Assembly (NCBI GenBank): GCA_017506865.1 | Contig: JAFCMP010000004.1 | Location: 495,902 to 559,901 of the forward strand | DNA from: Tribonema minus | Lineage: Eukaryota; Sar; Xanthophyceae; Tribonematales; Tribonemataceae | DNA: 64,000 nt | Direction of reading: 5' to 3' | Part shown: positions 1-64,000 of the stretch, in pieces | Numbering within the stretch: the stretch's first letter is position 1 | How the letters are laid out: each line of letters opens with the position of its first letter | The notes under the pieces: model-generated | The model's database searches: none | The model's input: the letters and a program-made list of their open reading frames with translations, nothing else | Told to the model about the DNA's origin: nothing | Made by a program: the position numbers and the translations under genes

Positions 1-31
1 AACGTAGATGTTGGGAACACCAATCTGAATG

Positions 32-66
32 GCTGCCTGCCTTGCCTGCCTGCCTGCCTGCCAGCC
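32..66. repeat. TGCC microsatellite
   Basis: About eight imperfect copies of the tetranucleotide TGCC run in tandem. This is a simple repeat of the kind common in nuclear DNA. No function is visible. Confidence 0.8.
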
Positions 67-229
67 TTAAACAAGGCAGTACATTTCCATAGTCCATACC
101 TGCAAAATGCTTATTTATGTTGTGTAGGTCCACAACCCCGCAGCCTGACCAGCTGACAGGAATTGCATACTTATATGCAAAGTGTAACAGCACACCACAT
201 CCACGCCTTGCTGTAGCATCTACAGACCG

Positions 230-1392
230 GTCCAGTCCAGACCGCTGCTCCAGGACCCTCCCCCACATCATCCCCGTAACCCCCTGCGTACCGCGTCACA
301 GCCATCATGATATGATCCATCACGTGTGCAGACAAAGCCATCTGCAATGAGGCCGACAGCGCAGCTCCAATGCGCAACATGCCAATACCCTTGAGCGCAC
401 GTGGCCGTGCTGAGCCTGGTGCCGCCTCCCTTGCGGACCACTCCTCCACCATTGCCCCCAACAGCTTCCTCCTCTCCTCGCGAAGAATGCTCAACCACCC
501 AATTGCCAAGTGGCAAGTTTGTAGCGATTCTGGTCATAATGACCAGAGAAGTGGGTGTGTTTGTCGGCCTCCCGGTCCTTGCAGCATTGCACGGGATCGC
601 GCATGGTCTTCCGTGCACTGGACATGCACTGCGCCTCGAAGCATGTGACATTCACCATGAATGGAAGGTGGCACGCAGTCCCGTCGTAGCCCGCGAGCAG
701 AAAGGCGTGGGCAGGCAGCACTATGTCTATCCGCCGGTCTGGCTCGTCGCATGCGATAAAGGGCGTGCGATCTTCGTCCGCAACTTGCACCCTGAGGTAG
801 TGCTGACACAAACGCTGCATTACTTGTTTAATCCAATTATGGACTAACGAATCGTGCCGCTTCGCCTCCTTCGCGCCGCAGAGTTGCGCATGCAGTGCGT
901 CACCTGGTCGCCCTTGGCAAGTTTTGCGATTGATGAGGACCGGGTTGTACTTTTCCGTTGCTCGCTCCACTCCCACCGCTCTTTCCAAAGCTAGCTGCCA
1001 AGGCCTGCCGTCAAACTTCGCTGAAGCCCCCCCCCCATTAATTCAGTGATGAATGCTTTAATAATGGAATGTTTGTCATGCTGGGAGCGGAAGCGAGCTA
1101 GCTGTTGCACAAGGCAATCACCCGTCAATATGCGCTTGATCTCCGCCTCCACATTGTCCGCCCATGCGTTGGCTAGTCTCCCCTCTAATAGCCTCTGAGA
1201 CGGTGGCTGCTGCGCTGCATCCTCTCCCCTGCTGCACTGCAAGTAGAGTGCTGCAGCATCCACCCCCTCTACATCACCAGCCCCAGCTGCTGGCTGCAGC
1301 AGAGGAGGCGCAGCTACCGCCAACGCTGCCGCTGCCGCTGCCGCTGCCTCTTGCTCAGGAAGCTGGCGACTGCGTCCGATGACTCTCCCCAC
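230..1392 (-). pseudogene. LINE-like retroelement C-terminal remnant
   Basis: Three consecutive minus-strand reading frames make one protein-like series that no single frame carries. It begins at about 1392 with an Ala-rich stretch, changes frame at a run of C near 1028-1036, continues to about 490, and changes frame again near 500. The middle part has the order DRRIDIV, VNVTCF and READKH, which resembles the nuclease-like tail found downstream of reverse transcriptase in some algal non-LTR elements. No reverse transcriptase is present because the element is truncated. It overlaps the end of the EsV-1-7 gene by a few codons, which suggests the viral segment starts near 1.3-1.4 kb. The family call rests on remembered pattern only and is moderate. 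Confidence 0.45.
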
Positions 1393-2813
1393 GCAATCCA
1401 GGCCGCCGCGTTAGTGAAGAGCTCCTCCTCCGAATGGCCAGCGATCTTCTTGCCACACGCATCGCCGAGGCAGTTTGCGATAAGTCTGCCATGCTCACAT
1501 CGCTTGTTGATTACGTCCTCCATTCCCTCCTCGGCGTGCGTGGCGCAGTGTGTCGCCTTGCCCCACTCGAATCCGTAGCTTGGTATGATCCTGCACGAAG
1601 GATGCTCGCATCGCTGGTGAACGACGTCCTCCATTCCTTCCTCGGCGTGCGTGGCGCAATGAGTCGCTTTGCCCCACTCGAGGTCGTAGCTCGGTTGAGT
1701 CTTGCACGAAGGATGGTCGCATCGCTTGTTGATCACGTCCTCCATGCCTTCCTCGGCGTGAGTGGCGCAGTGCGTCGCCTTGCCCAATTCGAGGCCGTAG
1801 CTCGGGCGAGCATCGCACGAAGGATGATCGCATCGCTTGCTGACCACGTTCTCCATTCCCTCCTCAGCGTGCTCCGAGCAATGCGTGGGCTTTCCCCACT
1901 CGAATCCGTAGCTTGGATGGGTCATGCACGGAGGATGCTCGCATCGCTTGTTGACGACGTCCTCCATGCCTTCCTCGGCGTGAGTGGCGCAATGCGTCGC
2001 CTTGCCCCACTCGAATCCGTAGCTCGGACGGGTATCGCACGAAGGATGCTCGCATCGTTTGGCCATGACGTTCTCCATGCCTTCCTCGGCGTGATCGGCA
2101 CAATGCGTCGCCTTGCCCCACTCGAATCCGTAGCTCGGGTGGATATCGCATGAAGGATGCTCGCATCGTTTGTCAATGACGTTATCCATGCCTTCCTCGG
2201 CGTGCGTGGCGCAATGTGTGGCCTTGCCCCACTCGAATCCGTAGCTCGGACGGGTATCGCACGAAGGATGCTCGCATCGTTTGGCCATGACGTTCTCCAT
2301 GCCTTCCTCGGCGTGATCGGCACAATGCGTCGCCTTGCCCCACTCGAATCCGTAGCTGGGGCGGATGTCGCACGAAGCATGCTCGCATCTCTTGCTGATG
2401 ACGTTCTCCATGCCTTCCTCGGCGTGCGTGGCGCAATGTGTGGCCTTGCCCCACTCAAATCCGTAGCTCGGAATGATCCTGCACGAAGGATGCTCGCATC
2501 GCTTGCTGACGACGTTCTCCATTCCATCCTCGGCGTGATCGGCACAGTGTGTCGCCTTGCCCAACTCAAATCCGTAGCTCGGTTGCGTCTTGCACGAAGG
2601 ATGCTCGCATCTCTTGTGAACAATGTCCTCCATTCCCTCCTCGGCGTGGTTCTTACAATACTGCGCACCAGCTCCAGGGATGTTGTATGATGGTTTCTTA
2701 TTACAGCCATCTTTCTTGCACTCATCGAGTCTCTTGTGTTCGTCACACCACTTCCTCGCCGCGGGCTTGTTACAGTCGCTGACGGGGCATGCCTTAGCCT
2801 GTCTCTTAACCAT
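1314..2813 (-). CDS. EsV-1-7 cysteine-motif repeat protein
   Basis: The 499-residue protein starts at an ATG preceded by a very AT-rich stretch (2820-2885). After a degenerate first motif (C9, C14, C23, H26) come eleven nearly identical 37-residue units from residue 32, each with the spacing C-x4-C-x15-C-x2-H and a linker such as AEEGMENV. This is the EsV-1-7 motif, first named from an Ectocarpus virus protein and known from large algal viruses and some algae, including the brown algal developmental regulator IMMEDIATE UPRIGHT. The motif probably binds a metal ion, but its biochemical role is unknown. The C-terminus ends in an RQRQRQ stretch encoded by a CTG-type triplet repeat and may have been altered by fusion to the neighbouring retroelement remnant. 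Eleven units is a long array for this family as I know it. Confidence 0.85.
   Translation of the reverse strand: MVKRQAKACPVSDCNKPAARKWCDEHKRLDECKKDGCNKKPSYNIPGAGAQYCKNHAEEGMEDIVHKRCEHPSCKTQPSYGFELGKATHCADHAEDGMENVVSKRCEHPSCRIIPSYGFEWGKATHCATHAEEGMENVISKRCEHASCDIRPSYGFEWGKATHCADHAEEGMENVMAKRCEHPSCDTRPSYGFEWGKATHCATHAEEGMDNVIDKRCEHPSCDIHPSYGFEWGKATHCADHAEEGMENVMAKRCEHPSCDTRPSYGFEWGKATHCATHAEEGMEDVVNKRCEHPPCMTHPSYGFEWGKPTHCSEHAEEGMENVVSKRCDHPSCDARPSYGLELGKATHCATHAEEGMEDVINKRCDHPSCKTQPSYDLEWGKATHCATHAEEGMEDVVHQRCEHPSCRIIPSYGFEWGKATHCATHAEEGMEDVINKRCEHGRLIANCLGDACGKKIAGHSEEELFTNAAAWIAWGESSDAVASFLSKRQRQRQRQRWR
1500..2720 (-). repeat. Eleven tandem 111-bp coding repeats
   Basis: The EsV-1-7 units form a direct DNA repeat of 111 bp x 11. 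Neighbouring units differ mainly at the three residues before PSYG and at the end of the linker. The near identity suggests recent unequal exchange or gene conversion. The regular repeat also leaves long antisense frames open, which explains overlapping plus-strand ORFs here. Confidence 0.85.
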
Positions 2814-3019
2814 GGCAGACGAGTTGTGAAGACGAAATCTTTATCCAGAAAAACAAATTTATATTATTCAAAATTAAACACAATAAATCGTTGCAGCAAT
2901 TGAGCGCTGGCACATCGACCGCGTCAAGCGGAAAGCGATTACGGACAGAATGAGCAGTGCATCGATCAAGATTCTGTTGTACAGAGGGAGCGCGATATAT
3001 AATAAAATGATATCTTTGT

Positions 3020-3322
3020 GTGTGGCCAACTGTTTCAACGGGCACCATCGAGCCAACTGCTGCAATGGGCACCATCGAGCCGACTGTTTCAATGGGCACC
3101 ATGGAGCCAACTGCTGCAATGGGCACGACTGAGCCAATCACTCCGACCGGCACTGATGAGCCAACAGAGTCCTTTGCTACTACGAGACCGTCGTTTCCTT
3201 CGCGGACGGCGATGCCGACGCCTTCGGGCTCGAATGTGCCGAATGATTCGAGCGACGCCAGCGCGACCTCGCATCAACGTCTGGCCGGCATCTTCGCAGC
3301 CCTCGCCGCGTTCATGCTCTAA
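3020..3322 (+). CDS. PT-repeat surface-type protein fragment
   Basis: This 100-residue frame opens after a TGA at 3008 with no ATG until 3065, so its true beginning is missing, spliced or lost. It starts with about five 9-residue Thr/Pro units of the type GTIEPTAAM, encoded by a 27-bp minisatellite (about 3050-3135). A Ser/Thr-rich stretch follows, then a hydrophobic end (RLAGIFAALAAFML). Thr/Pro repeats followed by a hydrophobic tail suggest an O-glycosylated surface protein held by a membrane or GPI-type anchor. This is inference. The lack of an ATG or signal peptide suggests a truncated gene. A second frame from the ATG at 3008 gives only Cys/His-rich repeats and is probably spurious. Confidence 0.4.
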   Translation: MWPTVSTGTIEPTAAMGTIEPTVSMGTMEPTAAMGTTEPITPTGTDEPTESFATTRPSFPSRTAMPTPSGSNVPNDSSDASATSHQRLAGIFAALAAFML

Positions 3323-3516
3323 TACTATTCGCTCTACATTAAGACATGATACAATTATTGAGGAAAATTTAGCATGGCCTTTTCGGTTCAATTATTTATA
3401 CACTCGCTGCAACTAGTGTAAACATGACGAGCGCACGAGCTTACAAACACTGCACACGGTCTGCCTGAAGCCGGAAAGCCTAAGGTGAGTGCGAATCGGT
3501 CGAATAAATATATGTA

Positions 3517-4230
3517 ATGACCAGTAACAATTTGCTCATGGAGCTGCGATCGCTCAGCGTGTCCGCGTTTCTCGCTTTGAGCAGGCCACAATGGCTTCAT
3601 TTGAAGCGTTTGCGCAACACGGATTACATGTTCCCACCATCGAAGCCTCTCACTCGGTTCGTTCAACTCTTTGTGAGTTACAGGAGGCTGAGAATGGAGA
3701 AAGTCGATGCCGCTCTAGCCAGCCTTTCCAAGGCGTCGATGATGCCGAAGAACGCGGAGATCAAGGACTCAATCGATTGGTACGAAGATCTCAAGTTCGG
3801 TGACCACATCGCCGTCTGGAGCCCTCCACTCGGCGGAAGGTTAGATGTGGGCTACTTTCACCATGGCGTATACCTGGGGCAGAAGGCCGTGGCTCATTAC
3901 CCCAGAGACACGAATGGTCCACGTGCGATCCGTCTTTCGGAGTTCTTCAACGGACACAAGGAGTACTACATTGTGCGGTACGACGAGGAAGACCGCGATG
4001 ACATCAGCAGGCGACTGACGGTCACTGCGGCTCAGTACTTTGTGGAGTTTCCGCGGTCCATCGAGAAGTACAACCTGCTCACCGTGAACTGCGAGTACTT
4101 CGCCACTTTCTGCAAGACCGGCACTGCCACCAGCGCTCAGATCGACATCCTCATGTCAGTCTTGCCAGTACTCGCAGATGGAATCGGGCAGCTGGCTGCT
4201 GTTTCTTTCGGCTCCTGTGTCATCTCTTGA
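3517..4230 (+). CDS. LRAT/H-rev107-like (NlpC/P60-fold) protein
   Basis: The 237-residue protein has the marks of the LRAT domain, a permuted NlpC/P60 thiol fold whose cellular members move acyl chains between phospholipids or retinol. These are GDHIAVW near residue 95, the His box FHHGVYLG near 114 and the catalytic Cys motif NCEYFATF near 190. His and Cys are both present, so catalysis is plausible, with lipids as the likely substrate. The first 59 residues are not part of the fold. An alternative ATG at 3694 would give a protein of the usual compact size, so the longer start is uncertain. AT-rich DNA (aaatatatg) precedes the upstream ATG. It converges with the peptidase gene, leaving an 81-bp gap. 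Confidence 0.75.
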   Translation: MTSNNLLMELRSLSVSAFLALSRPQWLHLKRLRNTDYMFPPSKPLTRFVQLFVSYRRLRMEKVDAALASLSKASMMPKNAEIKDSIDWYEDLKFGDHIAVWSPPLGGRLDVGYFHHGVYLGQKAVAHYPRDTNGPRAIRLSEFFNGHKEYYIVRYDEEDRDDISRRLTVTAAQYFVEFPRSIEKYNLLTVNCEYFATFCKTGTATSAQIDILMSVLPVLADGIGQLAAVSFGSCVIS

Positions 4231-4311
4231 ATGCTCAGATCACATGCGAGCTCGCTAATGTACGCACTTGACCTTCTATCTTTTCTATTTCTTATGTTGC
4301 TTCGCTTGCCA

Positions 4312-5424
4312 TCACTTGAAGCCCGTGATCATCCAAAAGTCAAAGGCGAGATCTGGGTTTGTCAGGTAGTCATACGGCAGCGTGAAGAACCCATTTTGCC
4401 CCCATTGTCCCCAACTGTTCAAAAGGGTAAATGTTTGAGTTTTATCTTGGAATCCAACACACAAAACGGCATGGCCGCCCAGACATTGCTCACCGTCGGA
4501 AGGCATGGGGACGTTTCCTGTGCGCGCCACGTCATCAGACTCGAAGCTTTCGTATACTTGGATGCCGACAATGACAGGGTAACCGGATGCAAGAGCGCTC
4601 TTGAGTGCGCTCAGCGACTGCTGCACGGCCCGATACATGAAGGTAGTGTGCAGGCGCGCATTCGCCACTGCCAGAGCGGGCGGATGTTCGGCGATCTTCG
4701 TGTCTGAATACGGCATGTATCGCTCATTGCACACGTGGTAGGTAGACAGAGCCTTCACCACATCCCGCAGAGCACACCCGGTGTCTTCAGAGGGTGCGAC
4801 GCCCTCCACGTAGACACGAGATGTAAAGTATATGAAGAGTCTGGAGGGCTGAAAGTCTTGAAGCTTCTCTTTTCGAATGAGGAATCTCAGCGCGCTGGAC
4901 GCTGCGTGGGCACTACAAGTACCCGCTTGGCCTTGGTCCATTGCCGGCGGCACGAACCCCGTGGTGCGCAGGTCAACGGCAGCAGGGATCGAGCTCTTGG
5001 CTGCCGAAACGAATTGAAAATCCCTGTCATCCGGCTTTTGCTTGACCAAGCCGTAACGCTTTCCGCCTGTGGACACTGGCAGATTATCGCGCTTCTCCAG
5101 CTCAGCGGCTTGCGATTGGATGATCTTATTCAGCTTCGCGGCGTTTATATGCAGCAGCCGGTCGATGAGAGGACCGCACGTGTCGATCATGAAGCCGACG
5201 AGCTCTTTCTCCTGACTGGGCAACGTATACGCCAGCGACTTCAGACAGTCAACCACAACCGCCTTGTCGGACTTGGATTCGTGAGTCGGGTCCGCATCGC
5301 CCGCCGCGACAGCGCTCACAATTTCACACAACAACTTGCTGAATGTCGACGGAGTGATTATCCCGTGGGAAAGCGTAGCGAGCACCCCTGACAGCTTATT
5401 GACATGCGTAGCCGTGACGCCCAT
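4312..5424 (-). CDS. Papain-family (C1A-like) cysteine peptidase
   Basis: The 370-residue protein has a complete papain-type active site: Cys170 in DQGQAGTCSAHA, His318 in GGHAVLCVGF and Asn336 in NSWGQWG. The oxyanion Gln is in the DQGQ motif. The first 130 residues are helical in character and may be a propeptide or targeting region, although no signal peptide is seen. Papain-like peptidases are frequent in giant viruses, where some are packaged in virions. The substrate here is unknown. The ATG at 5422-5424 is the first in frame, and the gene appears intact, unlike several neighbours. Confidence 0.88.
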   Translation of the reverse strand: MGVTATHVNKLSGVLATLSHGIITPSTFSKLLCEIVSAVAAGDADPTHESKSDKAVVVDCLKSLAYTLPSQEKELVGFMIDTCGPLIDRLLHINAAKLNKIIQSQAAELEKRDNLPVSTGGKRYGLVKQKPDDRDFQFVSAAKSSIPAAVDLRTTGFVPPAMDQGQAGTCSAHAASSALRFLIRKEKLQDFQPSRLFIYFTSRVYVEGVAPSEDTGCALRDVVKALSTYHVCNERYMPYSDTKIAEHPPALAVANARLHTTFMYRAVQQSLSALKSALASGYPVIVGIQVYESFESDDVARTGNVPMPSDGEQCLGGHAVLCVGFQDKTQTFTLLNSWGQWGQNGFFTLPYDYLTNPDLAFDFWMITGFK

Positions 5425-5439
5425 GTTCTGAATAGTAGA

Positions 5440-5790
5440 TGCGCAACATTTTTTAGAACGTGGTGACTGTAAAGGTCTAACTTACTTATGCGAACTTCCT
5501 TCAGGCCTTTCGAAGTGCATCGACGTGTTATTATATGTCAGGAGGCAGCTTTGCTGTCCATTGTGCGATAATTGCCCTTTTTCTACATTATCGGGCGTTC
5601 TCAGGGTCGCCGTAGAATGTATACTACATGCATCGAGCAGCAGCGCTGTGAAAGTCACAAGGCCGTCAGACATGACGCACTCGCTTTGCACATGCCTCAA
5701 CACTTTTGCATAGGTGACGGGCAAGATCAACAGCATTGAGAAGCGTGGGTCGATCGCACCGTGTATTAGAGATAGGGAAAGCGACACGCT
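5440..5790. other. Intergenic stretch without clear gene
   Basis: A 101-codon minus-strand frame (5482-5787) begins with GTG rather than ATG and matches nothing I recognise. I treat this 350-bp stretch as noncoding or decayed sequence upstream of the peptidase gene. Confidence 0.4.
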
Positions 5791-5794
5791 CTAT

Positions 5795-6126
5795 CTACAG
5801 AAAGCAGGCCGTCAACAGCTCCCAGATGTTGCGCCGCCTATTCTCCCTGGAAATATGCCGAGACTGCTTCAGGAACGCATCGTACGCCTTCTTCCATCAC
5901 GCCCTGTAATCGGGGTGACAGCGGAGCGCCATATACGCCAGATTCCCTATCGAAGTCGCGTTGAAGAATAGCACCTTGGACGGCATTTGACACAATTGCT
6001 CCTCGCAGAATTTCGCGTCCTCGGCGCTGCTGATGCAAATGTAGTCGGCATATTCCGCCCGCTTATAGGCCAGAACGATATCTTGTACAGGACGTCCTCC
6101 AGATGTTCAATGTCATGTGAGAGCAT
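5795..6126 (-). pseudogene. Broken small gene, frameshift plus TGA
   Basis: From an ATG at 6124-6126 the minus strand reads about 20 plausible codons. It then needs a one-base frame change near 6060 to continue as a protein-like run that includes YADYICISSAEDAKFC and LAYMALRCHPDYRA, and it is interrupted by an in-frame TGA near 5896. After the TGA the same frame continues (WKKAYDAFLKQ, NIWELLTACF) to a TAG at 5795-5797. Amino-acid composition stays normal on both sides of the breaks, which supports one former gene of about 110 codons. The family is not recognised. Replacing the TGA by CGA (Arg) would fit a C-to-T change at a CpG. Confidence 0.5.
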
Positions 6127-6199
6127 AGCGCGTTTTTGTGCTTGTGTGAGTGTACTCTTATTGTGAATCGACTTTATTAATTTCGGCGAAAGGTCTCAA

Positions 6200-8560
6200 T
6201 TATTTCAGGGGCGGTATGACGTCACAATCGATAAGACCCTCGTTCAACATGCACTTGTGCAGCCTGTCGCGCCTGCGCCTCAAGTCCGCCAAGCTCGTCT
6301 TGAACAGCTTCTGCACTTCTTCGGGGTCCACGGGGTCCAGCAAGAACGGGTTGATGTCGTGCTTAGCCCATGACTTGTACACTACGTATGCGATGATCAT
6401 GGTCAGGATCATAATGATCATGACGACTGCACAAGTCCAGAACTGTGAGTTGTCTGCACGCACCTTCTGTCGCACAAACACTGCCAACGTCTTGTTCAGC
6501 TCTTCCGTCGCATCTTTGACGGCCTCGGTTTCCAGTTTGACCTGGTTCGGTGCGATATCATCGCCGTACCACCAGTAGTATGCCGAGCCCGAGTAATACT
6601 TGGGGTTGAACATACTCATCTCTTTCATCTTCTTCAAGTAAGGCTTGTGCACATTCTCTAAGGCTTCAGTCTTTTCGACGAACTCGCGCCCTGCTTTAAT
6701 GTACGCTTGTCCGATGCCTTTGTCCTTCAGCATGTCGTACTTCTTATTGCTCGCCGCTGTCAAGAACCGCTTTTGAACAGTCATGAGGGCGTCGTGATTG
6801 AAAACGGTACTGTCGCTATTTACCGTATGAAACGCTTCCGACTTGCTCATTAAACCTACAAGGTCGTTTGAGAAATCTTGCACCACACTGTCGTCAGCTA
6901 TGAGCAACGATATTCTCCCAATGGGCCCAGTCGGAACATCTTCTAAGCCTAGAGTCAGGTTTTCCGCAATTTCATCAGTATCTTTGTTGCGCCCGAATGG
7001 CCATAGACCTCCTATGAAATCGATCAGCGATGTAGACAATCCGCATATCTTCTGAGTGACTGTGCCTGTAGCGCTGACCATCGGGTTTGTAAAAAAAAGC
7101 ATCAACCAAATACCTCCTGTCATCATCACCTTCATAAGTCCCTTGGTCTCCTCCTCCATGTCGTTCGCAACTGCCAGGAACTGGTCTATGATATCGACAT
7201 TTCTCGCGCCTTTCTCTTTCATCTTGGCTGTGAATCGGTCCTTGGCATTTCGCAGGTCCTTGTCTGCGTCCTTGTGGTACTTTTTCGCTAGTCCTGAAGC
7301 GTAAGATTTCACGAGGTCAGAAACTCCTGGTATCTGCAGCGCGAACTGAATAGCAGCAAAAACGAATATGGGCGCTCTCAACAGTTTGAATACGACCTGT
7401 GCCAGACCGCATACACGTTGGGTAGCTTCGGCGATCTGCGTAGCGCGTTTTACGAGCACCACAGGCGGCAGCAGCGTCTGGAGCAGGATCCAGAACACTT
7501 GAGCGACGGCGTACTTCCAGATGTGCCTCTGGATGTGCATGCCCGCCCAAGCGATGGCCACGGTCACGGCATCTTTGACTTTTGAAGAATCTGATGCGGC
7601 CTTGATCTTCTGCCACACTCGTGATGTCGTCATCCGAAAGTCGAGAGTGAACTTGCGGTCTGCCGCTGTGAGCAGTGTGAGCAGGTGCTCGAGAAAATCT
7701 TGTGCGTCCAACATGCCCGAGATGATATCTCGAAGCACATCGACATCGAAACAACCGATGCTGAACTTGTCGATCTCTTTCTTCGATTCGCACATCTCTG
7801 GATGCGATAGCAACTTGTTCACTGTTGTGATCGTCTCGGCACAGTAGTTTTCCAGCGTCTTCATGCGCCTGGCGACGGCGGCGGCATCGCCTCTGTTTTC
7901 TTCAGCATACACCTGCATCTTTGCCTGCGTCTTTCGATACGCTGCTTCGAATTCAGACAGTTTCTTGCGCAGTTTCAGAGAATGTTCGCGCGATAGACGC
8001 ATATTCTCATGCAGTTCATCCCTCTGCATCTTTAGGATACTGGAATCGTTGCTGCAATGATCGGGGCCAGATCCAGCGAATCTGAAAGAGCTTCCGTACT
8101 CCTCTTGACACTCTGCGTCCATTCGCTCCAGGCTCGTGCGCCTCACATCTTTTCCCGTCAAACTTGTTGCGCTTGATGACGACTTGGACGAACGCTTGGG
8201 TGAAGCCGATGCGGACTTGGGAGCCGCATCTTCCGTTAATCTACTTGCGCTTGATGGCGACTTGGGAGAACGCTTGGGTGAAGCCGATGCGGACTTGGTA
8301 GACTCCGACTTGCGTGCAGCTTTCGGCGAAGCGCGTGTGCGCCTGGGTTTAGGTGATGACGACTCGGCGACTGATTTTGTGGATCTAGCTCTCGCCTTGC
8401 GTGGTGTCGGAGGCCTCTTTTCACTCGTTTTAGCCTTCTTCGTCGGCGTCTTGGGTTTATTGGATGCAGTTGACTTGGTCTTCTTCTTTGGTGGGATTAT
8501 ACTCGCGGTCGCATCTGACGAAGATCGCTTCGAAGGCGAAGCGCTACGTGTTCGAACCAT
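6200..8560 (-). CDS. Large membrane protein with basic SP-rich tail
   Basis: The start is the ATG at 8558-8560, directly behind a TATATAAA box. The longer frame begins with TTG. The 786-residue protein has an N-terminal tail of about 150 residues rich in Ser, Pro, Lys and Arg, with repeats such as SASPKRSPKS. This resembles the SPKK-type DNA-binding tails of histone H1. A predicted coiled coil follows (about 180-240), then a broad central region with several hydrophobic segments (VFWILLQTLLPPVVLV, VFAAIQFALQI, WLMLFFTNPM). A strong transmembrane helix (AVVMIIMILTMIIAYVVY) lies about 60 residues before a charged C-terminus. I do not recognise a family. A link between virion membrane and DNA or chromatin is possible but inferred. 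Confidence 0.75.
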   Translation of the reverse strand: MVRTRSASPSKRSSSDATASIIPPKKKTKSTASNKPKTPTKKAKTSEKRPPTPRKARARSTKSVAESSSPKPRRTRASPKAARKSESTKSASASPKRSPKSPSSASRLTEDAAPKSASASPKRSSKSSSSATSLTGKDVRRTSLERMDAECQEEYGSSFRFAGSGPDHCSNDSSILKMQRDELHENMRLSREHSLKLRKKLSEFEAAYRKTQAKMQVYAEENRGDAAAVARRMKTLENYCAETITTVNKLLSHPEMCESKKEIDKFSIGCFDVDVLRDIISGMLDAQDFLEHLLTLLTAADRKFTLDFRMTTSRVWQKIKAASDSSKVKDAVTVAIAWAGMHIQRHIWKYAVAQVFWILLQTLLPPVVLVKRATQIAEATQRVCGLAQVVFKLLRAPIFVFAAIQFALQIPGVSDLVKSYASGLAKKYHKDADKDLRNAKDRFTAKMKEKGARNVDIIDQFLAVANDMEEETKGLMKVMMTGGIWLMLFFTNPMVSATGTVTQKICGLSTSLIDFIGGLWPFGRNKDTDEIAENLTLGLEDVPTGPIGRISLLIADDSVVQDFSNDLVGLMSKSEAFHTVNSDSTVFNHDALMTVQKRFLTAASNKKYDMLKDKGIGQAYIKAGREFVEKTEALENVHKPYLKKMKEMSMFNPKYYSGSAYYWWYGDDIAPNQVKLETEAVKDATEELNKTLAVFVRQKVRADNSQFWTCAVVMIIMILTMIIAYVVYKSWAKHDINPFLLDPVDPEEVQKLFKTSLADLRRRRDRLHKCMLNEGLIDCDVIPPLK

Positions 8561-8724
8561 GTGCTGTTTATATATTGCCAGCAAAAAAATCAACGTTTAC
8601 CTCTTATCGGACTTGTCTTGGACATTCTCATATGTCATGTACCTAGTGCGCTCCTTCGTATAAATCTGTTTCTACATGTTCATGTACACACCTACTGACT
8701 TTTCGTCCTACACTTATCACGAGA

Positions 8725-8955
8725 CTGCTCACTAGGGCAACCCCAAATCCCAAAACTTTATTTTTCCAGGATCGGGCAAGGATCTGACGTGTACGACAAT
8801 ACTGACACTTATTTAATTCGAATATTAAATTCGAATATTATCAGGAAAAATTCCACGCGACTTTCACTCGGGTAACACCATGACCTTGTGGTCGTCTTCT
8901 GTGAGAGCTTTACCTAGTGAGGCTCTGGTTCTCAAAGTGCATGAAATAAAAAACG
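8725..8955 (+). repeat. Dispersed AT-palindrome repeat, copy A
   Basis: This stretch is about 85% similar by eye to both arms of the inverted repeat at 22.2-22.9 kb. It contains the string gatctgacgtgtacgacaat and the AT-rich palindromic core attcgaatattaaattcgaa. It fills the gap between two genes. It may be a non-autonomous mobile element or a shared regulatory or terminator block. Confidence 0.75.
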
Positions 8956-9087
8956 CAAGAATATTCGGAGTGTTGGCACTGTGTTTTGCGTCCTGAGATG
9001 ACAAATCGACACATTATGAGTGCTGGCGTATGCACAAAGTCTTGAAATTATGCGGACGATGGTGTACAGGGATTTCGCGTCACAGCG

Positions 9088-9591
9088 ATGCAGCTTTTTT
9101 TGTGTTGTCCGTGTGACAGAAGCATGCACTATCACACCACAAAGTTCATACTGGATGTGGCTTACCCCGATCACAAAGCGATAGAGCCCCGTGTCGGGAT
9201 CGTGACGTACTGGAGTGCGTGGTTTGATTGCATATCGCTCATGTTCGACGGCGATTTGCCTGCAGGGCTTCGTGCAGGCCTGAGTCGGGAAAATCATGTG
9301 CTCGCAGACCTGTGCGCCGCTGCCTCTGCCAAGATTGATGAGAAGAAGATGAACAAGATGGTCATCGATGATATGAGACGAACACACTGGATACAGAGAG
9401 TGCGCGAAGGGAATGCGAAGGCAGAGCGCGAAAGGAAGATGAGGGCACACATTTCAGCTGCAGCTAAACGGCAAGAAGACGATACTTGTGATACACTCGA
9501 AAGAATGGATACATTTGCGGCGTTCGATGCGTATGTGCGAGAGCTTCTCGACGCGAGAAAGGTCGCAGCTTCCATCAACTGGGGTAAATGA
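9088..9591 (+). CDS. Hypothetical protein, 167 aa
   Basis: An ATG-started frame with a Cys-rich beginning (FLCCPC), an alpha/beta-like middle and a long charged helical region (residues about 85-135, RERKMRAHISAAAKRQ) that could be a coiled coil. No known domain is recognised. It ends one base from the stop of the opposing broken gene at 9592-10043, a convergent packing typical of compact viral DNA. It appears intact. Confidence 0.5.
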   Translation: MQLFLCCPCDRSMHYHTTKFILDVAYPDHKAIEPRVGIVTYWSAWFDCISLMFDGDLPAGLRAGLSRENHVLADLCAAASAKIDEKKMNKMVIDDMRRTHWIQRVREGNAKAERERKMRAHISAAAKRQEDDTCDTLERMDTFAAFDAYVRELLDARKVAASINWGK

Positions 9592-10043
9592 TCACAAGTT
9601 TTGCTTGAGTATAGCTCTGCAAATCTGCAACTTGAGAAGAAACTCGTCGTGTGTCTCGGTGCTGATCTTCGTGCAATATGACTTGATACATGCGTTTCTG
9701 AAGAGCAGCCTACGTGATATGCAATTTTCGATGGAGGCCAGCATCTCGAGACAATCGTCTCTGGAACCCTGCCAGCGATGTCGTAATAGTTCAAGAATTT
9801 CACTTTATAAGGCTCTGCAGCCCACCTCGCGACAGTTTCGTCGAACATTGCGCATCCGTAATGATACTTATGGTACTGACCCTTGCTAGGACAATCGAGA
9901 TACTTGATGAAATACGATACGTGATCCCTGCTCTGTTCCCAGCACGATCTCAAGTCATCAAACCCTTCATATCTCTTACTCGCTTGTCTCGTGATGGTAC
10001 TGGTAGGGTTGCGCAACGCTTTGGGGCGAAGCTGGGGCGTCAT
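9592..10043 (-). pseudogene. Frameshifted hypothetical gene, about 150 aa
   Basis: The ATG at 10041-10043 opens a frame with protein-like text (RSCWEQSRDHVSYFIKYLDC, FDETVARWAAEPYKVKFLNY) that turns into low-quality sequence near 9775. A neighbouring frame takes over there with RDDCLEMLASIENC and TETHDEFLLKLQICRAIL and stops at 9592-9594. One base gained or lost near 9760-9780 would join them. The Trp/Cys/Tyr-rich pattern vaguely recalls ankyrin-like repeats of giant viruses, but I cannot assign a family. Confidence 0.5.
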
Positions 10044-10098
10044 GTGTCACATGAACCAACTTTTATTCAAAAGCTGATGACACGTCGGTGCACAAAAA

Positions 10099-10323
10099 AT
10101 GTGTGCTACCATAAAAAACATGGGTCGTTACTGTGAATTTTGCAACGACAAGCTCGACACCGAGACTGGGGAGATCGATCACGAGTGCGAGGACGAAGAA
10201 GGTGAGTACTACATCGAGGGAGTCTGTCTAGACTGCTGGGCAGAAGACAACAAGTGCTGCCCTTACTGCAACGAAGAGTTCAAAGGAACCCCGTGTCGGT
10301 CTATCAACGGAAGGAGGTGGTGA
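10099..10323 (+). CDS. Small zinc-binding protein
   Basis: A 74-residue protein with four Cys pairs or near-pairs: CEFC, the isolated C of HECE, CLDC and CCPYC. This fits a zinc ribbon or a treble-clef/RING-like finger with an acidic insert. Two in-frame ATGs exist, at 10099 and at 10120. The second directly precedes the first Cys knuckle and is equally likely. Small viral zinc-finger proteins often act in transcription or ubiquitin transfer. Which applies here cannot be told. Confidence 0.6.
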   Translation: MCATIKNMGRYCEFCNDKLDTETGEIDHECEDEEGEYYIEGVCLDCWAEDNKCCPYCNEEFKGTPCRSINGRRW

Positions 10324-10471
10324 GCATCGTGTTTGTGAACGAAACATTGCGCTTGGATGCCGAGAAATTACAGAAGGATGAATGTGTTCGCCAACGCTTC
10401 TCTAGATGACCGTTAAGAGCTAAACATGAAAGGAGTACAAAAATAATGTACTGCTGCGATCACAAGGCGAT

Positions 10472-11424
10472 ATGTTCGTGCCGCCGCGTCACGGTGTTCC
10501 TTCGTATTTCTTGCCCATGCTGAACGATGTCGATCGCAATTCGAGTTATGAACAAGCTATACGCGATACTTTACTAGATTTCAATGTGCGGCAGGGCAGA
10601 CCGCCTGCAGTGCTCGATGTAGGAGCAAGCACAGGCATGCTGTCGATGATGGCACTGAAGCACGGCGCATCGTCTGTGACCCTAGTAGAAGCGAATCGCA
10701 CTCTGCTCGACCTTGCAGAGGAGCATATCCGACACGGGTTTCCTGATGCACATGCAACGTACAAGTGCTGCGTGTCGTCCGACCTGAAAGCCACCGAAGG
10801 CGTTTACGACATGATAGTGTGCGAGCTTGTGGGCAGCATGCTCAACTCTGAAAGCATGTCGAGCTATCTCGCTCAAATCATCAAGCGCGGCCTGTTGCGT
10901 TCATTCGAAGGTCGCTATTACGTCGTGCCGCAGCGCGGAGTCATGACTGCTCGCATATACGATTGCCCTGCCGCAGTTGGGCTCACGACGGGCATAGAGA
11001 CGCCCCGATGCAGCAGCTTTACGCTGCAGTGTACGACAGCACCCCACAGAAAAAAATCGAGTGGACTCAAGACGAGAGCATCAGGATTTGCATCGCATCG
11101 AGCGAACGCACCGCTCTCTGTGATCCTGTAGTAGTCATGCAAGAAGGATATGATACACTCGATTTCACAGAATGCCCCGTCACAATCGAAATGACCGTCT
11201 CAGAGCAAAGCGCAAAGCCGATCGTGGTGCTAGAGTGGACATTGCAACTGAGCGATGAAGTGCTGCTGAATCACACACTGGATCATGTCAGTACACTCCC
11301 GCACAAAGTACGCATTGCGCGATGGATCAACTGGGGCTTTCTGTTTGCACCGCTCACATCGCAAACCACATACAGATTCAAGGTGAAACGGACACAGAGC
11401 GACCTGAAGTTGACGTGCATCTGA
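10472..11424 (+). pseudogene. PRMT-like arginine methyltransferase, frameshifted
   Basis: The first frame (ATG 10472) holds a class I SAM-binding fold: motif I VLDVGASTGMLS, post-I VTLVEAN and an acidic loop CELVGSMLNSES. The loop resembles the double-E loop of protein arginine methyltransferases, most like the PRMT5/7/9 branch. Near 11003-11006, a run of four C, the good frame changes by one base. The second frame continues with a PRMT-type beta-barrel half (QLYAAVYDSTPQKKIEW, VVLEWTLQLSDEVLLNHTLD) to a stop at 11424. A single lost C would explain the break. Together the parts are about 315 residues, close to a PRMT core. Histone H3 and H4 genes nearby make histone tails possible substrates, but that is inference. 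Confidence 0.7.
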
Positions 11425-11491
11425 TTTAGATTGTGTGTGACCTTTACGTTTCGTCGAAGAAAAATTTTATTCAAGTTCAACCGATCTGGCC

Positions 11492-11656
11492 TCACTCACT
11501 CTTCTCCCTGCCCCCACATGCAAATGTCGGGCTCAATCTGTTGACGTGACGAATCAGAGCAGAATGATATTTGAAGGTCTTTCCGCAGTCACAGTGATTG
11601 TCCTCGCACACGAAACTGGGCTTCATTTTTTTACCCGCCTTCTTGGCCAGAGGCAT
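11492..11656 (-). CDS. 54-aa C2H2-like zinc finger protein
   Basis: A short minus-strand gene with an ATG at 11654-11656, preceded about 45 bases upstream by an AT-rich box (ttttataatg). Residues 1-12 are Lys-rich. Residues 17-47 hold CEDNHCDC, GKTFKYHSALIRH and a later Cys. The GKTF..HS.LIRH text is the classic C2H2 finger pattern, although Cys spacing is unusual (four Cys before the loop) and the second zinc-binding His may be replaced. It converges with the PRMT remnant, 67 bp away. A DNA- or RNA-binding role is likely from the finger type. Confidence 0.65.
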   Translation of the reverse strand: MPLAKKAGKKMKPSFVCEDNHCDCGKTFKYHSALIRHVNRLSPTFACGGREKSE

Positions 11657-12021
11657 TGTGCTCGAGTGTGACTTTGGTGCTTTGACGCAAAGAATACATT
11701 ATAAAACAATTGAATAAAACACGATAATAAATTAATCTTTGAATTAAAAACGTTCCTTACGGATTCAGGGACCCTGTGCATGCACGTTCGACTGGAACGA
11801 AGAAAGACGGTGCAATGCACGAACGCTTTGATACTTTAGATCGTACGAACCCTGTCAATGCTATTTAACCAAGAAGCAAGATGCACGAATGCGTTGAATG
11901 AATCTCTTAGGGCCTATGGATCCGTTAGCACAATGCGCAGATCGCACCTCACTCGGCAAATCATTTGAAATCTGTATTTTGACTTTGACGATGTTGCACT
12001 AGGAATCACAGAATCACCGAA
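11657..12021. promoter_or_regulatory. AT-rich intergenic region
   Basis: The 365 bp between the zinc-finger gene and H3 hold no convincing reading frame. The part next to the zinc-finger gene (about 11695-11755) is very AT-rich and contains TATA-like boxes, so it probably carries that gene's promoter. Confidence 0.4.
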
Positions 12022-12498
<477 letters not shown>

Positions 12499-12569
12499 TC
12501 AAATGACCCCAATCATATCAGAAAGTCTCAGAATAGTTTAGATTATCCTCTGTGTGTTATCGCTGACTT

Positions 12570-13694
12570 TCATTCCTTGAAATTGATCTTCACCACCTTG
12601 ATTTCCTTATCAGGTATCTTGGTCATCATGATCTTGAGCTGATCACAGAAGTCTTTCATCACGTTCCCAAAGTGTATGCTTGGTGCCCACACAGGCTCGC
12701 CGAGGGCGGATACCTTACCATCGTACAATTTACGGACACCATCAGGGTTTATCCTCAAGATGTACATCGGCCTGTTCGCCATTGACTCAAAGACACTCAT
12801 CGTCCGCTTGTTCTGGCAGACCTCCGGATACTTGGTCTTGCTGCTGTGTCCGTTCTCGTCGAACTCCACATCGATGATGTGTGTCAGCATGTCGAACATG
12901 ATATCGGGCCTGTGCTGGGAACACCCGTCGGTGATTGCCTTGTCCGTGCATACAAGGTACTCGTTGATCTCTGGAAGTTGATCGAGCACATACTCTGTGA
13001 AAATGTGCTCACGCCTGACCTTGAACTTGCGCAGCGCGTTGGGATTGAGTATGCCCTCACAGCGGTAGCACAAGCGCCTGCCTTCAAATGTCTTGTGTGC
13101 AATGGTCCGCTCCTTGTAAGGATAAAACATGCATGCCTCGGACTCGCATGTGTCTGCTGTGCCACACTCGTAGCACATGCGCTTATTGATCTTGTGCACA
13201 CACAACCCGCTTCCTCCGTGCTCCGGGCACATTTGCTTCCGTATGCCACACGAACAATAGGCAGATCCTCCACAACCAGGCTCGCGACACATCTTCTTAA
13301 GTTTGCCGTGTAAACAGCTTTGAGAGCCGCCACAGGCTGCACATTCTTCTTTACGTTTGTTGTGCTCACAGAATGAGCCACCACCACATCCTAGCCTGCA
13401 GTCGCGCTTCCTAGTACCGTGTTCACAGTACGCACTGCCACCACACTTTCTGCAGTACGGTTTGCTGAGATTGTGAGGGCAGTTGTACACATTCACCATG
13501 TCTTCGAGTTTGTGAACATCGCACCTGCGGGCTCCAATGGCTCTAATGCCAAACCTGGCTCTCGTGTCACAGCCATCAACCTCGAGGTGCTTCGCTTTAG
13601 AAGCCTTGTGCGCAGCAGGTTTGGCCGCAGCTGCAGGCTTCTTGGCAGTGGCCTTATCGGATACGGGCTCGGTGGCAATGGCAGATGGGCTCAT
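12570..13694 (-). CDS. Zinc-repeat protein with nuclease-like C-terminus
   Basis: The 374-residue protein starts at an ATG embedded in TATAAATG. Residues 1-38 are Lys/Ala/Pro-rich like histone H1 tails. An EsV-1-7-like unit follows (CDTRARFG..CDVH). Then come about six Cys/His knuckles of the type CGGSAYCEHGTRKRDC. A further Cys pair (CYRCEG) leads into a C-terminal domain with MFDMLTHIIDVEFDENGH and a spaced Lys, compatible with a PD-(D/E)XK-type nuclease core. Proteins with the same zinc-knuckle array are common in large algal and protist viruses. The fusion suggests a nuclease guided by the fingers, but activity is inferred. The gene appears intact. Confidence 0.7.
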   Translation of the reverse strand: MSPSAIATEPVSDKATAKKPAAAAKPAAHKASKAKHLEVDGCDTRARFGIRAIGARRCDVHKLEDMVNVYNCPHNLSKPYCRKCGGSAYCEHGTRKRDCRLGCGGGSFCEHNKRKEECAACGGSQSCLHGKLKKMCREPGCGGSAYCSCGIRKQMCPEHGGSGLCVHKINKRMCYECGTADTCESEACMFYPYKERTIAHKTFEGRRLCYRCEGILNPNALRKFKVRREHIFTEYVLDQLPEINEYLVCTDKAITDGCSQHRPDIMFDMLTHIIDVEFDENGHSSKTKYPEVCQNKRTMSVFESMANRPMYILRINPDGVRKLYDGKVSALGEPVWAPSIHFGNVMKDFCDQLKIMMTKIPDKEIKVVKINFKE

Positions 13695-13791
13695 TTATAC
13701 CATTTTATGCACAGGCAAGAAACTAAATCAGGGCAATAAGACACGGTTGTTCGGTTAAATACTTCTTGTCTGTATTGATCGCTGCGCGCAC

Positions 13792-14325
13792 TTACACTCG
13801 TGTGCACACAGCGTATCCGACTATTTTGTAGCCATCGTATGTCTTGGACCCGCATTTGATGGTATTGGTAGCATTCTCTACATCTCCAAGGATTTTGTCC
13901 CATTTGCCGGATGGATCTTTCAGGATCAATGATGACGTGATCTTGCCGTTCACCGAGACTTGTGTTTCAAATCCAACCACAACTGCGAAATGGACTGCAT
14001 GCTTCTTCTCCAAGCGCAGAACGACGATACTCTTGTGTAGTACCTGCGTAGACTGCTTCACGCATCTCAGCAAATTTTCATGGAAATCCTCATGTGCATC
14101 TTGATCCAATTCCTCGTAATCGGCATCAATGTCATAAAATCCTAATACCTCGCCTAGATCTTCCTCTCAGTCCTGACCTCTGTTGAACTCTTTAACAACT
14201 TGAGACACAGATTTCTTCTGCGAGAATAGATACGAATACACAGCTGCAGCGATGGAAGCCCAGCACAAGTGCTCTCCTCCTTGGAAGCAAACGTCTACTA
14301 CTAGCTCTGACGAAGTTTTGGACAT
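13792..14325 (-). pseudogene. C39-like cysteine peptidase with in-frame TGA
   Basis: An ATG at 14323-14325 opens a frame with VDVCFQGGEHLCWASIAAAV, which matches the Cys box of C39-type papain-fold peptidases (xxCWAAS). The frame is stopped by TGA at 14167-14169 after about 52 codons and resumes without a shift: EEDLGEVLGFYDIDADYEE, then HAVHFAVVVGF with the catalytic His and LILKDPSGKWDKIL with the usual following DP. It ends at TAA 13792-13794. Total length of 178 codons fits the domain. The residues around the stop keep normal composition, so one C-to-T change of an Arg CGA codon is the simplest explanation. Readthrough or recoding cannot be excluded. Confidence 0.7.
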
Positions 14326-14631
14326 CACAAAGTCACGTTACAGATAGAGATAGATTAAAAGGTGTGCATCTGCAAACTTCCATCAGAGCTTGACATGCTC
14401 ACGTGCAAAAATCTAAAGTTGATAAATACCATTCTCAGCCTCCTGAAACCCTCGAGCCACCGATGGCTTCTTTGCAGTGGCTTCGGCGAAGACTTCGCAC
14501 AGTAGCCTAGACTCAGACTATGCACAGGCAACAATTTTTAAAGAGATGGGCAGAAACTCAAACAATAAGAATACTTCTTAATAAAAATAAATTAATTCAA
14601 GATCTGGATAACATTGCCACAATCGATCATC
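14326..14631. promoter_or_regulatory. Intergenic region with AT-rich start-proximal block
   Basis: Divergent space between the broken peptidase and the HNH gene. The 60 bp before the HNH gene are A/T-rich (taataaaaataaattaat) and probably hold its promoter. A short minus-strand string encoding ATAKKP near 14480 echoes the N-tail of the zinc-repeat protein and may be a decayed copy. Confidence 0.4.
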
Positions 14632-15654
14632 ATGGCTGCAGCGGCATCAGAGAGGTGGCAGGAGTACCCTGCCGTCATTGCTTATGAAGTGTCCACTGAG
14701 GGAAAGATGCGCAACAAGACAACGAGGAAAGAGCTGTCACAGTACATTATGCCCAATGGCTATGTGCAGATGTCCTTGGAGTTTAAAGGGGTCAGGACCA
14801 AGGTCCTGCTCAACTGCGCCGTTCTCGAGACATTTGTCGGTCCTCGACCCTCTGACAAGCACAAGGCGCATATCATCAATGGTGACCGTTCTGACTGTCG
14901 TCTCATCAATCTGGAGTGGCAGACCGAGACTAACATCAACAAGGAGATAGACAACTCCGTTCGCAAAGGCATGATGCATCAGTACACCGCCACACACACC
15001 ATCACCGGCGAGAAGCGTGTCTACGAGTCAAAGGATGCTGCGATGAAGGCCGCCGGATGTGGACGAAAGCGCATCGACTCCGCAATCAAGAACATCGACG
15101 CTATAGACGGATTCGTGTACGAGCGCACCGATAAAGTTACTCCATCGCCTGATGCTCTCATAGCCGAAATCGAAGGACACCCCGACTGCCTCGTATCCAG
15201 CGATGGCCTCATATGGAAGTCTCGTAGCGGTTGGACCAAGGGATCGATGAAGTCTACTGGCTACTACAGCATCACGTTCGGGACCAAGGAGAAGCGAGTT
15301 CACCGACTCGTCGCGGCTGCTTTCCTGGCCCCGCCAGCCGACGAGAACGCTCAGGTCAACCACATCGACGGCGACACTACAAACAATCACATCGACAACC
15401 TGGAATACGTCACCGCCGCAGGCAACACTCAGCACGCAGTCGACACCGGTTTGCTCGATTGCCGGGTCCCTGTGAGGCAGATGCTCGATGGTGTTCTCGT
15501 GAAAGAGTGGGACTCCATTCGCGAAGCGAGCAAAGCCATGGCGGAGCAGAATCTCACCAAGAACTGGAAGTCGGCCTCTACAGCCATATCTCATGTAATC
15601 TCTCTTGAGCACATCCAGACACGTGCATATGGGTTTGGCTGGGAGAGAATCTGA
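14632..15654 (+). CDS. HNH endonuclease, homing type
   Basis: The ATG at 14632 is preferred. The longer frame starts with TTG. The 340-residue protein has two related halves. The first carries a degenerate HNH region (HKAHIINGDRSDCRLINLEW). The second has an intact one near residues 230-258 (VHRLVAAAFL, then VNHIDGDTTNNHIDNLEYV). Short NUMOD-type DNA-binding segments (YESKDAAMKAAGCGRKRI and EWDSIREASKAM) follow each half. This is the build of free-standing homing endonucleases found in phages and large DNA viruses, which cut DNA and spread their own gene. No intron or intein around it is seen, so it is a stand-alone copy, and it appears intact. Confidence 0.88.
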   Translation: MAAAASERWQEYPAVIAYEVSTEGKMRNKTTRKELSQYIMPNGYVQMSLEFKGVRTKVLLNCAVLETFVGPRPSDKHKAHIINGDRSDCRLINLEWQTETNINKEIDNSVRKGMMHQYTATHTITGEKRVYESKDAAMKAAGCGRKRIDSAIKNIDAIDGFVYERTDKVTPSPDALIAEIEGHPDCLVSSDGLIWKSRSGWTKGSMKSTGYYSITFGTKEKRVHRLVAAAFLAPPADENAQVNHIDGDTTNNHIDNLEYVTAAGNTQHAVDTGLLDCRVPVRQMLDGVLVKEWDSIREASKAMAEQNLTKNWKSASTAISHVISLEHIQTRAYGFGWERI

Positions 15655-15808
15655 AGCACCGACACTTTATAAATGAACACAACTGTAAAACAGACAACAA
15701 GCGAGTCTTTCTTGTGCTACGAAAGTCAATCATTGTATTCTGTGCAATCTTCCAACAGATTTATGCAGCCTAATCTCATTTTCAGAGACCCCCCCAAGCC
15801 GTAAAGTG

Positions 15809-16516
<708 letters not shown>

Positions 16517-17899
16517 TTACACTGCAGCGGCCGTGTTGCCGCTCTGCATGCCCTGGAGAAGAGTGCACACATCCGCGATCGCCTTGGTCTTGGCATCGGC
16601 GCGGATCGCATCTGCCTCCGTGCGCGCGGACGCAAGTAGAGCGTCAGCATCCTCCCTGGCCTTGGCGCGCAAGATCCTTACCGTCTCTGTAGCCTCGGCT
16701 AGCATGTCGATGGCATCATTTGCGTCCTCTGCGGCCTCGACGCGCATGTTCTCGGCGTCCTCATCTGCCTCGGCGCAGTTGGCGTCGGCGTCCTCCTTGG
16801 CCGCAGCACGCATGTCCCTCGCCTCGTCCAGGGCCGCCGCGTGCATAGCAGCGATCTCCGTACGCGCAGCAGCCTTCGCTGCTTCGACCTCGGCCGCGAT
16901 GGCTTGCTTGATGTCTCGCTCGGCGCGCTGCATGGCGATCTCGACGATCCTGAGGCATCGCTTCTTCAGCGGCCCTGCCGTGATCTGCTCGTCGACGCTG
17001 CCGTCGTCCTCGTCGACGCTGCCCTCGTCCTCTGCATCGCTATCGGTATCGTCCTCTGTCGATGCAGAGCGCTTTCCAGAAGCCGAGATCGGAGAGAGCG
17101 GCTCAGGGACCGGCTCGAGGGCAGGCTCTGGGGCAGGCTCGTCGATGATGTTGCCGTCGCCGTTGACCGGTGCCGGAGCAGGGCCACCGATGCTCGTGCG
17201 AGGCAGCACCACGCGCTCGTACCAGTCGCTGACGTCTGGGCGTGTTGAGGCGGGAAGCACAAAGCTCGAGAATGCTTCGACGTTGTTGAGGATCCATGTG
17301 GTGATCGGGGCGTCGGGGCTGTTGTCGCGAGACTCCGCATTGATGGCATGTCCCAGAAGCGTGCAGGACGAAGTGCCGGATGAAATTACCGTCTCCCAGT
17401 CGACGGTGATGTGGGGATCCTCCGCCAGCACGATGAATGCAGATGGACGGTGGTTGTTGATGGCCACGAGGAGACCTCTGCGTACTTGATGCAGTATGTT
17501 ATCGAAGCGGTTGCACTGAAATACCCTGAGAATCTCCTGCACAGTGTGTGCCACATCCTCGTCGGAGCCTTCGTTCTTGGAGTCAATGGCAAGTAAAATG
17601 GCGCAATGAGGACTCCTAATTCTGCAGTTGCTCCTCATTTGGACACCCCTCTTCAAAAAGCAACTTACCACCACACGGACGCACTTGTAATTAAGGGTGA
17701 GTGCGGCTACCTCCAGCAAGCTCAAGTGAAAGCTGCCTTCCAGCTGCCCCATATTCAATCTCCCCCAGCTGCCTGGAGATGCAGTATTGGTTTGGTAGCT
17801 CTCCAGGCCATGAATACTGGGGTTCTCCATCAACCACTCTACGAGTTCAGCGTGCTTCCCCGACCCGGCCAGGCGGAATGCCTCATTGATGTCCTCCAT
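16517..17899 (-). CDS. Ankyrin-like/coiled-coil protein, 460 aa
   Basis: The start ATG is at 17897-17899. The N-terminal half (1-210) is helical with short ankyrin-like text (EAFRLAGSGKHAELVEWLME, LLEVAALTLNYKCVRVVV). A Pro/Glu linker follows (EPAPEPALEPVPEP), then an acidic stretch (DDTDSDAEDEGSVDEDD) and a basic PLKKRCLR that could be a nuclear localisation signal. The last 150 residues are a long Ala/Glu/Asp/Arg coiled coil with a near 11-residue rhythm (AAKEDADANCAEADEDAENM). I recognise no specific family. The layout suggests an N-terminal binding domain and a C-terminal oligomerisation rod. Confidence 0.65.
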   Translation of the reverse strand: MEDINEAFRLAGSGKHAELVEWLMENPSIHGLESYQTNTASPGSWGRLNMGQLEGSFHLSLLEVAALTLNYKCVRVVVSCFLKRGVQMRSNCRIRSPHCAILLAIDSKNEGSDEDVAHTVQEILRVFQCNRFDNILHQVRRGLLVAINNHRPSAFIVLAEDPHITVDWETVISSGTSSCTLLGHAINAESRDNSPDAPITTWILNNVEAFSSFVLPASTRPDVSDWYERVVLPRTSIGGPAPAPVNGDGNIIDEPAPEPALEPVPEPLSPISASGKRSASTEDDTDSDAEDEGSVDEDDGSVDEQITAGPLKKRCLRIVEIAMQRAERDIKQAIAAEVEAAKAAARTEIAAMHAAALDEARDMRAAAKEDADANCAEADEDAENMRVEAAEDANDAIDMLAEATETVRILRAKAREDADALLASARTEADAIRADAKTKAIADVCTLLQGMQSGNTAAAV

Positions 17900-18175
17900 C
17901 TGGTGTCGCGGTTCGGTTCGACTCTGCTGGCTCTGGTGGTGTTGTGGTTGTGGTGTGGTTGTGAGAGTGGTGGACCGGGTTTTGGTCTTTGGACTCTTCG
18001 GGTAAATTTAGAGTTGACCCGTGAATAAAAGCGGCATTTGAAATTGATCGAGCAGAATCGATCGTGTCCGGTGACAGTCGAGCCAAGTCGACTCGAATTG
18101 GTCAGCGAGTCGATGGGCTCATGAGGCTCATGACACTGATGATTCCTGTGTTTAAATGTTGGCAAATTGGTAAAG
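17900..18175. promoter_or_regulatory. Divergent promoter region
   Basis: The 276 bp separate the minus-strand coiled-coil gene from the plus-strand collar gene. A TTTAAA box at about 18150 precedes the collar ATG. There are several palindromic gatcga-like strings near 18045-18065 but no other recognisable sites. Confidence 0.4.
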
Positions 18176-18880
18176 ATGTCCACCAAGGGTAACTATTGGT
18201 TGAATCCTAGGGAAGTGCGCCGTCTGTTGACGAATCAGTCGCTTCACATTGGCGAGTTGAAGTGGACGTGTAGGAGCACAGATTTCAACGGCTGGCTGGT
18301 GTGCGACGGTCGTCAGCTGTCGAGGGAGACATACAAGGATTTATTTGATGTGATAGGTACGGACTTCGGTAGCGGCTGCGGCAACACATTCAACCTGCCG
18401 GACTGTCGCAGTCGTGGTATCGGCGCTTGTGGGGACGGTGGTAATTCATTGTCTGCGCGCGCACGAGGTGATGCTGTCGGAGCCGAGACGCACACACTGA
18501 CAGTCGGCGAGATGCCGTCGCATTCGCATACGGGCACTACGTCATCTAACGGTTCGCACTCTCACACCGCTTCTACTGCCGGCGCGCACACGCACACGAC
18601 GAATGCGACCGGTGATAATATCGGACTGACCGTCATCAACGGATATGGTACGATGACGTCATCCGATGCTTCTTCTGGTGAGATCAACAACAATGTGACA
18701 CAGGCTCTCACAGTTAAGTCTGCTGGCGATCACACGCACAGCATATCGTCGGATGGTGCTCACACACATACGTTCACCACATCGTCGGACGGAGCCGGAG
18801 GCGCGCACAACAACATGCAGCCGACTTTGTTCGCAGGCAACCTGATGATCTTCGCCGGGTACGACTATATATACATGTAG
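18176..18880 (+). CDS. Phage tail-collar domain protein
   Basis: The ATG at 18176 is chosen over an upstream TTG. The 234-residue protein has the phage tail-collar fold signature: GWLVCDGRQLSRETYKDLFD, then NTFNLPDCRSRG and a Gly-rich turn. A long His/Thr/Ser repeat region follows (MPSHSHTGT, SHSHTAS, AHTHTT, DHTHSI, AHTHTF) and the closing MQPTLFAGNLMIF. In phages this domain sits in tail fibres and trimerises, and related proteins occur in some large algal viruses. It is probably a virion surface or host-contact component. The repeated HxH pairs could bind metal along the trimer axis, as in known fibre needles, which is inference. Confidence 0.85.
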   Translation: MSTKGNYWLNPREVRRLLTNQSLHIGELKWTCRSTDFNGWLVCDGRQLSRETYKDLFDVIGTDFGSGCGNTFNLPDCRSRGIGACGDGGNSLSARARGDAVGAETHTLTVGEMPSHSHTGTTSSNGSHSHTASTAGAHTHTTNATGDNIGLTVINGYGTMTSSDASSGEINNNVTQALTVKSAGDHTHSISSDGAHTHTFTTSSDGAGGAHNNMQPTLFAGNLMIFAGYDYIYM

Positions 18881-18915
18881 GCATGTTCCTAGAAAATAAT
18901 GTTAGAGTAGGGTAA

Positions 18916-19146
18916 ATGGAGGAAGTGAAGCCTAGCGCGCCGAGTGCGCCGTTCGCAGACTGGGTAGAGGTAGAAGCGGATGTGGCACCGTCAAAGAAAT
19001 CTAGGAAGCACATGATAGCGGCGGCAGCGACCGCCGGTGTGGCGATAACTGCATGCGTAGCTCCGCAGCTGTTGATGCGAGGCGCGGTGATGGTGTTGAT
19101 CATGCCTAGAATCAATATCAACACGAGACGATCGGATCACTTGTAA
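18916..19146 (+). CDS. Small single-pass membrane protein
   Basis: A 76-residue ATG frame whose start reads GGTAAATG. It has an acidic Pro-rich head (MEEVKPSAPSAPFADWVEV), a basic SKKSRKH stop and one hydrophobic helix (AAAATAGVAITACVAPQLL) followed by a second hydrophobic patch and a basic tail. It lies 36 bp behind the collar gene on the same strand and overlaps the next minus-strand gene by 29 bp. It may be a small virion membrane protein, but no family is recognised. Confidence 0.5.
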   Translation: MEEVKPSAPSAPFADWVEVEADVAPSKKSRKHMIAAAATAGVAITACVAPQLLMRGAVMVLIMPRININTRRSDHL

Positions 19147-19360
19147 GCAGCCGTACGACAAAGTATTCGTTGGCTCCTGCGAACTCTAAAAGCACATGTA
19201 CGACGATACCGGTGAGGAACAGAGAGAGTTCCATGGGGATGACGTAGTTTTGGTGTTTGGAGAAAGATTTAGAGACTCCGTAGGATACCATGGAGCCGAT
19301 GATGACTAGCAGGAGGCCTACTGCTAGGGCTTCTTGAGATATGCGTGAGAGAGATCGCAT
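19118..19360 (-). CDS. Small two-helix membrane protein, virus-type
   Basis: An 80-residue protein with an ATG embedded in TATAAATG. The first helix is AVGLLLVIIGSMVSYGV. The second is ELSLFLTGIVVHVLLEFAGA, followed by NEYFV. The layout with FLTG..H..LE..G.N resembles a small membrane protein I remember as recurring in giant viruses with no assigned function. No database check was possible. It appears intact. Confidence 0.6.
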   Translation of the reverse strand: MRSLSRISQEALAVGLLLVIIGSMVSYGVSKSFSKHQNYVIPMELSLFLTGIVVHVLLEFAGANEYFVVRLLTSDPIVSC

Positions 19361-19373
19361 TTATAAATACACA

Positions 19374-19546
19374 CTACAAAATTCTAACTAACGAGTTCGT
19401 TTGAGCGTGTACATCGATCGGCATTTCGAAACGTTTCGCGATTTGTCGGTATTTCGCTATGTACCCTTTCGCCTCAAATATGCACCGGCCGAACTCAATA
19501 AATTTGCCGTTCGAAAGACGGAAATAGCTGCTCGCAGGTTCACAAC
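19374..19546 (-). pseudogene. Cut-off C-terminus of a virus-like gene
   Basis: The minus strand reads a protein-like tail of about 55 codons (YFRLSNGKFIEFG, EAKGYIAKYRQIAKRFEMPI) ending at TAG 19374-19376, 14 bp before the next gene. Going upstream, the frame turns into GC-rich CAG-type sequence and a stop at about 19550. No start is present. The change in base composition at this point suggests that a piece of other DNA has replaced the front of the gene. Confidence 0.4.
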
Positions 19547-19581
19547 AGCATCAGCAGTACCCAGCAGCATCAGTAGGAGAT

Positions 19582-20469
19582 ATGCGCGACCTGCGTTCAA
19601 CCGGCTTCGAGTGGGAGCGACAATTTGCCCGGAACAGCACCAAGTCCGCTCTGGCCATCACGACTGAGGAGAGGCCGAAGGCTCTGCAAAACGCTAGGTC
19701 TGCCTGGCTGAACGGGACTCACCCTGCGAGGCTCCATCTGCTTTCGCAAGCACCGGCACCGTGGTCTCTGCTGAAGCAAGCTGGAGCTGGCGTAATAGTG
19801 GTGGTGAGGACCATCATTTGCTTCCTCGGTATAACTACGGTGGAGTACTCGTGTTTGCAGCAGTCTCTGGGTGCCGAGGTCGCGTTGAGCTACGTCAAGA
19901 AGGCCTGTAAGAAGAAGAAGGCCAAGACTGTTTCGGAAGACAAGATCGTCACCCACACTCCGAAGTTCCTGCACCTGGCGGACATCGCCAAGGTGACGCC
20001 TAAGATGAACGTGCAGCTGGTGACTGCTGTGTCCAACACGCACATCATCAAGTATTGCAACAGTAAAGACTCTAGGTGTCAGATCGGCGTTTCACACAAG
20101 ATTCCGAGCGCGCACGGGCTCCAGGCCTTCGAAGCCTACTCAGAAGGTGAGGGGGTCGCATGGCCAGCACAGCACATTCCAGGGGGAAGCGCAGAGACCG
20201 ATGTTGCCTTGGCCAAGACATTGCCGGCGCGCATTTATTTGAGAGGAGAGAGTCTCTGGAGTTCAGAGCACAGCGCATGTACAGTTTCAGCTATTGCACA
20301 TGCTGAAGCCCAGCAATTGCTGTTATGCTGCACAAGGGTTGGGGTATTGTCAGGGTGCAGTGTACAGATTGCGAGCTATGGTGAGGAGGTGGATTGTGTC
20401 ACGATGGGGTCGCAAAGTGTCGAGTGGGACTACTTGTGGTATTCAGATTGCCAATGTGCATGCATGTGA
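19582..20469 (+). CDS. Uncertain ORF, 295 aa, possible transposase piece
   Basis: An open ATG frame of mixed quality. Residues about 100-165 (SYVKKACKKKKAKTVSEDKI, KFLHLADIAKVTPKMNVQLV) look like real protein and faintly resemble the linker ahead of the catalytic domain in THAP- or Harbinger-like transposases, but that is weak. The rest is Ser/Cys-rich with no domain. Codon quality falls after about 20130. It may be an exon of a host gene or a transposon fragment inserted next to the truncated viral gene at 19546. Confidence 0.25.
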   Translation: MRDLRSTGFEWERQFARNSTKSALAITTEERPKALQNARSAWLNGTHPARLHLLSQAPAPWSLLKQAGAGVIVVVRTIICFLGITTVEYSCLQQSLGAEVALSYVKKACKKKKAKTVSEDKIVTHTPKFLHLADIAKVTPKMNVQLVTAVSNTHIIKYCNSKDSRCQIGVSHKIPSAHGLQAFEAYSEGEGVAWPAQHIPGGSAETDVALAKTLPARIYLRGESLWSSEHSACTVSAIAHAEAQQLLLCCTRVGVLSGCSVQIASYGEEVDCVTMGSQSVEWDYLWYSDCQCACM

Positions 20470-21084
20470 TGGGCGGAGCGCGCCGGTAGTGAGTGAGCGT
20501 GACCGGGGCTTTCATGTAAGGACTGCCGCGCAGCCAGATGCCGGTGTCAGTGCGCCACCAGGCTTAAGGTGTCCCTCTTGAGGCACACCCTTGAATGTCA
20601 GGGTAGTGTGGGGTAAGATGGGGCATGTGGGCTGTGATTGAGCGGTGCGTCAAGAATACATGAGTGGCCTATCCCATCGCTATTCGTCGTGTGTCTCGGG
20701 TTTGTCTTTGTGTGTGCGCACATGGCAAATGGACTGTCAATGCGTGCTACTGTGCCTGTTCGCATGCTGTGATCGTCGACTGCATGACTCAACGTTGAGC
20801 AATCAGGGTGTGCAATGGAAACGCTTGATTCCGTTGAATGTGTGTCTGTGTTGTGTGTCTTTGGACATGTCGGCACGCGGCCTCGTTCGATTCGATGGAA
20901 TCAATGCTTTCGATTGACACTGTGTGTGCACTTCTGACACAATAGACACACAAGACGCACAAAACGCACAAGACGCACAAGACACCAAAGACGCACAAGA
21001 CACACTGTTCAAACACTCTGGCAACTGAAACTTTAGTGAATATCAGTAAAAATTTTGTGACCATTATTTAACGATCGTGATATA
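20470..21084. other. Intergenic region with gacgcacaa minisatellite
   Basis: No supported gene. Between about 20935 and 21005 a degenerate 9-11 bp unit (gacgcacaa) is repeated about seven times. The last 30 bp (ccattatttaacgatcgtg then tata) look like the promoter of the next gene. Confidence 0.55.
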
Positions 21085-22003
21085 ATGCCTCGCCCAGCGC
21101 TTGTATTGGGAATGATTCATTTGGATGATAGTGAGCAAAAGCGGCAGTACAAACTGCATTTCAAAAGTACTAATGGAACTTCTACATCAAGCATTCGTGA
21201 CACCATGCGCATTCATGCGCTTGAAGACACTTGAACACGAACGTGTTTTCAATATCTTGGGCAGAAGTGCCGTCTAAGACGACTGTGCACGTCAATGCCC
21301 ACTTCGGCAAGGATGGTAGCACAAAATTGCGACGTTTGCTAAATGGGAAGAAGCTAGGGTGGGTTTTCGGTGACTATTACAGGTTCCCGTCAGTGTACAT
21401 GAGAGAGGCGTATGGCTCGTTCCTCAAGTCAATGCTTCCAGCGATGGTAGAAGACAACATTGTAGATGATCAAACTCTGTTTTATTTGCCTCGCATTCAT
21501 CCAGCCCTTGACTGTGCGCCAGGTGGAAGTATGTATGCACCTCTATCACATAAGATCGGTGGATATAAAATTGCTTCTGAAAATGTGGAAGCGATGCACA
21601 ACCCTCTTTTTGTGGCAACAAACGACGATGCTGTTCAGCCATTTTTGCCTGCTGAAAACGCAGTGGAAATTACAAAAGACACGTTCGCACGCCGCACACC
21701 ATTCTTAGAGTTTTCACTCAACAGACCACATCGCAGAGTCCATGCACAAAAGTAGACAACGAAGACCCTGATATTAAGCTATTACCAGGGTTTACAGAAT
21801 ATGTATCGATACGCGCAAGTCATGGGATCAGTTGGGGGAAGTTCATGTGTACAGGCCAATCTGATATGGGTCTCAATTGTCGTACTCTGGAAGAGCTGAA
21901 TGGCGTACATGGAAAGAGTGCACGTGGAAAGGGAACACCGCGTGCCAAAGACAGGAGATCAGATTCAGGTGGTGCCGGGTGTGCAATCGACGATGCCTGC
22001 TGA
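21085..22003 (+). pseudogene. Doubly frameshifted hypothetical gene
   Basis: An ATG just behind a tata box (21085) opens 48 codons (MPRPALVLGMIHLDDSEQ) that end in TGA. A second frame then carries the best text (RRLLNGKKLGWVFGDYYRF, YMREAYGSFLKSMLPAMVED) to about 21720. A third frame continues (DNEDPDIKLLPGFTEYVSIR, CRTLEELNGVHGKSARGK) to TGA 22001-22003. Two single-base changes would join them into a protein of about 300 residues. No family is recognised. Base composition resembles the viral block more than the retroelement zone. Confidence 0.5.
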
Positions 22004-22189
22004 GCACTGTCTCAAACACAACTAATCTGCACACAGATGACGAGTCATATCGGGTGTGTATCGTGTGCATAATATTACACATCGCCCTCAATGGACTTCC
22101 ATATGTGTCTACGGGCATGACCCTGCTCCAGGTGCCATTGGATCTTTGTGTCATGACCTAGTTACATTCCATTCTACACAACGCTCGAG

Positions 22190-22890
22190 ACCCCTCACTA
22201 GGGCCGGCCCAAATCCCAAAACTTTATTGTTCCAGGATTGGGCGAGGATCTGACGTGTACGACAATACTGACACTTATTTAATTCGAATATTAATTAGAA
22301 TATTATTGGAAAAAATTCCACGCGACTTTCAACCAGCCTCTGAGGCCATCCTTGTGATCGTCTTCTCTGAGACCTTTACCTAGAGACGACCTGTCTCTCA
22401 AAGTGCAGGAAATGAAATTCACAAAGTTATTGTGACTGTAGGTCTTGTGTTTTGAAATCAAATGGGACACTGACATTAGTCTGACTGTCGGAGTAATGCA
22501 ATTCGACATCTGTCTTCGAGTACTTGACGAAGTTATGTCCTCATCTTCAAGTCTTGATGTTGCTGTTGGAACACATCGTAAAACACAGGTACTCCTCAAA
22601 AACACTGCCAAAACCTCAAGTCCAACATGCACCACAAAATGTCGACACAAATCAATTGCTACATGTTCCTACACTCATGATCTCCATGTGAATTTAAATT
22701 TCTTCACTTTGAGAATCAGACCGTCCCTCGGTAGAGCTCTCACAGAAGACCACAGCAAGGTCACGGTGTTACCCGGTTGAAAGTCGCGTGGAAATTTTTC
22801 CTTTAATATTCGAATTTAATATCCGAATTAAATAAGTGTCAGTATTGTCGTACACGTCAGATCCTCGCCCAATCCTGGAACAATAATGTT
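22190..22890. mobile_element. 0.7-kb inverted-repeat (foldback) element
   Basis: The left arm (about 22190-22425) and the right arm (about 22675-22890) are reverse complements of each other at roughly 85-90% by eye. They share gatctgacgtgtacgacaat and the attcgaata palindrome. About 250 bp without a gene lie between. The arms also match the single copy at 8.73-8.95 kb. The structure fits a non-autonomous foldback transposon or MITE-like element. No target duplication could be assigned. Confidence 0.75.
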
Positions 22891-24040
22891 TTCACATTTC
22901 TCGGATCGATAGGAATGAAGCTCGGGGTAGTTTATGTTGACTACCAGTTCACTAAGTTGAAAGAATTGACACATGTTTGACACCATAATAAAGTGATTGT
23001 TGCTAGTCAACTGCAATGGGCACGCTTGACACACTTGGCAAGAGTGCGGCCTAAAGTCCGCGTTGCCGGAGGCGACACTTCACTCTTGTAAATCGCGCAG
23101 CGATTTGCACATCTGGCATACTTTGACACCCGTTGACACACTTGACACAATTGACACTGCGCACACAGTCTGACGCTGCGCACGGCTTGGCCGCACACAG
23201 AGCGCTCAACATAATCGACACAGGACATTTGATGTGCATGTTGTTTACAATTACTAAACAGCAGCGCAAGCAAGTAGCAAATGACCCAAGGCGCAACACT
23301 CTGCTTGTCGAAAATGTCAATTGCTTCTTTTGTGTCATTGGTGTCAATAGCTTCAAAGGTCGTGCTACCGCTTGCGCAGCTGCCCCTTTGTTGACACTCT
23401 GACTTGCGAAGAGCACGCTCATTAGAATCTATCCGAATATGAACAAAAGTGTCCATGGTGTACATTGCCACCTGGCAGGCTTGTATCATAAGTGTCAACA
23501 GCTGCAAATGGTCGCGCTTTGGAGCCTGCAGGTGCAACAGGCTCAATGACAAGATCTATGCCTGCGCTTGGCGCACTTGCACCATTGACACGTTCGACTC
23601 GAAGGACACCGTTGACAACACTGACATGGCGCAAATGACACGCTTGACAACGTGGACACCGTTGAGAACTTCGTTGAACATTGGCATGGCGCACACAAAG
23701 GACACGATTGATACCGTATTGACGCGGCTGACACGCTAGACGTCATGCATGGATTTTCGCTAAAGGGGGCCGTGGGGCAATACAGAGCGCTTGCAAGCGG
23801 TGGGCACGAGTGCACAAATTGTCGTATAAGCACAGAGCGCTTGCGAGCAATTTCCACAAGGCACAAGCAGAGGCACAAATACAAGCAGTGGGCACAAGTG
23901 CTCGACACGAAGTGTCGTTCAAGCACGAGCATAAGGGATAGCAACGCATCTCGTGCGCATATTGAAAGAATTGTACATTTCTGTACAGCACACTACCAGA
24001 TTCTTAGTCGTGCGCCTCAGAAGGCGGAGCTGATGCTGGC
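22891..24040. other. Low-complexity region rich in ttgacac motifs
   Basis: About 1.15 kb without a supported gene. The string ttgacac or its reverse complement recurs more than 15 times between 23030 and 23740. Further on (23760-23930) there are gcacaag-type repeats. The motif is spaced irregularly, so it is a cryptically simple sequence rather than a tandem array. Confidence 0.55.
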
Positions 24041-25786
24041 TTACTTACGCACTCTGCCCACAAATGAGACCACGGCCGCATTGAGGCGTTCGGGTATTGC
24101 GCCCTGTTGGCACAAGTCTATGAACACGGGCTTGACTACCATGTGCTCCTCCTCGGACAGGCCATTGGGGTAGTCCCCTGCCAGCAGCAACAGCCGTATT
24201 ACATCTGCAGCACGCACTCGTGCGGCCGTCTTGAGGGCGGACCTTCCCTGCGCAGTGCGCAGCTGCGTATGAGGCGCGTGCTGCAGCAGCGCCTTGACAC
24301 ACTGCACATTTCCTACACGCGCTGCATAGATGAGTGCGTTGTCGCCCACTGCGTCTGTGAAACACACCTGCTGCCCGGGGTGATGCTGCAGGAGAGCCGT
24401 GACGCAGTGGACGTGCCCAGCTTCGGCTGCCCGCATGAGGGCCGTCACGGTGTGGTTATCTGCGGGGAGCACTTGCTGCTCGGGGCAATGCTGCAGAAGA
24501 GCCGTAACGCAGTCCGCGTGACCCCCATGGGCTGCCATCGTGAGGGCCGTCATGCCGCCTCTGATCGCGAGCACTTGCTTCTCGGGGCAGTGCTGCAGGA
24601 GAGCCGTGACGCAGTGGACGTGCCCAGCTTCAGCTGCCTGCATGAGGGCCGTCGTACCGTCATAGTTGGCGAGCACTTGCTTCTCGGGCCAGTGCTGCAG
24701 AAGAGTCGTAACGCAGTGGACGTGCCCAGCTTCGGCTGCCAGCATGAGGGCCGACACGGTGTCGTTATCTGCGGGGAGCACTTGCTCGGGGCAATGCTGC
24801 AGAAGAGCCGTAACGCAGTCCGTGTGACCCCCATGGGCTGCCCACATGAGGGCCGTCGTGCCGTCACAGTTGGCGAGCACTTGCTTCTCAGGGCAGTGCT
24901 GCAGGAGAGCCGTGACGCAGTGGACGTGCCCAAGGAAGGCTGCGTACAGGAGGGCCGTCGTGCCATCATAGTTGGCGAGCACTTGCTTCTCGGGGCAGTG
25001 CTGCAGAAGAGTCGTAACGCAGTCCGTGTGACCCTCTTGGGCTGCCATCGCGAGGGCCGTCATGCCGCTCCTGTTTGCGAGCACTTGATGCTCGGGGCAA
25101 TGCTGCAGAAGAGCCGTAACGCAGTCCGTGTGACCCCCATGAGCTGACCACATGATGGCCGTCGTGCCGTCACAGTTGGCGAGCACTTGCTTCTCGGGGC
25201 AGTGCTGCAGGAGAGCCGTGACGCAGTGGACGTGCCCAGATATGGCTGCCCGCATGAGGGTCGTCATGCCGTCATAGTTGGCGAGCACTTGCTTCTCGGA
25301 ACAGTGCTGCAGGAGAGCCGTGACGCAGTCCTTGTGACCGCATTGGGCTGCCATCGTGAGGGCCGTCAGGCCGTTCTTCATCGCGAGCACTTGCTTCTCG
25401 GGGCAGTGCTGCAGGAGAGCCGTGACGCAGTGGACGTGCCCAGATATGGCTGCCCGCATGAGGGCCGTCATGCCATTCTTGATCGCTATCACTTGCTGCT
25501 CGGGGCAATGCTGCAGAAGAGCCGTAACGCAGTCCGTGTGACCCGATCGGGCTGCCCACATGAGGGCCGTCATGCCGCTCCTGATCGCGAGCACTTGCTT
25601 CTCGGGGCAGTGCTGCAGGAGAGCCGTGACGCAGTGGATGTGGCCATGGGTAGCGGCACTGATGATGTTTGTGCAGCAGCAGGGAGAGGTCTCTGTTATC
25701 TTGGACCTCTTGGCCGGGGTGGGATGCAGCGGGCTGACCACCGCTGCGGCATCCCCTCCCACCTTGGGCCTGCCTCTCATGTCCAT
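24041..25786 (-). CDS. Ankyrin repeat protein, 14 repeats
   Basis: The 581-residue protein starts at the ATG at 25784-25786. After a short basic head (TPAKRSKI, a possible nuclear signal) it has fourteen 33-35 residue ankyrin repeats with the consensus GHTDCVTALLQHCPEKQVLA and DGTTALMWAAHG, then a partial fifteenth and a helical end (VVKPVFIDLCQQGAIPERLN). A conserved CVTALLQHC in each unit is unusual, since the same Cys pair recurs. Ankyrin families are expanded in giant viruses and in protists, so the origin is open. Repeats bind partner proteins, and no F-box or SOCS-like tail is seen. The repeats are very similar at DNA level, pointing to recent expansion. Confidence 0.85.
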   Translation of the reverse strand: MDMRGRPKVGGDAAAVVSPLHPTPAKRSKITETSPCCCTNIISAATHGHIHCVTALLQHCPEKQVLAIRSGMTALMWAARSGHTDCVTALLQHCPEQQVIAIKNGMTALMRAAISGHVHCVTALLQHCPEKQVLAMKNGLTALTMAAQCGHKDCVTALLQHCSEKQVLANYDGMTTLMRAAISGHVHCVTALLQHCPEKQVLANCDGTTAIMWSAHGGHTDCVTALLQHCPEHQVLANRSGMTALAMAAQEGHTDCVTTLLQHCPEKQVLANYDGTTALLYAAFLGHVHCVTALLQHCPEKQVLANCDGTTALMWAAHGGHTDCVTALLQHCPEQVLPADNDTVSALMLAAEAGHVHCVTTLLQHWPEKQVLANYDGTTALMQAAEAGHVHCVTALLQHCPEKQVLAIRGGMTALTMAAHGGHADCVTALLQHCPEQQVLPADNHTVTALMRAAEAGHVHCVTALLQHHPGQQVCFTDAVGDNALIYAARVGNVQCVKALLQHAPHTQLRTAQGRSALKTAARVRAADVIRLLLLAGDYPNGLSEEEHMVVKPVFIDLCQQGAIPERLNAAVVSFVGRVRK

Positions 25787-26986
25787 GTTTCTGGTTCTGT
25801 TCCTTCTGCGTTGGCATCAGCGTGGAACGTAAATTGACAAATGAGACGGTGGCATGCGCAGGATGGAAAAGAGTGTGCACCGACGCAAATGAATGCACTG
25901 TGCCACAAACGCTTGTTCACGTTGTAAATATGCGATTCCCTCTGGATTTGCGGCCCTCCGCCGCTCAGACGCTGTCAGGCGTCCTGTCGGAATGTTAAGT
26001 GCAGCGCTGCAGTGGCCTTACCGTGTGCCTCTCCCGCTGATCCCCTTGCTGCTGTGACAGAAAGCTGTGAAAAGGCGGTCTAATGACAGGAGCGGGGCTG
26101 GCTCCAGAGCTGGCGTGACAGATGTGCCGAGACCGCGCTGCTGCTGCTCTTGCCTCACAGCGCTTGATTTGTTACACCGTTCCTGCTGCTGCCTGTTGTG
26201 AATGCAAATGCCAATCTTCAAACTCGCAAACTTACCGAGCGGTCTGAACATCAACTATCTCTTGAACTCTGAACTTCTTGCTTGTAGTTGTCAGGTGTGC
26301 AGTTACGCGTCCTTACATTATTGCGAAAAACAACGCCTACATAACCATCGACTTTAAGGAAATTCCGGCTGCACACCGCCAAACGGACCTGTAGGTATTG
26401 TTCTCACATCAAGCGATCACTGTTGTACATGTCACATCTGTGCCCAATCCTGGAAGAATAAAGTTGGCCGATTCGGGGCTCTCCTAGTGATCGATTTTGT
26501 GAGCTGTGTAGAACTGCATGTCAGTAGGTGAAAATATGAGGTAGTTGTTAGCCACCTGTTTTGAAGGTAACTGAGCCTGACTACTAGAGTGATGTAACGC
26601 TACATCAGATTTTCACGTACATGATGATCTCAGACTTGACGTACATGATGAACTCATACCTTGATGACACTCATTCCTTGATGACAGGATCTATCACATC
26701 AAATGCATCAACGTATCAACCCCGACAAGTGTGTGGACGGTTCCCAAGGGCGGCACTACATCCCTTTCGACGACACATGCAATTACACAAACGCTTTGCG
26801 ATCATGATGACACAAACTAGCACCGCAAGCACCAAGGCAGAAATTTCAGCGCTTGCATCGCACACCACCATGGCAACCGTCAAATGTGTTGACATTTTGA
26901 GGTATGCGCAGAAAGTGTATTGTACTGACTCCACGAAACGCTACATCGGCCGCTGTGGAAAGCATGGTGCAACTGTTGGCTGTGCG
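25787..26986. other. Intergenic region, no supported gene
   Basis: About 1.2 kb with only short unsupported frames. It includes a diverged copy of the dispersed repeat at 26410-26495. A small direct repeat (gacgtacatgatga) lies at about 26612-26655. Confidence 0.5.
26410..26495 (-). repeat. Dispersed AT-palindrome repeat, diverged partial copy
   Basis: On the minus strand this reads cactagg..aactttattcttccaggattgggc..gatgtgacatgtac, in line with the left end of the copies at 8.73 and 22.19 kb. The AT-rich core is missing. It is the fourth relative in the window. Confidence 0.6.
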
Positions 26987-29900
26987 TCACTGAGGTCGTG
27001 GGGAGTGTGGGGGCTGTGTGTTGACTGGTTGCTGACGAGGGTGCAGGCGCTTGTTGACTGGTAGCTGTTGTGCCTGAGGTGGCCATTGCGGAGTGAAATA
27101 GACCCCTGATGGTGCTGCAGCCGATGCCTGCTGCCAGTGCATCGGCAACAATGGACGTGGGTATGCCAGGTGATGCAGCAGATACATTTGCGCCTGCTGT
27201 TGCTGCTGCATCAGCTTCATCTGTGCAGCAAACTGGTTCGACTGCTGCTTGATCTGCTGCTGCATGATCGCTGTCAATTGCATCTGGTGCTTCATCCAAT
27301 AGTCCGGGGGGCAAGCTACTGCGTTCGCTGCTGAGCGCTGCTGCTGGGCGACGATGTGCTCGAGTGCGAACTGCACAGATGAGGCCAACTGCCTGGACAC
27401 TCCGCTATCGCCTGAGGCACCGCCACAATGCCCGCCAACAGTACCTGCGTAAATGCCACTGCTGCTAGTGCTACTAATGGCTTCAAGCCCCATGTCAGCG
27501 ACACCGCTACCTGAGCCAACAGCAGTTTGATGAGCAGACTCCCGTGCATCGAAGTCACTAGCATTGATGCCAGCAATGTCGGGCATGGTTGTCTTGGCCA
27601 GTGCACCGATCTGGTTGTCGGACAACATGAGGGTCAAACCAACCTCAGTGTGCACCTTCTCAAATTGGCTGTAGGAGTTTGTGATGTTTTTGACCCCCGA
27701 GTGCAGGATCATCGCTGCAAGCTCTAGCAGAGCCTGAGCCTCGCCAAATCGACCGGTAGATTTGAGCTCAGCTACGTACTTGCAGAGACTGGTGCACCAT
27801 GAGGACCTGCAACTGTAAGCACCGAAATGAGGGATACCTAGATTGTGCCTGCCAACGTCACGAATGCCAATCCTGAGCTGGTCGGCTGTGACCCTCTGAT
27901 TAGAGTAGGATGGAAATCCGACGCAATAGTCTGATACGTCTCCGTATACAATCTCGCGCATCGCCCGACAGACGAACAATACCGTGAGGTACATTCGCGT
28001 CATGGCCGCCGGAAGTGGCACGCTGGTCGGACGTGGCCCGTCGCTGTCACGCCTTGCGCCGACTTTCTTCAATGTGGGCTCATCAATGCTCTGTTGCGTG
28101 ACAACAGTAAGGCAAAAACAAGGATAGTGAGGCTGTGAATCTTGAGGCTTAAAGTTTAACGATTGCATAAAGCAGGTGCAGGTGCACCCGATGCTCAAAA
28201 GGCTAAGCAACATATAGCTGTAAATCAGCATACATACCGTATGTAGCCTATGCACCATACATGTGCAAAATGAGGCCATGCACGCCGTGGCTTTGCCTCT
28301 GCTCACCTGACAGAGCCGAGGATGACCATTTTGCATCTTGACGGCGTACACCAGCGACGCTTTGTTGTTGAACAGCGCCTGAGGTCGCACCGGACTGTTC
28401 ACCAGCACGAAGATGTGGGCGAGCAGCTCCAAACGGGCCACATCGCTGATCGTGAAGCCAGAAGTCTTCAGGAGCGCCTCGGCCAGGAAGTGTACCCAGC
28501 GCACGCGCAGATGCTCTCCTGTTTGTGCGACTGGTTTACCTCTGATGTTGTTGAGGATGTTGACGAGGCTGGTCTCCTTGTCGAGGCTGTCGAAGTGGTC
28601 AAATGACATGTTGCTCATCTTGAGGTAGCCGGCGATGGCGCTCTCGAAGACGTGCCAGGTGCCCCGGAGCATGGAGTCCATCATAGTCGCAAACAGCACG
28701 CCAGCATCCTGGTCCGGCGGCAGCCTTCCCATCGCCACCATCCGCCGATCCCTGATCTTGATGGAGAGGGACGCTGTGAGGTCGGTGCGCTTTCTTCGCT
28801 GCCATGACGCCTGCTGACTTTTGAGGGCATCCATGTAGTTCCTAATAGCGAGCCCGGTGTGGTGCCTGTGACACCAGAGTGTGCACGAACCAGCATTAAG
28901 CGCTTCACTACAGCAGCAGTTCGATGCTCGCGAGATGGCTAACACAGGCTGGACATCATGCAAGCGGGAGCAGCTTACCGTATTGTGTCGTATGTGTACA
29001 CTGCCTTCTCGTTGATGGCGTTGACGGTGCCTTCCACATACTCGTTAGCTCTTCCCTTGTCCATGGCCCGGAAGAGGACCTCGACACGGCTCAACTGCCA
29101 TTGTTGAACGCCGATCTCGCACGTCTCCAGCAGCACAGTGAGCGAGCGCGGAATTAGTGGTTCGATGTCAGGAGGGGGTCGAGTCGCATCGATGGTGCTG
29201 TTGTAAGCTGAGAGGCTGACGACATTGGAGCAGCGGTTGGAGACGTTTTGCAGCTCTTCTCGGCTGAGCTGTACACAATTGGAGGCACAAGTGGGTAGGC
29301 GCCCCAGGGTAGCTGCTGTGCTGAGGCACTTGACGCAGTCGTTAACCGGGATCCCGGAGTTGCCGCCGATGGTGTCCCCGGGGTTCTTAAAGAGGATGAA
29401 ATCTTCCAGCAGCATCCAGTTCAGTGCTGGCCAGCAGAAGCTGAGGTAGCTAGCGTCGAGGTCGGTGTCGCCGTAAGAATGGGTGCGCCACAGGAGCTCC
29501 TCGCATGTGACCGCCCTGACGATCGCTTGCGCCAATCCATGAGTGCGAGGCGACGCACCAGCAGCTACGCCAGTCCCGTCGCGCAGTATGTTGACATTTT
29601 TGTCCTTATACTTTTCAGGTGTTGAGCGGTGTGCGCCCTTGCACTTCGCCAGCTTGATAGGGTCCGTAATGAAGTCACGGAAGACGAGCACCCCCTCAAA
29701 CCAGAGTGCCGCCCTCTGTCGCAAGTAAATTCTCCACGCCTCCGCCACAGACATGACACCCTGCCCGGGGGCAGCAGCCTCCAGCACTTCGAGGAAGTGC
29801 ATGTACCGAACCATCTTCGCAACAGGTGGGGATCTGTAGCAGGACACAGCAGCAGTGGAATGGGGATGAACGTCAGTTGTGGCGACTTGAGTGGTCATTT

Positions 29901-31235
29901 GACACAATGTTAGAGCAAGTTGATCCAAATGCAGTTTCAGTATTCTCACCTAGGAGCTCTGCGTTTCCTACTCGCGGCGGCATGAGGTGCTTGCGCATTG
30001 GGTGCACCAGGTTCAAGGCTCCTGTGTGCGACAAAGTCAGCAGTGGAAACGGGAGGAACATCAGTTGTGGCGACATTCGCTGGTAGCGTGGAGCATGATG
30101 AGTCAATTGCAGTTGTGATATTCTCACCTGGGAGCCTTATTGGCGGTGGCAGGAGGTGTTTGCACATTGGGCTCACTGGGTTCAGGGCTCCTGAGGACGA
30201 CAAAAGCGCGTGATGTAAATGGCGAATACATCAGCAGCTTGAATATGACCTTTCCGCGAACCACAAGCAAGCACTTGCCACATACTCTCACCTTTGCATG
30301 ACTTGAACTTCCTCGACTAGAACCCAGCTGCCACGTGGTACAGCCTCACCGTCAGGACCTTTGTTTGTCATAAACATCCTTGTGTCCAGATCAAGCCGCA
30401 GTGTGCGGTGAGATGTGTGCGCGTGCCTCTCCTTGCTGATCTCAGCTGAAAAGGTGAAGACGCCAGACGCTGCAGAGGGTGCTGTGGTAGCGTCATCAGC
30501 TTGGTGGCCCTTGAATGAGAGCAGTTTGCACAGCAGCCAGGAGCCGCAAGTGGAGTGTGAACACATACCACAGGTGCTGCATGTGGTGGTGTTGCCGCAC
30601 CGATCGCACTTGCACTGTGCACACCTGCAGCTGCACTCGGCTGAGGTGAACACCCACACATCGCTGCCCCTGCTGCTGCGCCCGAAGTCGGCGGGCACGG
30701 TTGAAGCAGGCACTCGCATGGTGGTAAGCTGTGCCGCACGCGCAACGGCTGGTACAATTGGCGACGTAGTTGCAAGCGCCGCCGCAGCTGCAGTAACGGG
30801 AGCCGCTGGAGCTGCAGTAGTGGGTACCGCCGGAGCTGCATTCGTTGGTGCCGTCGGAGCTGCACAAGTGGGAGTTGCCGGAGCTGTAGTAGCGGGCGGT
30901 GCCGGAGGTGCAGCATTGGGTGCCGTAGGAGCTGCAGCATTGGGTGCCGCAGGAGCAACCGTAAATACAGGAGCTCTAGTGGCAGAGTGTTTCTTGTATG
31001 TCACCTTGAACAGTGTGCCTCCATCGCCACCAGCACCCTCCATCGACACCACCACCCCACCTCCCGAAAGCCGTGTGACGCCGCCGAGTTTTATACCTGC
31101 TCCTGATGGGTCGCATGGATGGCATGATGTGTTGAGGAAGCGCACGTCATCATCGTCTGTCGGTTGTGCTTGTGCGTCTAGGCGTATCGTACAAGATACC
31201 CAACACCATGACTTCCTGACAGGACTTCTCTCCAC
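26987..31235 (-). CDS. Six-exon gene, candidate tyrosine recombinase
   Basis: Exons on the minus strand: >31235-30292, 30190-30128, 30021-29950, 29833-28979, 28865-28307 and 28090-26987. All introns start GTGAG or GTAAG and end in AG. The first four have phase 2 and the fifth phase 0, and the joined frame stays open, which strongly supports the model. The 5' end is incomplete, with no ATG. Exon 1 has an Ala/Pro-rich stretch and a Cys cluster (CSCRCAQCKCDRCGNTTTC). The later part resembles the catalytic region of Crypton-type tyrosine recombinases: Arg in NSPVRPQAL (about 28390), YSCRSSW (about 27810) and MILHSGVKNITNSY (about 27690) with a candidate nucleophile Tyr. The C-terminus is Gln-rich. 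The family call is tentative. A host nuclear or transposon gene is certain from the introns. Confidence 0.5.
29950..30190 (-). repeat. Tandem duplicated mini-exon
   Basis: Exons of 63 bp (30128-30190) and 72 bp (29950-30021) encode related peptides (SPEPSEPNVQTPPATANK and SLEPGAPNAQAPHAAASR). The introns after them start with the same gtgagaata. The second copy adds KRR, a possible nuclear signal. Both keep phase 2, so either could be skipped without a frame change. Confidence 0.7.
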
Positions 31236-31688
31236 TGCCTTTGGCCGCTGGCTATGCTCTCATTTGATATGGGTTTGCACACAGCACATGGGCATGTGGA
31301 ACTGAGGTCTCAGGAGTCGTAAGGTGTGTAGTTTCTAGCGTAGTTCATAAACACAGCAGTGAGGCAACTCATGCTTATGATGGCAGATCTCGGCAGTCTT
31401 TAGCCAGCCAGGAGACACGCTGGGAAGGCTTAGCGCAGCAGTACGCGGCGCCAAGCTCCGTTGAGCTCGTGCTGCAGCATCAAGCAGGGGCAGTCTGCGG
31501 AGCTTCGGGATTTCAACAGCTGGGGGCGTGTGCTAGTTGTGGCGAGCTACAGCGACACTACTGCGCCACCTTCAGTTCAGCAACAGCAGCAGCAACGCTG
31601 CTTTGGCGTGCAGCGACGTGCCTAACCGTAGGTGCACGCCGGCATCGGTTCAACAACAGCACGTGCACACCTTCTTGCTTGCAGCAAA
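31236..31688. promoter_or_regulatory. Divergent intergenic region
   Basis: 450 bp between the minus-strand recombinase-like gene and the plus-strand coiled-coil gene. It probably holds the promoters of both genes and an unseen 5' exon of the former. A caaaggcag acceptor-like site lies at about 31236-31240 on the minus strand. Confidence 0.35.
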
Positions 31689-33368
31689 ATGGTGAGGGGG
31701 GAGGAACGTGCTGCTATAAGTCGTGAGGAGGCATTGGAAATTCACAACTGGCTTGTCACAGTTGGACGAAATCCATACAGCGGCTGGCAGCGAATGGAGG
31801 AAATGAAGGGATCGCAGATTGAGCCGCAGTTCTGGAGTGTATGCGATGCATTGGAGCACTTCTATACAGACAGCGAGCGCCTAATTGGTGTTCAGCGACG
31901 ACTCAAAACGCGTCTAGCGGAGACAGAAGAAAGGGTCGCTGAGGAAAACCTGAGGGTATTGCAGCTGCAAGATCGTACAGTGAGCAGCCAGGAGGCAGCG
32001 GTAGCGGCAAGGCTGGCGGAGCTACACATGCAGCAGCAGATGCAAGAGCGGCTACAGCAACAGCAGCAGTTACACCAGCAGCAACAGCAACAACTGCAGC
32101 AGCAGCTTACAGGCGTAAACGAGCGCCTAGAGCAGCAGATGGAGGAGGCGGACGGGCGAGAGGGCCGACTGTGGGCTCGCATCAAGGCGCTAGAGCAGGG
32201 GGAAGCGCACTTGGAGCAGGAGCTAGCAGAGGGCTCAGCGCGTCGAGGTACGCTGGAGGCGCGAGTGCTGGAGCTGGAGTCGTCTGCAGCAGCTATGCTT
32301 GCAGTGGAGCTGCAGCAGCAGGTTCAGCGTTTGGAAGCGCAGAATGCTGGCCTGCGTGCTGCAGTGCAGGCTGCGTCGCTTACCACTTCATCAGCCAGCA
32401 CCGTGACACCAGCGGCCAGCAGCATCCCAGCACCCGCTCGTCAGCGTGAGCAACAGGGTGCAGCAGCTGACGATTCAGCATTGCTTTCGCAAATGCGGAG
32501 GCGAGTGTCAGAGCTGGAGCAGGATGCTGCTAGCAGCAGAGCGTTTGCGGAAGGTCTGCAGCAGCGGCTTGCTGCAGCTGACGCTCAAAGCGTGCACCTA
32601 CACATGGTGTGCGATGCGGGAGCGCGTGCGAGCGCGGCGTTGCGTGAGCAGCTTGCTTGTGCGCAGGCGGCCGCTGCGGCAGCGCGTGTGCCCACAAGCA
32701 CGGGTGCTAACGGTGGAGATGCTATCAGCGGTGTTGATATCGCTGCAACATCAGCGCCCACGGCGGCGCTAACATTAGCGCCCATGGCGGCGCTTACATC
32801 AGTCATGTGCGGGGGCAGCGGCGACACTCCCAGCAGCAGCGGCGCATGCAACAGCAGCGACGGCGCGCGCAGCAATAGCAGCCACAGCGATGCTCGCTGC
32901 AACGACGCGCGCGGCGATGCACACGGCAGCGGTGCTAGCGGCGGAAGCGTGTGCGGCAGCGGCGGGCACGGCGGTACTGGCGGCAGCACGCGCGGCGGCA
33001 GCGGCAGCAGCGGCAGCGGCGGCGGCGCGATCGGCAACAGCAGCAGCAGCTGCATGCGCGGTAGCAGCGCTCCGCGCAACAGCGGCACGCCAGCGCTGCA
33101 CGTTCCGGCGCACGCGAGAGGACGCGGCATCAGGCGGGCGTACAGCGCGGCGGCCGGCGGCAGTGTCGGGCGGCCGCTCACACGGCGGCAGCAGAAAAGG
33201 AGGGAGTATTGGGCGGCTTACACGCCTGAGGAGCAGCAGCATCTGCGCGATCGCCAGGCGAGGCGCAAGGTGATGCTCACGCGCTGCGTCAGCAAGGCGG
33301 GAGGCAGCGATGGCGCGCAGCTGCCGCCAGACTTGGCAGCAGCAGGTGCGCACAGCGGCGCACACTGA
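31689..33368 (+). CDS. Gln-rich coiled-coil protein, 559 aa
   Basis: The ATG at 31689 is chosen. The longer frame begins with GTG. Residues about 70-330 form long Gln/Glu/Arg coiled coils with poly-Gln (QQQQLHQQQQQQLQQQ). A Ser/Gly/Asn-rich low-complexity segment follows, encoded by CAG/GGC triplets. The C-terminus is basic (LTRRQQKRREYWAAYTPEEQ, RDRQARRKVML), possibly nucleic-acid binding. No known domain is recognised. It is head-to-head with the recombinase-like gene and may belong to the same element. Antisense frames are open only because of the triplet repeats. Confidence 0.55.
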   Translation: MVRGEERAAISREEALEIHNWLVTVGRNPYSGWQRMEEMKGSQIEPQFWSVCDALEHFYTDSERLIGVQRRLKTRLAETEERVAEENLRVLQLQDRTVSSQEAAVAARLAELHMQQQMQERLQQQQQLHQQQQQQLQQQLTGVNERLEQQMEEADGREGRLWARIKALEQGEAHLEQELAEGSARRGTLEARVLELESSAAAMLAVELQQQVQRLEAQNAGLRAAVQAASLTTSSASTVTPAASSIPAPARQREQQGAAADDSALLSQMRRRVSELEQDAASSRAFAEGLQQRLAAADAQSVHLHMVCDAGARASAALREQLACAQAAAAAARVPTSTGANGGDAISGVDIAATSAPTAALTLAPMAALTSVMCGGSGDTPSSSGACNSSDGARSNSSHSDARCNDARGDAHGSGASGGSVCGSGGHGGTGGSTRGGSGSSGSGGGAIGNSSSSCMRGSSAPRNSGTPALHVPAHARGRGIRRAYSAAAGGSVGRPLTRRQQKRREYWAAYTPEEQQHLRDRQARRKVMLTRCVSKAGGSDGAQLPPDLAAAGAHSGAH

Positions 33369-33656
33369 AGCGCAGATGTGGCGCTCCGCAGCAATCAGGC
33401 TCGTCATCATAGCGCATATTGCGCTGATGTTTATGAGACACACACAGCAGCAGCTCTTCTCTGTGCCATGTGTCTTACAGATACACCTTGAGTACTACTC
33501 GGAGTAGCTAGGCCTGCTCAGCTCGGTCAGTTACACATGACAGCGCTTGGCATATTGCACGTTAGCAATGACGTGACAGGAGGCGTTTTGCAGGTCTATC
33601 TCTGGGCCTGTACGTTTTAGACACCACACTACTTCGATATAGGCTCAGCAGCGTAG

Positions 33657-33680
33657 TGTCTGGGGGCGATGTCGTACAGG
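33657..33680 (+). repeat. Left 24-bp perfect inverted repeat
   Basis: Begins TGTCTGGGGGCGATG and is the exact reverse complement of 37063-37086. Both outer ends read TG/CA. It could be the terminal repeat of a 3.43-kb non-autonomous transposon. Flanking bases show no clear target duplication. Confidence 0.6.
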
Positions 33681-34311
33681 TACCGAGACACGTGCATGGC
33701 ACAAGTGTCGACAACACCTGGACGCACAAACCCACCCGCCCACCCTAAAGATTGTTTCGGCCACGGCGCACTTGTTTTGCGCGTGTGTTCGACACAAACG
33801 CTGGGGGGGGATTAGTGCGCAGTGCCAACATGTCGGGGGCGTACGTTGAAGTAGAATGGTGGTGTGTTTGCTTGCGTTGATTGCGCAGTGCCAACATGTC
33901 GGGGGCGCATATAGCAGCGGAGCAAGTTGCTTGCTCAAACTTGTTTTTGTGCTGCAGCAGTAAGATTGTATTGTTTGCAGCAACGCAGGTACTACTCCGG
34001 CCAGACGCGCTGCAGTCTTTCTGAGACTTGGTGGTAGCGGAGGGTTAGTGGTATATGCCAGACGCCCGCGTTCTCTTCGAGAGTTTCGGCGGTAGCGGAG
34101 GGCTGCTGTTCTTGCATTCGTAGAGATACTGAGTGTGTAGCACCTAGGGCACCTCACATGTGTGCATGTCTTTCCACTTGCGGAGCAGAAGAGCCATGCA
34201 GGGGGCGTGTGTGGTGAGGCGACCCTGGGTGGAGCCGTTGTTGAAGTAGGGTTGTGTAACCGCTTGGTACACGACATGCCTTTTGTGCTCTATACAAGAT
34301 ACCCAACACCA

Positions 34312-34342
34312 TAAAAAAAAAAAAATAAAAAATAAAAAAAAA
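34312..34342 (+). repeat. A-rich tract
   Basis: Thirty bases of A with a few T, preceded by gatacccaacaccat, which also occurs at 31193-31208. This may be the tail of a retroposed sequence. The tract abuts the 402-bp repeat. Confidence 0.6.
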
Positions 34343-34744
34343 CATTGTGGTGACTGGGTGGTGTCCCAGCTCACAGTGTTGACTCTTCAGGAGTGAGGAA
34401 CTGCTCCATTGCTCCAGTTACAGCCTAAAGCCTGCGAATGTTGCCTTGAGAAAGCAGCGGCGCTTGCAACTACTCTCTCCAGATACCAAGTGCCATGGCG
34501 CCGGTAAACGTGGCGGTGCAAAAGCAGACAAAAGCCTTCCTTAAAGCATGTAGATCGGTTTCTGATCATTAGGCGAACACAAGCACAAATGCAGCTGAGC
34601 GCTGCTGCCATTCAACTTGAGGTGACTGTTGACAAATACGGGCACAACTCTCCAATTGAGCCCTGGCCACCTCAAGGCGTGCTACGTGCTGCCAACACAC
34701 ATCTATCATCCTAATGCACGCTAATGGCGGCCGCTTCACGACAT
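34343..34744 (+). repeat. 402-bp direct repeat, copy 1 (LTR candidate)
   Basis: Identical by eye over 402 bp to 40114-40515. Read on the minus strand it starts TGTCGTGAAG and ends CACCACA, with TG...CA ends as in LTRs. It could be the 3' LTR of a minus-strand element 34.3-40.5 kb. No matching target duplication is found. Confidence 0.7.
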
Positions 34745-37062
34745 ACGCCCCCATCCATGACGTCATCGACCGTCTGGATCAAATAACAGTGAAGCGTGCA
34801 AGGAGCTACTGCAAGCCCGGCCTACCGCAAATAAGCAATGCAAATCCTCAGCAGATACAGCACGCCTGGCACCACTTTACTGCGCGCCAAGTGTTGTCGA
34901 TGCGATTGCAACACCTGATTGCGCATCACAAGCAGATACTACCCCTCTAGGCGGCGGCTGCGGCTACACGGTGGCGGCGACACCGGCAGCGGCAGAGCAG
35001 CACCATATGTTGACGTCATGGTACTGAAATAACAGAGGGGAGTACTGCCAGTGTGTGGCTATATGCCTCTAATGCTGCACCGGTCAAAGAGGCTGCACCA
35101 CTTACATACGCCCCGGTAATTGCCTACACTAGCGAACAAACGCACAACTTGCGATGCAAACCAGCACTCCACACTACTGCGCCCCCGCTTGAGGCACTCA
35201 CGCAACCCCCACACTACTGCGCTCCCGCTTGAGGCACTCGCGCAACCCCCCATTACAGCCCGTGTCATGCACGCCCTGTGATAGGGATATAACCCCTCCC
35301 CAACCCCTAAAAGGTCACCATAACGTTGGCGGTGCCTTAAGGTGCGCGCTGGTAGACGCGACTATGCACCTGCTGGAGAAAACGATACACCTGGCGCCTA
35401 CTCTCCCCGCGTTTCCTTGAACGTTACAGGAAAGAGGCTGGAAGTTCGGCTGCGGTCAGTCTCATGACATATGGCCCGAGTTCCCGCGCGCTACCAACCA
35501 GGCTGACGTCCAATTCCCCCCATGACGCCCCCCCCAAATCGCCGGCTACACTGGCCACGTCCCCTGCTCCAGGCCGTAGCAGTGCTCAGCAACGTGAGGA
35601 GCACTGCACACTCCGCGCGGCGCAGCAGCTCGCATGCGTGCCCGCCCTGACTCTCACAGTACGCCCCCAAGCTCTTGGCACTGCTCAGCAACTTACTTCG
35701 CATGCCGTAGCTAGGCCATACTATGCAACCCCAGTCCGCCCAGGCCCGTCAAGTTGACAGCGCTCAGCAGCTCGCATGAGTGCGTCCCAAATAGCTTAGT
35801 CCCCAATCCGCCTCCGGGCCTGGGGCAGTGCTCAGAAACTGGTTTGAGCCCGCCCTCGTGTTGGCAGTGCTCAGCAACTCGCTTGAACACGCCCCCCGGC
35901 TACGCCCCAGGCTTGACAGCGCTCAGCAAGTCGCTTGAGCACCCTCCGCGCCGTGCACGCAGCTCGCAGATCAACTCGAAGCTCCCTCCTCGAATCGAGC
36001 AGTTGCAGATGATAAGTAGTTGCAGATGATGATGAGCGACTTGAGCTTGACTGCGTGTAGACTCCTCACGCCCGCTCCATCACAGCAAGTCCAGATGTCC
36101 GCCAACGCAGCACCTGTGACACACACACGTAGACTACAGGCACGTTTCCACCCAAGGGGCCGAACACTTGCATGCAGCACAACATACTGCTAAACAACAG
36201 CATGATTAGGACAGACTTGAAGCAGCATGCAAACAACTGTGTGAAGCCTGCACTGCGATGATCATGTAGGAACACCCTGGGGTCATCAACCGCCATGCCA
36301 TTGCCCAGCATTATGTCTGATACAGTCTTCATCATGCTTCAAGTTCTGCCAAGGGCGCGCCATGATGCTACTAGAACCTCAATCGTTGAACAGGCATATC
36401 CTGATTAGTACACCTAAGCATGAACGGAAAGCATACTATACACTGGCTGTGCCACCTGTCTGCACACTAACATGGCCTGGGCAAGCACAACTGCTGCAGT
36501 ACAGGTGTCTTCGCTCGTTGTTCAACTTGGCAGACCCACAATCTCAGGCTCCCTGAGCAGTGATCGCCATACGCTGAAGCTCTGCATGATGTTGAGCGCA
36601 GCAGCTGCTGCAGCAAAGAACGCGAGGCTCCACTGGCACCTGTGCAACAAACACTTCAACGTACATGCACTTTTTCCGCTGTCGCCCTGCAGGCTGCCTG
36701 CAGGCTGCCAAGTCACAAGGAGGCACAAAGAGAAGAAGGCAATGTACGCGGCGCCGTCGCTGCTCCAGCCTGCAAGATGGCCTAAGCGCGTGCATGACGA
36801 TGCAGATGACAGTGCAGCGAAGACTTATACGAATCACAACACACTTGCGTAAGGAATAACAAAGACACTGTTGCACGCTGCCTATAGCGCAATGACCCAG
36901 CTCACATCGCACCCCACCTGCTGCAAACTCCCTCCCCCAAGCACTGTTACCACTGCAGTGCGAGCATTCAAGCAGCTGGTGAGTGATGTGAGTGCAGACA
37001 CAGAGCAACGAGCCAAACAAAAGGGTGGGTGGGTGGGATCTGTGCGTCTAGGCGTATCGGCG

Positions 37063-37086
37063 CCTGTACGACATCGCCCCCAGACA
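37063..37086 (-). repeat. Right 24-bp perfect inverted repeat
   Basis: Exact reverse complement of 33657-33680, 3.4 kb away. The adjacent string (cgtctaggcgtatcg, at about 37045) also appears in the first exon of the recombinase-like gene at about 31172, so the repeat belongs to a family with several fragments here. Confidence 0.6.
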
Positions 37087-37615
37087 TCACCTTGACAACG
37101 TCACGGTGGTGTCTCATACGAGCAGGTGCAGATACGCCGCCAGCAACCTGTATGCAGCTCACAATGCACCCGGTCCGTTAGAAGATGCCAAGGCACTGGC
37201 GGCAATGATTGCCGAAAACAATAGTTTGAGGTAGTATGAGCACTGACACAAGTTCAGCACAAACACCACAAATGACATTGCTGCATCAGCAGCAGCAGCT
37301 GCTGCGCATGCGGCAGCACGAGTGTTGCCGCCATTCATCGTCAGCAGCTCGCTCCTCCACACAGCCAATGAGGATACACATTGCGCGCAACCTCAGCTAC
37401 CAAAGTGTCAGTACATGATGGTGCGCGTGTCATTTCCCCCAAGTGTAGAGCAACAAACCGCACTGAGTCTGGCTGTCGCTCACACCACACCGCTTTGATG
37501 TCACTTGGCTCTGTAGAATTGTAATTAGGGATAAGAGACGGTGAACCCTAATGAACCTTCAGTTGCGATCCTGATGTCAGCAAAGAAAGTCAAGCCAAGA
37601 GAACAGCGGTTAACA

Positions 37616-39292
37616 TCACGATGACGGAGGTGGCTCTGCGGGCGGCCGAAGCGAAGGCATGCTCTCAAAGATGAATGGGAGAGCTGCTTTGTATAGACCA
37701 GTGCGCAGTTCTTCTGCGTCAAACCCAAGCAAGCTCTGCATCTTGATGTTATCTGTCGCTGACTTCCTGTCGTGCATGCAAGAAGGCATTGTAAGCTCCG
37801 GGGCCTGTTCCACACTTGTCAGCGCGATGGCAGCACCTACTTCAAGTTCTTGGCCTGCCTGCACAGTGATGTCGCCAGCTTTGTCTTCTGCGGCCGCAGT
37901 GACATGTGCTGCAGCCACTGTTTCCTTCAATGCACTCATGTCAGCGCGCTGGTTCTGAGCACTGTCAACAGACTGGACTTTGCCCCGCGCAAGTGTACTA
38001 CTGCCATCTCCCAAGAGCAAGGCTGACTTCTGGCCCTCAAATGATGCATCAACACGCTTAGCATTTGAGTGGCTCGGCTTGACCTGGCCAACGTCCTCAC
38101 CAGTCGTGTGCCTCTGCTGAGATGTACCACCATTATGTTGCATATGCACTGCACGGCGAGGCCTAACAGTGCCGTAGTCACTTACCATCTCACAGAGGGT
38201 GTGTGATACATATCGACCGGTCACCATGTTCACTGGCACTTGAAAGTCGAGCTGAGGTGGAGGAGCGTTGAGCCCCACCATCTGTCCTCTGCCTAGCAAC
38301 ATATAGTCAGTGACCAGCGGGCCTGCATCATTGCCCCAGATTGTGGCATCAACCGGAGTATGCGAAGGGGTGATTGGCATTATCCAGTACGGTATGGTGC
38401 AGTTGGACACACACGAGGCTGGGACATCATACACAACACCACTCCCCTCCATCTCAACCCGCAGCAGAGGATCCCATACATTAGCCTCCTCTACTTTGGT
38501 ATTGGTGCCGCTGAAGTCTTCTACCATCCTGCACCATTCCCATTTGTGGTCTATGTTGCACCGAATCGGAGCCCCGACAGGCAGTATGCATGGCGTAAGG
38601 CGGTGAGCTGCCACCTGCAATACCTCTCCACTGATGACTTTTCGCACCACTACATAGTCCCTGAGCGTATGAGCTTTTGCAAATCTCCCTCTCGGTTGAC
38701 ACCAGACTGGCGCCACTTGCACCAGATGCACTTGGGCTAGTTTGCCTGCGTTAGTCCTGCTCACGTCATGCATCTCATGCCAAAATGCAACTTCGTATCC
38801 AGACGGACGCCAACAAGCAAAGTTTCTCTGCTCTCCATTCAACAACTTCACTTCCCAATCCTGATTTGCGTCACCTTCTGAGAAGTCAGCATGCAAACGC
38901 GTGGCATACACGCCACCCTCGCGCGCAGCCACTACCCCCATGCGGCCTACGAGCGTTTCATTCCTCACTACCCATACCACAACCAGCTCGCCAGTACTCG
39001 GCATATCCCCTTCAAACACGACGCCCCTCTCATTCAATGTCCATAGGTCCTCACGCCGTGACCCCGAACCTGCCATGCGCGCTTTGAGATAGCCCTCAGG
39101 ATACTTCTGCCAGAGGGATGTTAGTTCCTTCCGGACTGTGTGGTGCATTGCTGCATAAAGCGGGTCACCTTCATGATACACCAACCGCTCTTTCAACACC
39201 ACTGTCGACACCAACGCCTCCGTCTTGGCACGTCGCGCTGCAGCAACTGCGTTACTCGAGCCCACCTCACGCTGTCCACTGCGTACTGACAT
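37616..39292 (-). CDS. Hypothetical protein, 558 aa
   Basis: The ATG at 39290-39292 is used. The frame has a TTG two codons earlier. The protein-like N-terminal 370 residues contain many Trp and conserved-looking blocks (ELVVVWVVRNETLVGRMGVV, GYEVAFWHEMHDVSRTNAGK, VGAPIRCNIDHKWEWCRMV). The last 150 residues are low-complexity Ala/Ser/Glu-rich. I recognise no family. It lies between the two 402-bp repeats, so it could be the coding part of an LTR-like element that lacks reverse transcriptase. No introns are evident. Confidence 0.5.
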   Translation of the reverse strand: MSVRSGQREVGSSNAVAAARRAKTEALVSTVVLKERLVYHEGDPLYAAMHHTVRKELTSLWQKYPEGYLKARMAGSGSRREDLWTLNERGVVFEGDMPSTGELVVVWVVRNETLVGRMGVVAAREGGVYATRLHADFSEGDANQDWEVKLLNGEQRNFACWRPSGYEVAFWHEMHDVSRTNAGKLAQVHLVQVAPVWCQPRGRFAKAHTLRDYVVVRKVISGEVLQVAAHRLTPCILPVGAPIRCNIDHKWEWCRMVEDFSGTNTKVEEANVWDPLLRVEMEGSGVVYDVPASCVSNCTIPYWIMPITPSHTPVDATIWGNDAGPLVTDYMLLGRGQMVGLNAPPPQLDFQVPVNMVTGRYVSHTLCEMVSDYGTVRPRRAVHMQHNGGTSQQRHTTGEDVGQVKPSHSNAKRVDASFEGQKSALLLGDGSSTLARGKVQSVDSAQNQRADMSALKETVAAAHVTAAAEDKAGDITVQAGQELEVGAAIALTSVEQAPELTMPSCMHDRKSATDNIKMQSLLGFDAEELRTGLYKAALPFIFESMPSLRPPAEPPPSS

Positions 39293-39898
39293 GATCAATC
39301 CCGAATCGACCTACTACAACGGCTCCAGATTCGAAATATTTTCAGAAAGCACGCAGTTGTACGTGTAGTCAGCGCAGTTTTTCCTGATTCCAAACAGCGA
39401 TAATTGTCACCACTCGACCCAACTTCGTGATGCGTGCAGAACCTTGCCTGATCAGAGCTGTGCTTGCGCAATCCTATTTCCCCCCCAGCACCGAAGCACA
39501 GCGACGGTGATGAAAGTACAACTAAATTGCCAAGCACAGCGCACACAGACGAAGTGAACGCAAGCCCTCTATAACAGACCCTGTCCACCAGCAGATTTAC
39601 ACACTCGTGCGACACACGTACTAAAATAGTTATCAAAAGAGATCGTTACCACCGTGCAGCGAAAGCAGCAACTTCCTCTGCTCCAGATTCGTTTGCAAGG
39701 CGCAGCAGGACCACTTACCCCCGTCCCCGTGACGCTGCCCACAGTAACCGATGGTGCTTGAAAGCACTTCCGCTCCAGCCCTGTCAGCAGCCGCGTCCTT
39801 CTTGAGCCGCTACGCGCAGCTTACGTCCTGTCCTGGTCTCGCTAATCCCGTACTTGAAGTAGCCCGCAGTTACCTTAGCAGGCGCCGTGGCGTGGCGT
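39293..39898. other. Upstream region, no supported gene
   Basis: 600 bp upstream of the 558-aa gene on its own strand. No convincing frame was found. It probably contains the promoter. Confidence 0.35.
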
Positions 39899-40090
39899 GG
39901 CCCTCCGCTACCGCTGAACCTCGTGAAGGCCGCGGGCGTCTGGTCGACTATACTAATGGCGGACGCCCTCCGCTACCGCCGAACCTTGTGAGGATTGTCC
40001 CAAAGGACAGCGGGCGTCTGGCTGAGTTAACTCCGAACGAAGGCCCTCCGCTACCGCATGGCTCCAGTAGAGTGCGCGGGCGTCTGGCTA
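39899..40090 (+). repeat. Three tandem units with ccctccgctaccgc
   Basis: Three units of about 58-80 bp, each starting gccctccgctaccg and ending gcgggcgtctgg. The same unit occurs twice in inverted orientation at 34005-34110. Confidence 0.65.
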
Positions 40091-40113
40091 TGCACAAGTC
40101 CTGCCGAGATCGC

Positions 40114-40515
40114 CATTGTGGTGACTGGGTGGTGTCCCAGCTCACAGTGTTGACTCTTCAGGAGTGAGGAACTGCTCCATTGCTCCAGTTACAGCCTAAA
40201 GCCTGCGAATGTTGCCTTGAGAAAGCAGCGGCGCTTGCAACTACTCTCTCCAGATACCAAGTGCCATGGCGCCGGTAAACGTGGCGGTGCAAAAGCAGAC
40301 AAAAGCCTTCCTTAAAGCATGTAGATCGGTTTCTGATCATTAGGCGAACACAAGCACAAATGCAGCTGAGCGCTGCTGCCATTCAACTTGAGGTGACTGT
40401 TGACAAATACGGGCACAACTCTCCAATTGAGCCCTGGCCACCTCAAGGCGTGCTACGTGCTGCCAACACACATCTATCATCCTAATGCACGCTAATGGCG
40501 GCCGCTTCACGACAT
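40114..40515 (+). repeat. 402-bp direct repeat, copy 2 (LTR candidate)
   Basis: Identical by eye to 34343-34744. If the element is on the minus strand this is its 5' LTR. It is then followed by TGGCGATCTCGG, a string starting with TGG as tRNA primer sites do. It directly follows the fourth exon of the membrane-protein gene and may have cut that gene. Confidence 0.7.
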
Positions 40516-40559
40516 GCTGTGCAGTATATGGTGCGCCCGTCGTGTGTTTTGCACAGTAC

Positions 40560-41920
40560 CTGGGTGTGAGTTGCCGTCTTAGTCCATGATGTCTGCGCAA
40601 ACGGCGACAAACATGCAATGCATCGGGCTCAGTCATTGTCCTCTGTGACCAGTTCATACAGTAGATTGCATGCAGGAGGCAATAGGTGGCCTGCTCACCT
40701 CGCGAACGAGCAGGTTTTCCAGGTACAGAAATGTCTGTCCGTTGCCCTGGCAGGTCACCAAGGTGCTCGGGGCGGTATCATCGTCATCGCTGTCACCTGC
40801 CTCAGGGTCGGCAGTGCTGACGAGTTTGCCACCAGACCGCAGAGCTGAGACTTCCACCGCCCTCTGCGCTGCCGCAGCCAGCTTCTCGTCGTGATCTGGC
40901 ACAGCTAGTGACGTCTTCTGGCCTTTGCCGAGAATGTCAAATGCCTGCATGGGCACAGAACGACCAGTGCAGAGAACATGCAGCAATGTGAGTTGTGCCG
41001 CCAGCAAATCATTGATATCATGGCAACAGGTCAAGACATCTTGACATCTTGATCATCACGTACCAGGGTCATGGTGCCGCGCTTCTTGTATGCACGTGCA
41101 GCCAGAGCGCTCGCTGCGGCTCCCATTGAGGCGCTGATGGCCTCTGCAGCAGCAGCGGAACCGCCGGCAGACTCGCTGGTGTCCATGCCAGCGGCTTCAG
41201 TGACGCAGAGCGATGCGATGAGGAACAGCCAGATGACATTCCGGCGGTGCTTGCAGCCAGGCATGCCGATGCTGTCGAAGACGCCGGTGTTGTAAGGGAT
41301 GCTGATGGCGAAAGCAGAAATGGCGGTCCACAGGTGCTCGACGACAGCTGTTGTGGCGACGTAGGCGCCCAGCGCCATAACGACAGTTGATGTAAACATG
41401 CCAATGCATCCGCAGGTGCGCTTGAGCCAGTTGGAATGTAGCGCCTGTGATGAAGGTGGCGATACGGTGGCAACAAAGCACAAGTGGTTCAGGTAAGGCT
41501 TGACGTGCAACCGGCGACTGTGACTCATGTGCTTGCGTGTGAAGGCCAACGCATTCATCACCTCATGTGCAGCCCTCTCAGCCTTCAGGCGGGGGCCCAA
41601 GCGATGCCGCGTTGCTGCGCGGCCCAGCTTGATGTGCTTCTTGTGACGAGGGCGCTGTTAAGCAGCAGCAGTGGCGACAAGACACGCGTGTGAGACAGAT
41701 GTCTTGGAAGCCTGCATGACACTGAGATATCACAGGTTCCCCTGACACTGTTGCTTACCTTGGCCCTGGCGCTTTCAGCTCTGGATTCCTTCTCTGCCTT
41801 GCGCAGTGCACGTCTCTTGCTCTTGCTAAGGCGCCTGGCTCTGTTGGCGTTGGGAGTGTCCGTCAAAGCCTGTGACAGGCGGAGCTGTGCGGCGCGAATG
41901 TCAGCTTGATAGCCATGCAT
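40560..41920 (-). CDS. Four-exon membrane protein gene, 3' truncated
   Basis: Exons on the minus strand: 41920-41759 (54 codons from ATG), 41654-41064 (197 codons), 40944-40699 (82 codons) and 40642-40560. Introns are GT..AG (GTAAGC, GTACGT, GTGAGC, GTACTG) and the first three splices are phase 0 with the joined frame open. The protein has a basic head (NRARRLSKSKRRALRKAEKE), then hydrophobic segments (MFTSTVVMALGAYVATTAVV, NVIWLFLIASLCV) and an acidic Asp-rich stretch near the end. No family is recognised. After exon 4 the sequence soon runs into the 402-bp repeat, so the true 3' end may be lost. Confidence 0.55.
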
Positions 41921-41929
41921 ATACTACCA

Positions 41930-42235
41930 CAAATGTAAGCAATTGCTCATACTCTTGGTAGTGCTTGTATATGCGGTACATTTGTGGCACCATTGGCAAT
42001 GTTGCAAATAACACGGTTGTAAGCAGCTGTTTGTATTCTTGGCAGTGCTTGCACACGTGGTACAGTGGTGGCAATGCTGGCACCATGATCCGTATGAAAT
42101 GCCACAAATGTAAGCAACTGCTTGTATTCTTGGCAGTGCTTACCACGTGTTACAGTGGTGGCAACGTTGGGATTCGTTTCAAATGCCACGAAGATAAGCA
42201 GCTGCTTGTATCCTTCGCAGGGTGGCATGTGAAGG
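41930..42235 (+). repeat. Minisatellite, four 70-85 bp units
   Basis: Four imperfect units, each with the strings gtaagcaactgcttgtattc and ttggcagtgctt. Both strands remain open across it, giving Cys/Lys-rich repeat peptides that I do not consider genes. Confidence 0.7.
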
Positions 42236-42392
42236 CAGATCAATGAAACGCCATTCCAGTCAACCAAAGCATGTAGTAAGTATATTTTTGCCAATGATGT
42301 GCAAGCAGAAGGACGTTGAGCGCCTTCTGAAGAGGATGTGATTACGTTTCAAGTAAGGAGATGGACCGAGGACTCTACCGCACATTATCAAG

Positions 42393-43889
42393 TTACCCCT
42401 TCTCTTCATCAGTGACACATGACGCACAGAGCTCCTGAAGAACGTCTGGCAAATTAACTAACTCAAACTGTGGAACGCTAAGCTCATCTCTCCAGTAATA
42501 CAAGGTGCGTGTGTCCTCTACATACACATCATGTGCCGACAAAATGGAGAACTTCAATGGAGTCACTCTCTCCTTATCCCAGTACATGATCAATACATGG
42601 TCACACAGGTGAACCGCTGGGTATTTACCCTTCTTGAAGATCCATCCCTTGCAGTTACCGCTGTCACTGTCATAATGCAGAGTCGCTGTTTTGACTGAGA
42701 AAGTCATCATCACACGAAGCGTTGGAGCACAGATTGCGACATCAACGGTTTCATTCTTCCGGGCAGGAAACACAATGCTCATGCCAGCCGGAAGCCGGGA
42801 ATAAACTTCCCGTATGTTGCGTAGCTCCAGCTTCTGCGTCTTATACATATTGGAGTTGAATTCCTCGCTGAAAATGCACTGCTCCCACGTCGGTGCGTTT
42901 GCCAACTGCACTCGCCGCTCCATTTCAGCAACAAATTTAGAAGCCATATCATCGAAGTCACCGCTGCCCGGCACAGCACGGTATCCTTTGAATGAGTCGT
43001 CACTATTGCCTGCAATTGGTGTGAAAACCTTGGTCTTGATACATGACACATCCCCCACGAAAAATACCTCCTTCACAGCATCCACATCGCACCGTGGTAC
43101 ATCAAAAATGTTGAGCGGTATGTGTCTGGAGGTGTCTGGACGGATGTATGCGATGCACAGCACATAGTGACCATAATACCTCTGTCCCACACCACCATCG
43201 CTACTCTTGAGGTGAAAATCCATGTAGCATTCACGCACCCACTCAGCTGTTTTGATCTGCACCGGGGTCCATTTACCTAGGTGATGCAGTGCCTTGGGTC
43301 GGACGAGAATGTCTACAGTATTGCCGTCATATGCAAAGTCAAACTCGAGGGCTGCAAATTGCGGAAGTGCGAAGAGGGCCATGACTGACATGGCCTCATC
43401 CAAGTTCATCTGGCCTAAGTTCCGCGCCAACCGCGTAGTATTGCGCTGCTGGTTGGTCAATGCTTTCTCAGTGTCAGTTCTGTTTTTAGCGGCTATGACA
43501 CCTCTTCTCAGGTTACCATATGCAGGTGTCGGAGTAAGGTCTGCGTGGAGAAACTTGTTGTTGTACATGAACTTGCTCTGTGACAAGAAGTACTCTAGCT
43601 GTTTTGCCTCATCATCAAGTAGAGGCTTCCTCTCATAGTTCTTCTTGAACCACTCAAGGTAATCTTCTGCACTTGCACCCTTGCAAACTCCCTCAATCCT
43701 CCTTGAATCATACCTGGCATTGTTGTCCTGATTCTTTTCAGCCCTCGTTTTCTTGGCAGTGCCTGGATTGGCTGTTGGAGATGATTCAACAGAGCTCCTT
43801 TCACGCTTGAGCTGCTGCTGTGCTATATCAGCGATGACACTCATCATTTCATTAGCGTTATCACACACGGGCTTCGAATTGACGTTCAT
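42393..43889 (-). CDS. Protein with two PD-(D/E)XK-like segments, 498 aa
   Basis: The start ATG is at 43887-43889. The longer frame begins with GTG. After a helical head (MMSVIADIAQQQLKRE) and a basic linker (GTAKKTRAEK), the region near residues 190-235 has EFDFAYDGNTVDILVRP followed by WTPVQIKTAEW. This is the D...QxK arrangement of PD-(D/E)XK nucleases, close to a type found in algal and viral genomes with WxPVQVK. About 190 residues later a second set occurs: ETVDVAICAP, then MTFSVKTATL. Two such units in one protein are unusual. A DNA-cleaving role is inferred. No intron is needed. Confidence 0.5.
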   Translation of the reverse strand: MNVNSKPVCDNANEMMSVIADIAQQQLKRERSSVESSPTANPGTAKKTRAEKNQDNNARYDSRRIEGVCKGASAEDYLEWFKKNYERKPLLDDEAKQLEYFLSQSKFMYNNKFLHADLTPTPAYGNLRRGVIAAKNRTDTEKALTNQQRNTTRLARNLGQMNLDEAMSVMALFALPQFAALEFDFAYDGNTVDILVRPKALHHLGKWTPVQIKTAEWVRECYMDFHLKSSDGGVGQRYYGHYVLCIAYIRPDTSRHIPLNIFDVPRCDVDAVKEVFFVGDVSCIKTKVFTPIAGNSDDSFKGYRAVPGSGDFDDMASKFVAEMERRVQLANAPTWEQCIFSEEFNSNMYKTQKLELRNIREVYSRLPAGMSIVFPARKNETVDVAICAPTLRVMMTFSVKTATLHYDSDSGNCKGWIFKKGKYPAVHLCDHVLIMYWDKERVTPLKFSILSAHDVYVEDTRTLYYWRDELSVPQFELVNLPDVLQELCASCVTDEEKG

Positions 43890-43972
43890 GGTAACTAATG
43901 TGTGTGACGGTACACTCCTTTGCGTTGACAACACTATATTTTTTCATGTAATTTTAGCACGCTCAGTCTCAC

Positions 43973-44188
43973 CTGAGCCACAGATGTGGGGCTTGAAGGC
44001 CAACAAGTCATCCCACGCAGCGCAAATGGCGTCGCCAGAATGATGAACAGTACATACACCAGAAGTCGGGGTAACGCGTTTTCATCTCGCAGGAAGGCAA
44101 ATATGGTGGTTGCTGCGATGCCCCAGCCAGATCCAGACACCATCTGCAGCACTGTGCATAGTTGAGAGCAGCAAAGAGCAGTGGTCAT
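43973..44188 (-). CDS. Possible first exon of an unidentified gene
   Basis: ATG at 44186-44188 followed by 72 open codons with hydrophobic stretches (WGIAATTIFAFL, LLVYVLFIILATPF). They end exactly at CAG/GTGAGA, a strong donor, in phase 0. No acceptor before 43889 joins it to the next gene in frame, so the remainder is not located. Confidence 0.3.
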
Positions 44189-44779
44189 GCTTGTCGACAG
44201 CAGGTGGGTAAATCATGTATGGGTAGCTCGAGAGCACTTGCTCCACAGCTAAGAGACAGACACTGCAGCAGCAGGTGCTTCACCGACGCCAGCACTAGCA
44301 GCCACCATCGTTGGATGCCACCTGGAGCAGGAAGCAATAGGCACTCTGCAATATGGGTCGCACACTGCAGTGGTGCTGCCGGAAGGTCTTGCTGTCGGCA
44401 GCAAAGTTCAGCTCGACAGGTACTAGAGCGAGATCATGGCTTGAGGACTGTGAAAGTGAAGATTGGTCTTGAACTGACCCCGTGTTCCTGACGCTCAGCT
44501 GTCAACGTGTCGAGCGTTGCGCCTTGGCGCACGATCGCCGATGGCTGCAGGCGGGCCAATTATGCGCGAAGGCAGCAGCAGGTCAGCCACCGAGGCATGG
44601 CGTGTATCGCCGGCAATGCAACGGTGTGGTTATATTCATGGCAACACAACGCGCACACTCGCCTGTATTCCCCGGACGTTAGCACGCCGCCGGCGTTGAT
44701 GTCCCAGCAGTGTACGATGCAGCGCTGTGGTGTGGGGAGTGCAGCGTGTCGCGCGTCAACTCTCAGGAATGCACCGGCA
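44189..44779. other. Intergenic stretch, no supported gene
   Basis: 590 bp of CAG-rich sequence with short unsupported frames, downstream of the rearranged retroelement piece. Confidence 0.4.
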
Positions 44780-46957
44780 TCAACCGCTATATTTCGCGCA
44801 GGTCAGTGTGTCGCAGCTGACTCGCCAAGAGTTGACACCCCAAAGTCTTCTTAAAGTCTCTTGAACACAAGAGGTTCCGCAAAGTTCAACCAGTGCTTTG
44901 GTAACTTCAACGCTGCTCAAACATGCATTCAGCACTTGTGGGGTGCGAGGGTGCAATTCGTGGTAGGCCTCATACACGCGGGGACACATGTCAATGGCAA
45001 GTTGAGTGTTCACCGCAAGGCCAGCCACACTCGCCTGGGCAAGCCCCTCGTCCCACCCTCCAATGCCGCAGCAGATGGAGGCATGAGTGATGCGCTGCGC
45101 TGCCCCCATCACTGGTCTGTCAATATCAAGGTCCTGTGTGGCAGCAGCAGCACACACAGATGCAGAGTTGGCGTTAGGTGCTGAACCCAACGGCAACGGC
45201 TCTGAACGTGGTGTATCTCTATTAGCGTCAGTTTCAACTTCAATGTCAACTTCAACGTCAACTGCAACCACGGGTGCCACCCGCATGGGGGCGCCGGAGA
45301 GCAGCGACGGCGTGAGCAGTGCATGCAGCAAACCAGCGGCGCCGCCTGCGCGCTGCGCGCCTGAGAGCGCGTCAGTGGGTGCTGCACGTGTATCAGTGAC
45401 TGCAAGCGCTTGACTGAGCTCAGCGTCGGCAGCGGCCTGGCTGGTACCTCTACCCATGGGAGGCGCGCGCGCGCGCGACTCACCACCGTGCGCGGCCTGG
45501 TAGGCTGCCAGCTGCTCCATGATCGAACTCAGCTGCGCGGGCGCGGGTACCGCGGCAGCGGCGACAGCGGGCGTGGGGCCATAGGGGCTGTGCTGCCCGT
45601 GACCCCGGCCAGGCTGGCCGCGGCCCGTGGGGCGGGGGTACCTGCCGCCATGACCGTCTGGCGCCGCCGAGCCACCGCCGCCGTTGGCGTTCACCCTGGC
45701 CAGACACTCCGGCGAGCCCTTGTGCTGGTGCAGCGCGGTGTGTGAGGGCTGCGTGGCGCCGCAAGTATAGCAAGTGGGGGTTGCGCGCGACGGCGCGCTC
45801 GCAGGGGGGGCGTAGGGGGCGCCGTGGGGCTGCGCGGCCGGCGTGGCCGCGCTGAGTGCGGCAACTTGCAGTTGAAGTGCGGTGAGTGCAGCGGCCTGCA
45901 CTTTCTCACGGCTGCGGTAGCCCGCCTCCCTCTGCTCAAAGTTCTTGTCGCGCGTCAAGCGTGACAGCGACTTGCCACTAGATGACTTGTTGTTCTTGCG
46001 GCGCAGGCCGGCCTTACGCTCCGAAGCGACGGACGCCGGCGGCGCGACAGAGGCAACGGACGAGTCATCGCTGTCAGACGCGGGCGCGCGCGCGCGCGTC
46101 TTGGCGCTCTTTTTGCTGGGGCCAGGAAAGCCGTCAGTAACCGCCTGGATTTTGGCCAGCGACTTCTGGCGCCAGCCCTGGTCTAGCATCTCTGCCACCT
46201 TGTTCAGCTCTTTCTCGGTCAGGAGCCGGAAAATTCTGCACAGGTCATGCACCACCTGGTTCAAGAACTCCTTGCCCTGATCAGACACAAGCTCTTTGAA
46301 CATGGCCCCCGCTTCTGAAATCACCTTGTACAGCAAGGTGGCAATGGTGAACTTGTCCTTGTTCTTGATTGGCATGAGCCAGCAAAAACCAGAGCGAGCT
46401 TCAATCACTGTCAAAATGGCAACATGGCCGTCAGTGGAGGTCATGGACGTCGCAGTGATGTCTGTGTGCGCTCGCTGGAACATGCGAGTTGGCAGCGTCA
46501 ACATCAGCTGGGCTTTACCAGTGGTAGCTTTCTTGCGCTGCAAGCAAGCGGTACAACTAGTGACGTAGGCGCGCACATCAGTGCTCATCTGAGGCCAGTA
46601 AAAGCGCTCAAAGATTCGCAAGTGGGTAGCGCTGACGCCTGCATGCCCGGCCGTGGCGTCATCGTGTCCAAGTCTCAGCACTAGGGCTCTCAGAGCTGTG
46701 GGTACCAGCCATTGGCGCAGCACCATCCCGCGTTTGGGGTGACTAGTGGCCAGGTGTACCAACAGTCCATCGTCTTCAATGCAGTACCAATCCTGGTTCA
46801 TCATCAGGTGTAAGGCCAGCTCACTGTCCTGGGGAAGGATCCCCTCTCTCAGTGTGCGGGCTATGGCCTGGCTGTGGGGGTCTCGCTGCTGGAACTCTAC
46901 AAAGGCTTCTCTGCTGAGCATCGCTGGAGTGGGGTTAGGTCCTGCTTCGGTTGCCAT
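44780..46957 (-). mobile_element. Rearranged Ty3-type fragment: integrase + gag + methyltransferase start
   Basis: One open frame from the ATG at 46955-46957. The first part is an integrase: HHCC finger (GHDDATAGHAGVSATH, CTACLQRK), catalytic Asp in HTDITATS and Asp in LVSDQGKEFL. It stops before the catalytic Glu. It then passes into gag-like sequence with a C2HC finger (CYTCGATQPS, HKGSPEC) and Gly/Pro/Arg-rich text. It ends with the SAM motif of a cytosine-5 methyltransferase (SICCGIGGWDEGL, then LAIDMCPRVYEAY), cut after motif II. Integrase-before-gag order shows a junction between two element copies or a deletion. It is probably inactive. Confidence 0.75.
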
Positions 46958-47859
46958 TCTAACAAGCAACTATGTAGGTGTGTGGTTGTAAAGATCTGTG
47001 GCATGCATGGCTTACTTGTCTCTGCAGCCTGGGCTGCTGCTGATGCTGATGATGATGCTGCTGCTGGGGGAGCCATAGTGGATGTTGTTGGGTGGCTTCA
47101 GTCACTGTGCCTCTACTTGGTCTTGTTGCTCCAGCTCTCAGGTTGTGTGCTTATGCAGAGATCTCATAGCCATCAATACTTGCAAACCCCCAAACAAGGG
47201 GCAAGTCTTAATAGTCATGAAGATCCACTACAGTGCAGCAGTCTCACTTCCTATGCTCTGAGTGTATGTACACAAGACTGAACATGAGGGCACTGACACA
47301 TCATAAGCCTATTGATAATAAGTACTTCAATTATATACATCAAACCGTGTCACAACCCCCACGACGTCAAGCTGAAACCGCGAAAGTCGGCGCAGACGCA
47401 ATGTTTCTAAATGAGTTGCTGACGGCTTTTGGTGTGTCATTGCCTTCTCGTGTATTGCGCGCTAGCAGCTGCATGGCCGTTCCTCTTGATGGCTCGAATG
47501 TGTCATATGTGTGGTGTGGCCCTGTCAGGAAATGCTTTTGATCGAGGTAGCATTGAACCTACTTCTGCCAAGTCAGGTGTGCTACCAACTTCAAATTGTG
47601 CACTGATGCTGCTACCAATGCTTGCACAATGTTTGCAAGCGGTTTTGGTGCCCAGTGATCGTGCAGGGTGCATGTGGACTCCATGGCGTACGCAATGATT
47701 GTCGCACCTTAGGTCCTTAGCTATAGTGATACGAAAAAACTAGGTGGTAATATGTGAAAATGTGTGATGTGGGATGAGTAAGATGCTATGTTGAAGCTGA
47801 CTTTTGGTGAGCAGTTGAGAAATAGAGAGAGGTAGAGAGAGAGAGAGCACAGAGACAAT
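46958..47859. other. Intergenic stretch with GA microsatellite
   Basis: 900 bp without a supported gene. A GAGAGA tract lies at 47823-47848. Confidence 0.5.
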
Positions 47860-48139
47860 TGTTAAGTTAGGGATCACCTTTGTTAATGTAGCGGTCCTCA
47901 CAGCTAGCTGCACAATCCAATGCTTGGGTGGGGGGCTTCCCTCAGTCTTGCTCCAGCGAGTTCCAGGAAGAGAAGTGTGACACTCTCAATCTCTGGCCAG
48001 CTAGGGCCTAGGGTTAGAACTACAAATGTGAAGTTGCATACAAACACCTAGAGACATCATATAGGAAGCCCTGGTACCTAGAACTCTCTGATGGTATGTC
48101 ACCCTTTCAGCTAAGGTGCACATACCCAAAGCCGTAACA
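47860..48139 (-). repeat. LTR of the minus-strand retroelement
   Basis: 280 bp with 5-bp inverted ends (TGTTA...TAACA). On the minus strand it is directly preceded by the purine run GGAAGGGGGAGT at 48140-48152, a typical polypurine tract. This is therefore the 3' LTR of the element whose gag begins near 52.9 kb. No second copy is found in the window. Confidence 0.6.
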
Positions 48140-48398
48140 ACTCCCCCTTCCTAGACACAACTCCGTCCTCGGAGCTGTCCCAGGTTCTAGCATGAGAGAG
48201 ATGCACGAATCAGGTCAACGTTCCAGGCCCACCCAACACACCGCTATGCTTCCTATGCAGAAGGCTGTGCTGCACAGAACGGCTGTGTCGGACCTACTGC
48301 GGGACCCCGCCCAGTCCACGCAGCATTGCCACTGAGCCTACTAGCTTGCTCATGTGACGGCCGTTGAGCCGTAACGGTTGGTAATGGCCCACACGACC
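48140..48398. other. Retroelement 3' untranslated region
   Basis: 260 bp between the last domain and the LTR, including the polypurine tract next to the LTR. No gene. Confidence 0.4.
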
Positions 48399-48716
48399 CT
48401 AACCTCGCGCTACTTCGCTGGAGTCATCAACAGCTATCGGCTCCGCCTCAGTCGCGGCCGCCGCCAGCTCGCTGTCTACTGGCTTGTTGATGAGGATGTT
48501 CCATGCCGAGTGTCTGGCCAGCTTTGGCTGAGACTCGCCCTCGCCTGCTGTGTAATAGCCAGGCCTCAACACAACCGTGCGTGGCTGTGACTCTCCGTTG
48601 AACAACACCTCAAAGGTGAACTTGCTGCGCCGCGGCATGTATTTGACCAGCTTGCCGCGCGACCAGCCAGTTGACTCCGAGTGATAGCGCACCACCTCGC
48701 CCTCGTAGTTGGCACC
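48399..48716 (-). pseudogene. C-terminal Tudor-like domain of retroelement pol
   Basis: An open minus-strand stretch with YEGEVVRYHSES, GWSRGKLVKYMPRRSKFTFE and a following strand-rich end, resembling a small beta-barrel of Tudor type. A related, frameshifted segment lies at 63318-63546 in the plus-strand element, also just before its LTR, so it is a shared pol end. RT, RNase H and integrase are missing between this and the protease, indicating an internal deletion of several kb. Confidence 0.5.
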
Positions 48717-48819
48717 GACTTAGAAAAGGGCCAAAACATCCAGACAACCGATATATCGATTGCCAGCGCTTCGCGTTAACAACCGATACATCTCCGAACA
48801 GTTCGGACCACCGAACCTT

Positions 48820-50320
48820 TCATGTACCGAACCCCTCATACCTCTCTGGGTTGCAGACCCATGCCCCACGGCGCTTAATCTCACCAAATGCCGCAGCTGC
48901 ATTTCCAGCAGTCACCATAGGTGCAACTGGTCCACTGGCACCAAGCGGCGCAAAAGTTGGCTTGCCAGTCTCATATGATATGACCGAGCCAAACTTCACA
49001 AAGAAGTCAGTGCCTAGGATGCCATCCATGCCTGGCAGCTCCACAATGAAGCACCTGGCACTGCTTACCCCCGAACTGTAACCATAGGGTCACCGCGCCA
49101 AGAATGGGGATGGACTTGCGAGTGTCAGCGAGCTCTATGACAGTGGGATCACGCCTCTCCAGACGGCATCTAGCTCCAGCTGGCAAGTTTTCAGCTTGCT
49201 TGCAAGACAGCAGCGTGATGTCAGCGCCGGTGTCCACTAACATCTTCAAGCCGCGCTCCATGACAGCGCGCTCGCTGCTCTTGCGCTGGTCGCCGCACAG
49301 GCGCCACGTGGTGAGCACCAAACCTCGGCTCTGCCAGCCATTAGAATCTGTGTCTCCGGCGTCGGCGCTCGCGCCTAACTTGAACACCTTGCTGGTGTCA
49401 TGCGCGGCATCAGTGCGCGCGCTCTGGTCATTTGCCATCTGGCATCTTGCAGGTGTCGTCTGGCACCTTTCTCTGGCCACCTGGCGTCTTGCAGGTGTTG
49501 TCTGGCACCCCTCTCTGGTTTTCTGGTCACTGGTTCCTTTGATGTCTCTGGCGCCACCATTGCCCTCCCAGTGGCACTCTGGCTCCATTCTGGCGTCCTC
49601 ATCGCTCATGACGGCAGCTGCGCTGCGTATTGCAGCCGCGCGAACCGCCTGTACATCACTAGCATCTGGCCAACTGGCATCAATGAGTCGTGCTTCCTCA
49701 TCATCACTCTCCTCCTCTGTGTCTGAGAAGTCTAGCACATCGCCCTTGTAGCTTGCTGGGTGCATGCGCTGAGTGCTGTTACCTTGTGCGCCTTCTGTGC
49801 TACCAGTACGTTGAGCGCTGCTGCTCACAACGCTCACTGGCGCACCAACTGTGCTGCAAGTAGGTTGAGCGCTGCTGCTTGACACGCTAGCTGCATTGTC
49901 GTTACGCTGAGCACTGTGCTGCAAGTCACTGCTGCTCAGCTGAGCGCTGCCGTCATCAAGCTCTGCCACAGCGCGTTGTGCTCTGGCAACATCCTCCTCA
50001 TCTTCGGGAACATGCACTAGCACATTCTGCGCAGCAGTCATCCACTCTGGTGGCGGCGCATTCAAGTCATGCACCAGCTCAAAGCCTTGCTGTGCTGGTG
50101 CATCCCAACTAGGTTCTGGCAAGTCCATGATTCCTGCTGCGTCAGCTGCGCGCAAAATTAAAGCTGCTGCCCTGGGCATGACCAGGTTTGCTATCATGAG
50201 GCTGAGCCTGTCCTTGGGCAAAGCTGGCAATGGCTTGTTGTAGGTCATGAGCCTTGCTAACTGATCATGCGTGGGCTGTTGCATGTTCAACTGCACCATC
50301 ATCCTGAGCGCTGCGCACAT
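48820..50320 (-). pseudogene. Methyltransferase end and aspartic protease, frameshifted
   Basis: From 50320 the frame reads the last part of a cytosine-5 methyltransferase (QLARLMTYNKPLPALPKDRL, SLMIANLVMP, the motif IX/X region). Then comes a long acidic Ser/Ala-rich linker with direct repeats (CQTTPAR), and then a retroviral-type aspartic protease with MLVDTGADITLLSC and TVIELADTRKSIPILG. Near 49040 the good frame shifts, and the rest of the protease (ELPGMDGILGTDFF, FGSVISYE) runs to 48820. The upstream methyltransferase half is in another frame (50265-51263), so this element needs at least two repairs. Confidence 0.75.
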
Positions 50321-51263
50321 AGTATTGCCCAGGTGCGCCAGGATAACATCTAACAGGGCTAGGAAGCAAGCCAGCAGTGCTGTAAACGCCTTTCTTGCCT
50401 TTCATGCGCGGTTTGAGAAACAGCAGGGATCCAAGCTCCGGCACCGCCGCACGCATCGAGGTCTCTGTAGTGCGCCGCACAAGTGCATTGATGAAAGCTC
50501 CAAAACGCTGAAGTGCCTCACGTGCCCCCGGTCTAGCTTTTACTACGGCGCAGTATACTCTGGTGCGCCTGCAGGGGCATCCCAACAGCTTGCCTGGCAG
50601 CAACGCTGTGTACACCACGTACCCCTTGCTGACTAGAAGCTGCTTCGCCGCTTGCCAAGTCTTGGAACGCAGCATCTGCCGCACAATCTCAAGAAGTGCA
50701 AACTTGACCCTCCCGGCTATCAGGCTACTGGCTGCCATACTGGTACACTCCGCCGCAGCGCCTTCGCGGATGACGCCGTCGTGACTCGAGTAGTCTGTGC
50801 ACGGCGGGCTATACGTGACGACATCAGGCTTCGCTAGCGCCACCGCCTCCGCTACTGCCTGGTCGCCGACGCTAGAAACAATAGTGCTTGTGCCGCCAAA
50901 CGCTGTCTTGTACGCCGCGACCACAACGGGGTCAATGTCTACCGCCAGCTGCGTCTCCACCTCCTCGCCGTGCTCGCGCAGATGCTCAAAGCCTGCCTCC
51001 CAGCCGCCGATGCCCGCAAACAAGGATACGTGCTTGAGCGTCCTGACGCGCCCGTTGGTCGTCTGGCCCGTGTGTACTGGTGCGGGCGTCTCAGTTCCCT
51101 GTGTCACGGCAGCGAGGTGAGGTTGAGAGGCGAGAGGATCGGGTGAGCCAAATGCCCGTGCGCATCTGGCGATTGCTGGCGATGTCTGGTGAAGGTCGTG
51201 ACTGGCTACCACCACCCAGCTCAACGCTGCTAGAAGCGTCGCCGCTGGCGCTGCTGGTGCCAT
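50265..51263 (-). CDS. Cytosine-5 DNA methyltransferase domain of retroelement
   Basis: ATG at 51261-51263. Core motifs are in canonical order: I SLFAGIGGWEAGF (80-92), II QLAVDIDP (105-112), IV VTYSPPCTDYS with catalytic Cys155, VI as LEIV with Glu192 in place of the usual ENV, and VIII CRRTRVY (231-237). Motifs IX and X continue in a different frame in the neighbouring entry. Upstream, in the same frame, lies the gag segment, separated by a TGA and a TAG. In the family the enzyme flips cytosine and adds a methyl group at C5. The Asn loss in motif VI and the frame breaks suggest that this copy is dead. Confidence 0.85.
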   Translation of the reverse strand: MAPAAPAATLLAALSWVVVASHDLHQTSPAIARCARAFGSPDPLASQPHLAAVTQGTETPAPVHTGQTTNGRVRTLKHVSLFAGIGGWEAGFEHLREHGEEVETQLAVDIDPVVVAAYKTAFGGTSTIVSSVGDQAVAEAVALAKPDVVTYSPPCTDYSSHDGVIREGAAAECTSMAASSLIAGRVKFALLEIVRQMLRSKTWQAAKQLLVSKGYVVYTALLPGKLLGCPCRRTRVYCAVVKARPGAREALQRFGAFINALVRRTTETSMRAAVPELGSLLFLKPRMKGKKGVYSTAGLLPSPVRCYPGAPGQYYVRSAQDDGAVEHATAHA

Positions 51264-51275
51264 CTAGCCTTGTAG

Positions 51276-52904
51276 TCAACGTGCTCTGTGCGTCAGATTG
51301 CAGATGCGTAAGTGGTTCAAGCATGATGCTAGCTCTCGTGCAGCGTCACTCCGGGTTGAAGTTGAAGTTGAGGTTGACGCGCGCGCCGCCGCTGCGCTCC
51401 TCGCCTCTGTGCAGTGATCAGCTGAGTGCTGAGCAGATGATGCGCATGCATGGATATCGCGCGCGCCGCTGGTGCTGAGCAGCGCTGCTGCGTCAACTGG
51501 TGAAGTTCGAGCACCCGGTTTGACCGCAGTTGAAGCATGCGTCTGGGCACTGGCAGAATCATGCATGTCACTGGCTCTGAGCACTGCTGCGCCGGCAGAT
51601 GAATCATGCGTGCTGGCCCCAGTTGATGTTGAATCATGCGCGTTGACATCAGTTGAAGTTGAACTGCGAGTGCCAGCATCAGCGCTGCTCGCGCGCAATC
51701 TAGGTGCTCCAGCTCGTGACCTGCCTCCAGCGCTCGCGCCGCTGCTGCCACTAGCGGCTGCACCGTGCAATTCACCTTTCTTGCGCCGCTCGCACTCCCA
51801 GATCAAGTCATCCGTGGAGATGCTTGCGAAAACGTCCTTCGCGCTCGCCGCTGCTGCGCGCCTAGTGCCACGCGACCTGCTCCTGTCGCCGCGCGAGTGA
51901 CTCCTGCGCCTGTCACCATCGCGCCTGCCGCCATCGTGCCTATCGCCACCGCGCCCGCCGCTGCGTGACCGGCTCCTGACAGCGTGCCTGTCGCCGTCGC
52001 TGCGGCGCCGCGTGTTGCCAGCAGGTGAGTGGGAGCGCTTGCGCCCGCGTTCGCCAGCGTACTGCCGCTTTGCGGAGCGGGACCTGCCGCCGTCGCGCCT
52101 CCAAGTGTGCTCGCACCATGATGTCTGTGCGCCATAGTCCGTGTTGCGGCTGGGAGGCGGTCCTTGCTGGCTGCGCTGAATGACTGAGCTGTGCGCGAAC
52201 TCCCTCCCGAGCGCTGCTGCATCAAACCGCAGCTGCTCCAGTCTGTGCTGCAGGTTGTGCGCCTCGTCCTGCATGTCCAGCACATGCTGCTTGCGACCGG
52301 TGACCATGCGCTGGTCATCGTAGCGGTTCCAGTCTTTGCACTGCTGAGTGGCCCAGTGCTCAGCAAATCTTATGCCCGCGTCCACCAGCCTCTTGCACTT
52401 GAAGCAGATGAAGGCCTTATAGGCGTTGCCAGCGCCGTTGCCGCCATGTGTGCCGGCGCTGCCGCCATTGTTGCTGGTGGCCTTAGCCGCCATGCCGCGC
52501 ACCTGTGGCTTGCGAGAGTGTGGGCGGATGTCGGTGTCGCTGGACTCGATGCCCACCGTCCTGTTGTGGATCTTGTTGGCGCTCCGCTCCAAGTATTCGT
52601 CGCTGTTGGGGAGCTCAAGCTGCTGCTCCTGCGGCATGTGGCTCTGTGCTAGCATGAGCTGGCAGTCGGCGCACGCCTGTGCCAGCAAGGCGTTGTAGCT
52701 CTTTGAAGCAGAGTTGATGGCCTCGTCGAGCGTCGCCTTGTGGCTGGGTACTCTGCTGTCATACCCTTCCTGTCGCAGCTGATTGGTGACCTGCGCCGGC
52801 ATGCCGCGGAAGAACGCTTGCAGCACCCGCGAGTCGGCCGAGCTCAGGCCCGCCGTGTTCGCCACGCCCTTGCTGCGGTGGCCGTACTCTTGCGGCGCCT
52901 CCAA
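51276..52904 (-). pseudogene. Gag part of minus-strand retroelement, 5' truncated
   Basis: 542 open codons with no ATG and a TAA three codons upstream, so the front of gag is missing. The start is gag-like (VLQAFFRGMPAQVTNQLRQE, DEAINSASKSYNALLAQA). A Cys/His cluster follows (ICFKCKRLVDAGIRFAEHWA), then an Arg/Ser-rich nucleic-acid-binding stretch (RRRSHSRGDRSRSRG) and a Ser/Thr repeat region. It ends in TGA just ahead of the methyltransferase frame. The missing 5' part and 5' LTR may have been lost when the plus-strand element arrived at 53134. Confidence 0.6.
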
Positions 52905-53133
52905 AATGGGTTAGAGACACGCCCGTTGTTGCGCCTGAATTCCGGGCCTGGCATGATGTAGTCTCTGCTCCTCTAGCTCGTGCCTCTAGCTCGTGCGTCT
53001 CGTCTCCTGTGTCTGGCGAGTGGGGAAATACTAGAGTAGGGCTGGGCGTCAGGCGCTGGACCAGTATCAATCAGGCTCTGGGGTGCATTCTCAGTTTGGT
53101 CGCAGCACACATTGCTTGCGCCATTCATGTATT

Positions 53134-54014
53134 TGATACAAAGTCCATGTCACAGTGCAGTTCAAGTGCTGTGTACACCTTTGACTGTACTGTACAAGTG
53201 TACTTCAGGCCAGTTCACCTGAGGACCGTTCCTAGGAATTTGCTTGGACTGTTCCAGGAACTACTTGCACAGAACAATCTGGGGCAGCATCTCTGTGGCT
53301 TGCTTGGGTACTAACTCTTGCTAGCCAGCTGCTGGACAGCAGGGACTCATTGGAGCTGAGCCATCACCGATACACCAGGTGTGTGGTCTTTTCTCCATGC
53401 AAGTGGTTAGCCTACATCCTGAGAGTGAGCTCCTGTTTCCCAGAAGGGCTTGGCCTGCTCATGGAGCATCCCCAGAGGCCTTTCCTTTCGGATCATGGCT
53501 CAGCTCCAACTCTCGGGATAACACCAGCGTAGCGCGGAATCACTTTTAGCGCGCCGTATACCCAATGTGACGTCCTCCCAGAGAAGTTGCATTGATGAGT
53601 TGCACACTACCATGCCAGGCTTGCTACTGCGCTTAGCCCGACGAGTAGCGGCACAGTGTTTGCAACGGAATAACTCAGATCTGCATGACATGCAACGCGG
53701 CGATCAAAGGCCGAGCCCAGAACGTTGCACCTGGAGCCGCGACATGCATGCTCGTAGCAACATCGCATGTGCGCTCAACCCCCTTACGACTGGACACTGT
53801 CGAACGGGTGCTACAGCGGTAGTCCTCATGGCAAGGAAGGCACGCGGTAGTACTGATCACACTGCTGCGTACAGGCCTGGACGACGCCGGGAACGTCGTT
53901 GCTACCCAGCCCTGACTGCTAGGCATTTTACATAGCCGATGCAGGCCCAGCAATACACCCACTGAAGATTCAGCGTCTTCTGCAAAGAGGGGGTGTTGAC
54001 AGCTGGATTTAATC
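53134..54014 (+). repeat. 5' LTR of the methyltransferase retroelement
   Basis: Starts TGATACAAAGTCC and ends TTTAATCA, with 4-bp inverted ends TGAT/ATCA. It is directly followed by TGGGCAAAGTGTC, a TGG-starting string suited to a tRNA primer site. Its first 66 bp match the sequence at 63935-64000 with one single-base indel. The right border is inferred from the TGAT/ATCA rule and the TGG. The LTR would be 881 bp. Confidence 0.65.
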
Positions 54015-54163
54015 ATGGGCAAAGTGTCTTGGCAATCATGTCAAACATGCTGTATCCGAGGGGCGAGAGCCTGCCTGACGTACGCATGCACGGGACATGT
54101 TGTCATTGCTATGCCATGCAGAGCGACCTGCAACAAGCGTAACGGGAGTACATAAGGAGAATC

Positions 54164-57100
54164 ATGGCGGATAGCGTATCAAGATCGGCGACGGACAGCT
54201 CCGGGGAGGCTGGAACGACCCCGGGAGGCGAAGGGAACGGTGGCGGTGTGCAGCAGCAAGCGCTCGTGCCCCCCGAGCAGCAGCCGGCGACGCAACCCTT
54301 CACGTCGTCGGCCGGTCTAACCTCATCAGCGACGTCGAGCGCCGCCCCCTCGACCGTCGCAGTGACGGCGACCACCACCGCCCCCGCAACCGGAGCCGCC
54401 CCGGTGTCGCTCCCTGCTTCCACGGACCCCTCCGGCGCGGGTCTTGGCGTCCCGCCTACGACCTCCGCTCCTCAACCCGACTTCAACGAGATACTGCAAG
54501 GGCTGCGTCGCGCCCTGCCGCTGATGCCAGAGGGCGCCCTGGCTCAGCTCGCGGGACGCGCCGTCAAGGAGGCGGCCGAGATGACGTCCCCCGTCTCATT
54601 TCTCGGCACTCGTCCGCCGGCCTCATCAGCGCGCCCCTCCTTCACGCCAGGCTTCGCGCCCTTCTACCACGCACCAGGCCCTTTCGCCACGCGCACGACT
54701 CTGCCTCCTTCCCTCACTGCGGTGCCCACCGCGGCAGAGCTGGAAGCGACGGTCCAGGAGCTTGAGCGCGCGCTGGATCAACGCATCAACACCACCCTCG
54801 AGAGCAGCCACGTGGCCGAGCGCGAGCTCAAGGACGCCGAGCAGCGCGCCGCCGCCGTCGAGCGCGACCGTCGTAACAGCCGCCCCAGCCCTGTGGCGAA
54901 CCCCTCGCAGCTGCAGCTCTCGCTGCTGCAGGGGCAGGAGGCTGAGTACGCTCACCGCCTGGAGGTCGTGCGACGGCAGCAGGCGATCCTGTCGCGTAAC
55001 CACCACCTGCTCGTCGAGCGCCTGCACCGCTACACGCGCATCAAGGAGTACCTGCTGGAGGCCAAGCGCGCCGGGCCCCCAGCGCTGCACCAGTTCGTGC
55101 AGGAGACTGCCCCGCGCCTGCTGGCCGATGCGGCGCAGTGGGACGCGCGCGACCTTCGAGAGGACCCCAGCGTCGGCCTCACCGGCGCGGGCCTTCCCTT
55201 CGCGCCCCCACAGACCACTACTCCGTTCGGCATGGGAGCGCGCGCCAGCGGGAGTCCCTACGGCGTCGCGAACGGCAACGCGCCCCCCCTGCTCAGCGCC
55301 ACTGTTGGCACGTCACCCGCCACGAGCGGCAGCGCGCCCCCCGACGCTCAGCGCGAAGACACTAGCTGGCAGCGCTACTTCAGCCCTACGGCGATCCCAA
55401 TCACCCTGGACGTCGGCGCCACCACGACCTCTCGCCGGCAGTTTGAACAAGCTGCCGAGTACAACCGCGTGCCGACGCGCCATTGGGTCTACGCGCTGCG
55501 CAAGTGCCTGACGGCGGAGCAGCAGGGCTCGATCATCAACGTGCGCAAGGACCCCGTCACTGGAGAGGAGAAGGTGCACACCTGCGGGGAGATGTCCTAC
55601 AACGAGATATGGGACGCCATACAGGAGCCTTACGACAACCCCAGCGGCCGCGCAGACGCGATGATGGAGCTCGCAAACATGCCCTGGGAGCCGCAGCAGA
55701 CCCCCCGCGAGTTCGCCACCAAGCTTCTCAAGGCGTCGCAGCGCACCTCGAACATGTCCTCCGCTGACGCCAGCCTGCTCAAGTCCTACTACTTCGCGGC
55801 GATGGCGCAGCCTCTCAAGCAGCTCTTCCACCAAATGCAGCTGATGCGCGAGGACTGGAACCGCATGGTGGACCGCACCCAAGACCTGTACGCGTCCCTC
55901 AACGTCACGCAGAAGGACACGTTCTGCGCCAACCTGACCGCGATCAAGAGCCTTCACTCAGCCACGGCAGCAGCAGTCGAGTTCGGCGCCACCGCCGGCA
56001 AGCGGGCGCGAGCTCACAACCTACGCACGGACGACGGCGACATGGACCTCAGCGACGACGAGACGCCGTCTAGCCTCGCCGCCATCACCCCAACCCCGAC
56101 CAAGAGCACGCCAGCTGCCGCTAAGCCAAAGGGCACTCCCAAGAAGGAGCTCGACCCTTCCGTGAAAATGGCGTGCTGGGGGTGTAGCAAGGAGGTGGCA
56201 CGCGGAGAGCTGACGGCCCACAAGAGCGTCTGCGTGCCCTGGCTCAAGAAGCGGCTGGAGAAGCTCAAGAAGGAAGGGAAGCCGCATGATCAGCTTCAGG
56301 CCAGGCTGGAGAAGCTGAGGGGCAACAAGAAGCAGAAAAGTGAGTCCTATGACACTAAGTCTTCTGCAAACTTCATGAGTGGCATGCTTGAGCATGAGCC
56401 TGCGCGTGTGCAATCCAAGGCGGGTCCCGATGCTCACTGCCACAAACTTCAAGTTCAAGTTGCATGCGCATCCCCAGAGGCTAGCAAAGTGGCCGGTGAT
56501 GCAACTGCTCAGGTGAACCCAGAGGCTGATCCCGCAGCCTGCGAAGTCACTGGCACGCGTAACCATTTGCTAAGCCGTGAGATCGGTACTCGCATGCTAG
56601 CAGCTATCATGTGCGCCTGTTGCGTGGCTAGGTGCAATGACCATGACACCGACGCCAGAGCTGACGCAAAGCGCAAACGCAGCGTGCCGTGCGCGGCGTC
56701 TACAGCGGTAAGTGGGAATGCCGATCTCACTGACCTTGCTTCCGATCTGTGCGCCACCCCCCGTGACACTTTCGTGCACTTGCAGACTAGGAAGGGGGAT
56801 GCGTGCGCTCACGACGGAGAACCCGACGTGACGGCCAGACCACTGCGAGTGGCAGAGCTTTGTTGCGGGGTGGGGGGTGTACATAGGGGGTTAGAGGACT
56901 TTGCCAGACACACAGGTGTCAAGGCTGAAGTGGTCCTTGCTGTAGATAGGGCCGAATACACATGCGAGGCGTACAAGCACCAGTTCCCTGGCACAGAAGT
57001 TCTATGTGCAGACATCGCCAGTCCAGCAGTGCTCAAGCGCCTCAAGCAGCTGGAACACGATGCATTCTGGGTCACTGCCCCATGTGTTGACTTCTCGCCC

Positions 57101-60100
57101 TCGGGCAAGGGCGTTGAAGGCGAAGCGGCCAGCGTGTTGCCCTCCGTTGCACAGCTTGCTGTAAATGTACGGCCAAAATTGGTCTTTCACGAGAATGTGC
57201 CTCGAATGCTGTTGTCTGGGGCATGGGGCTGCGCCGACGGCCACATGCGTCAGGCGGGGTATTCGACCTTTGAGGTGCAATTTCGTGGCACTGATGTTGA
57301 TGGTGGAAGTTCACGCGAGCGCATCTATACTGTGTCTGCGTGCAACACCCAGGCCACCCCTGCACGTTTTGCCCGCCTGAATGCCCTGTTGAATGAGCGC
57401 TTTCGCAGCAGTACCCCAAAGACTGTGCGCGATTGCACTGGTTGCATGGAGGACACATTTTACTGGGATCCTCGTCAACCGCACCGTGCTGGCGTGCTTT
57501 CTACTGACATGCCACTGCCTAGCCCTGTGACTCGCCAACCTGGCAAGGGTCCCACAAGGTACGTACAGAGAGCCAAGGATGCCGGTCCTGCAAAGGACGC
57601 ATTGATACTCTCGCCTGAACAGGTGATGGAGTGCCTGGGCTACCATGAGCCCTACCCTGAAGGCACACTCACCCAGAGACGCAAGTGGGCCGCTGACCTA
57701 GTACAGCCCGCGGCTGTGAGCGCCCTGATGCAGTGTGTTCATGCCGTTGCCTCTCTGCCCAATTGTTGGGAGAGACCTGCCCCCGCTGGCCCTGACGTAA
57801 CTCCTGGAGAGGTAACAGTGCATGATCACACGGCGCCGCCGCCGGAGTGGGTCGTGGACGCATCGCAGCCAGCACTACTGAGGATCGCCGGGACCTGCTC
57901 AAGCGCGCTAGGGAGTGCTGCGAACTGGTGTTGGGAGAAAGGGAGAGCGTTTCTTGCTTCGCTGCGCCAAGGTGAGCCAGTGCAATTAAATGAAGTACAG
58001 TGGCAACGCGGTGACGACGAGTCTGACTCTGATTCTGACTCACCAAGAGTAACCGTTGAGCCAGCAGTGCCTCAGTCGACTGCAACACCCAAGACGCCGA
58101 TGGTAGAAGAGAGCGCTAACCCTGACTCTGACTCAGCGACACCACTGCAGACTCGCATGACACTGCACGAGTTGAAACCTAGGTGGGCAGCAAGAGGCAA
58201 AGCGCCCATGCCACTCCACAGAGTCACCCCGGTAGGGAGGCCACGCAAGAATGGCTTTGTACACATGACCATGCGCACACAGGTGGGCGATGCCGTGCAA
58301 GAGTTTGGTCTGGATACACTGGTGGATTGCGGCGCGGAGGCTGAGTTCATCAACAAAGATTCAGCGCACAAGCTGCCGCCGGGCACCATCTGCCCTCTGG
58401 CTGATGGGGACTTCACTACGGTGGAGCTCGCTGACGCCAAGAAGTCGGTACCTGTAGAAGGGGTGGTGCACGCTCAGGTGCGCTTCAAAGACCACCTGCT
58501 GACGCACCGATTCTACGTCGTGGACCTGCCTTACCAGGCAATCTTAGGGTCAAACTTCTTTGGCAAGTACGGCTCCGTGATCTCCTACGAGCACGGGATG
58601 AAATTCTATCCCGCTGGCTCGTCAGGCCCCGCTGTGCCCATGCGTGAACGTGCGCGCGTTGGAGCCTTGGAGCCCCCCGAAGCAAACTCCATCAAGATAG
58701 GCTCAGCAAGGGTACACACCAAGGACAAGCCTGTACTGCCAGAACGCAAATATCTTCTCAGAGCAGCCTCAAACCAGGTCATTGACGCTGACACCGCGCA
58801 CACGCTGGAAGTGGTGTCTCACCCGCCACTGCAGTGCACAGGTCCTGTAGAGGTGCTGCTAACCCCAGACGTCCCAGAAGCGGTGACGGCCGTGAACAAG
58901 TTGGCCGAGCAAGGCGTTGTGTTGCTGGACTCAGTAGATACTGCCATGCCGAACAAACCACTCAGGCTAATGGCTGAAAACACTTCCACAATGCCAGTGC
59001 TCATCCGTAAGGGAGCAATACTAGGCGCTGTTGAAGCACCGGAGATGGTGTGCGGTCTAGACGTTGACCAAGAGACGCTCACAGCTAACCTCACGCGCAT
59101 AGCGCTCAGCCGACTTTCTAGCGACCCCCCAACCGTAAATCAGGTGAAGCCTAGCTCAGATCCCACAGCAACCACGCAGGCTGAGGCGGAACGCACCGCT
59201 CACAGGCGTAAGGTAGCTGAAGAGCACAATGCCACCTTAGAGCTCTGCACGGACGAGGAGCTGGCAGACGTGCTGAAGCGGGATGGTAAGGTGATACCTA
59301 TGTTGGAAGAGCGCGACAAAGACGGTGTTAAGTACTACGATCGGGTCATGGAAGTGCTACGCCGCAGACGTGCTGCCTTTGCAAAAGACCCCAAAAACCC
59401 TAGGGTCACGGATCGCTTTGACGTGGACATTGATACCGGAGACGCGGCCCCCATAGCCGACAAGGCGCGGCGTTGGGCCGAGCGCGAGGCCAAAATCATT
59501 TTTCAAGCGATTCAGGACGAAAGGAAGCGTGGGCAAATCAGACCTGCTAGTGGGCCATGGGCCAGCAACCCTGTGCTGGTGGCTCAAAAGGGCAAGATAC
59601 GCTTCTGTGTTGACTACAGACCGCTTAATAAGGTCACAAGGCGTGACGAATACGGCTTAGGCAACATGGAGGACTTGATTCAAAAGGTGGCAAGTTCAAG
59701 AATTTTCTCAGCTCTGGACTTTGCCTCAGGCTATAGGCAAATTCCCATGACCAAAGAGTCCTCTTGCAAGACGGCTTTCCGAGGGCCTGATGGCTCCCTA
59801 TGGGAGTACAAGGTCGCGCCGTTTGGACTAGTATGTCTGCCCAGCATTTTCACGCGCTGCATGCACGAGCTGTTAGGCGCTGCCAGACAGACTCATGCGT
59901 GCGTGTATGTGGATGATGTGCTGGTTCACAGCAAAGGGCTTGAAGATCACATAGCTCACTTGGACGATGTGCTGCGTCGCGTGGAGGAGTATGGCATGAG
60001 TGTGTCAAGGCACAAGTGTCAACTCTTCGCCGAGGAAGTGACATACCTAGGTCACAAAGTCGGCCGGTATGGCATTAGGCCGTGTGAAGACAAGGTCAAG

Positions 60101-61471
60101 GCCATGGTGGACATGATGCCCCCGCTCGGTAAGGATGGCAAGGTTGACAAACGTCTCATGCAAGTTTTGATGGGATGTTTCAACTACTACAGGCGCTACA
60201 TTCACCGATTTGCGTCCATCGCGGCGCCATTGATGGAGTGTACCAGGGACGGTGCTGACATGACATGGAATAAACGCCGTCGAGATGCACTCGCAGAGCT
60301 CAAACGCGCGATGTCGAGCGCACCCGTTATCATGCACCCAGATTTTGACCTGCCATTCATAGTACACACAGATGCTAGCAAGTTGGCAGTCGCTGGAGTG
60401 CTATCCCAGTTTGTGCCACTTGAGAAGCTTCGAGAGCGGCACAAAGATTTTCCATGGGCTCACACCCGCCGTGCCAAGACGGTGGATGGTAAGCCAGCCA
60501 GAGAGGTAGTTGTAGCATTTTACAGCAAAGTCAATTCAGTGCAAGACGCAAAGCTAGGTGCCACCGCGCTGGAATGCCTTGCTGTAGTGCTGGCCCTGAA
60601 CAACTTCCGCTCATACGTGTGGGGTAGGCCAGTAACCGTCATTACAGATGCGTCGGCACTGCGCTGGTTGCTAAAACTGAATAACCATAATAGCAAACTC
60701 CTGCACTGGGCCATGCGCCTCCAGGAATATGACGTCATGGTCGTACACCGCCCTGGTAAGGACAGTGGCAATGCGGACTGCCCCTCACGAATGCCTCAAA
60801 TGACGGAAATCCTGGGCCCCAGAGAGTATGACCACGCTGATGAGCAGTGGCCAGACTGTACGGATGCAGGACCTGCTCCGCCTACTGGGGTACGCTTTGA
60901 GAGCGAAGAAGTCGTGGATTCCCCCGCGAATATAGGCAGGATTGGGGCTTATGCCTCATACCCAGATGGCCCTGGCATGCGCTTTAACAAAGTCGCACAG
61001 GTATCCCCAGACCTGAGCGAGGCCATGCTCAAACTTAACCCCGCACAAGTGCAAGATGCTTTGTTTGACACCTCGCTTGAAAGCAGCAGTGGGGACGCCG
61101 TGCTTTTCAAAGAAGAGGGAGGTGAGCAGCCGGAGCAGTCGGAGCCGGAGCTGCAGGAGCTGGCGCTGGCGTCAATGCTTTGCAATCTGCGCACCGGAGT
61201 GTACCCAGATGGCGTGTGGGATAGCTGCGCATCACTCTTGGCACAGCAAACGGGTGAGCGTACCGAAACCGAGAACTGTGAAAGCAGCAGCGAGCAGGAA
61301 CCTCAACTTCAAGTAGACATGATGTCAGTTGATAGCCCTGTTCAACCCCCGCGCCAGCAACCTCGGAACACCCTGGGGACCTTGCAGGAGGAAGCTCAGG
61401 TCAGCCCGCAGTGCTTGAGCGCGATAAATTTGTGCAATGGCAAGGGCGTGACTCTTTCTGCATGGCTGTGA
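54164..61471 (+). CDS. Ty3-type polyprotein: gag, DNA methyltransferase, protease, RT, RNase H
   Basis: One uninterrupted 2435-codon frame, 150 bp behind the LTR. Gag occupies about 1-720 with coiled coil (190-300) and a C2HC finger (CWGCSKEV, HKSVC, about 670-690). A complete cytosine-5 methyltransferase follows at about 893-1195: I ELCCGVGGVHRGL, IV WVTAPCVDFSPSG, VI FHENVPRM, VIII SSRERIYTV, IX LSPEQVMECLGYHE. Protease is near 1380-1470 (LVDCGAEAEFI with Cys in the usual Ser/Thr position, then AILGSNFFGKYGSVIS). RT is at about 1800-1990 (CVDYRPLNKVTRRDEYGL, YVDDVLVHS). RNase H is at about 2060-2210 (VHTDASKLAVAGVL, ALECLAVVLAL, HRPGKDSGNADCPSR). Integrase lies downstream out of frame. Methyltransferases inside retroelements are known from dinoflagellates and charophytes. 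Here the enzyme sits between gag and protease. Confidence 0.92.
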   Translation: MADSVSRSATDSSGEAGTTPGGEGNGGGVQQQALVPPEQQPATQPFTSSAGLTSSATSSAAPSTVAVTATTTAPATGAAPVSLPASTDPSGAGLGVPPTTSAPQPDFNEILQGLRRALPLMPEGALAQLAGRAVKEAAEMTSPVSFLGTRPPASSARPSFTPGFAPFYHAPGPFATRTTLPPSLTAVPTAAELEATVQELERALDQRINTTLESSHVAERELKDAEQRAAAVERDRRNSRPSPVANPSQLQLSLLQGQEAEYAHRLEVVRRQQAILSRNHHLLVERLHRYTRIKEYLLEAKRAGPPALHQFVQETAPRLLADAAQWDARDLREDPSVGLTGAGLPFAPPQTTTPFGMGARASGSPYGVANGNAPPLLSATVGTSPATSGSAPPDAQREDTSWQRYFSPTAIPITLDVGATTTSRRQFEQAAEYNRVPTRHWVYALRKCLTAEQQGSIINVRKDPVTGEEKVHTCGEMSYNEIWDAIQEPYDNPSGRADAMMELANMPWEPQQTPREFATKLLKASQRTSNMSSADASLLKSYYFAAMAQPLKQLFHQMQLMREDWNRMVDRTQDLYASLNVTQKDTFCANLTAIKSLHSATAAAVEFGATAGKRARAHNLRTDDGDMDLSDDETPSSLAAITPTPTKSTPAAAKPKGTPKKELDPSVKMACWGCSKEVARGELTAHKSVCVPWLKKRLEKLKKEGKPHDQLQARLEKLRGNKKQKSESYDTKSSANFMSGMLEHEPARVQSKAGPDAHCHKLQVQVACASPEASKVAGDATAQVNPEADPAACEVTGTRNHLLSREIGTRMLAAIMCACCVARCNDHDTDARADAKRKRSVPCAASTAVSGNADLTDLASDLCATPRDTFVHLQTRKGDACAHDGEPDVTARPLRVAELCCGVGGVHRGLEDFARHTGVKAEVVLAVDRAEYTCEAYKHQFPGTEVLCADIASPAVLKRLKQLEHDAFWVTAPCVDFSPSGKGVEGEAASVLPSVAQLAVNVRPKLVFHENVPRMLLSGAWGCADGHMRQAGYSTFEVQFRGTDVDGGSSRERIYTVSACNTQATPARFARLNALLNERFRSSTPKTVRDCTGCMEDTFYWDPRQPHRAGVLSTDMPLPSPVTRQPGKGPTRYVQRAKDAGPAKDALILSPEQVMECLGYHEPYPEGTLTQRRKWAADLVQPAAVSALMQCVHAVASLPNCWERPAPAGPDVTPGEVTVHDHTAPPPEWVVDASQPALLRIAGTCSSALGSAANWCWEKGRAFLASLRQGEPVQLNEVQWQRGDDESDSDSDSPRVTVEPAVPQSTATPKTPMVEESANPDSDSATPLQTRMTLHELKPRWAARGKAPMPLHRVTPVGRPRKNGFVHMTMRTQVGDAVQEFGLDTLVDCGAEAEFINKDSAHKLPPGTICPLADGDFTTVELADAKKSVPVEGVVHAQVRFKDHLLTHRFYVVDLPYQAILGSNFFGKYGSVISYEHGMKFYPAGSSGPAVPMRERARVGALEPPEANSIKIGSARVHTKDKPVLPERKYLLRAASNQVIDADTAHTLEVVSHPPLQCTGPVEVLLTPDVPEAVTAVNKLAEQGVVLLDSVDTAMPNKPLRLMAENTSTMPVLIRKGAILGAVEAPEMVCGLDVDQETLTANLTRIALSRLSSDPPTVNQVKPSSDPTATTQAEAERTAHRRKVAEEHNATLELCTDEELADVLKRDGKVIPMLEERDKDGVKYYDRVMEVLRRRRAAFAKDPKNPRVTDRFDVDIDTGDAAPIADKARRWAEREAKIIFQAIQDERKRGQIRPASGPWASNPVLVAQKGKIRFCVDYRPLNKVTRRDEYGLGNMEDLIQKVASSRIFSALDFASGYRQIPMTKESSCKTAFRGPDGSLWEYKVAPFGLVCLPSIFTRCMHELLGAARQTHACVYVDDVLVHSKGLEDHIAHLDDVLRRVEEYGMSVSRHKCQLFAEEVTYLGHKVGRYGIRPCEDKVKAMVDMMPPLGKDGKVDKRLMQVLMGCFNYYRRYIHRFASIAAPLMECTRDGADMTWNKRRRDALAELKRAMSSAPVIMHPDFDLPFIVHTDASKLAVAGVLSQFVPLEKLRERHKDFPWAHTRRAKTVDGKPAREVVVAFYSKVNSVQDAKLGATALECLAVVLALNNFRSYVWGRPVTVITDASALRWLLKLNNHNSKLLHWAMRLQEYDVMVVHRPGKDSGNADCPSRMPQMTEILGPREYDHADEQWPDCTDAGPAPPTGVRFESEEVVDSPANIGRIGAYASYPDGPGMRFNKVAQVSPDLSEAMLKLNPAQVQDALFDTSLESSSGDAVLFKEEGGEQPEQSEPELQELALASMLCNLRTGVYPDGVWDSCASLLAQQTGERTETENCESSSEQEPQLQVDMMSVDSPVQPPRQQPRNTLGTLQEEAQVSPQCLSAINLCNGKGVTLSAWL

Positions 61472-62935
61472 GGAATTACCTAGAGGACCGCAATGAACCT
61501 TCTGATGCCAAGTTGGCAAAGTTCATACCCAGAACCAAGAATTCTTCACGCTAGAGCCTGATGGCCTGTTGGTGCACTTCGCAGCCAGTCGCCCCAAGAG
61601 GGAGCCCTGATCACACAGTGGGTCACCCCTGAGGCACTGAAGCCCCTGGTGCTACGCATGTGTCACGACGATGGCAGCGCTCAGCACTCATCGACCGCCG
61701 CCACGCACGCCAAGGTGTTTGAGAACTTCTACTGGCGCGGCATGGGAGCTGACATTCGCGACTACGTGCGCAGTTGCATAGCGTGCCAACAGACCAAACC
61801 TCAGACGACAGCTCAGTACAAGCAAGTGCTCATGCCCCTCAGCGCATGTGGCAGCGTCTTCACGTAGACTTCACTGAGCCAGGAGTCATATCTCTTGAGG
61901 GGCACCGCTACCTACTCGTGATAGTGGAAGCCAGGTCTGGCTATTGCTGGATTTTCCCCACTAAAAAAAGATCCGCTGCTGAGGTAGCTCCCCTGCTTGC
62001 GAAGGTGCTGCTTGAATGTGGCACACTGGTGGAGGAGTTGTGCTCGGACGGAGCCAAGGAATTTGTGGGTGCGTTGGTGACTAGCCTCTGCCGGGCCTTT
62101 GCTGTTCAGAAGGTAGAGACTAGCGCGTACCACCCCAGTCTAACGGTGTCGCTGAAACTTGAACGGTCGTGTCAAGAGGGCCCTGGCCAGAGTGTGCTCG
62201 CACTACCAGAATCCGTTGGCACGAACAAGTTGACATCGTACAGTTTGCACTGAGGAACACTCCCAGGGAAGAGAACAGGCCTTACGCCTTTCTTCTGTGT
62301 CTTCGGTCGCGAGGCCAGATTCCCCCTAGATGCCCTCATCTCTAAGCCAGAGTGCACGACAGATCTGCACATAGAGGTGAAGCGGTTACAAGAGAATCTG
62401 AAGCTGGCAGAGTCTGTCATAGGCGAGGCGTTAAGCTCCAGGGCTGAGCGCATCCAAGCTCGTAACGACAAGATTCAACGCACCCTGCATGTAAGTGTAG
62501 GCGACTATGTATGGGTCAAAAAGCCGCCCTCTGAAGGACGCGAGAGTGGCCTGGAGGAGCGCTTCCACCGGACCCTGGAGGCTGATAGCACCCTACGGTG
62601 ACTCAGGGCTGTCATTTCAATGTCAAACTCAATGGCGCGGCCGTGTGCGCTCACTGATGCCACAGTGGAAAAACATGAAGCCGTATCACCCTAGGCCTGC
62701 TAGACTGGTCAGCGAGGAGTACACGCCGCCGTAGACCCAGAGCAGCTGAAAGAACTGGACCTTGATCATCGGTTACAGAGAAATTCTAGACCGCAGGGCT
62801 AATGAGGACGGTAGCTGGTCATACAAGTGGCTGGCACGCGACGGTACCTCGTCTGAGTGGATTCATGAGAAGGAGTTTGCAGAGAGTTTCATAGTGCCGT
62901 CCTGGGTGCTAGACACTTTTTCATGCCCTCTATGA
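61472..62935 (+). pseudogene. Integrase with chromodomain, several frame breaks
   Basis: Three frames carry successive integrase parts. The HHCC finger is at about 61640-61800 (HDDGSAQHSSTAATHAKVFE, CIACQQTK). The catalytic core is at 61860-62110 (VDFTEPG with Asp, then ELCSDGAKEFVG with Asp). Then AYHPS is followed, in another frame, by NGVAE with the probable catalytic Glu. The C-terminal part is at 62377-62600 (DKIQRTLHVSVGDYVWVKK). A chromodomain-like segment reads EILDRRANEDGSWSYKWLAR to about 62935, as in chromoviruses, where it targets insertion to marked chromatin. At least three single-base breaks mean the integrase of this copy is not functional as written, unless sequence errors explain them. 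Confidence 0.75.
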
Positions 62936-63089
62936 GATCCAACACGAAGGTCACATGCCGTCTTACGCAGAACGCCCTAGCCCACGTGAGGACCGCTCAC
63001 TACCCAAAGACGAAGCGTTGAAGCGCTACCCTTGTGGCACTCAGGTGGAAGGCAAATTTCAGGTGCCGATCCCGAGACACTGAGTACAT

Positions 63090-63550
63090 TTGGGGCCAAG
63101 TGCGCGACTTCGTACGTTAAGTGGCGAGTGCGTTACACGGATGGAAATTTGGGAGGACCTGACATCGGCCCACAGGTACGCTCGGGAAGTTGCTAGACAG
63201 AAGGTGTGCGAGACAGGCTACGCAGGCTGGGCGCGTGAACGAGGCAAGCCTGACCCTCTGAGAATGCTGCAGATGTTACAGCGTGACCCGCCCCCAGGCG
63301 TGCGAGTCACGGTGTGCCCCCAACGTTCCCACCAACTTTGGGCCACTGTACGTCGGGCAAGTACTGCGCTACAGGTTCCCAACGGCTGGAGCCGTGGCAA
63401 CTGCTAAGGCACATCTCATCGAACCGTGAGCGCGGGGAGCACGTATTTGATGTAGAGTTCCCCAATACGCGCGACACGGGGGAAACAGGGCCGATGGAGA
63501 GGCGCCTGAAGCTCCGCCAAGAGTACTACCGCGACGATCGCAAACGCTGA
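63090..63550 (+). pseudogene. Tudor-like pol tail, frameshifted
   Basis: Short frames give WRVRYTDGNLGG (about 63120-63155) and then YVGQVLRYRFP, NGWSRGN and ERGEHVFDVEFPNTRD in three different frames up to the stop near 63550. The order matches the domain at 48399-48716 (EGEVVRY, GWSRGK, FTFEV). It is probably a chromatin- or peptide-binding end of pol, now broken. Confidence 0.45.
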
Positions 63551-63922
63551 ACCTTCCTCGTGGAACCTGCTATGGGCACAGGAAGTCATAGAGCAGCTGA
63601 AAACCCCCCACACTCCCCATAGAACCTCAGGTTGCGGTGGGCCAGAATGACCTAGGTACCGCGCAAACGCCCGCGTCGCCGTTGAAGCTGTGCTGACCCT
63701 GTGCGTAGAGCAATGCGAGAGCAGTGTCATCGTCACGCACCCGGTGCACGCCAGACCGCCTAGGGTTTGACACCGCGCCGCGTAAAGCCGGCCAAGAGGG
63801 ACTTGAGAGCGTGTACCGTGGTGGGATGATCGGCGACAATGACACCGATGCTGTCTTCTGCGTTAACAAGTATCATAAAACGCCGTGCGTCTCATGGCGC
63901 GCCGTTGGACGGCGGCCCTTTC
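63551..63922. other. Retroelement 3' untranslated region
   Basis: About 370 bp between the last pol segment and the polypurine tract. No supported gene. Confidence 0.4.
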
Positions 63923-63934
63923 AAAGAAGGAGGA
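63923..63934 (+). promoter_or_regulatory. Polypurine tract
   Basis: Twelve purines (aaagaaggagga) lie directly before the TGATAC start of the 3' LTR, the expected primer site for plus-strand DNA synthesis. Confidence 0.85.
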
Positions 63935-64000
63935 TGATACAAAGTCCATGTCACAGGCAGTTCAAGTGCTGTGTACACCTTTGACTGTACTGTACAAGTG
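63935..64000 (+). repeat. 3' LTR, first 66 bp (runs off the window)
   Basis: Matches 53134-53200 with one missing base (cacaggcag versus cacagtgcag). This fixes the element's right side and shows that the two LTRs have begun to differ. Confidence 0.85.

Follow-up and report, generated by a model that had tools for sequence, protein, structure and literature searches.

Tribonema minus, a xanthophyte stramenopile, harbors a retroelement whose polyprotein includes a C5-cytosine methyltransferase (MTase). The element occupies the downstream end of the DNA analyzed here, a stretch of 64,000 nucleotides (the window), and we are nearly certain that it is a Ty3/gypsy-type LTR retrotransposon bearing such an MTase, from a family with recent insertions. 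Related families in the same genome carry the domain in intact, altered, or loop-deleted form.

DNA methylation usually is seen as a weapon against transposons. Elements that carry a likely writer reverse the question: what would a transposon gain from methylating? MTase-bearing retrotransposons were described in 2018 from Symbiodinium, with hundreds of copies in one algal genome, and from Klebsormidium. Klebsormidium gypsy and Symbiodinium DIRS elements carry Dnmt3; in yeast, de novo CpG methylation was seen for the Symbiodinium DIRS Dnmt3 domains and no activity for those of Klebsormidium and the LINEs, the latter result being termed inconclusive; and the SymbioLINE MTases form an orphan lineage (PMC5890265). 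A 2025 survey names DNMT3 in retrotransposons together with the LINE orphans, and its accessible text does not contain the word Tribonema (PMC12344493). The accessible text of a microalgal DNMT survey refers to retrotransposons in four places, two of them references, and none concerns MTases inside stramenopile elements (PMC9998398). For T. minus itself, DNMT5 and a DNMT4-like protein have been reported (PMC10538959). In listings of open-licence PMC papers, our searches brought up no account of retroelements with an MTase from Tribonema or any other stramenopile.

The kind of element is therefore already known. New, as far as seen, are the lineages of host and MTase, the existence of two architectures, how many families there are, and the family that lost the catalytic loop. 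The two groups known so far are joined by a stramenopile case in which the MTase is of another lineage.

The window element

An earlier note on this DNA, made from the sequence alone, had proposed a retroelement with a captured C5 MTase: one frame with gag, an MTase with motifs PC, ENV, and RxR, protease, reverse transcriptase (RT), and RNase H. Motifs, Pfam matches, and the frame itself (54164-61471, open throughout) bear this out (Table 1). Pfam recognizes DNA_methylase (E 2.9e-17), RVT_1 (E 2.3e-32), and RT_RNaseH (E 1.1e-22). The protease motif LVDCGAE precedes the RT, which is marked by YVDD, and yeast Ty3 (4ol8) is first among the 14 PDB sequences matched by the window RT (E 2.6e-56). 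Ty3 provides the closest RT and RNase H in the PDB and shares the order protease, RT, RNase H, integrase with the window's RT clade (clade 1). To our knowledge, Ty3 carries no MTase. The same order is present in the window, where the integrase frames are broken, and is intact in the sibling copy L020.

Table 1. Features of the window, with positions counted from its first nucleotide
Feature	Position	Strand	Basis
Decayed MTase of a family H element; frame broken, motif VI reads EIV	50099..51068	-	dN/dS 1.18 against L006
5' LTR, 362 bp, TGAT...ATCA	53134..53495	+	3' LTRs of other copies; sibling LTRs
Likely primer binding site, TGGCTCAGCTCC...	53496..53513	+	adjoins LTR in nine loci including siblings; length inferred
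gag-MTase-protease-RT-RNase H frame	54164..61471	+	2435 codons; Pfam
C2HC zinc-finger-like motif, end of gag	56174..56233	+	pattern CWGC...H....C
C5-cytosine methyltransferase domain	56813..57784	+	Pfam; profile and alignment; AlphaFold
Motif IV, PC (catalytic cysteine codon 57083-57085)	57080..57085	+	alignment with DNMT2 and HhaI
Motif VI, ENV	57191..57199	+	alignment
Motif VIII, RER	57314..57322	+	alignment
Protease active-site-like motif LVDCGAEAEFI	58319..58351	+	motif; protease part 38-100% identical in relatives
Reverse transcriptase and RNase H	59504..60808	+	Pfam; Ty3 RT closest solved chain
Integrase, shifting frames	61533..62499	+	tblastn with P0003 integrase; gaps against siblings
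Conserved C-terminal tail, weak Tudor likeness	62500..63532	+	comparison with siblings and relatives
Purine-rich tract preceding 3' LTR	63919..63934	+	sequence
Start of 3' LTR, cut by contig end	63935..64000	+	sequence; LTR comparison

The earlier note had given the LTR 881 bp. When a 911-base query was compared with the 3' LTRs of other copies, matches were confined to 53134-53495; the LTR thus shrinks to 362 bp, and the remainder is leader. These 362 positions are identical (362/362) to both LTRs of three sibling copies. Such identical LTR pairs mark those three insertions as recent. Two of the three siblings with both ends show a 4-bp target-site duplication, and the third shows none. The likely primer site starts with TGG directly 3' of the LTR.

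Genome searching for further copies yielded three siblings with long frames (3165, 3176, and 3501 aa); most siblings are shorter. Position 61471 therefore is not the natural end of the polyprotein. The window ends where its contig (C4) ends, and its last 1.8-1.9 kb contain 42 gaps relative to L021 and 44 relative to L017; the first 9.1 kb contain 8 relative to L020 and 6 relative to L016. Most of the terminal damage is probably assembly error near the contig end. The copy on contig C442 has the 3' flank TATT (end of L021), which equals the 5' flank of the window copy (53130-53133). The C442 copy lacks a target duplication of its own; the two copies perhaps were swapped in assembly.

Smaller features also recur. 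The C2HC-like motif was found in 7 of 13 polyproteins checked, and P0006, an annotated Tribonema minus protein, is 99% identical to the first 208 residues of the window gag. Judged by eye alone, a fragment of rbcL in L009 resembles the red-lineage form. The D-S/T-G motif of the protease (window 58325) varies: as read in the window and in one copy each of families B (L033), C (L029), F (L036), and G (L035), it is DCG in A (the window's family) and C, DNG in B and G, and DPG in F.

Downstream of integrase, the chromodomain that the earlier note had seen found no support from Pfam or hhalign in family A. Its Tudor-like tail fared better in part: the tail is conserved, and its likeness to Tudor is weak (E 0.038 in L021 and 0.0074 in P0003, short of Pfam's cut-off). 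Gypsy elements with Tudor and chromodomains are reported from Ectocarpus, an alga said to have negligible 5mC (PMC12477816). One of these, Gypsy-10_Ec32, is a stramenopile Gypsy element like the one in the window; it has a C-terminal Tudor domain and a reported homologue in T. minus, and the main text of that paper has 0 occurrences of DNMT (PMC12477816).

The methyltransferase domain

The earlier placement of the MTase at 56843-57754 lies close to the domain limits found here. PF00145 motifs I, IV (PC), VI (ENV), and VIII (RxR) occur in order, and in a HMMER alignment they line up with those of DNMT2 and HhaI. The motif IV cysteine (alignment column C91) is invariant in 9/9 sequences. Motif I reads CCGVGG, LAVD is also present, and by our placement the LVQP stretch would be motif X. 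The AlphaFold model of the domain is confident (mean pLDDT 91.1, pTM 0.90).

Could the join of MTase and RT be an artefact of assembly or annotation? The indel-rich 1.8-1.9 kb adjoining the contig end might raise the suspicion, but 54164-61471 is open throughout. All 16 family A RT places have an MTase upstream, and over 1874 aa the window polyprotein is 99.5% identical to P0002, whose sequence comes from a different record; the join is no chimera. The diverged P0003-P0005 of other records share the architecture. It also recurs on many contigs of the genome, and the artefact reading is refuted for the MTase-RT join; we consider its residual chance negligible.

Extent and architecture

Pfam and protein searches together identified at least 172 distinct MTase places in the genome. 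Family A accounts for 20 of them, another 41 have 46-65% identity, a further 58 have 32-37%, and Pfam alone found 53. Of the matches listed, the tally took 123 of 123 and 119 of 123 rows for the MTase and 97 of 98 rows for the RT; those left aside are second pieces of split matches. Part of these lie outside retroelements, including L001-L003, standalone frames of 367-390 aa. (L001, L002, and L003 are intronless and, compared with the element MTases, nearer to enzymes of phages and bacteria.)

The converse comparison covered 97 RT relatives. An MTase lies upstream of RT in 16/16 family A places, 27/28 family B places (the remaining one has none by coordinates), and 34/53 places at 58-60% identity. 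Among the 19 of these 53 without an MTase by coordinates, the one that was read (L035) has a divergent MTase missed by the searches. A Ty3 RT query added families J, K, and L, all missed by MTase searches; J and L have the MTase, and K has a loop-deleted one. Altogether, an MTase-derived domain was read in 12 of 12 named Ty3 families across three RT clades, these families being a sample among the matches listed and no census.

RT clade 1 comprises families A (window, L016, L020), B (L033), C (L029), F (L036), G (L035), H (L006 with L037), and L (L049); clade 2 comprises D (L025), E (L034), and I (L007 with L038); and clade 3 comprises J (L047, L054) and K (L048). Relatives outside the genome fall into clade 1 (P0003-P0005) and clade 2 (P0068). 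MTase domain and RT share one open frame in 10 of the 12 families, J by overlap with a 3102-aa frame; in H and I the two domains lie in order on one contig, with breaks.

Two architectures were found. Clade 1 elements have the order gag, MTase, protease, RT, whereas in clade 2 the protease (recognized from its motif and from Pfam scores that stay below the cut-off) lies ahead of the MTase. Families J and K seem to follow the clade 2 order, judging by eye from a DSCAG motif as protease. Two domain orders call for at least one relocation, or else for a second capture. In clade 2, family D and P0068 have a chromodomain that exceeds Pfam's cut-off.

Selection and descent

The element MTase is kept by purifying selection. 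Seven informative within-family pairs (families A, B, C, and E) give MTase dN/dS of 0.06-0.19, and A versus B gives 0.22 with high dS; between L006 and the decayed family H copy of the window, the value is 1.18. The MTase changes faster than the RT: between families A and B, RT identity is 90% and MTase identity 61%, with dN of 0.06 and 0.36, respectively.

PC, ENV, and RxR are kept in 8 of 12 families: A, C, D, E, F, G, H (L006), and I. Motif IV is altered in B and L, which have SC for PC, and in J, which has RC; SC also occurs in chain 6fdf (SPSC), named a tRNA methyltransferase. Family K lost the motif IV loop and reads ENA at motif VI in 3/3 readable copies (L048, L052, L053; a fourth, L051, has no readable frame), yet the frame is open and the domain remains similar to that of J (J versus K dN/dS 0.15; RT 0.03). 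These alterations indicate that catalysis is not needed in every family.

At most supported nodes, the MTase descends largely with the RT. In clade 1, the starred nodes of the two trees match, an agreement that speaks for joint descent. Clade 2 holds one conflict, unsupported on the RT side: D pairs with E in the MTase tree (starred), and the RT tree sets D closer to I and P0068 (80/75, not starred). One pair in family E, L031 versus L034, has a synonymous divergence of 0.41 in MTase and 0.20 in RT, which may mean that modules are exchanged between copies.

It is conceivable, and in our estimate a little short of an even call, that a C5 MTase is a standing part of Ty3 replication in this lineage, as RNase H is elsewhere. 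The module would then span at least three clades and perhaps every Ty3 family, occupy two placements relative to the protease, be inherited with the RT rather than as loose cargo, and be non-catalytic in one family.

Origin of the methyltransferase

PDB searches with profiles of clades 1 and 2 returned DNMT2 first, followed by HhaI for clade 1 or DNMT1 for clade 2. DNMT3 chains exist in the PDB. The window MTase profile found 53 PDB sequences at E up to 10, including DNMT2, HhaI, HaeIII, and some labelled DNMT1, and no DNMT3 chain is among them; an origin from DNMT3 is not supported on this ground.

This bears on whether the capture is the same as those already published, which the earlier note had left open. 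The KnitGypsy-Dnmt3 element of Klebsormidium nitens likewise is a Gypsy LTR element whose polyprotein includes a C5 MTase that purifying selection maintains; however, its MTase is a Dnmt3 in the Pol ORF and its repeats are DIRS-arranged, whereas the window element has its MTase between gag and protease, plain LTRs, and a stramenopile host. SymbioDIRS-Dnmt3 and SymbioLINE-Dnmt likewise reach many copies in one algal genome but belong to the DIRS and LINE classes, whereas the window element is of Ty3 type; the SymbioDIRS MTase is a Dnmt3, and the window MTase shows no likeness to DNMT3, in a comparison with the KnitGypsy-Dnmt3 class made by description (PMC5890265). Differences in host, domain order, and MTase kind favor a capture independent of those in the Klebsormidium gypsy and Symbiodinium DIRS elements, as known from their published descriptions.

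No near donor emerged. Viral contigs scanned with the window MTase gave no match, and the clade 2 profile gave 79 viral-contig loci with only 22-36% identity in the best segment. Among the best of 8000 scored candidates, with the element-like pieces P0007-P0009 and P0013 set aside, 57 other proteins are at most 33% identical to the window MTase (two have no figure) and are bacterial where named. Neither a near viral donor nor a near standalone donor is supported.

Trees group the element MTases in three cases and not in a fourth. In the first, they lie on one side of a branch with SH-aLRT 95; they also come together when four long bacterial rows are omitted (98.5), and in a tree of motifs I-VIII that includes DNMT2 and HhaI and omits K and the four bacterial rows (99/98.5). 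With J, K, and L added, they are not all together, and clade 2 stands beside bacterial rows (support 82). The grouping is unsure because branches are long and most eukaryotic DNMTs are missing from the trees. The element MTases appear to constitute what we term an orphan lineage, with distant free-standing relatives, and the best reading of these comparisons is that the domain would be an old, separately acquired module.

A possible trace of methylation

C-to-T differences between copies, counted in element DNA only, differ by sequence context. Between the window element and L022 they affect 70/1250 CpG, 34/1095 CHG, and 70/2540 CHH sites. The corresponding counts are 54/872, 16/780, and 31/1697 for L029 versus L030; 24/867, 12/726, and 28/2046 for L032 versus L033; and 53/570, 27/571, and 47/974 for L006 versus the family H copy of the window. 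In these diverged siblings, the frequency of C-to-T differences at CpG is about 1.7- to 5-fold that at CHG or CHH. Near-identical pairs have little or no excess: L023 versus L025 gives 4/1179 CpG, 3/1107 CHG, and 5/2191 CHH, and the window versus L018 gives 7/1088, 3/910, and 14/1927. The pattern fits CpG methylation of the copies, by an enzyme of whatever source. The CpG observed/expected ratio is 0.85 over the element and 0.66 within its MTase domain; window 1-44000 has 0.91.

What might the enzyme do?

With belief and doubt about evenly balanced, we propose that the element MTase methylates the element's own cDNA or its insertion site. The enzyme would be made as part of Gag-Pol and enter the particle; its position inside Gag-Pol would place it where the cDNA is made. 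Protease would cut the MTase free, and the freed enzyme would methylate the new cDNA or the insertion site at cytosines, probably those in CpG. The new copy might then resemble the host's own methylated DNA, or be steered into tolerated chromatin, perhaps assisted by the conserved C-terminal tail. Self-marking or self-silencing by the element is thus possible. This proposal draws on the motifs and confident fold, the low MTase dN/dS (0.06-0.19), the agreement of RT and MTase trees at the starred nodes of clade 1, the CpG excess in diverged pairs, the DNMT5 and DNMT4-like protein reported for T. minus, and the CpG activity of the Symbiodinium DIRS domains in yeast. Against it stand the altered motif IV of B, L, and J and the lost loop of K, the lack of activity of the Klebsormidium and LINE domains in yeast (termed inconclusive there), the absent or slight excess in near-identical pairs, an element CpG observed/expected that is only mildly low (0.85), and the best PDB match, DNMT2, an enzyme that acts on tRNA.

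That last match leads to a different, unlikely reading, in which the substrate is RNA, either genomic RNA in the particle or, as with DNMT2, a tRNA (here the primer), and methylation aids stability or priming. DNMT2 is the best PDB match of both clade profiles, B and L share SC in motif IV with chain 6fdf, and a joint clade of clade 1 MTases with DNMT2 is not rejected (p-AU 0.34); however, the free tree places the element MTases apart from DNMT2, and HhaI, a DNA enzyme, scores nearly as well. A CFT motif is typical of DNMT2, and it is absent from the window MTase domain. Marginally less probable again is a domain that serves mainly to bind nucleic acid or protein, its catalysis incidental and being lost in several families. 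Family K would fit this well, because the frame is kept in 3/3 readable copies that lack the motif IV loop and J versus K dN/dS is 0.15; the altered motif IV of B, L, and J and the faster change of MTase than RT (61% versus 90% identity between A and B) point the same way, but 8 of 12 families, including the window's, keep PC, ENV, and RxR. Least probable of these, and in our view improbable, is action on host chromatin, in which the MTase changes or imitates silencing rather than marking the element's own cDNA: the tail domains do resemble chromatin readers (Chromo in clade 2, a weak Tudor likeness in clade 1), but the reader-like tail of clade 1 is weakly supported and there is no sign of nuclear action.

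Methylation of the element's own cDNA or insertion site thus remains our preferred reading. Intact, altered, and loop-deleted MTases occur side by side in one alga, so the benefit to the element can be tested. The T. minus elements also contrast with Ectocarpus, where 5mC is reported to be negligible (PMC12477816).

Neighboring sequences

The window contains further material related to these elements. A second MTase element, of family H, lies just upstream of the main element on the opposite strand (49000-52904). At 44783-46969, also on the minus strand, one frame encodes an integrase (Pfam 1.7e-19) and, after it, the initial 72-82 residues of an MTase resembling that of family F; this order was not seen in the other elements, and the frame is probably a rearranged relic. 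Elsewhere on the minus strand are proteins with the EsV-1-7 cysteine-rich motif, which is typical of brown algae and their kin: one at 1317-2813, with 11 stretches, and another at 12573-13694.
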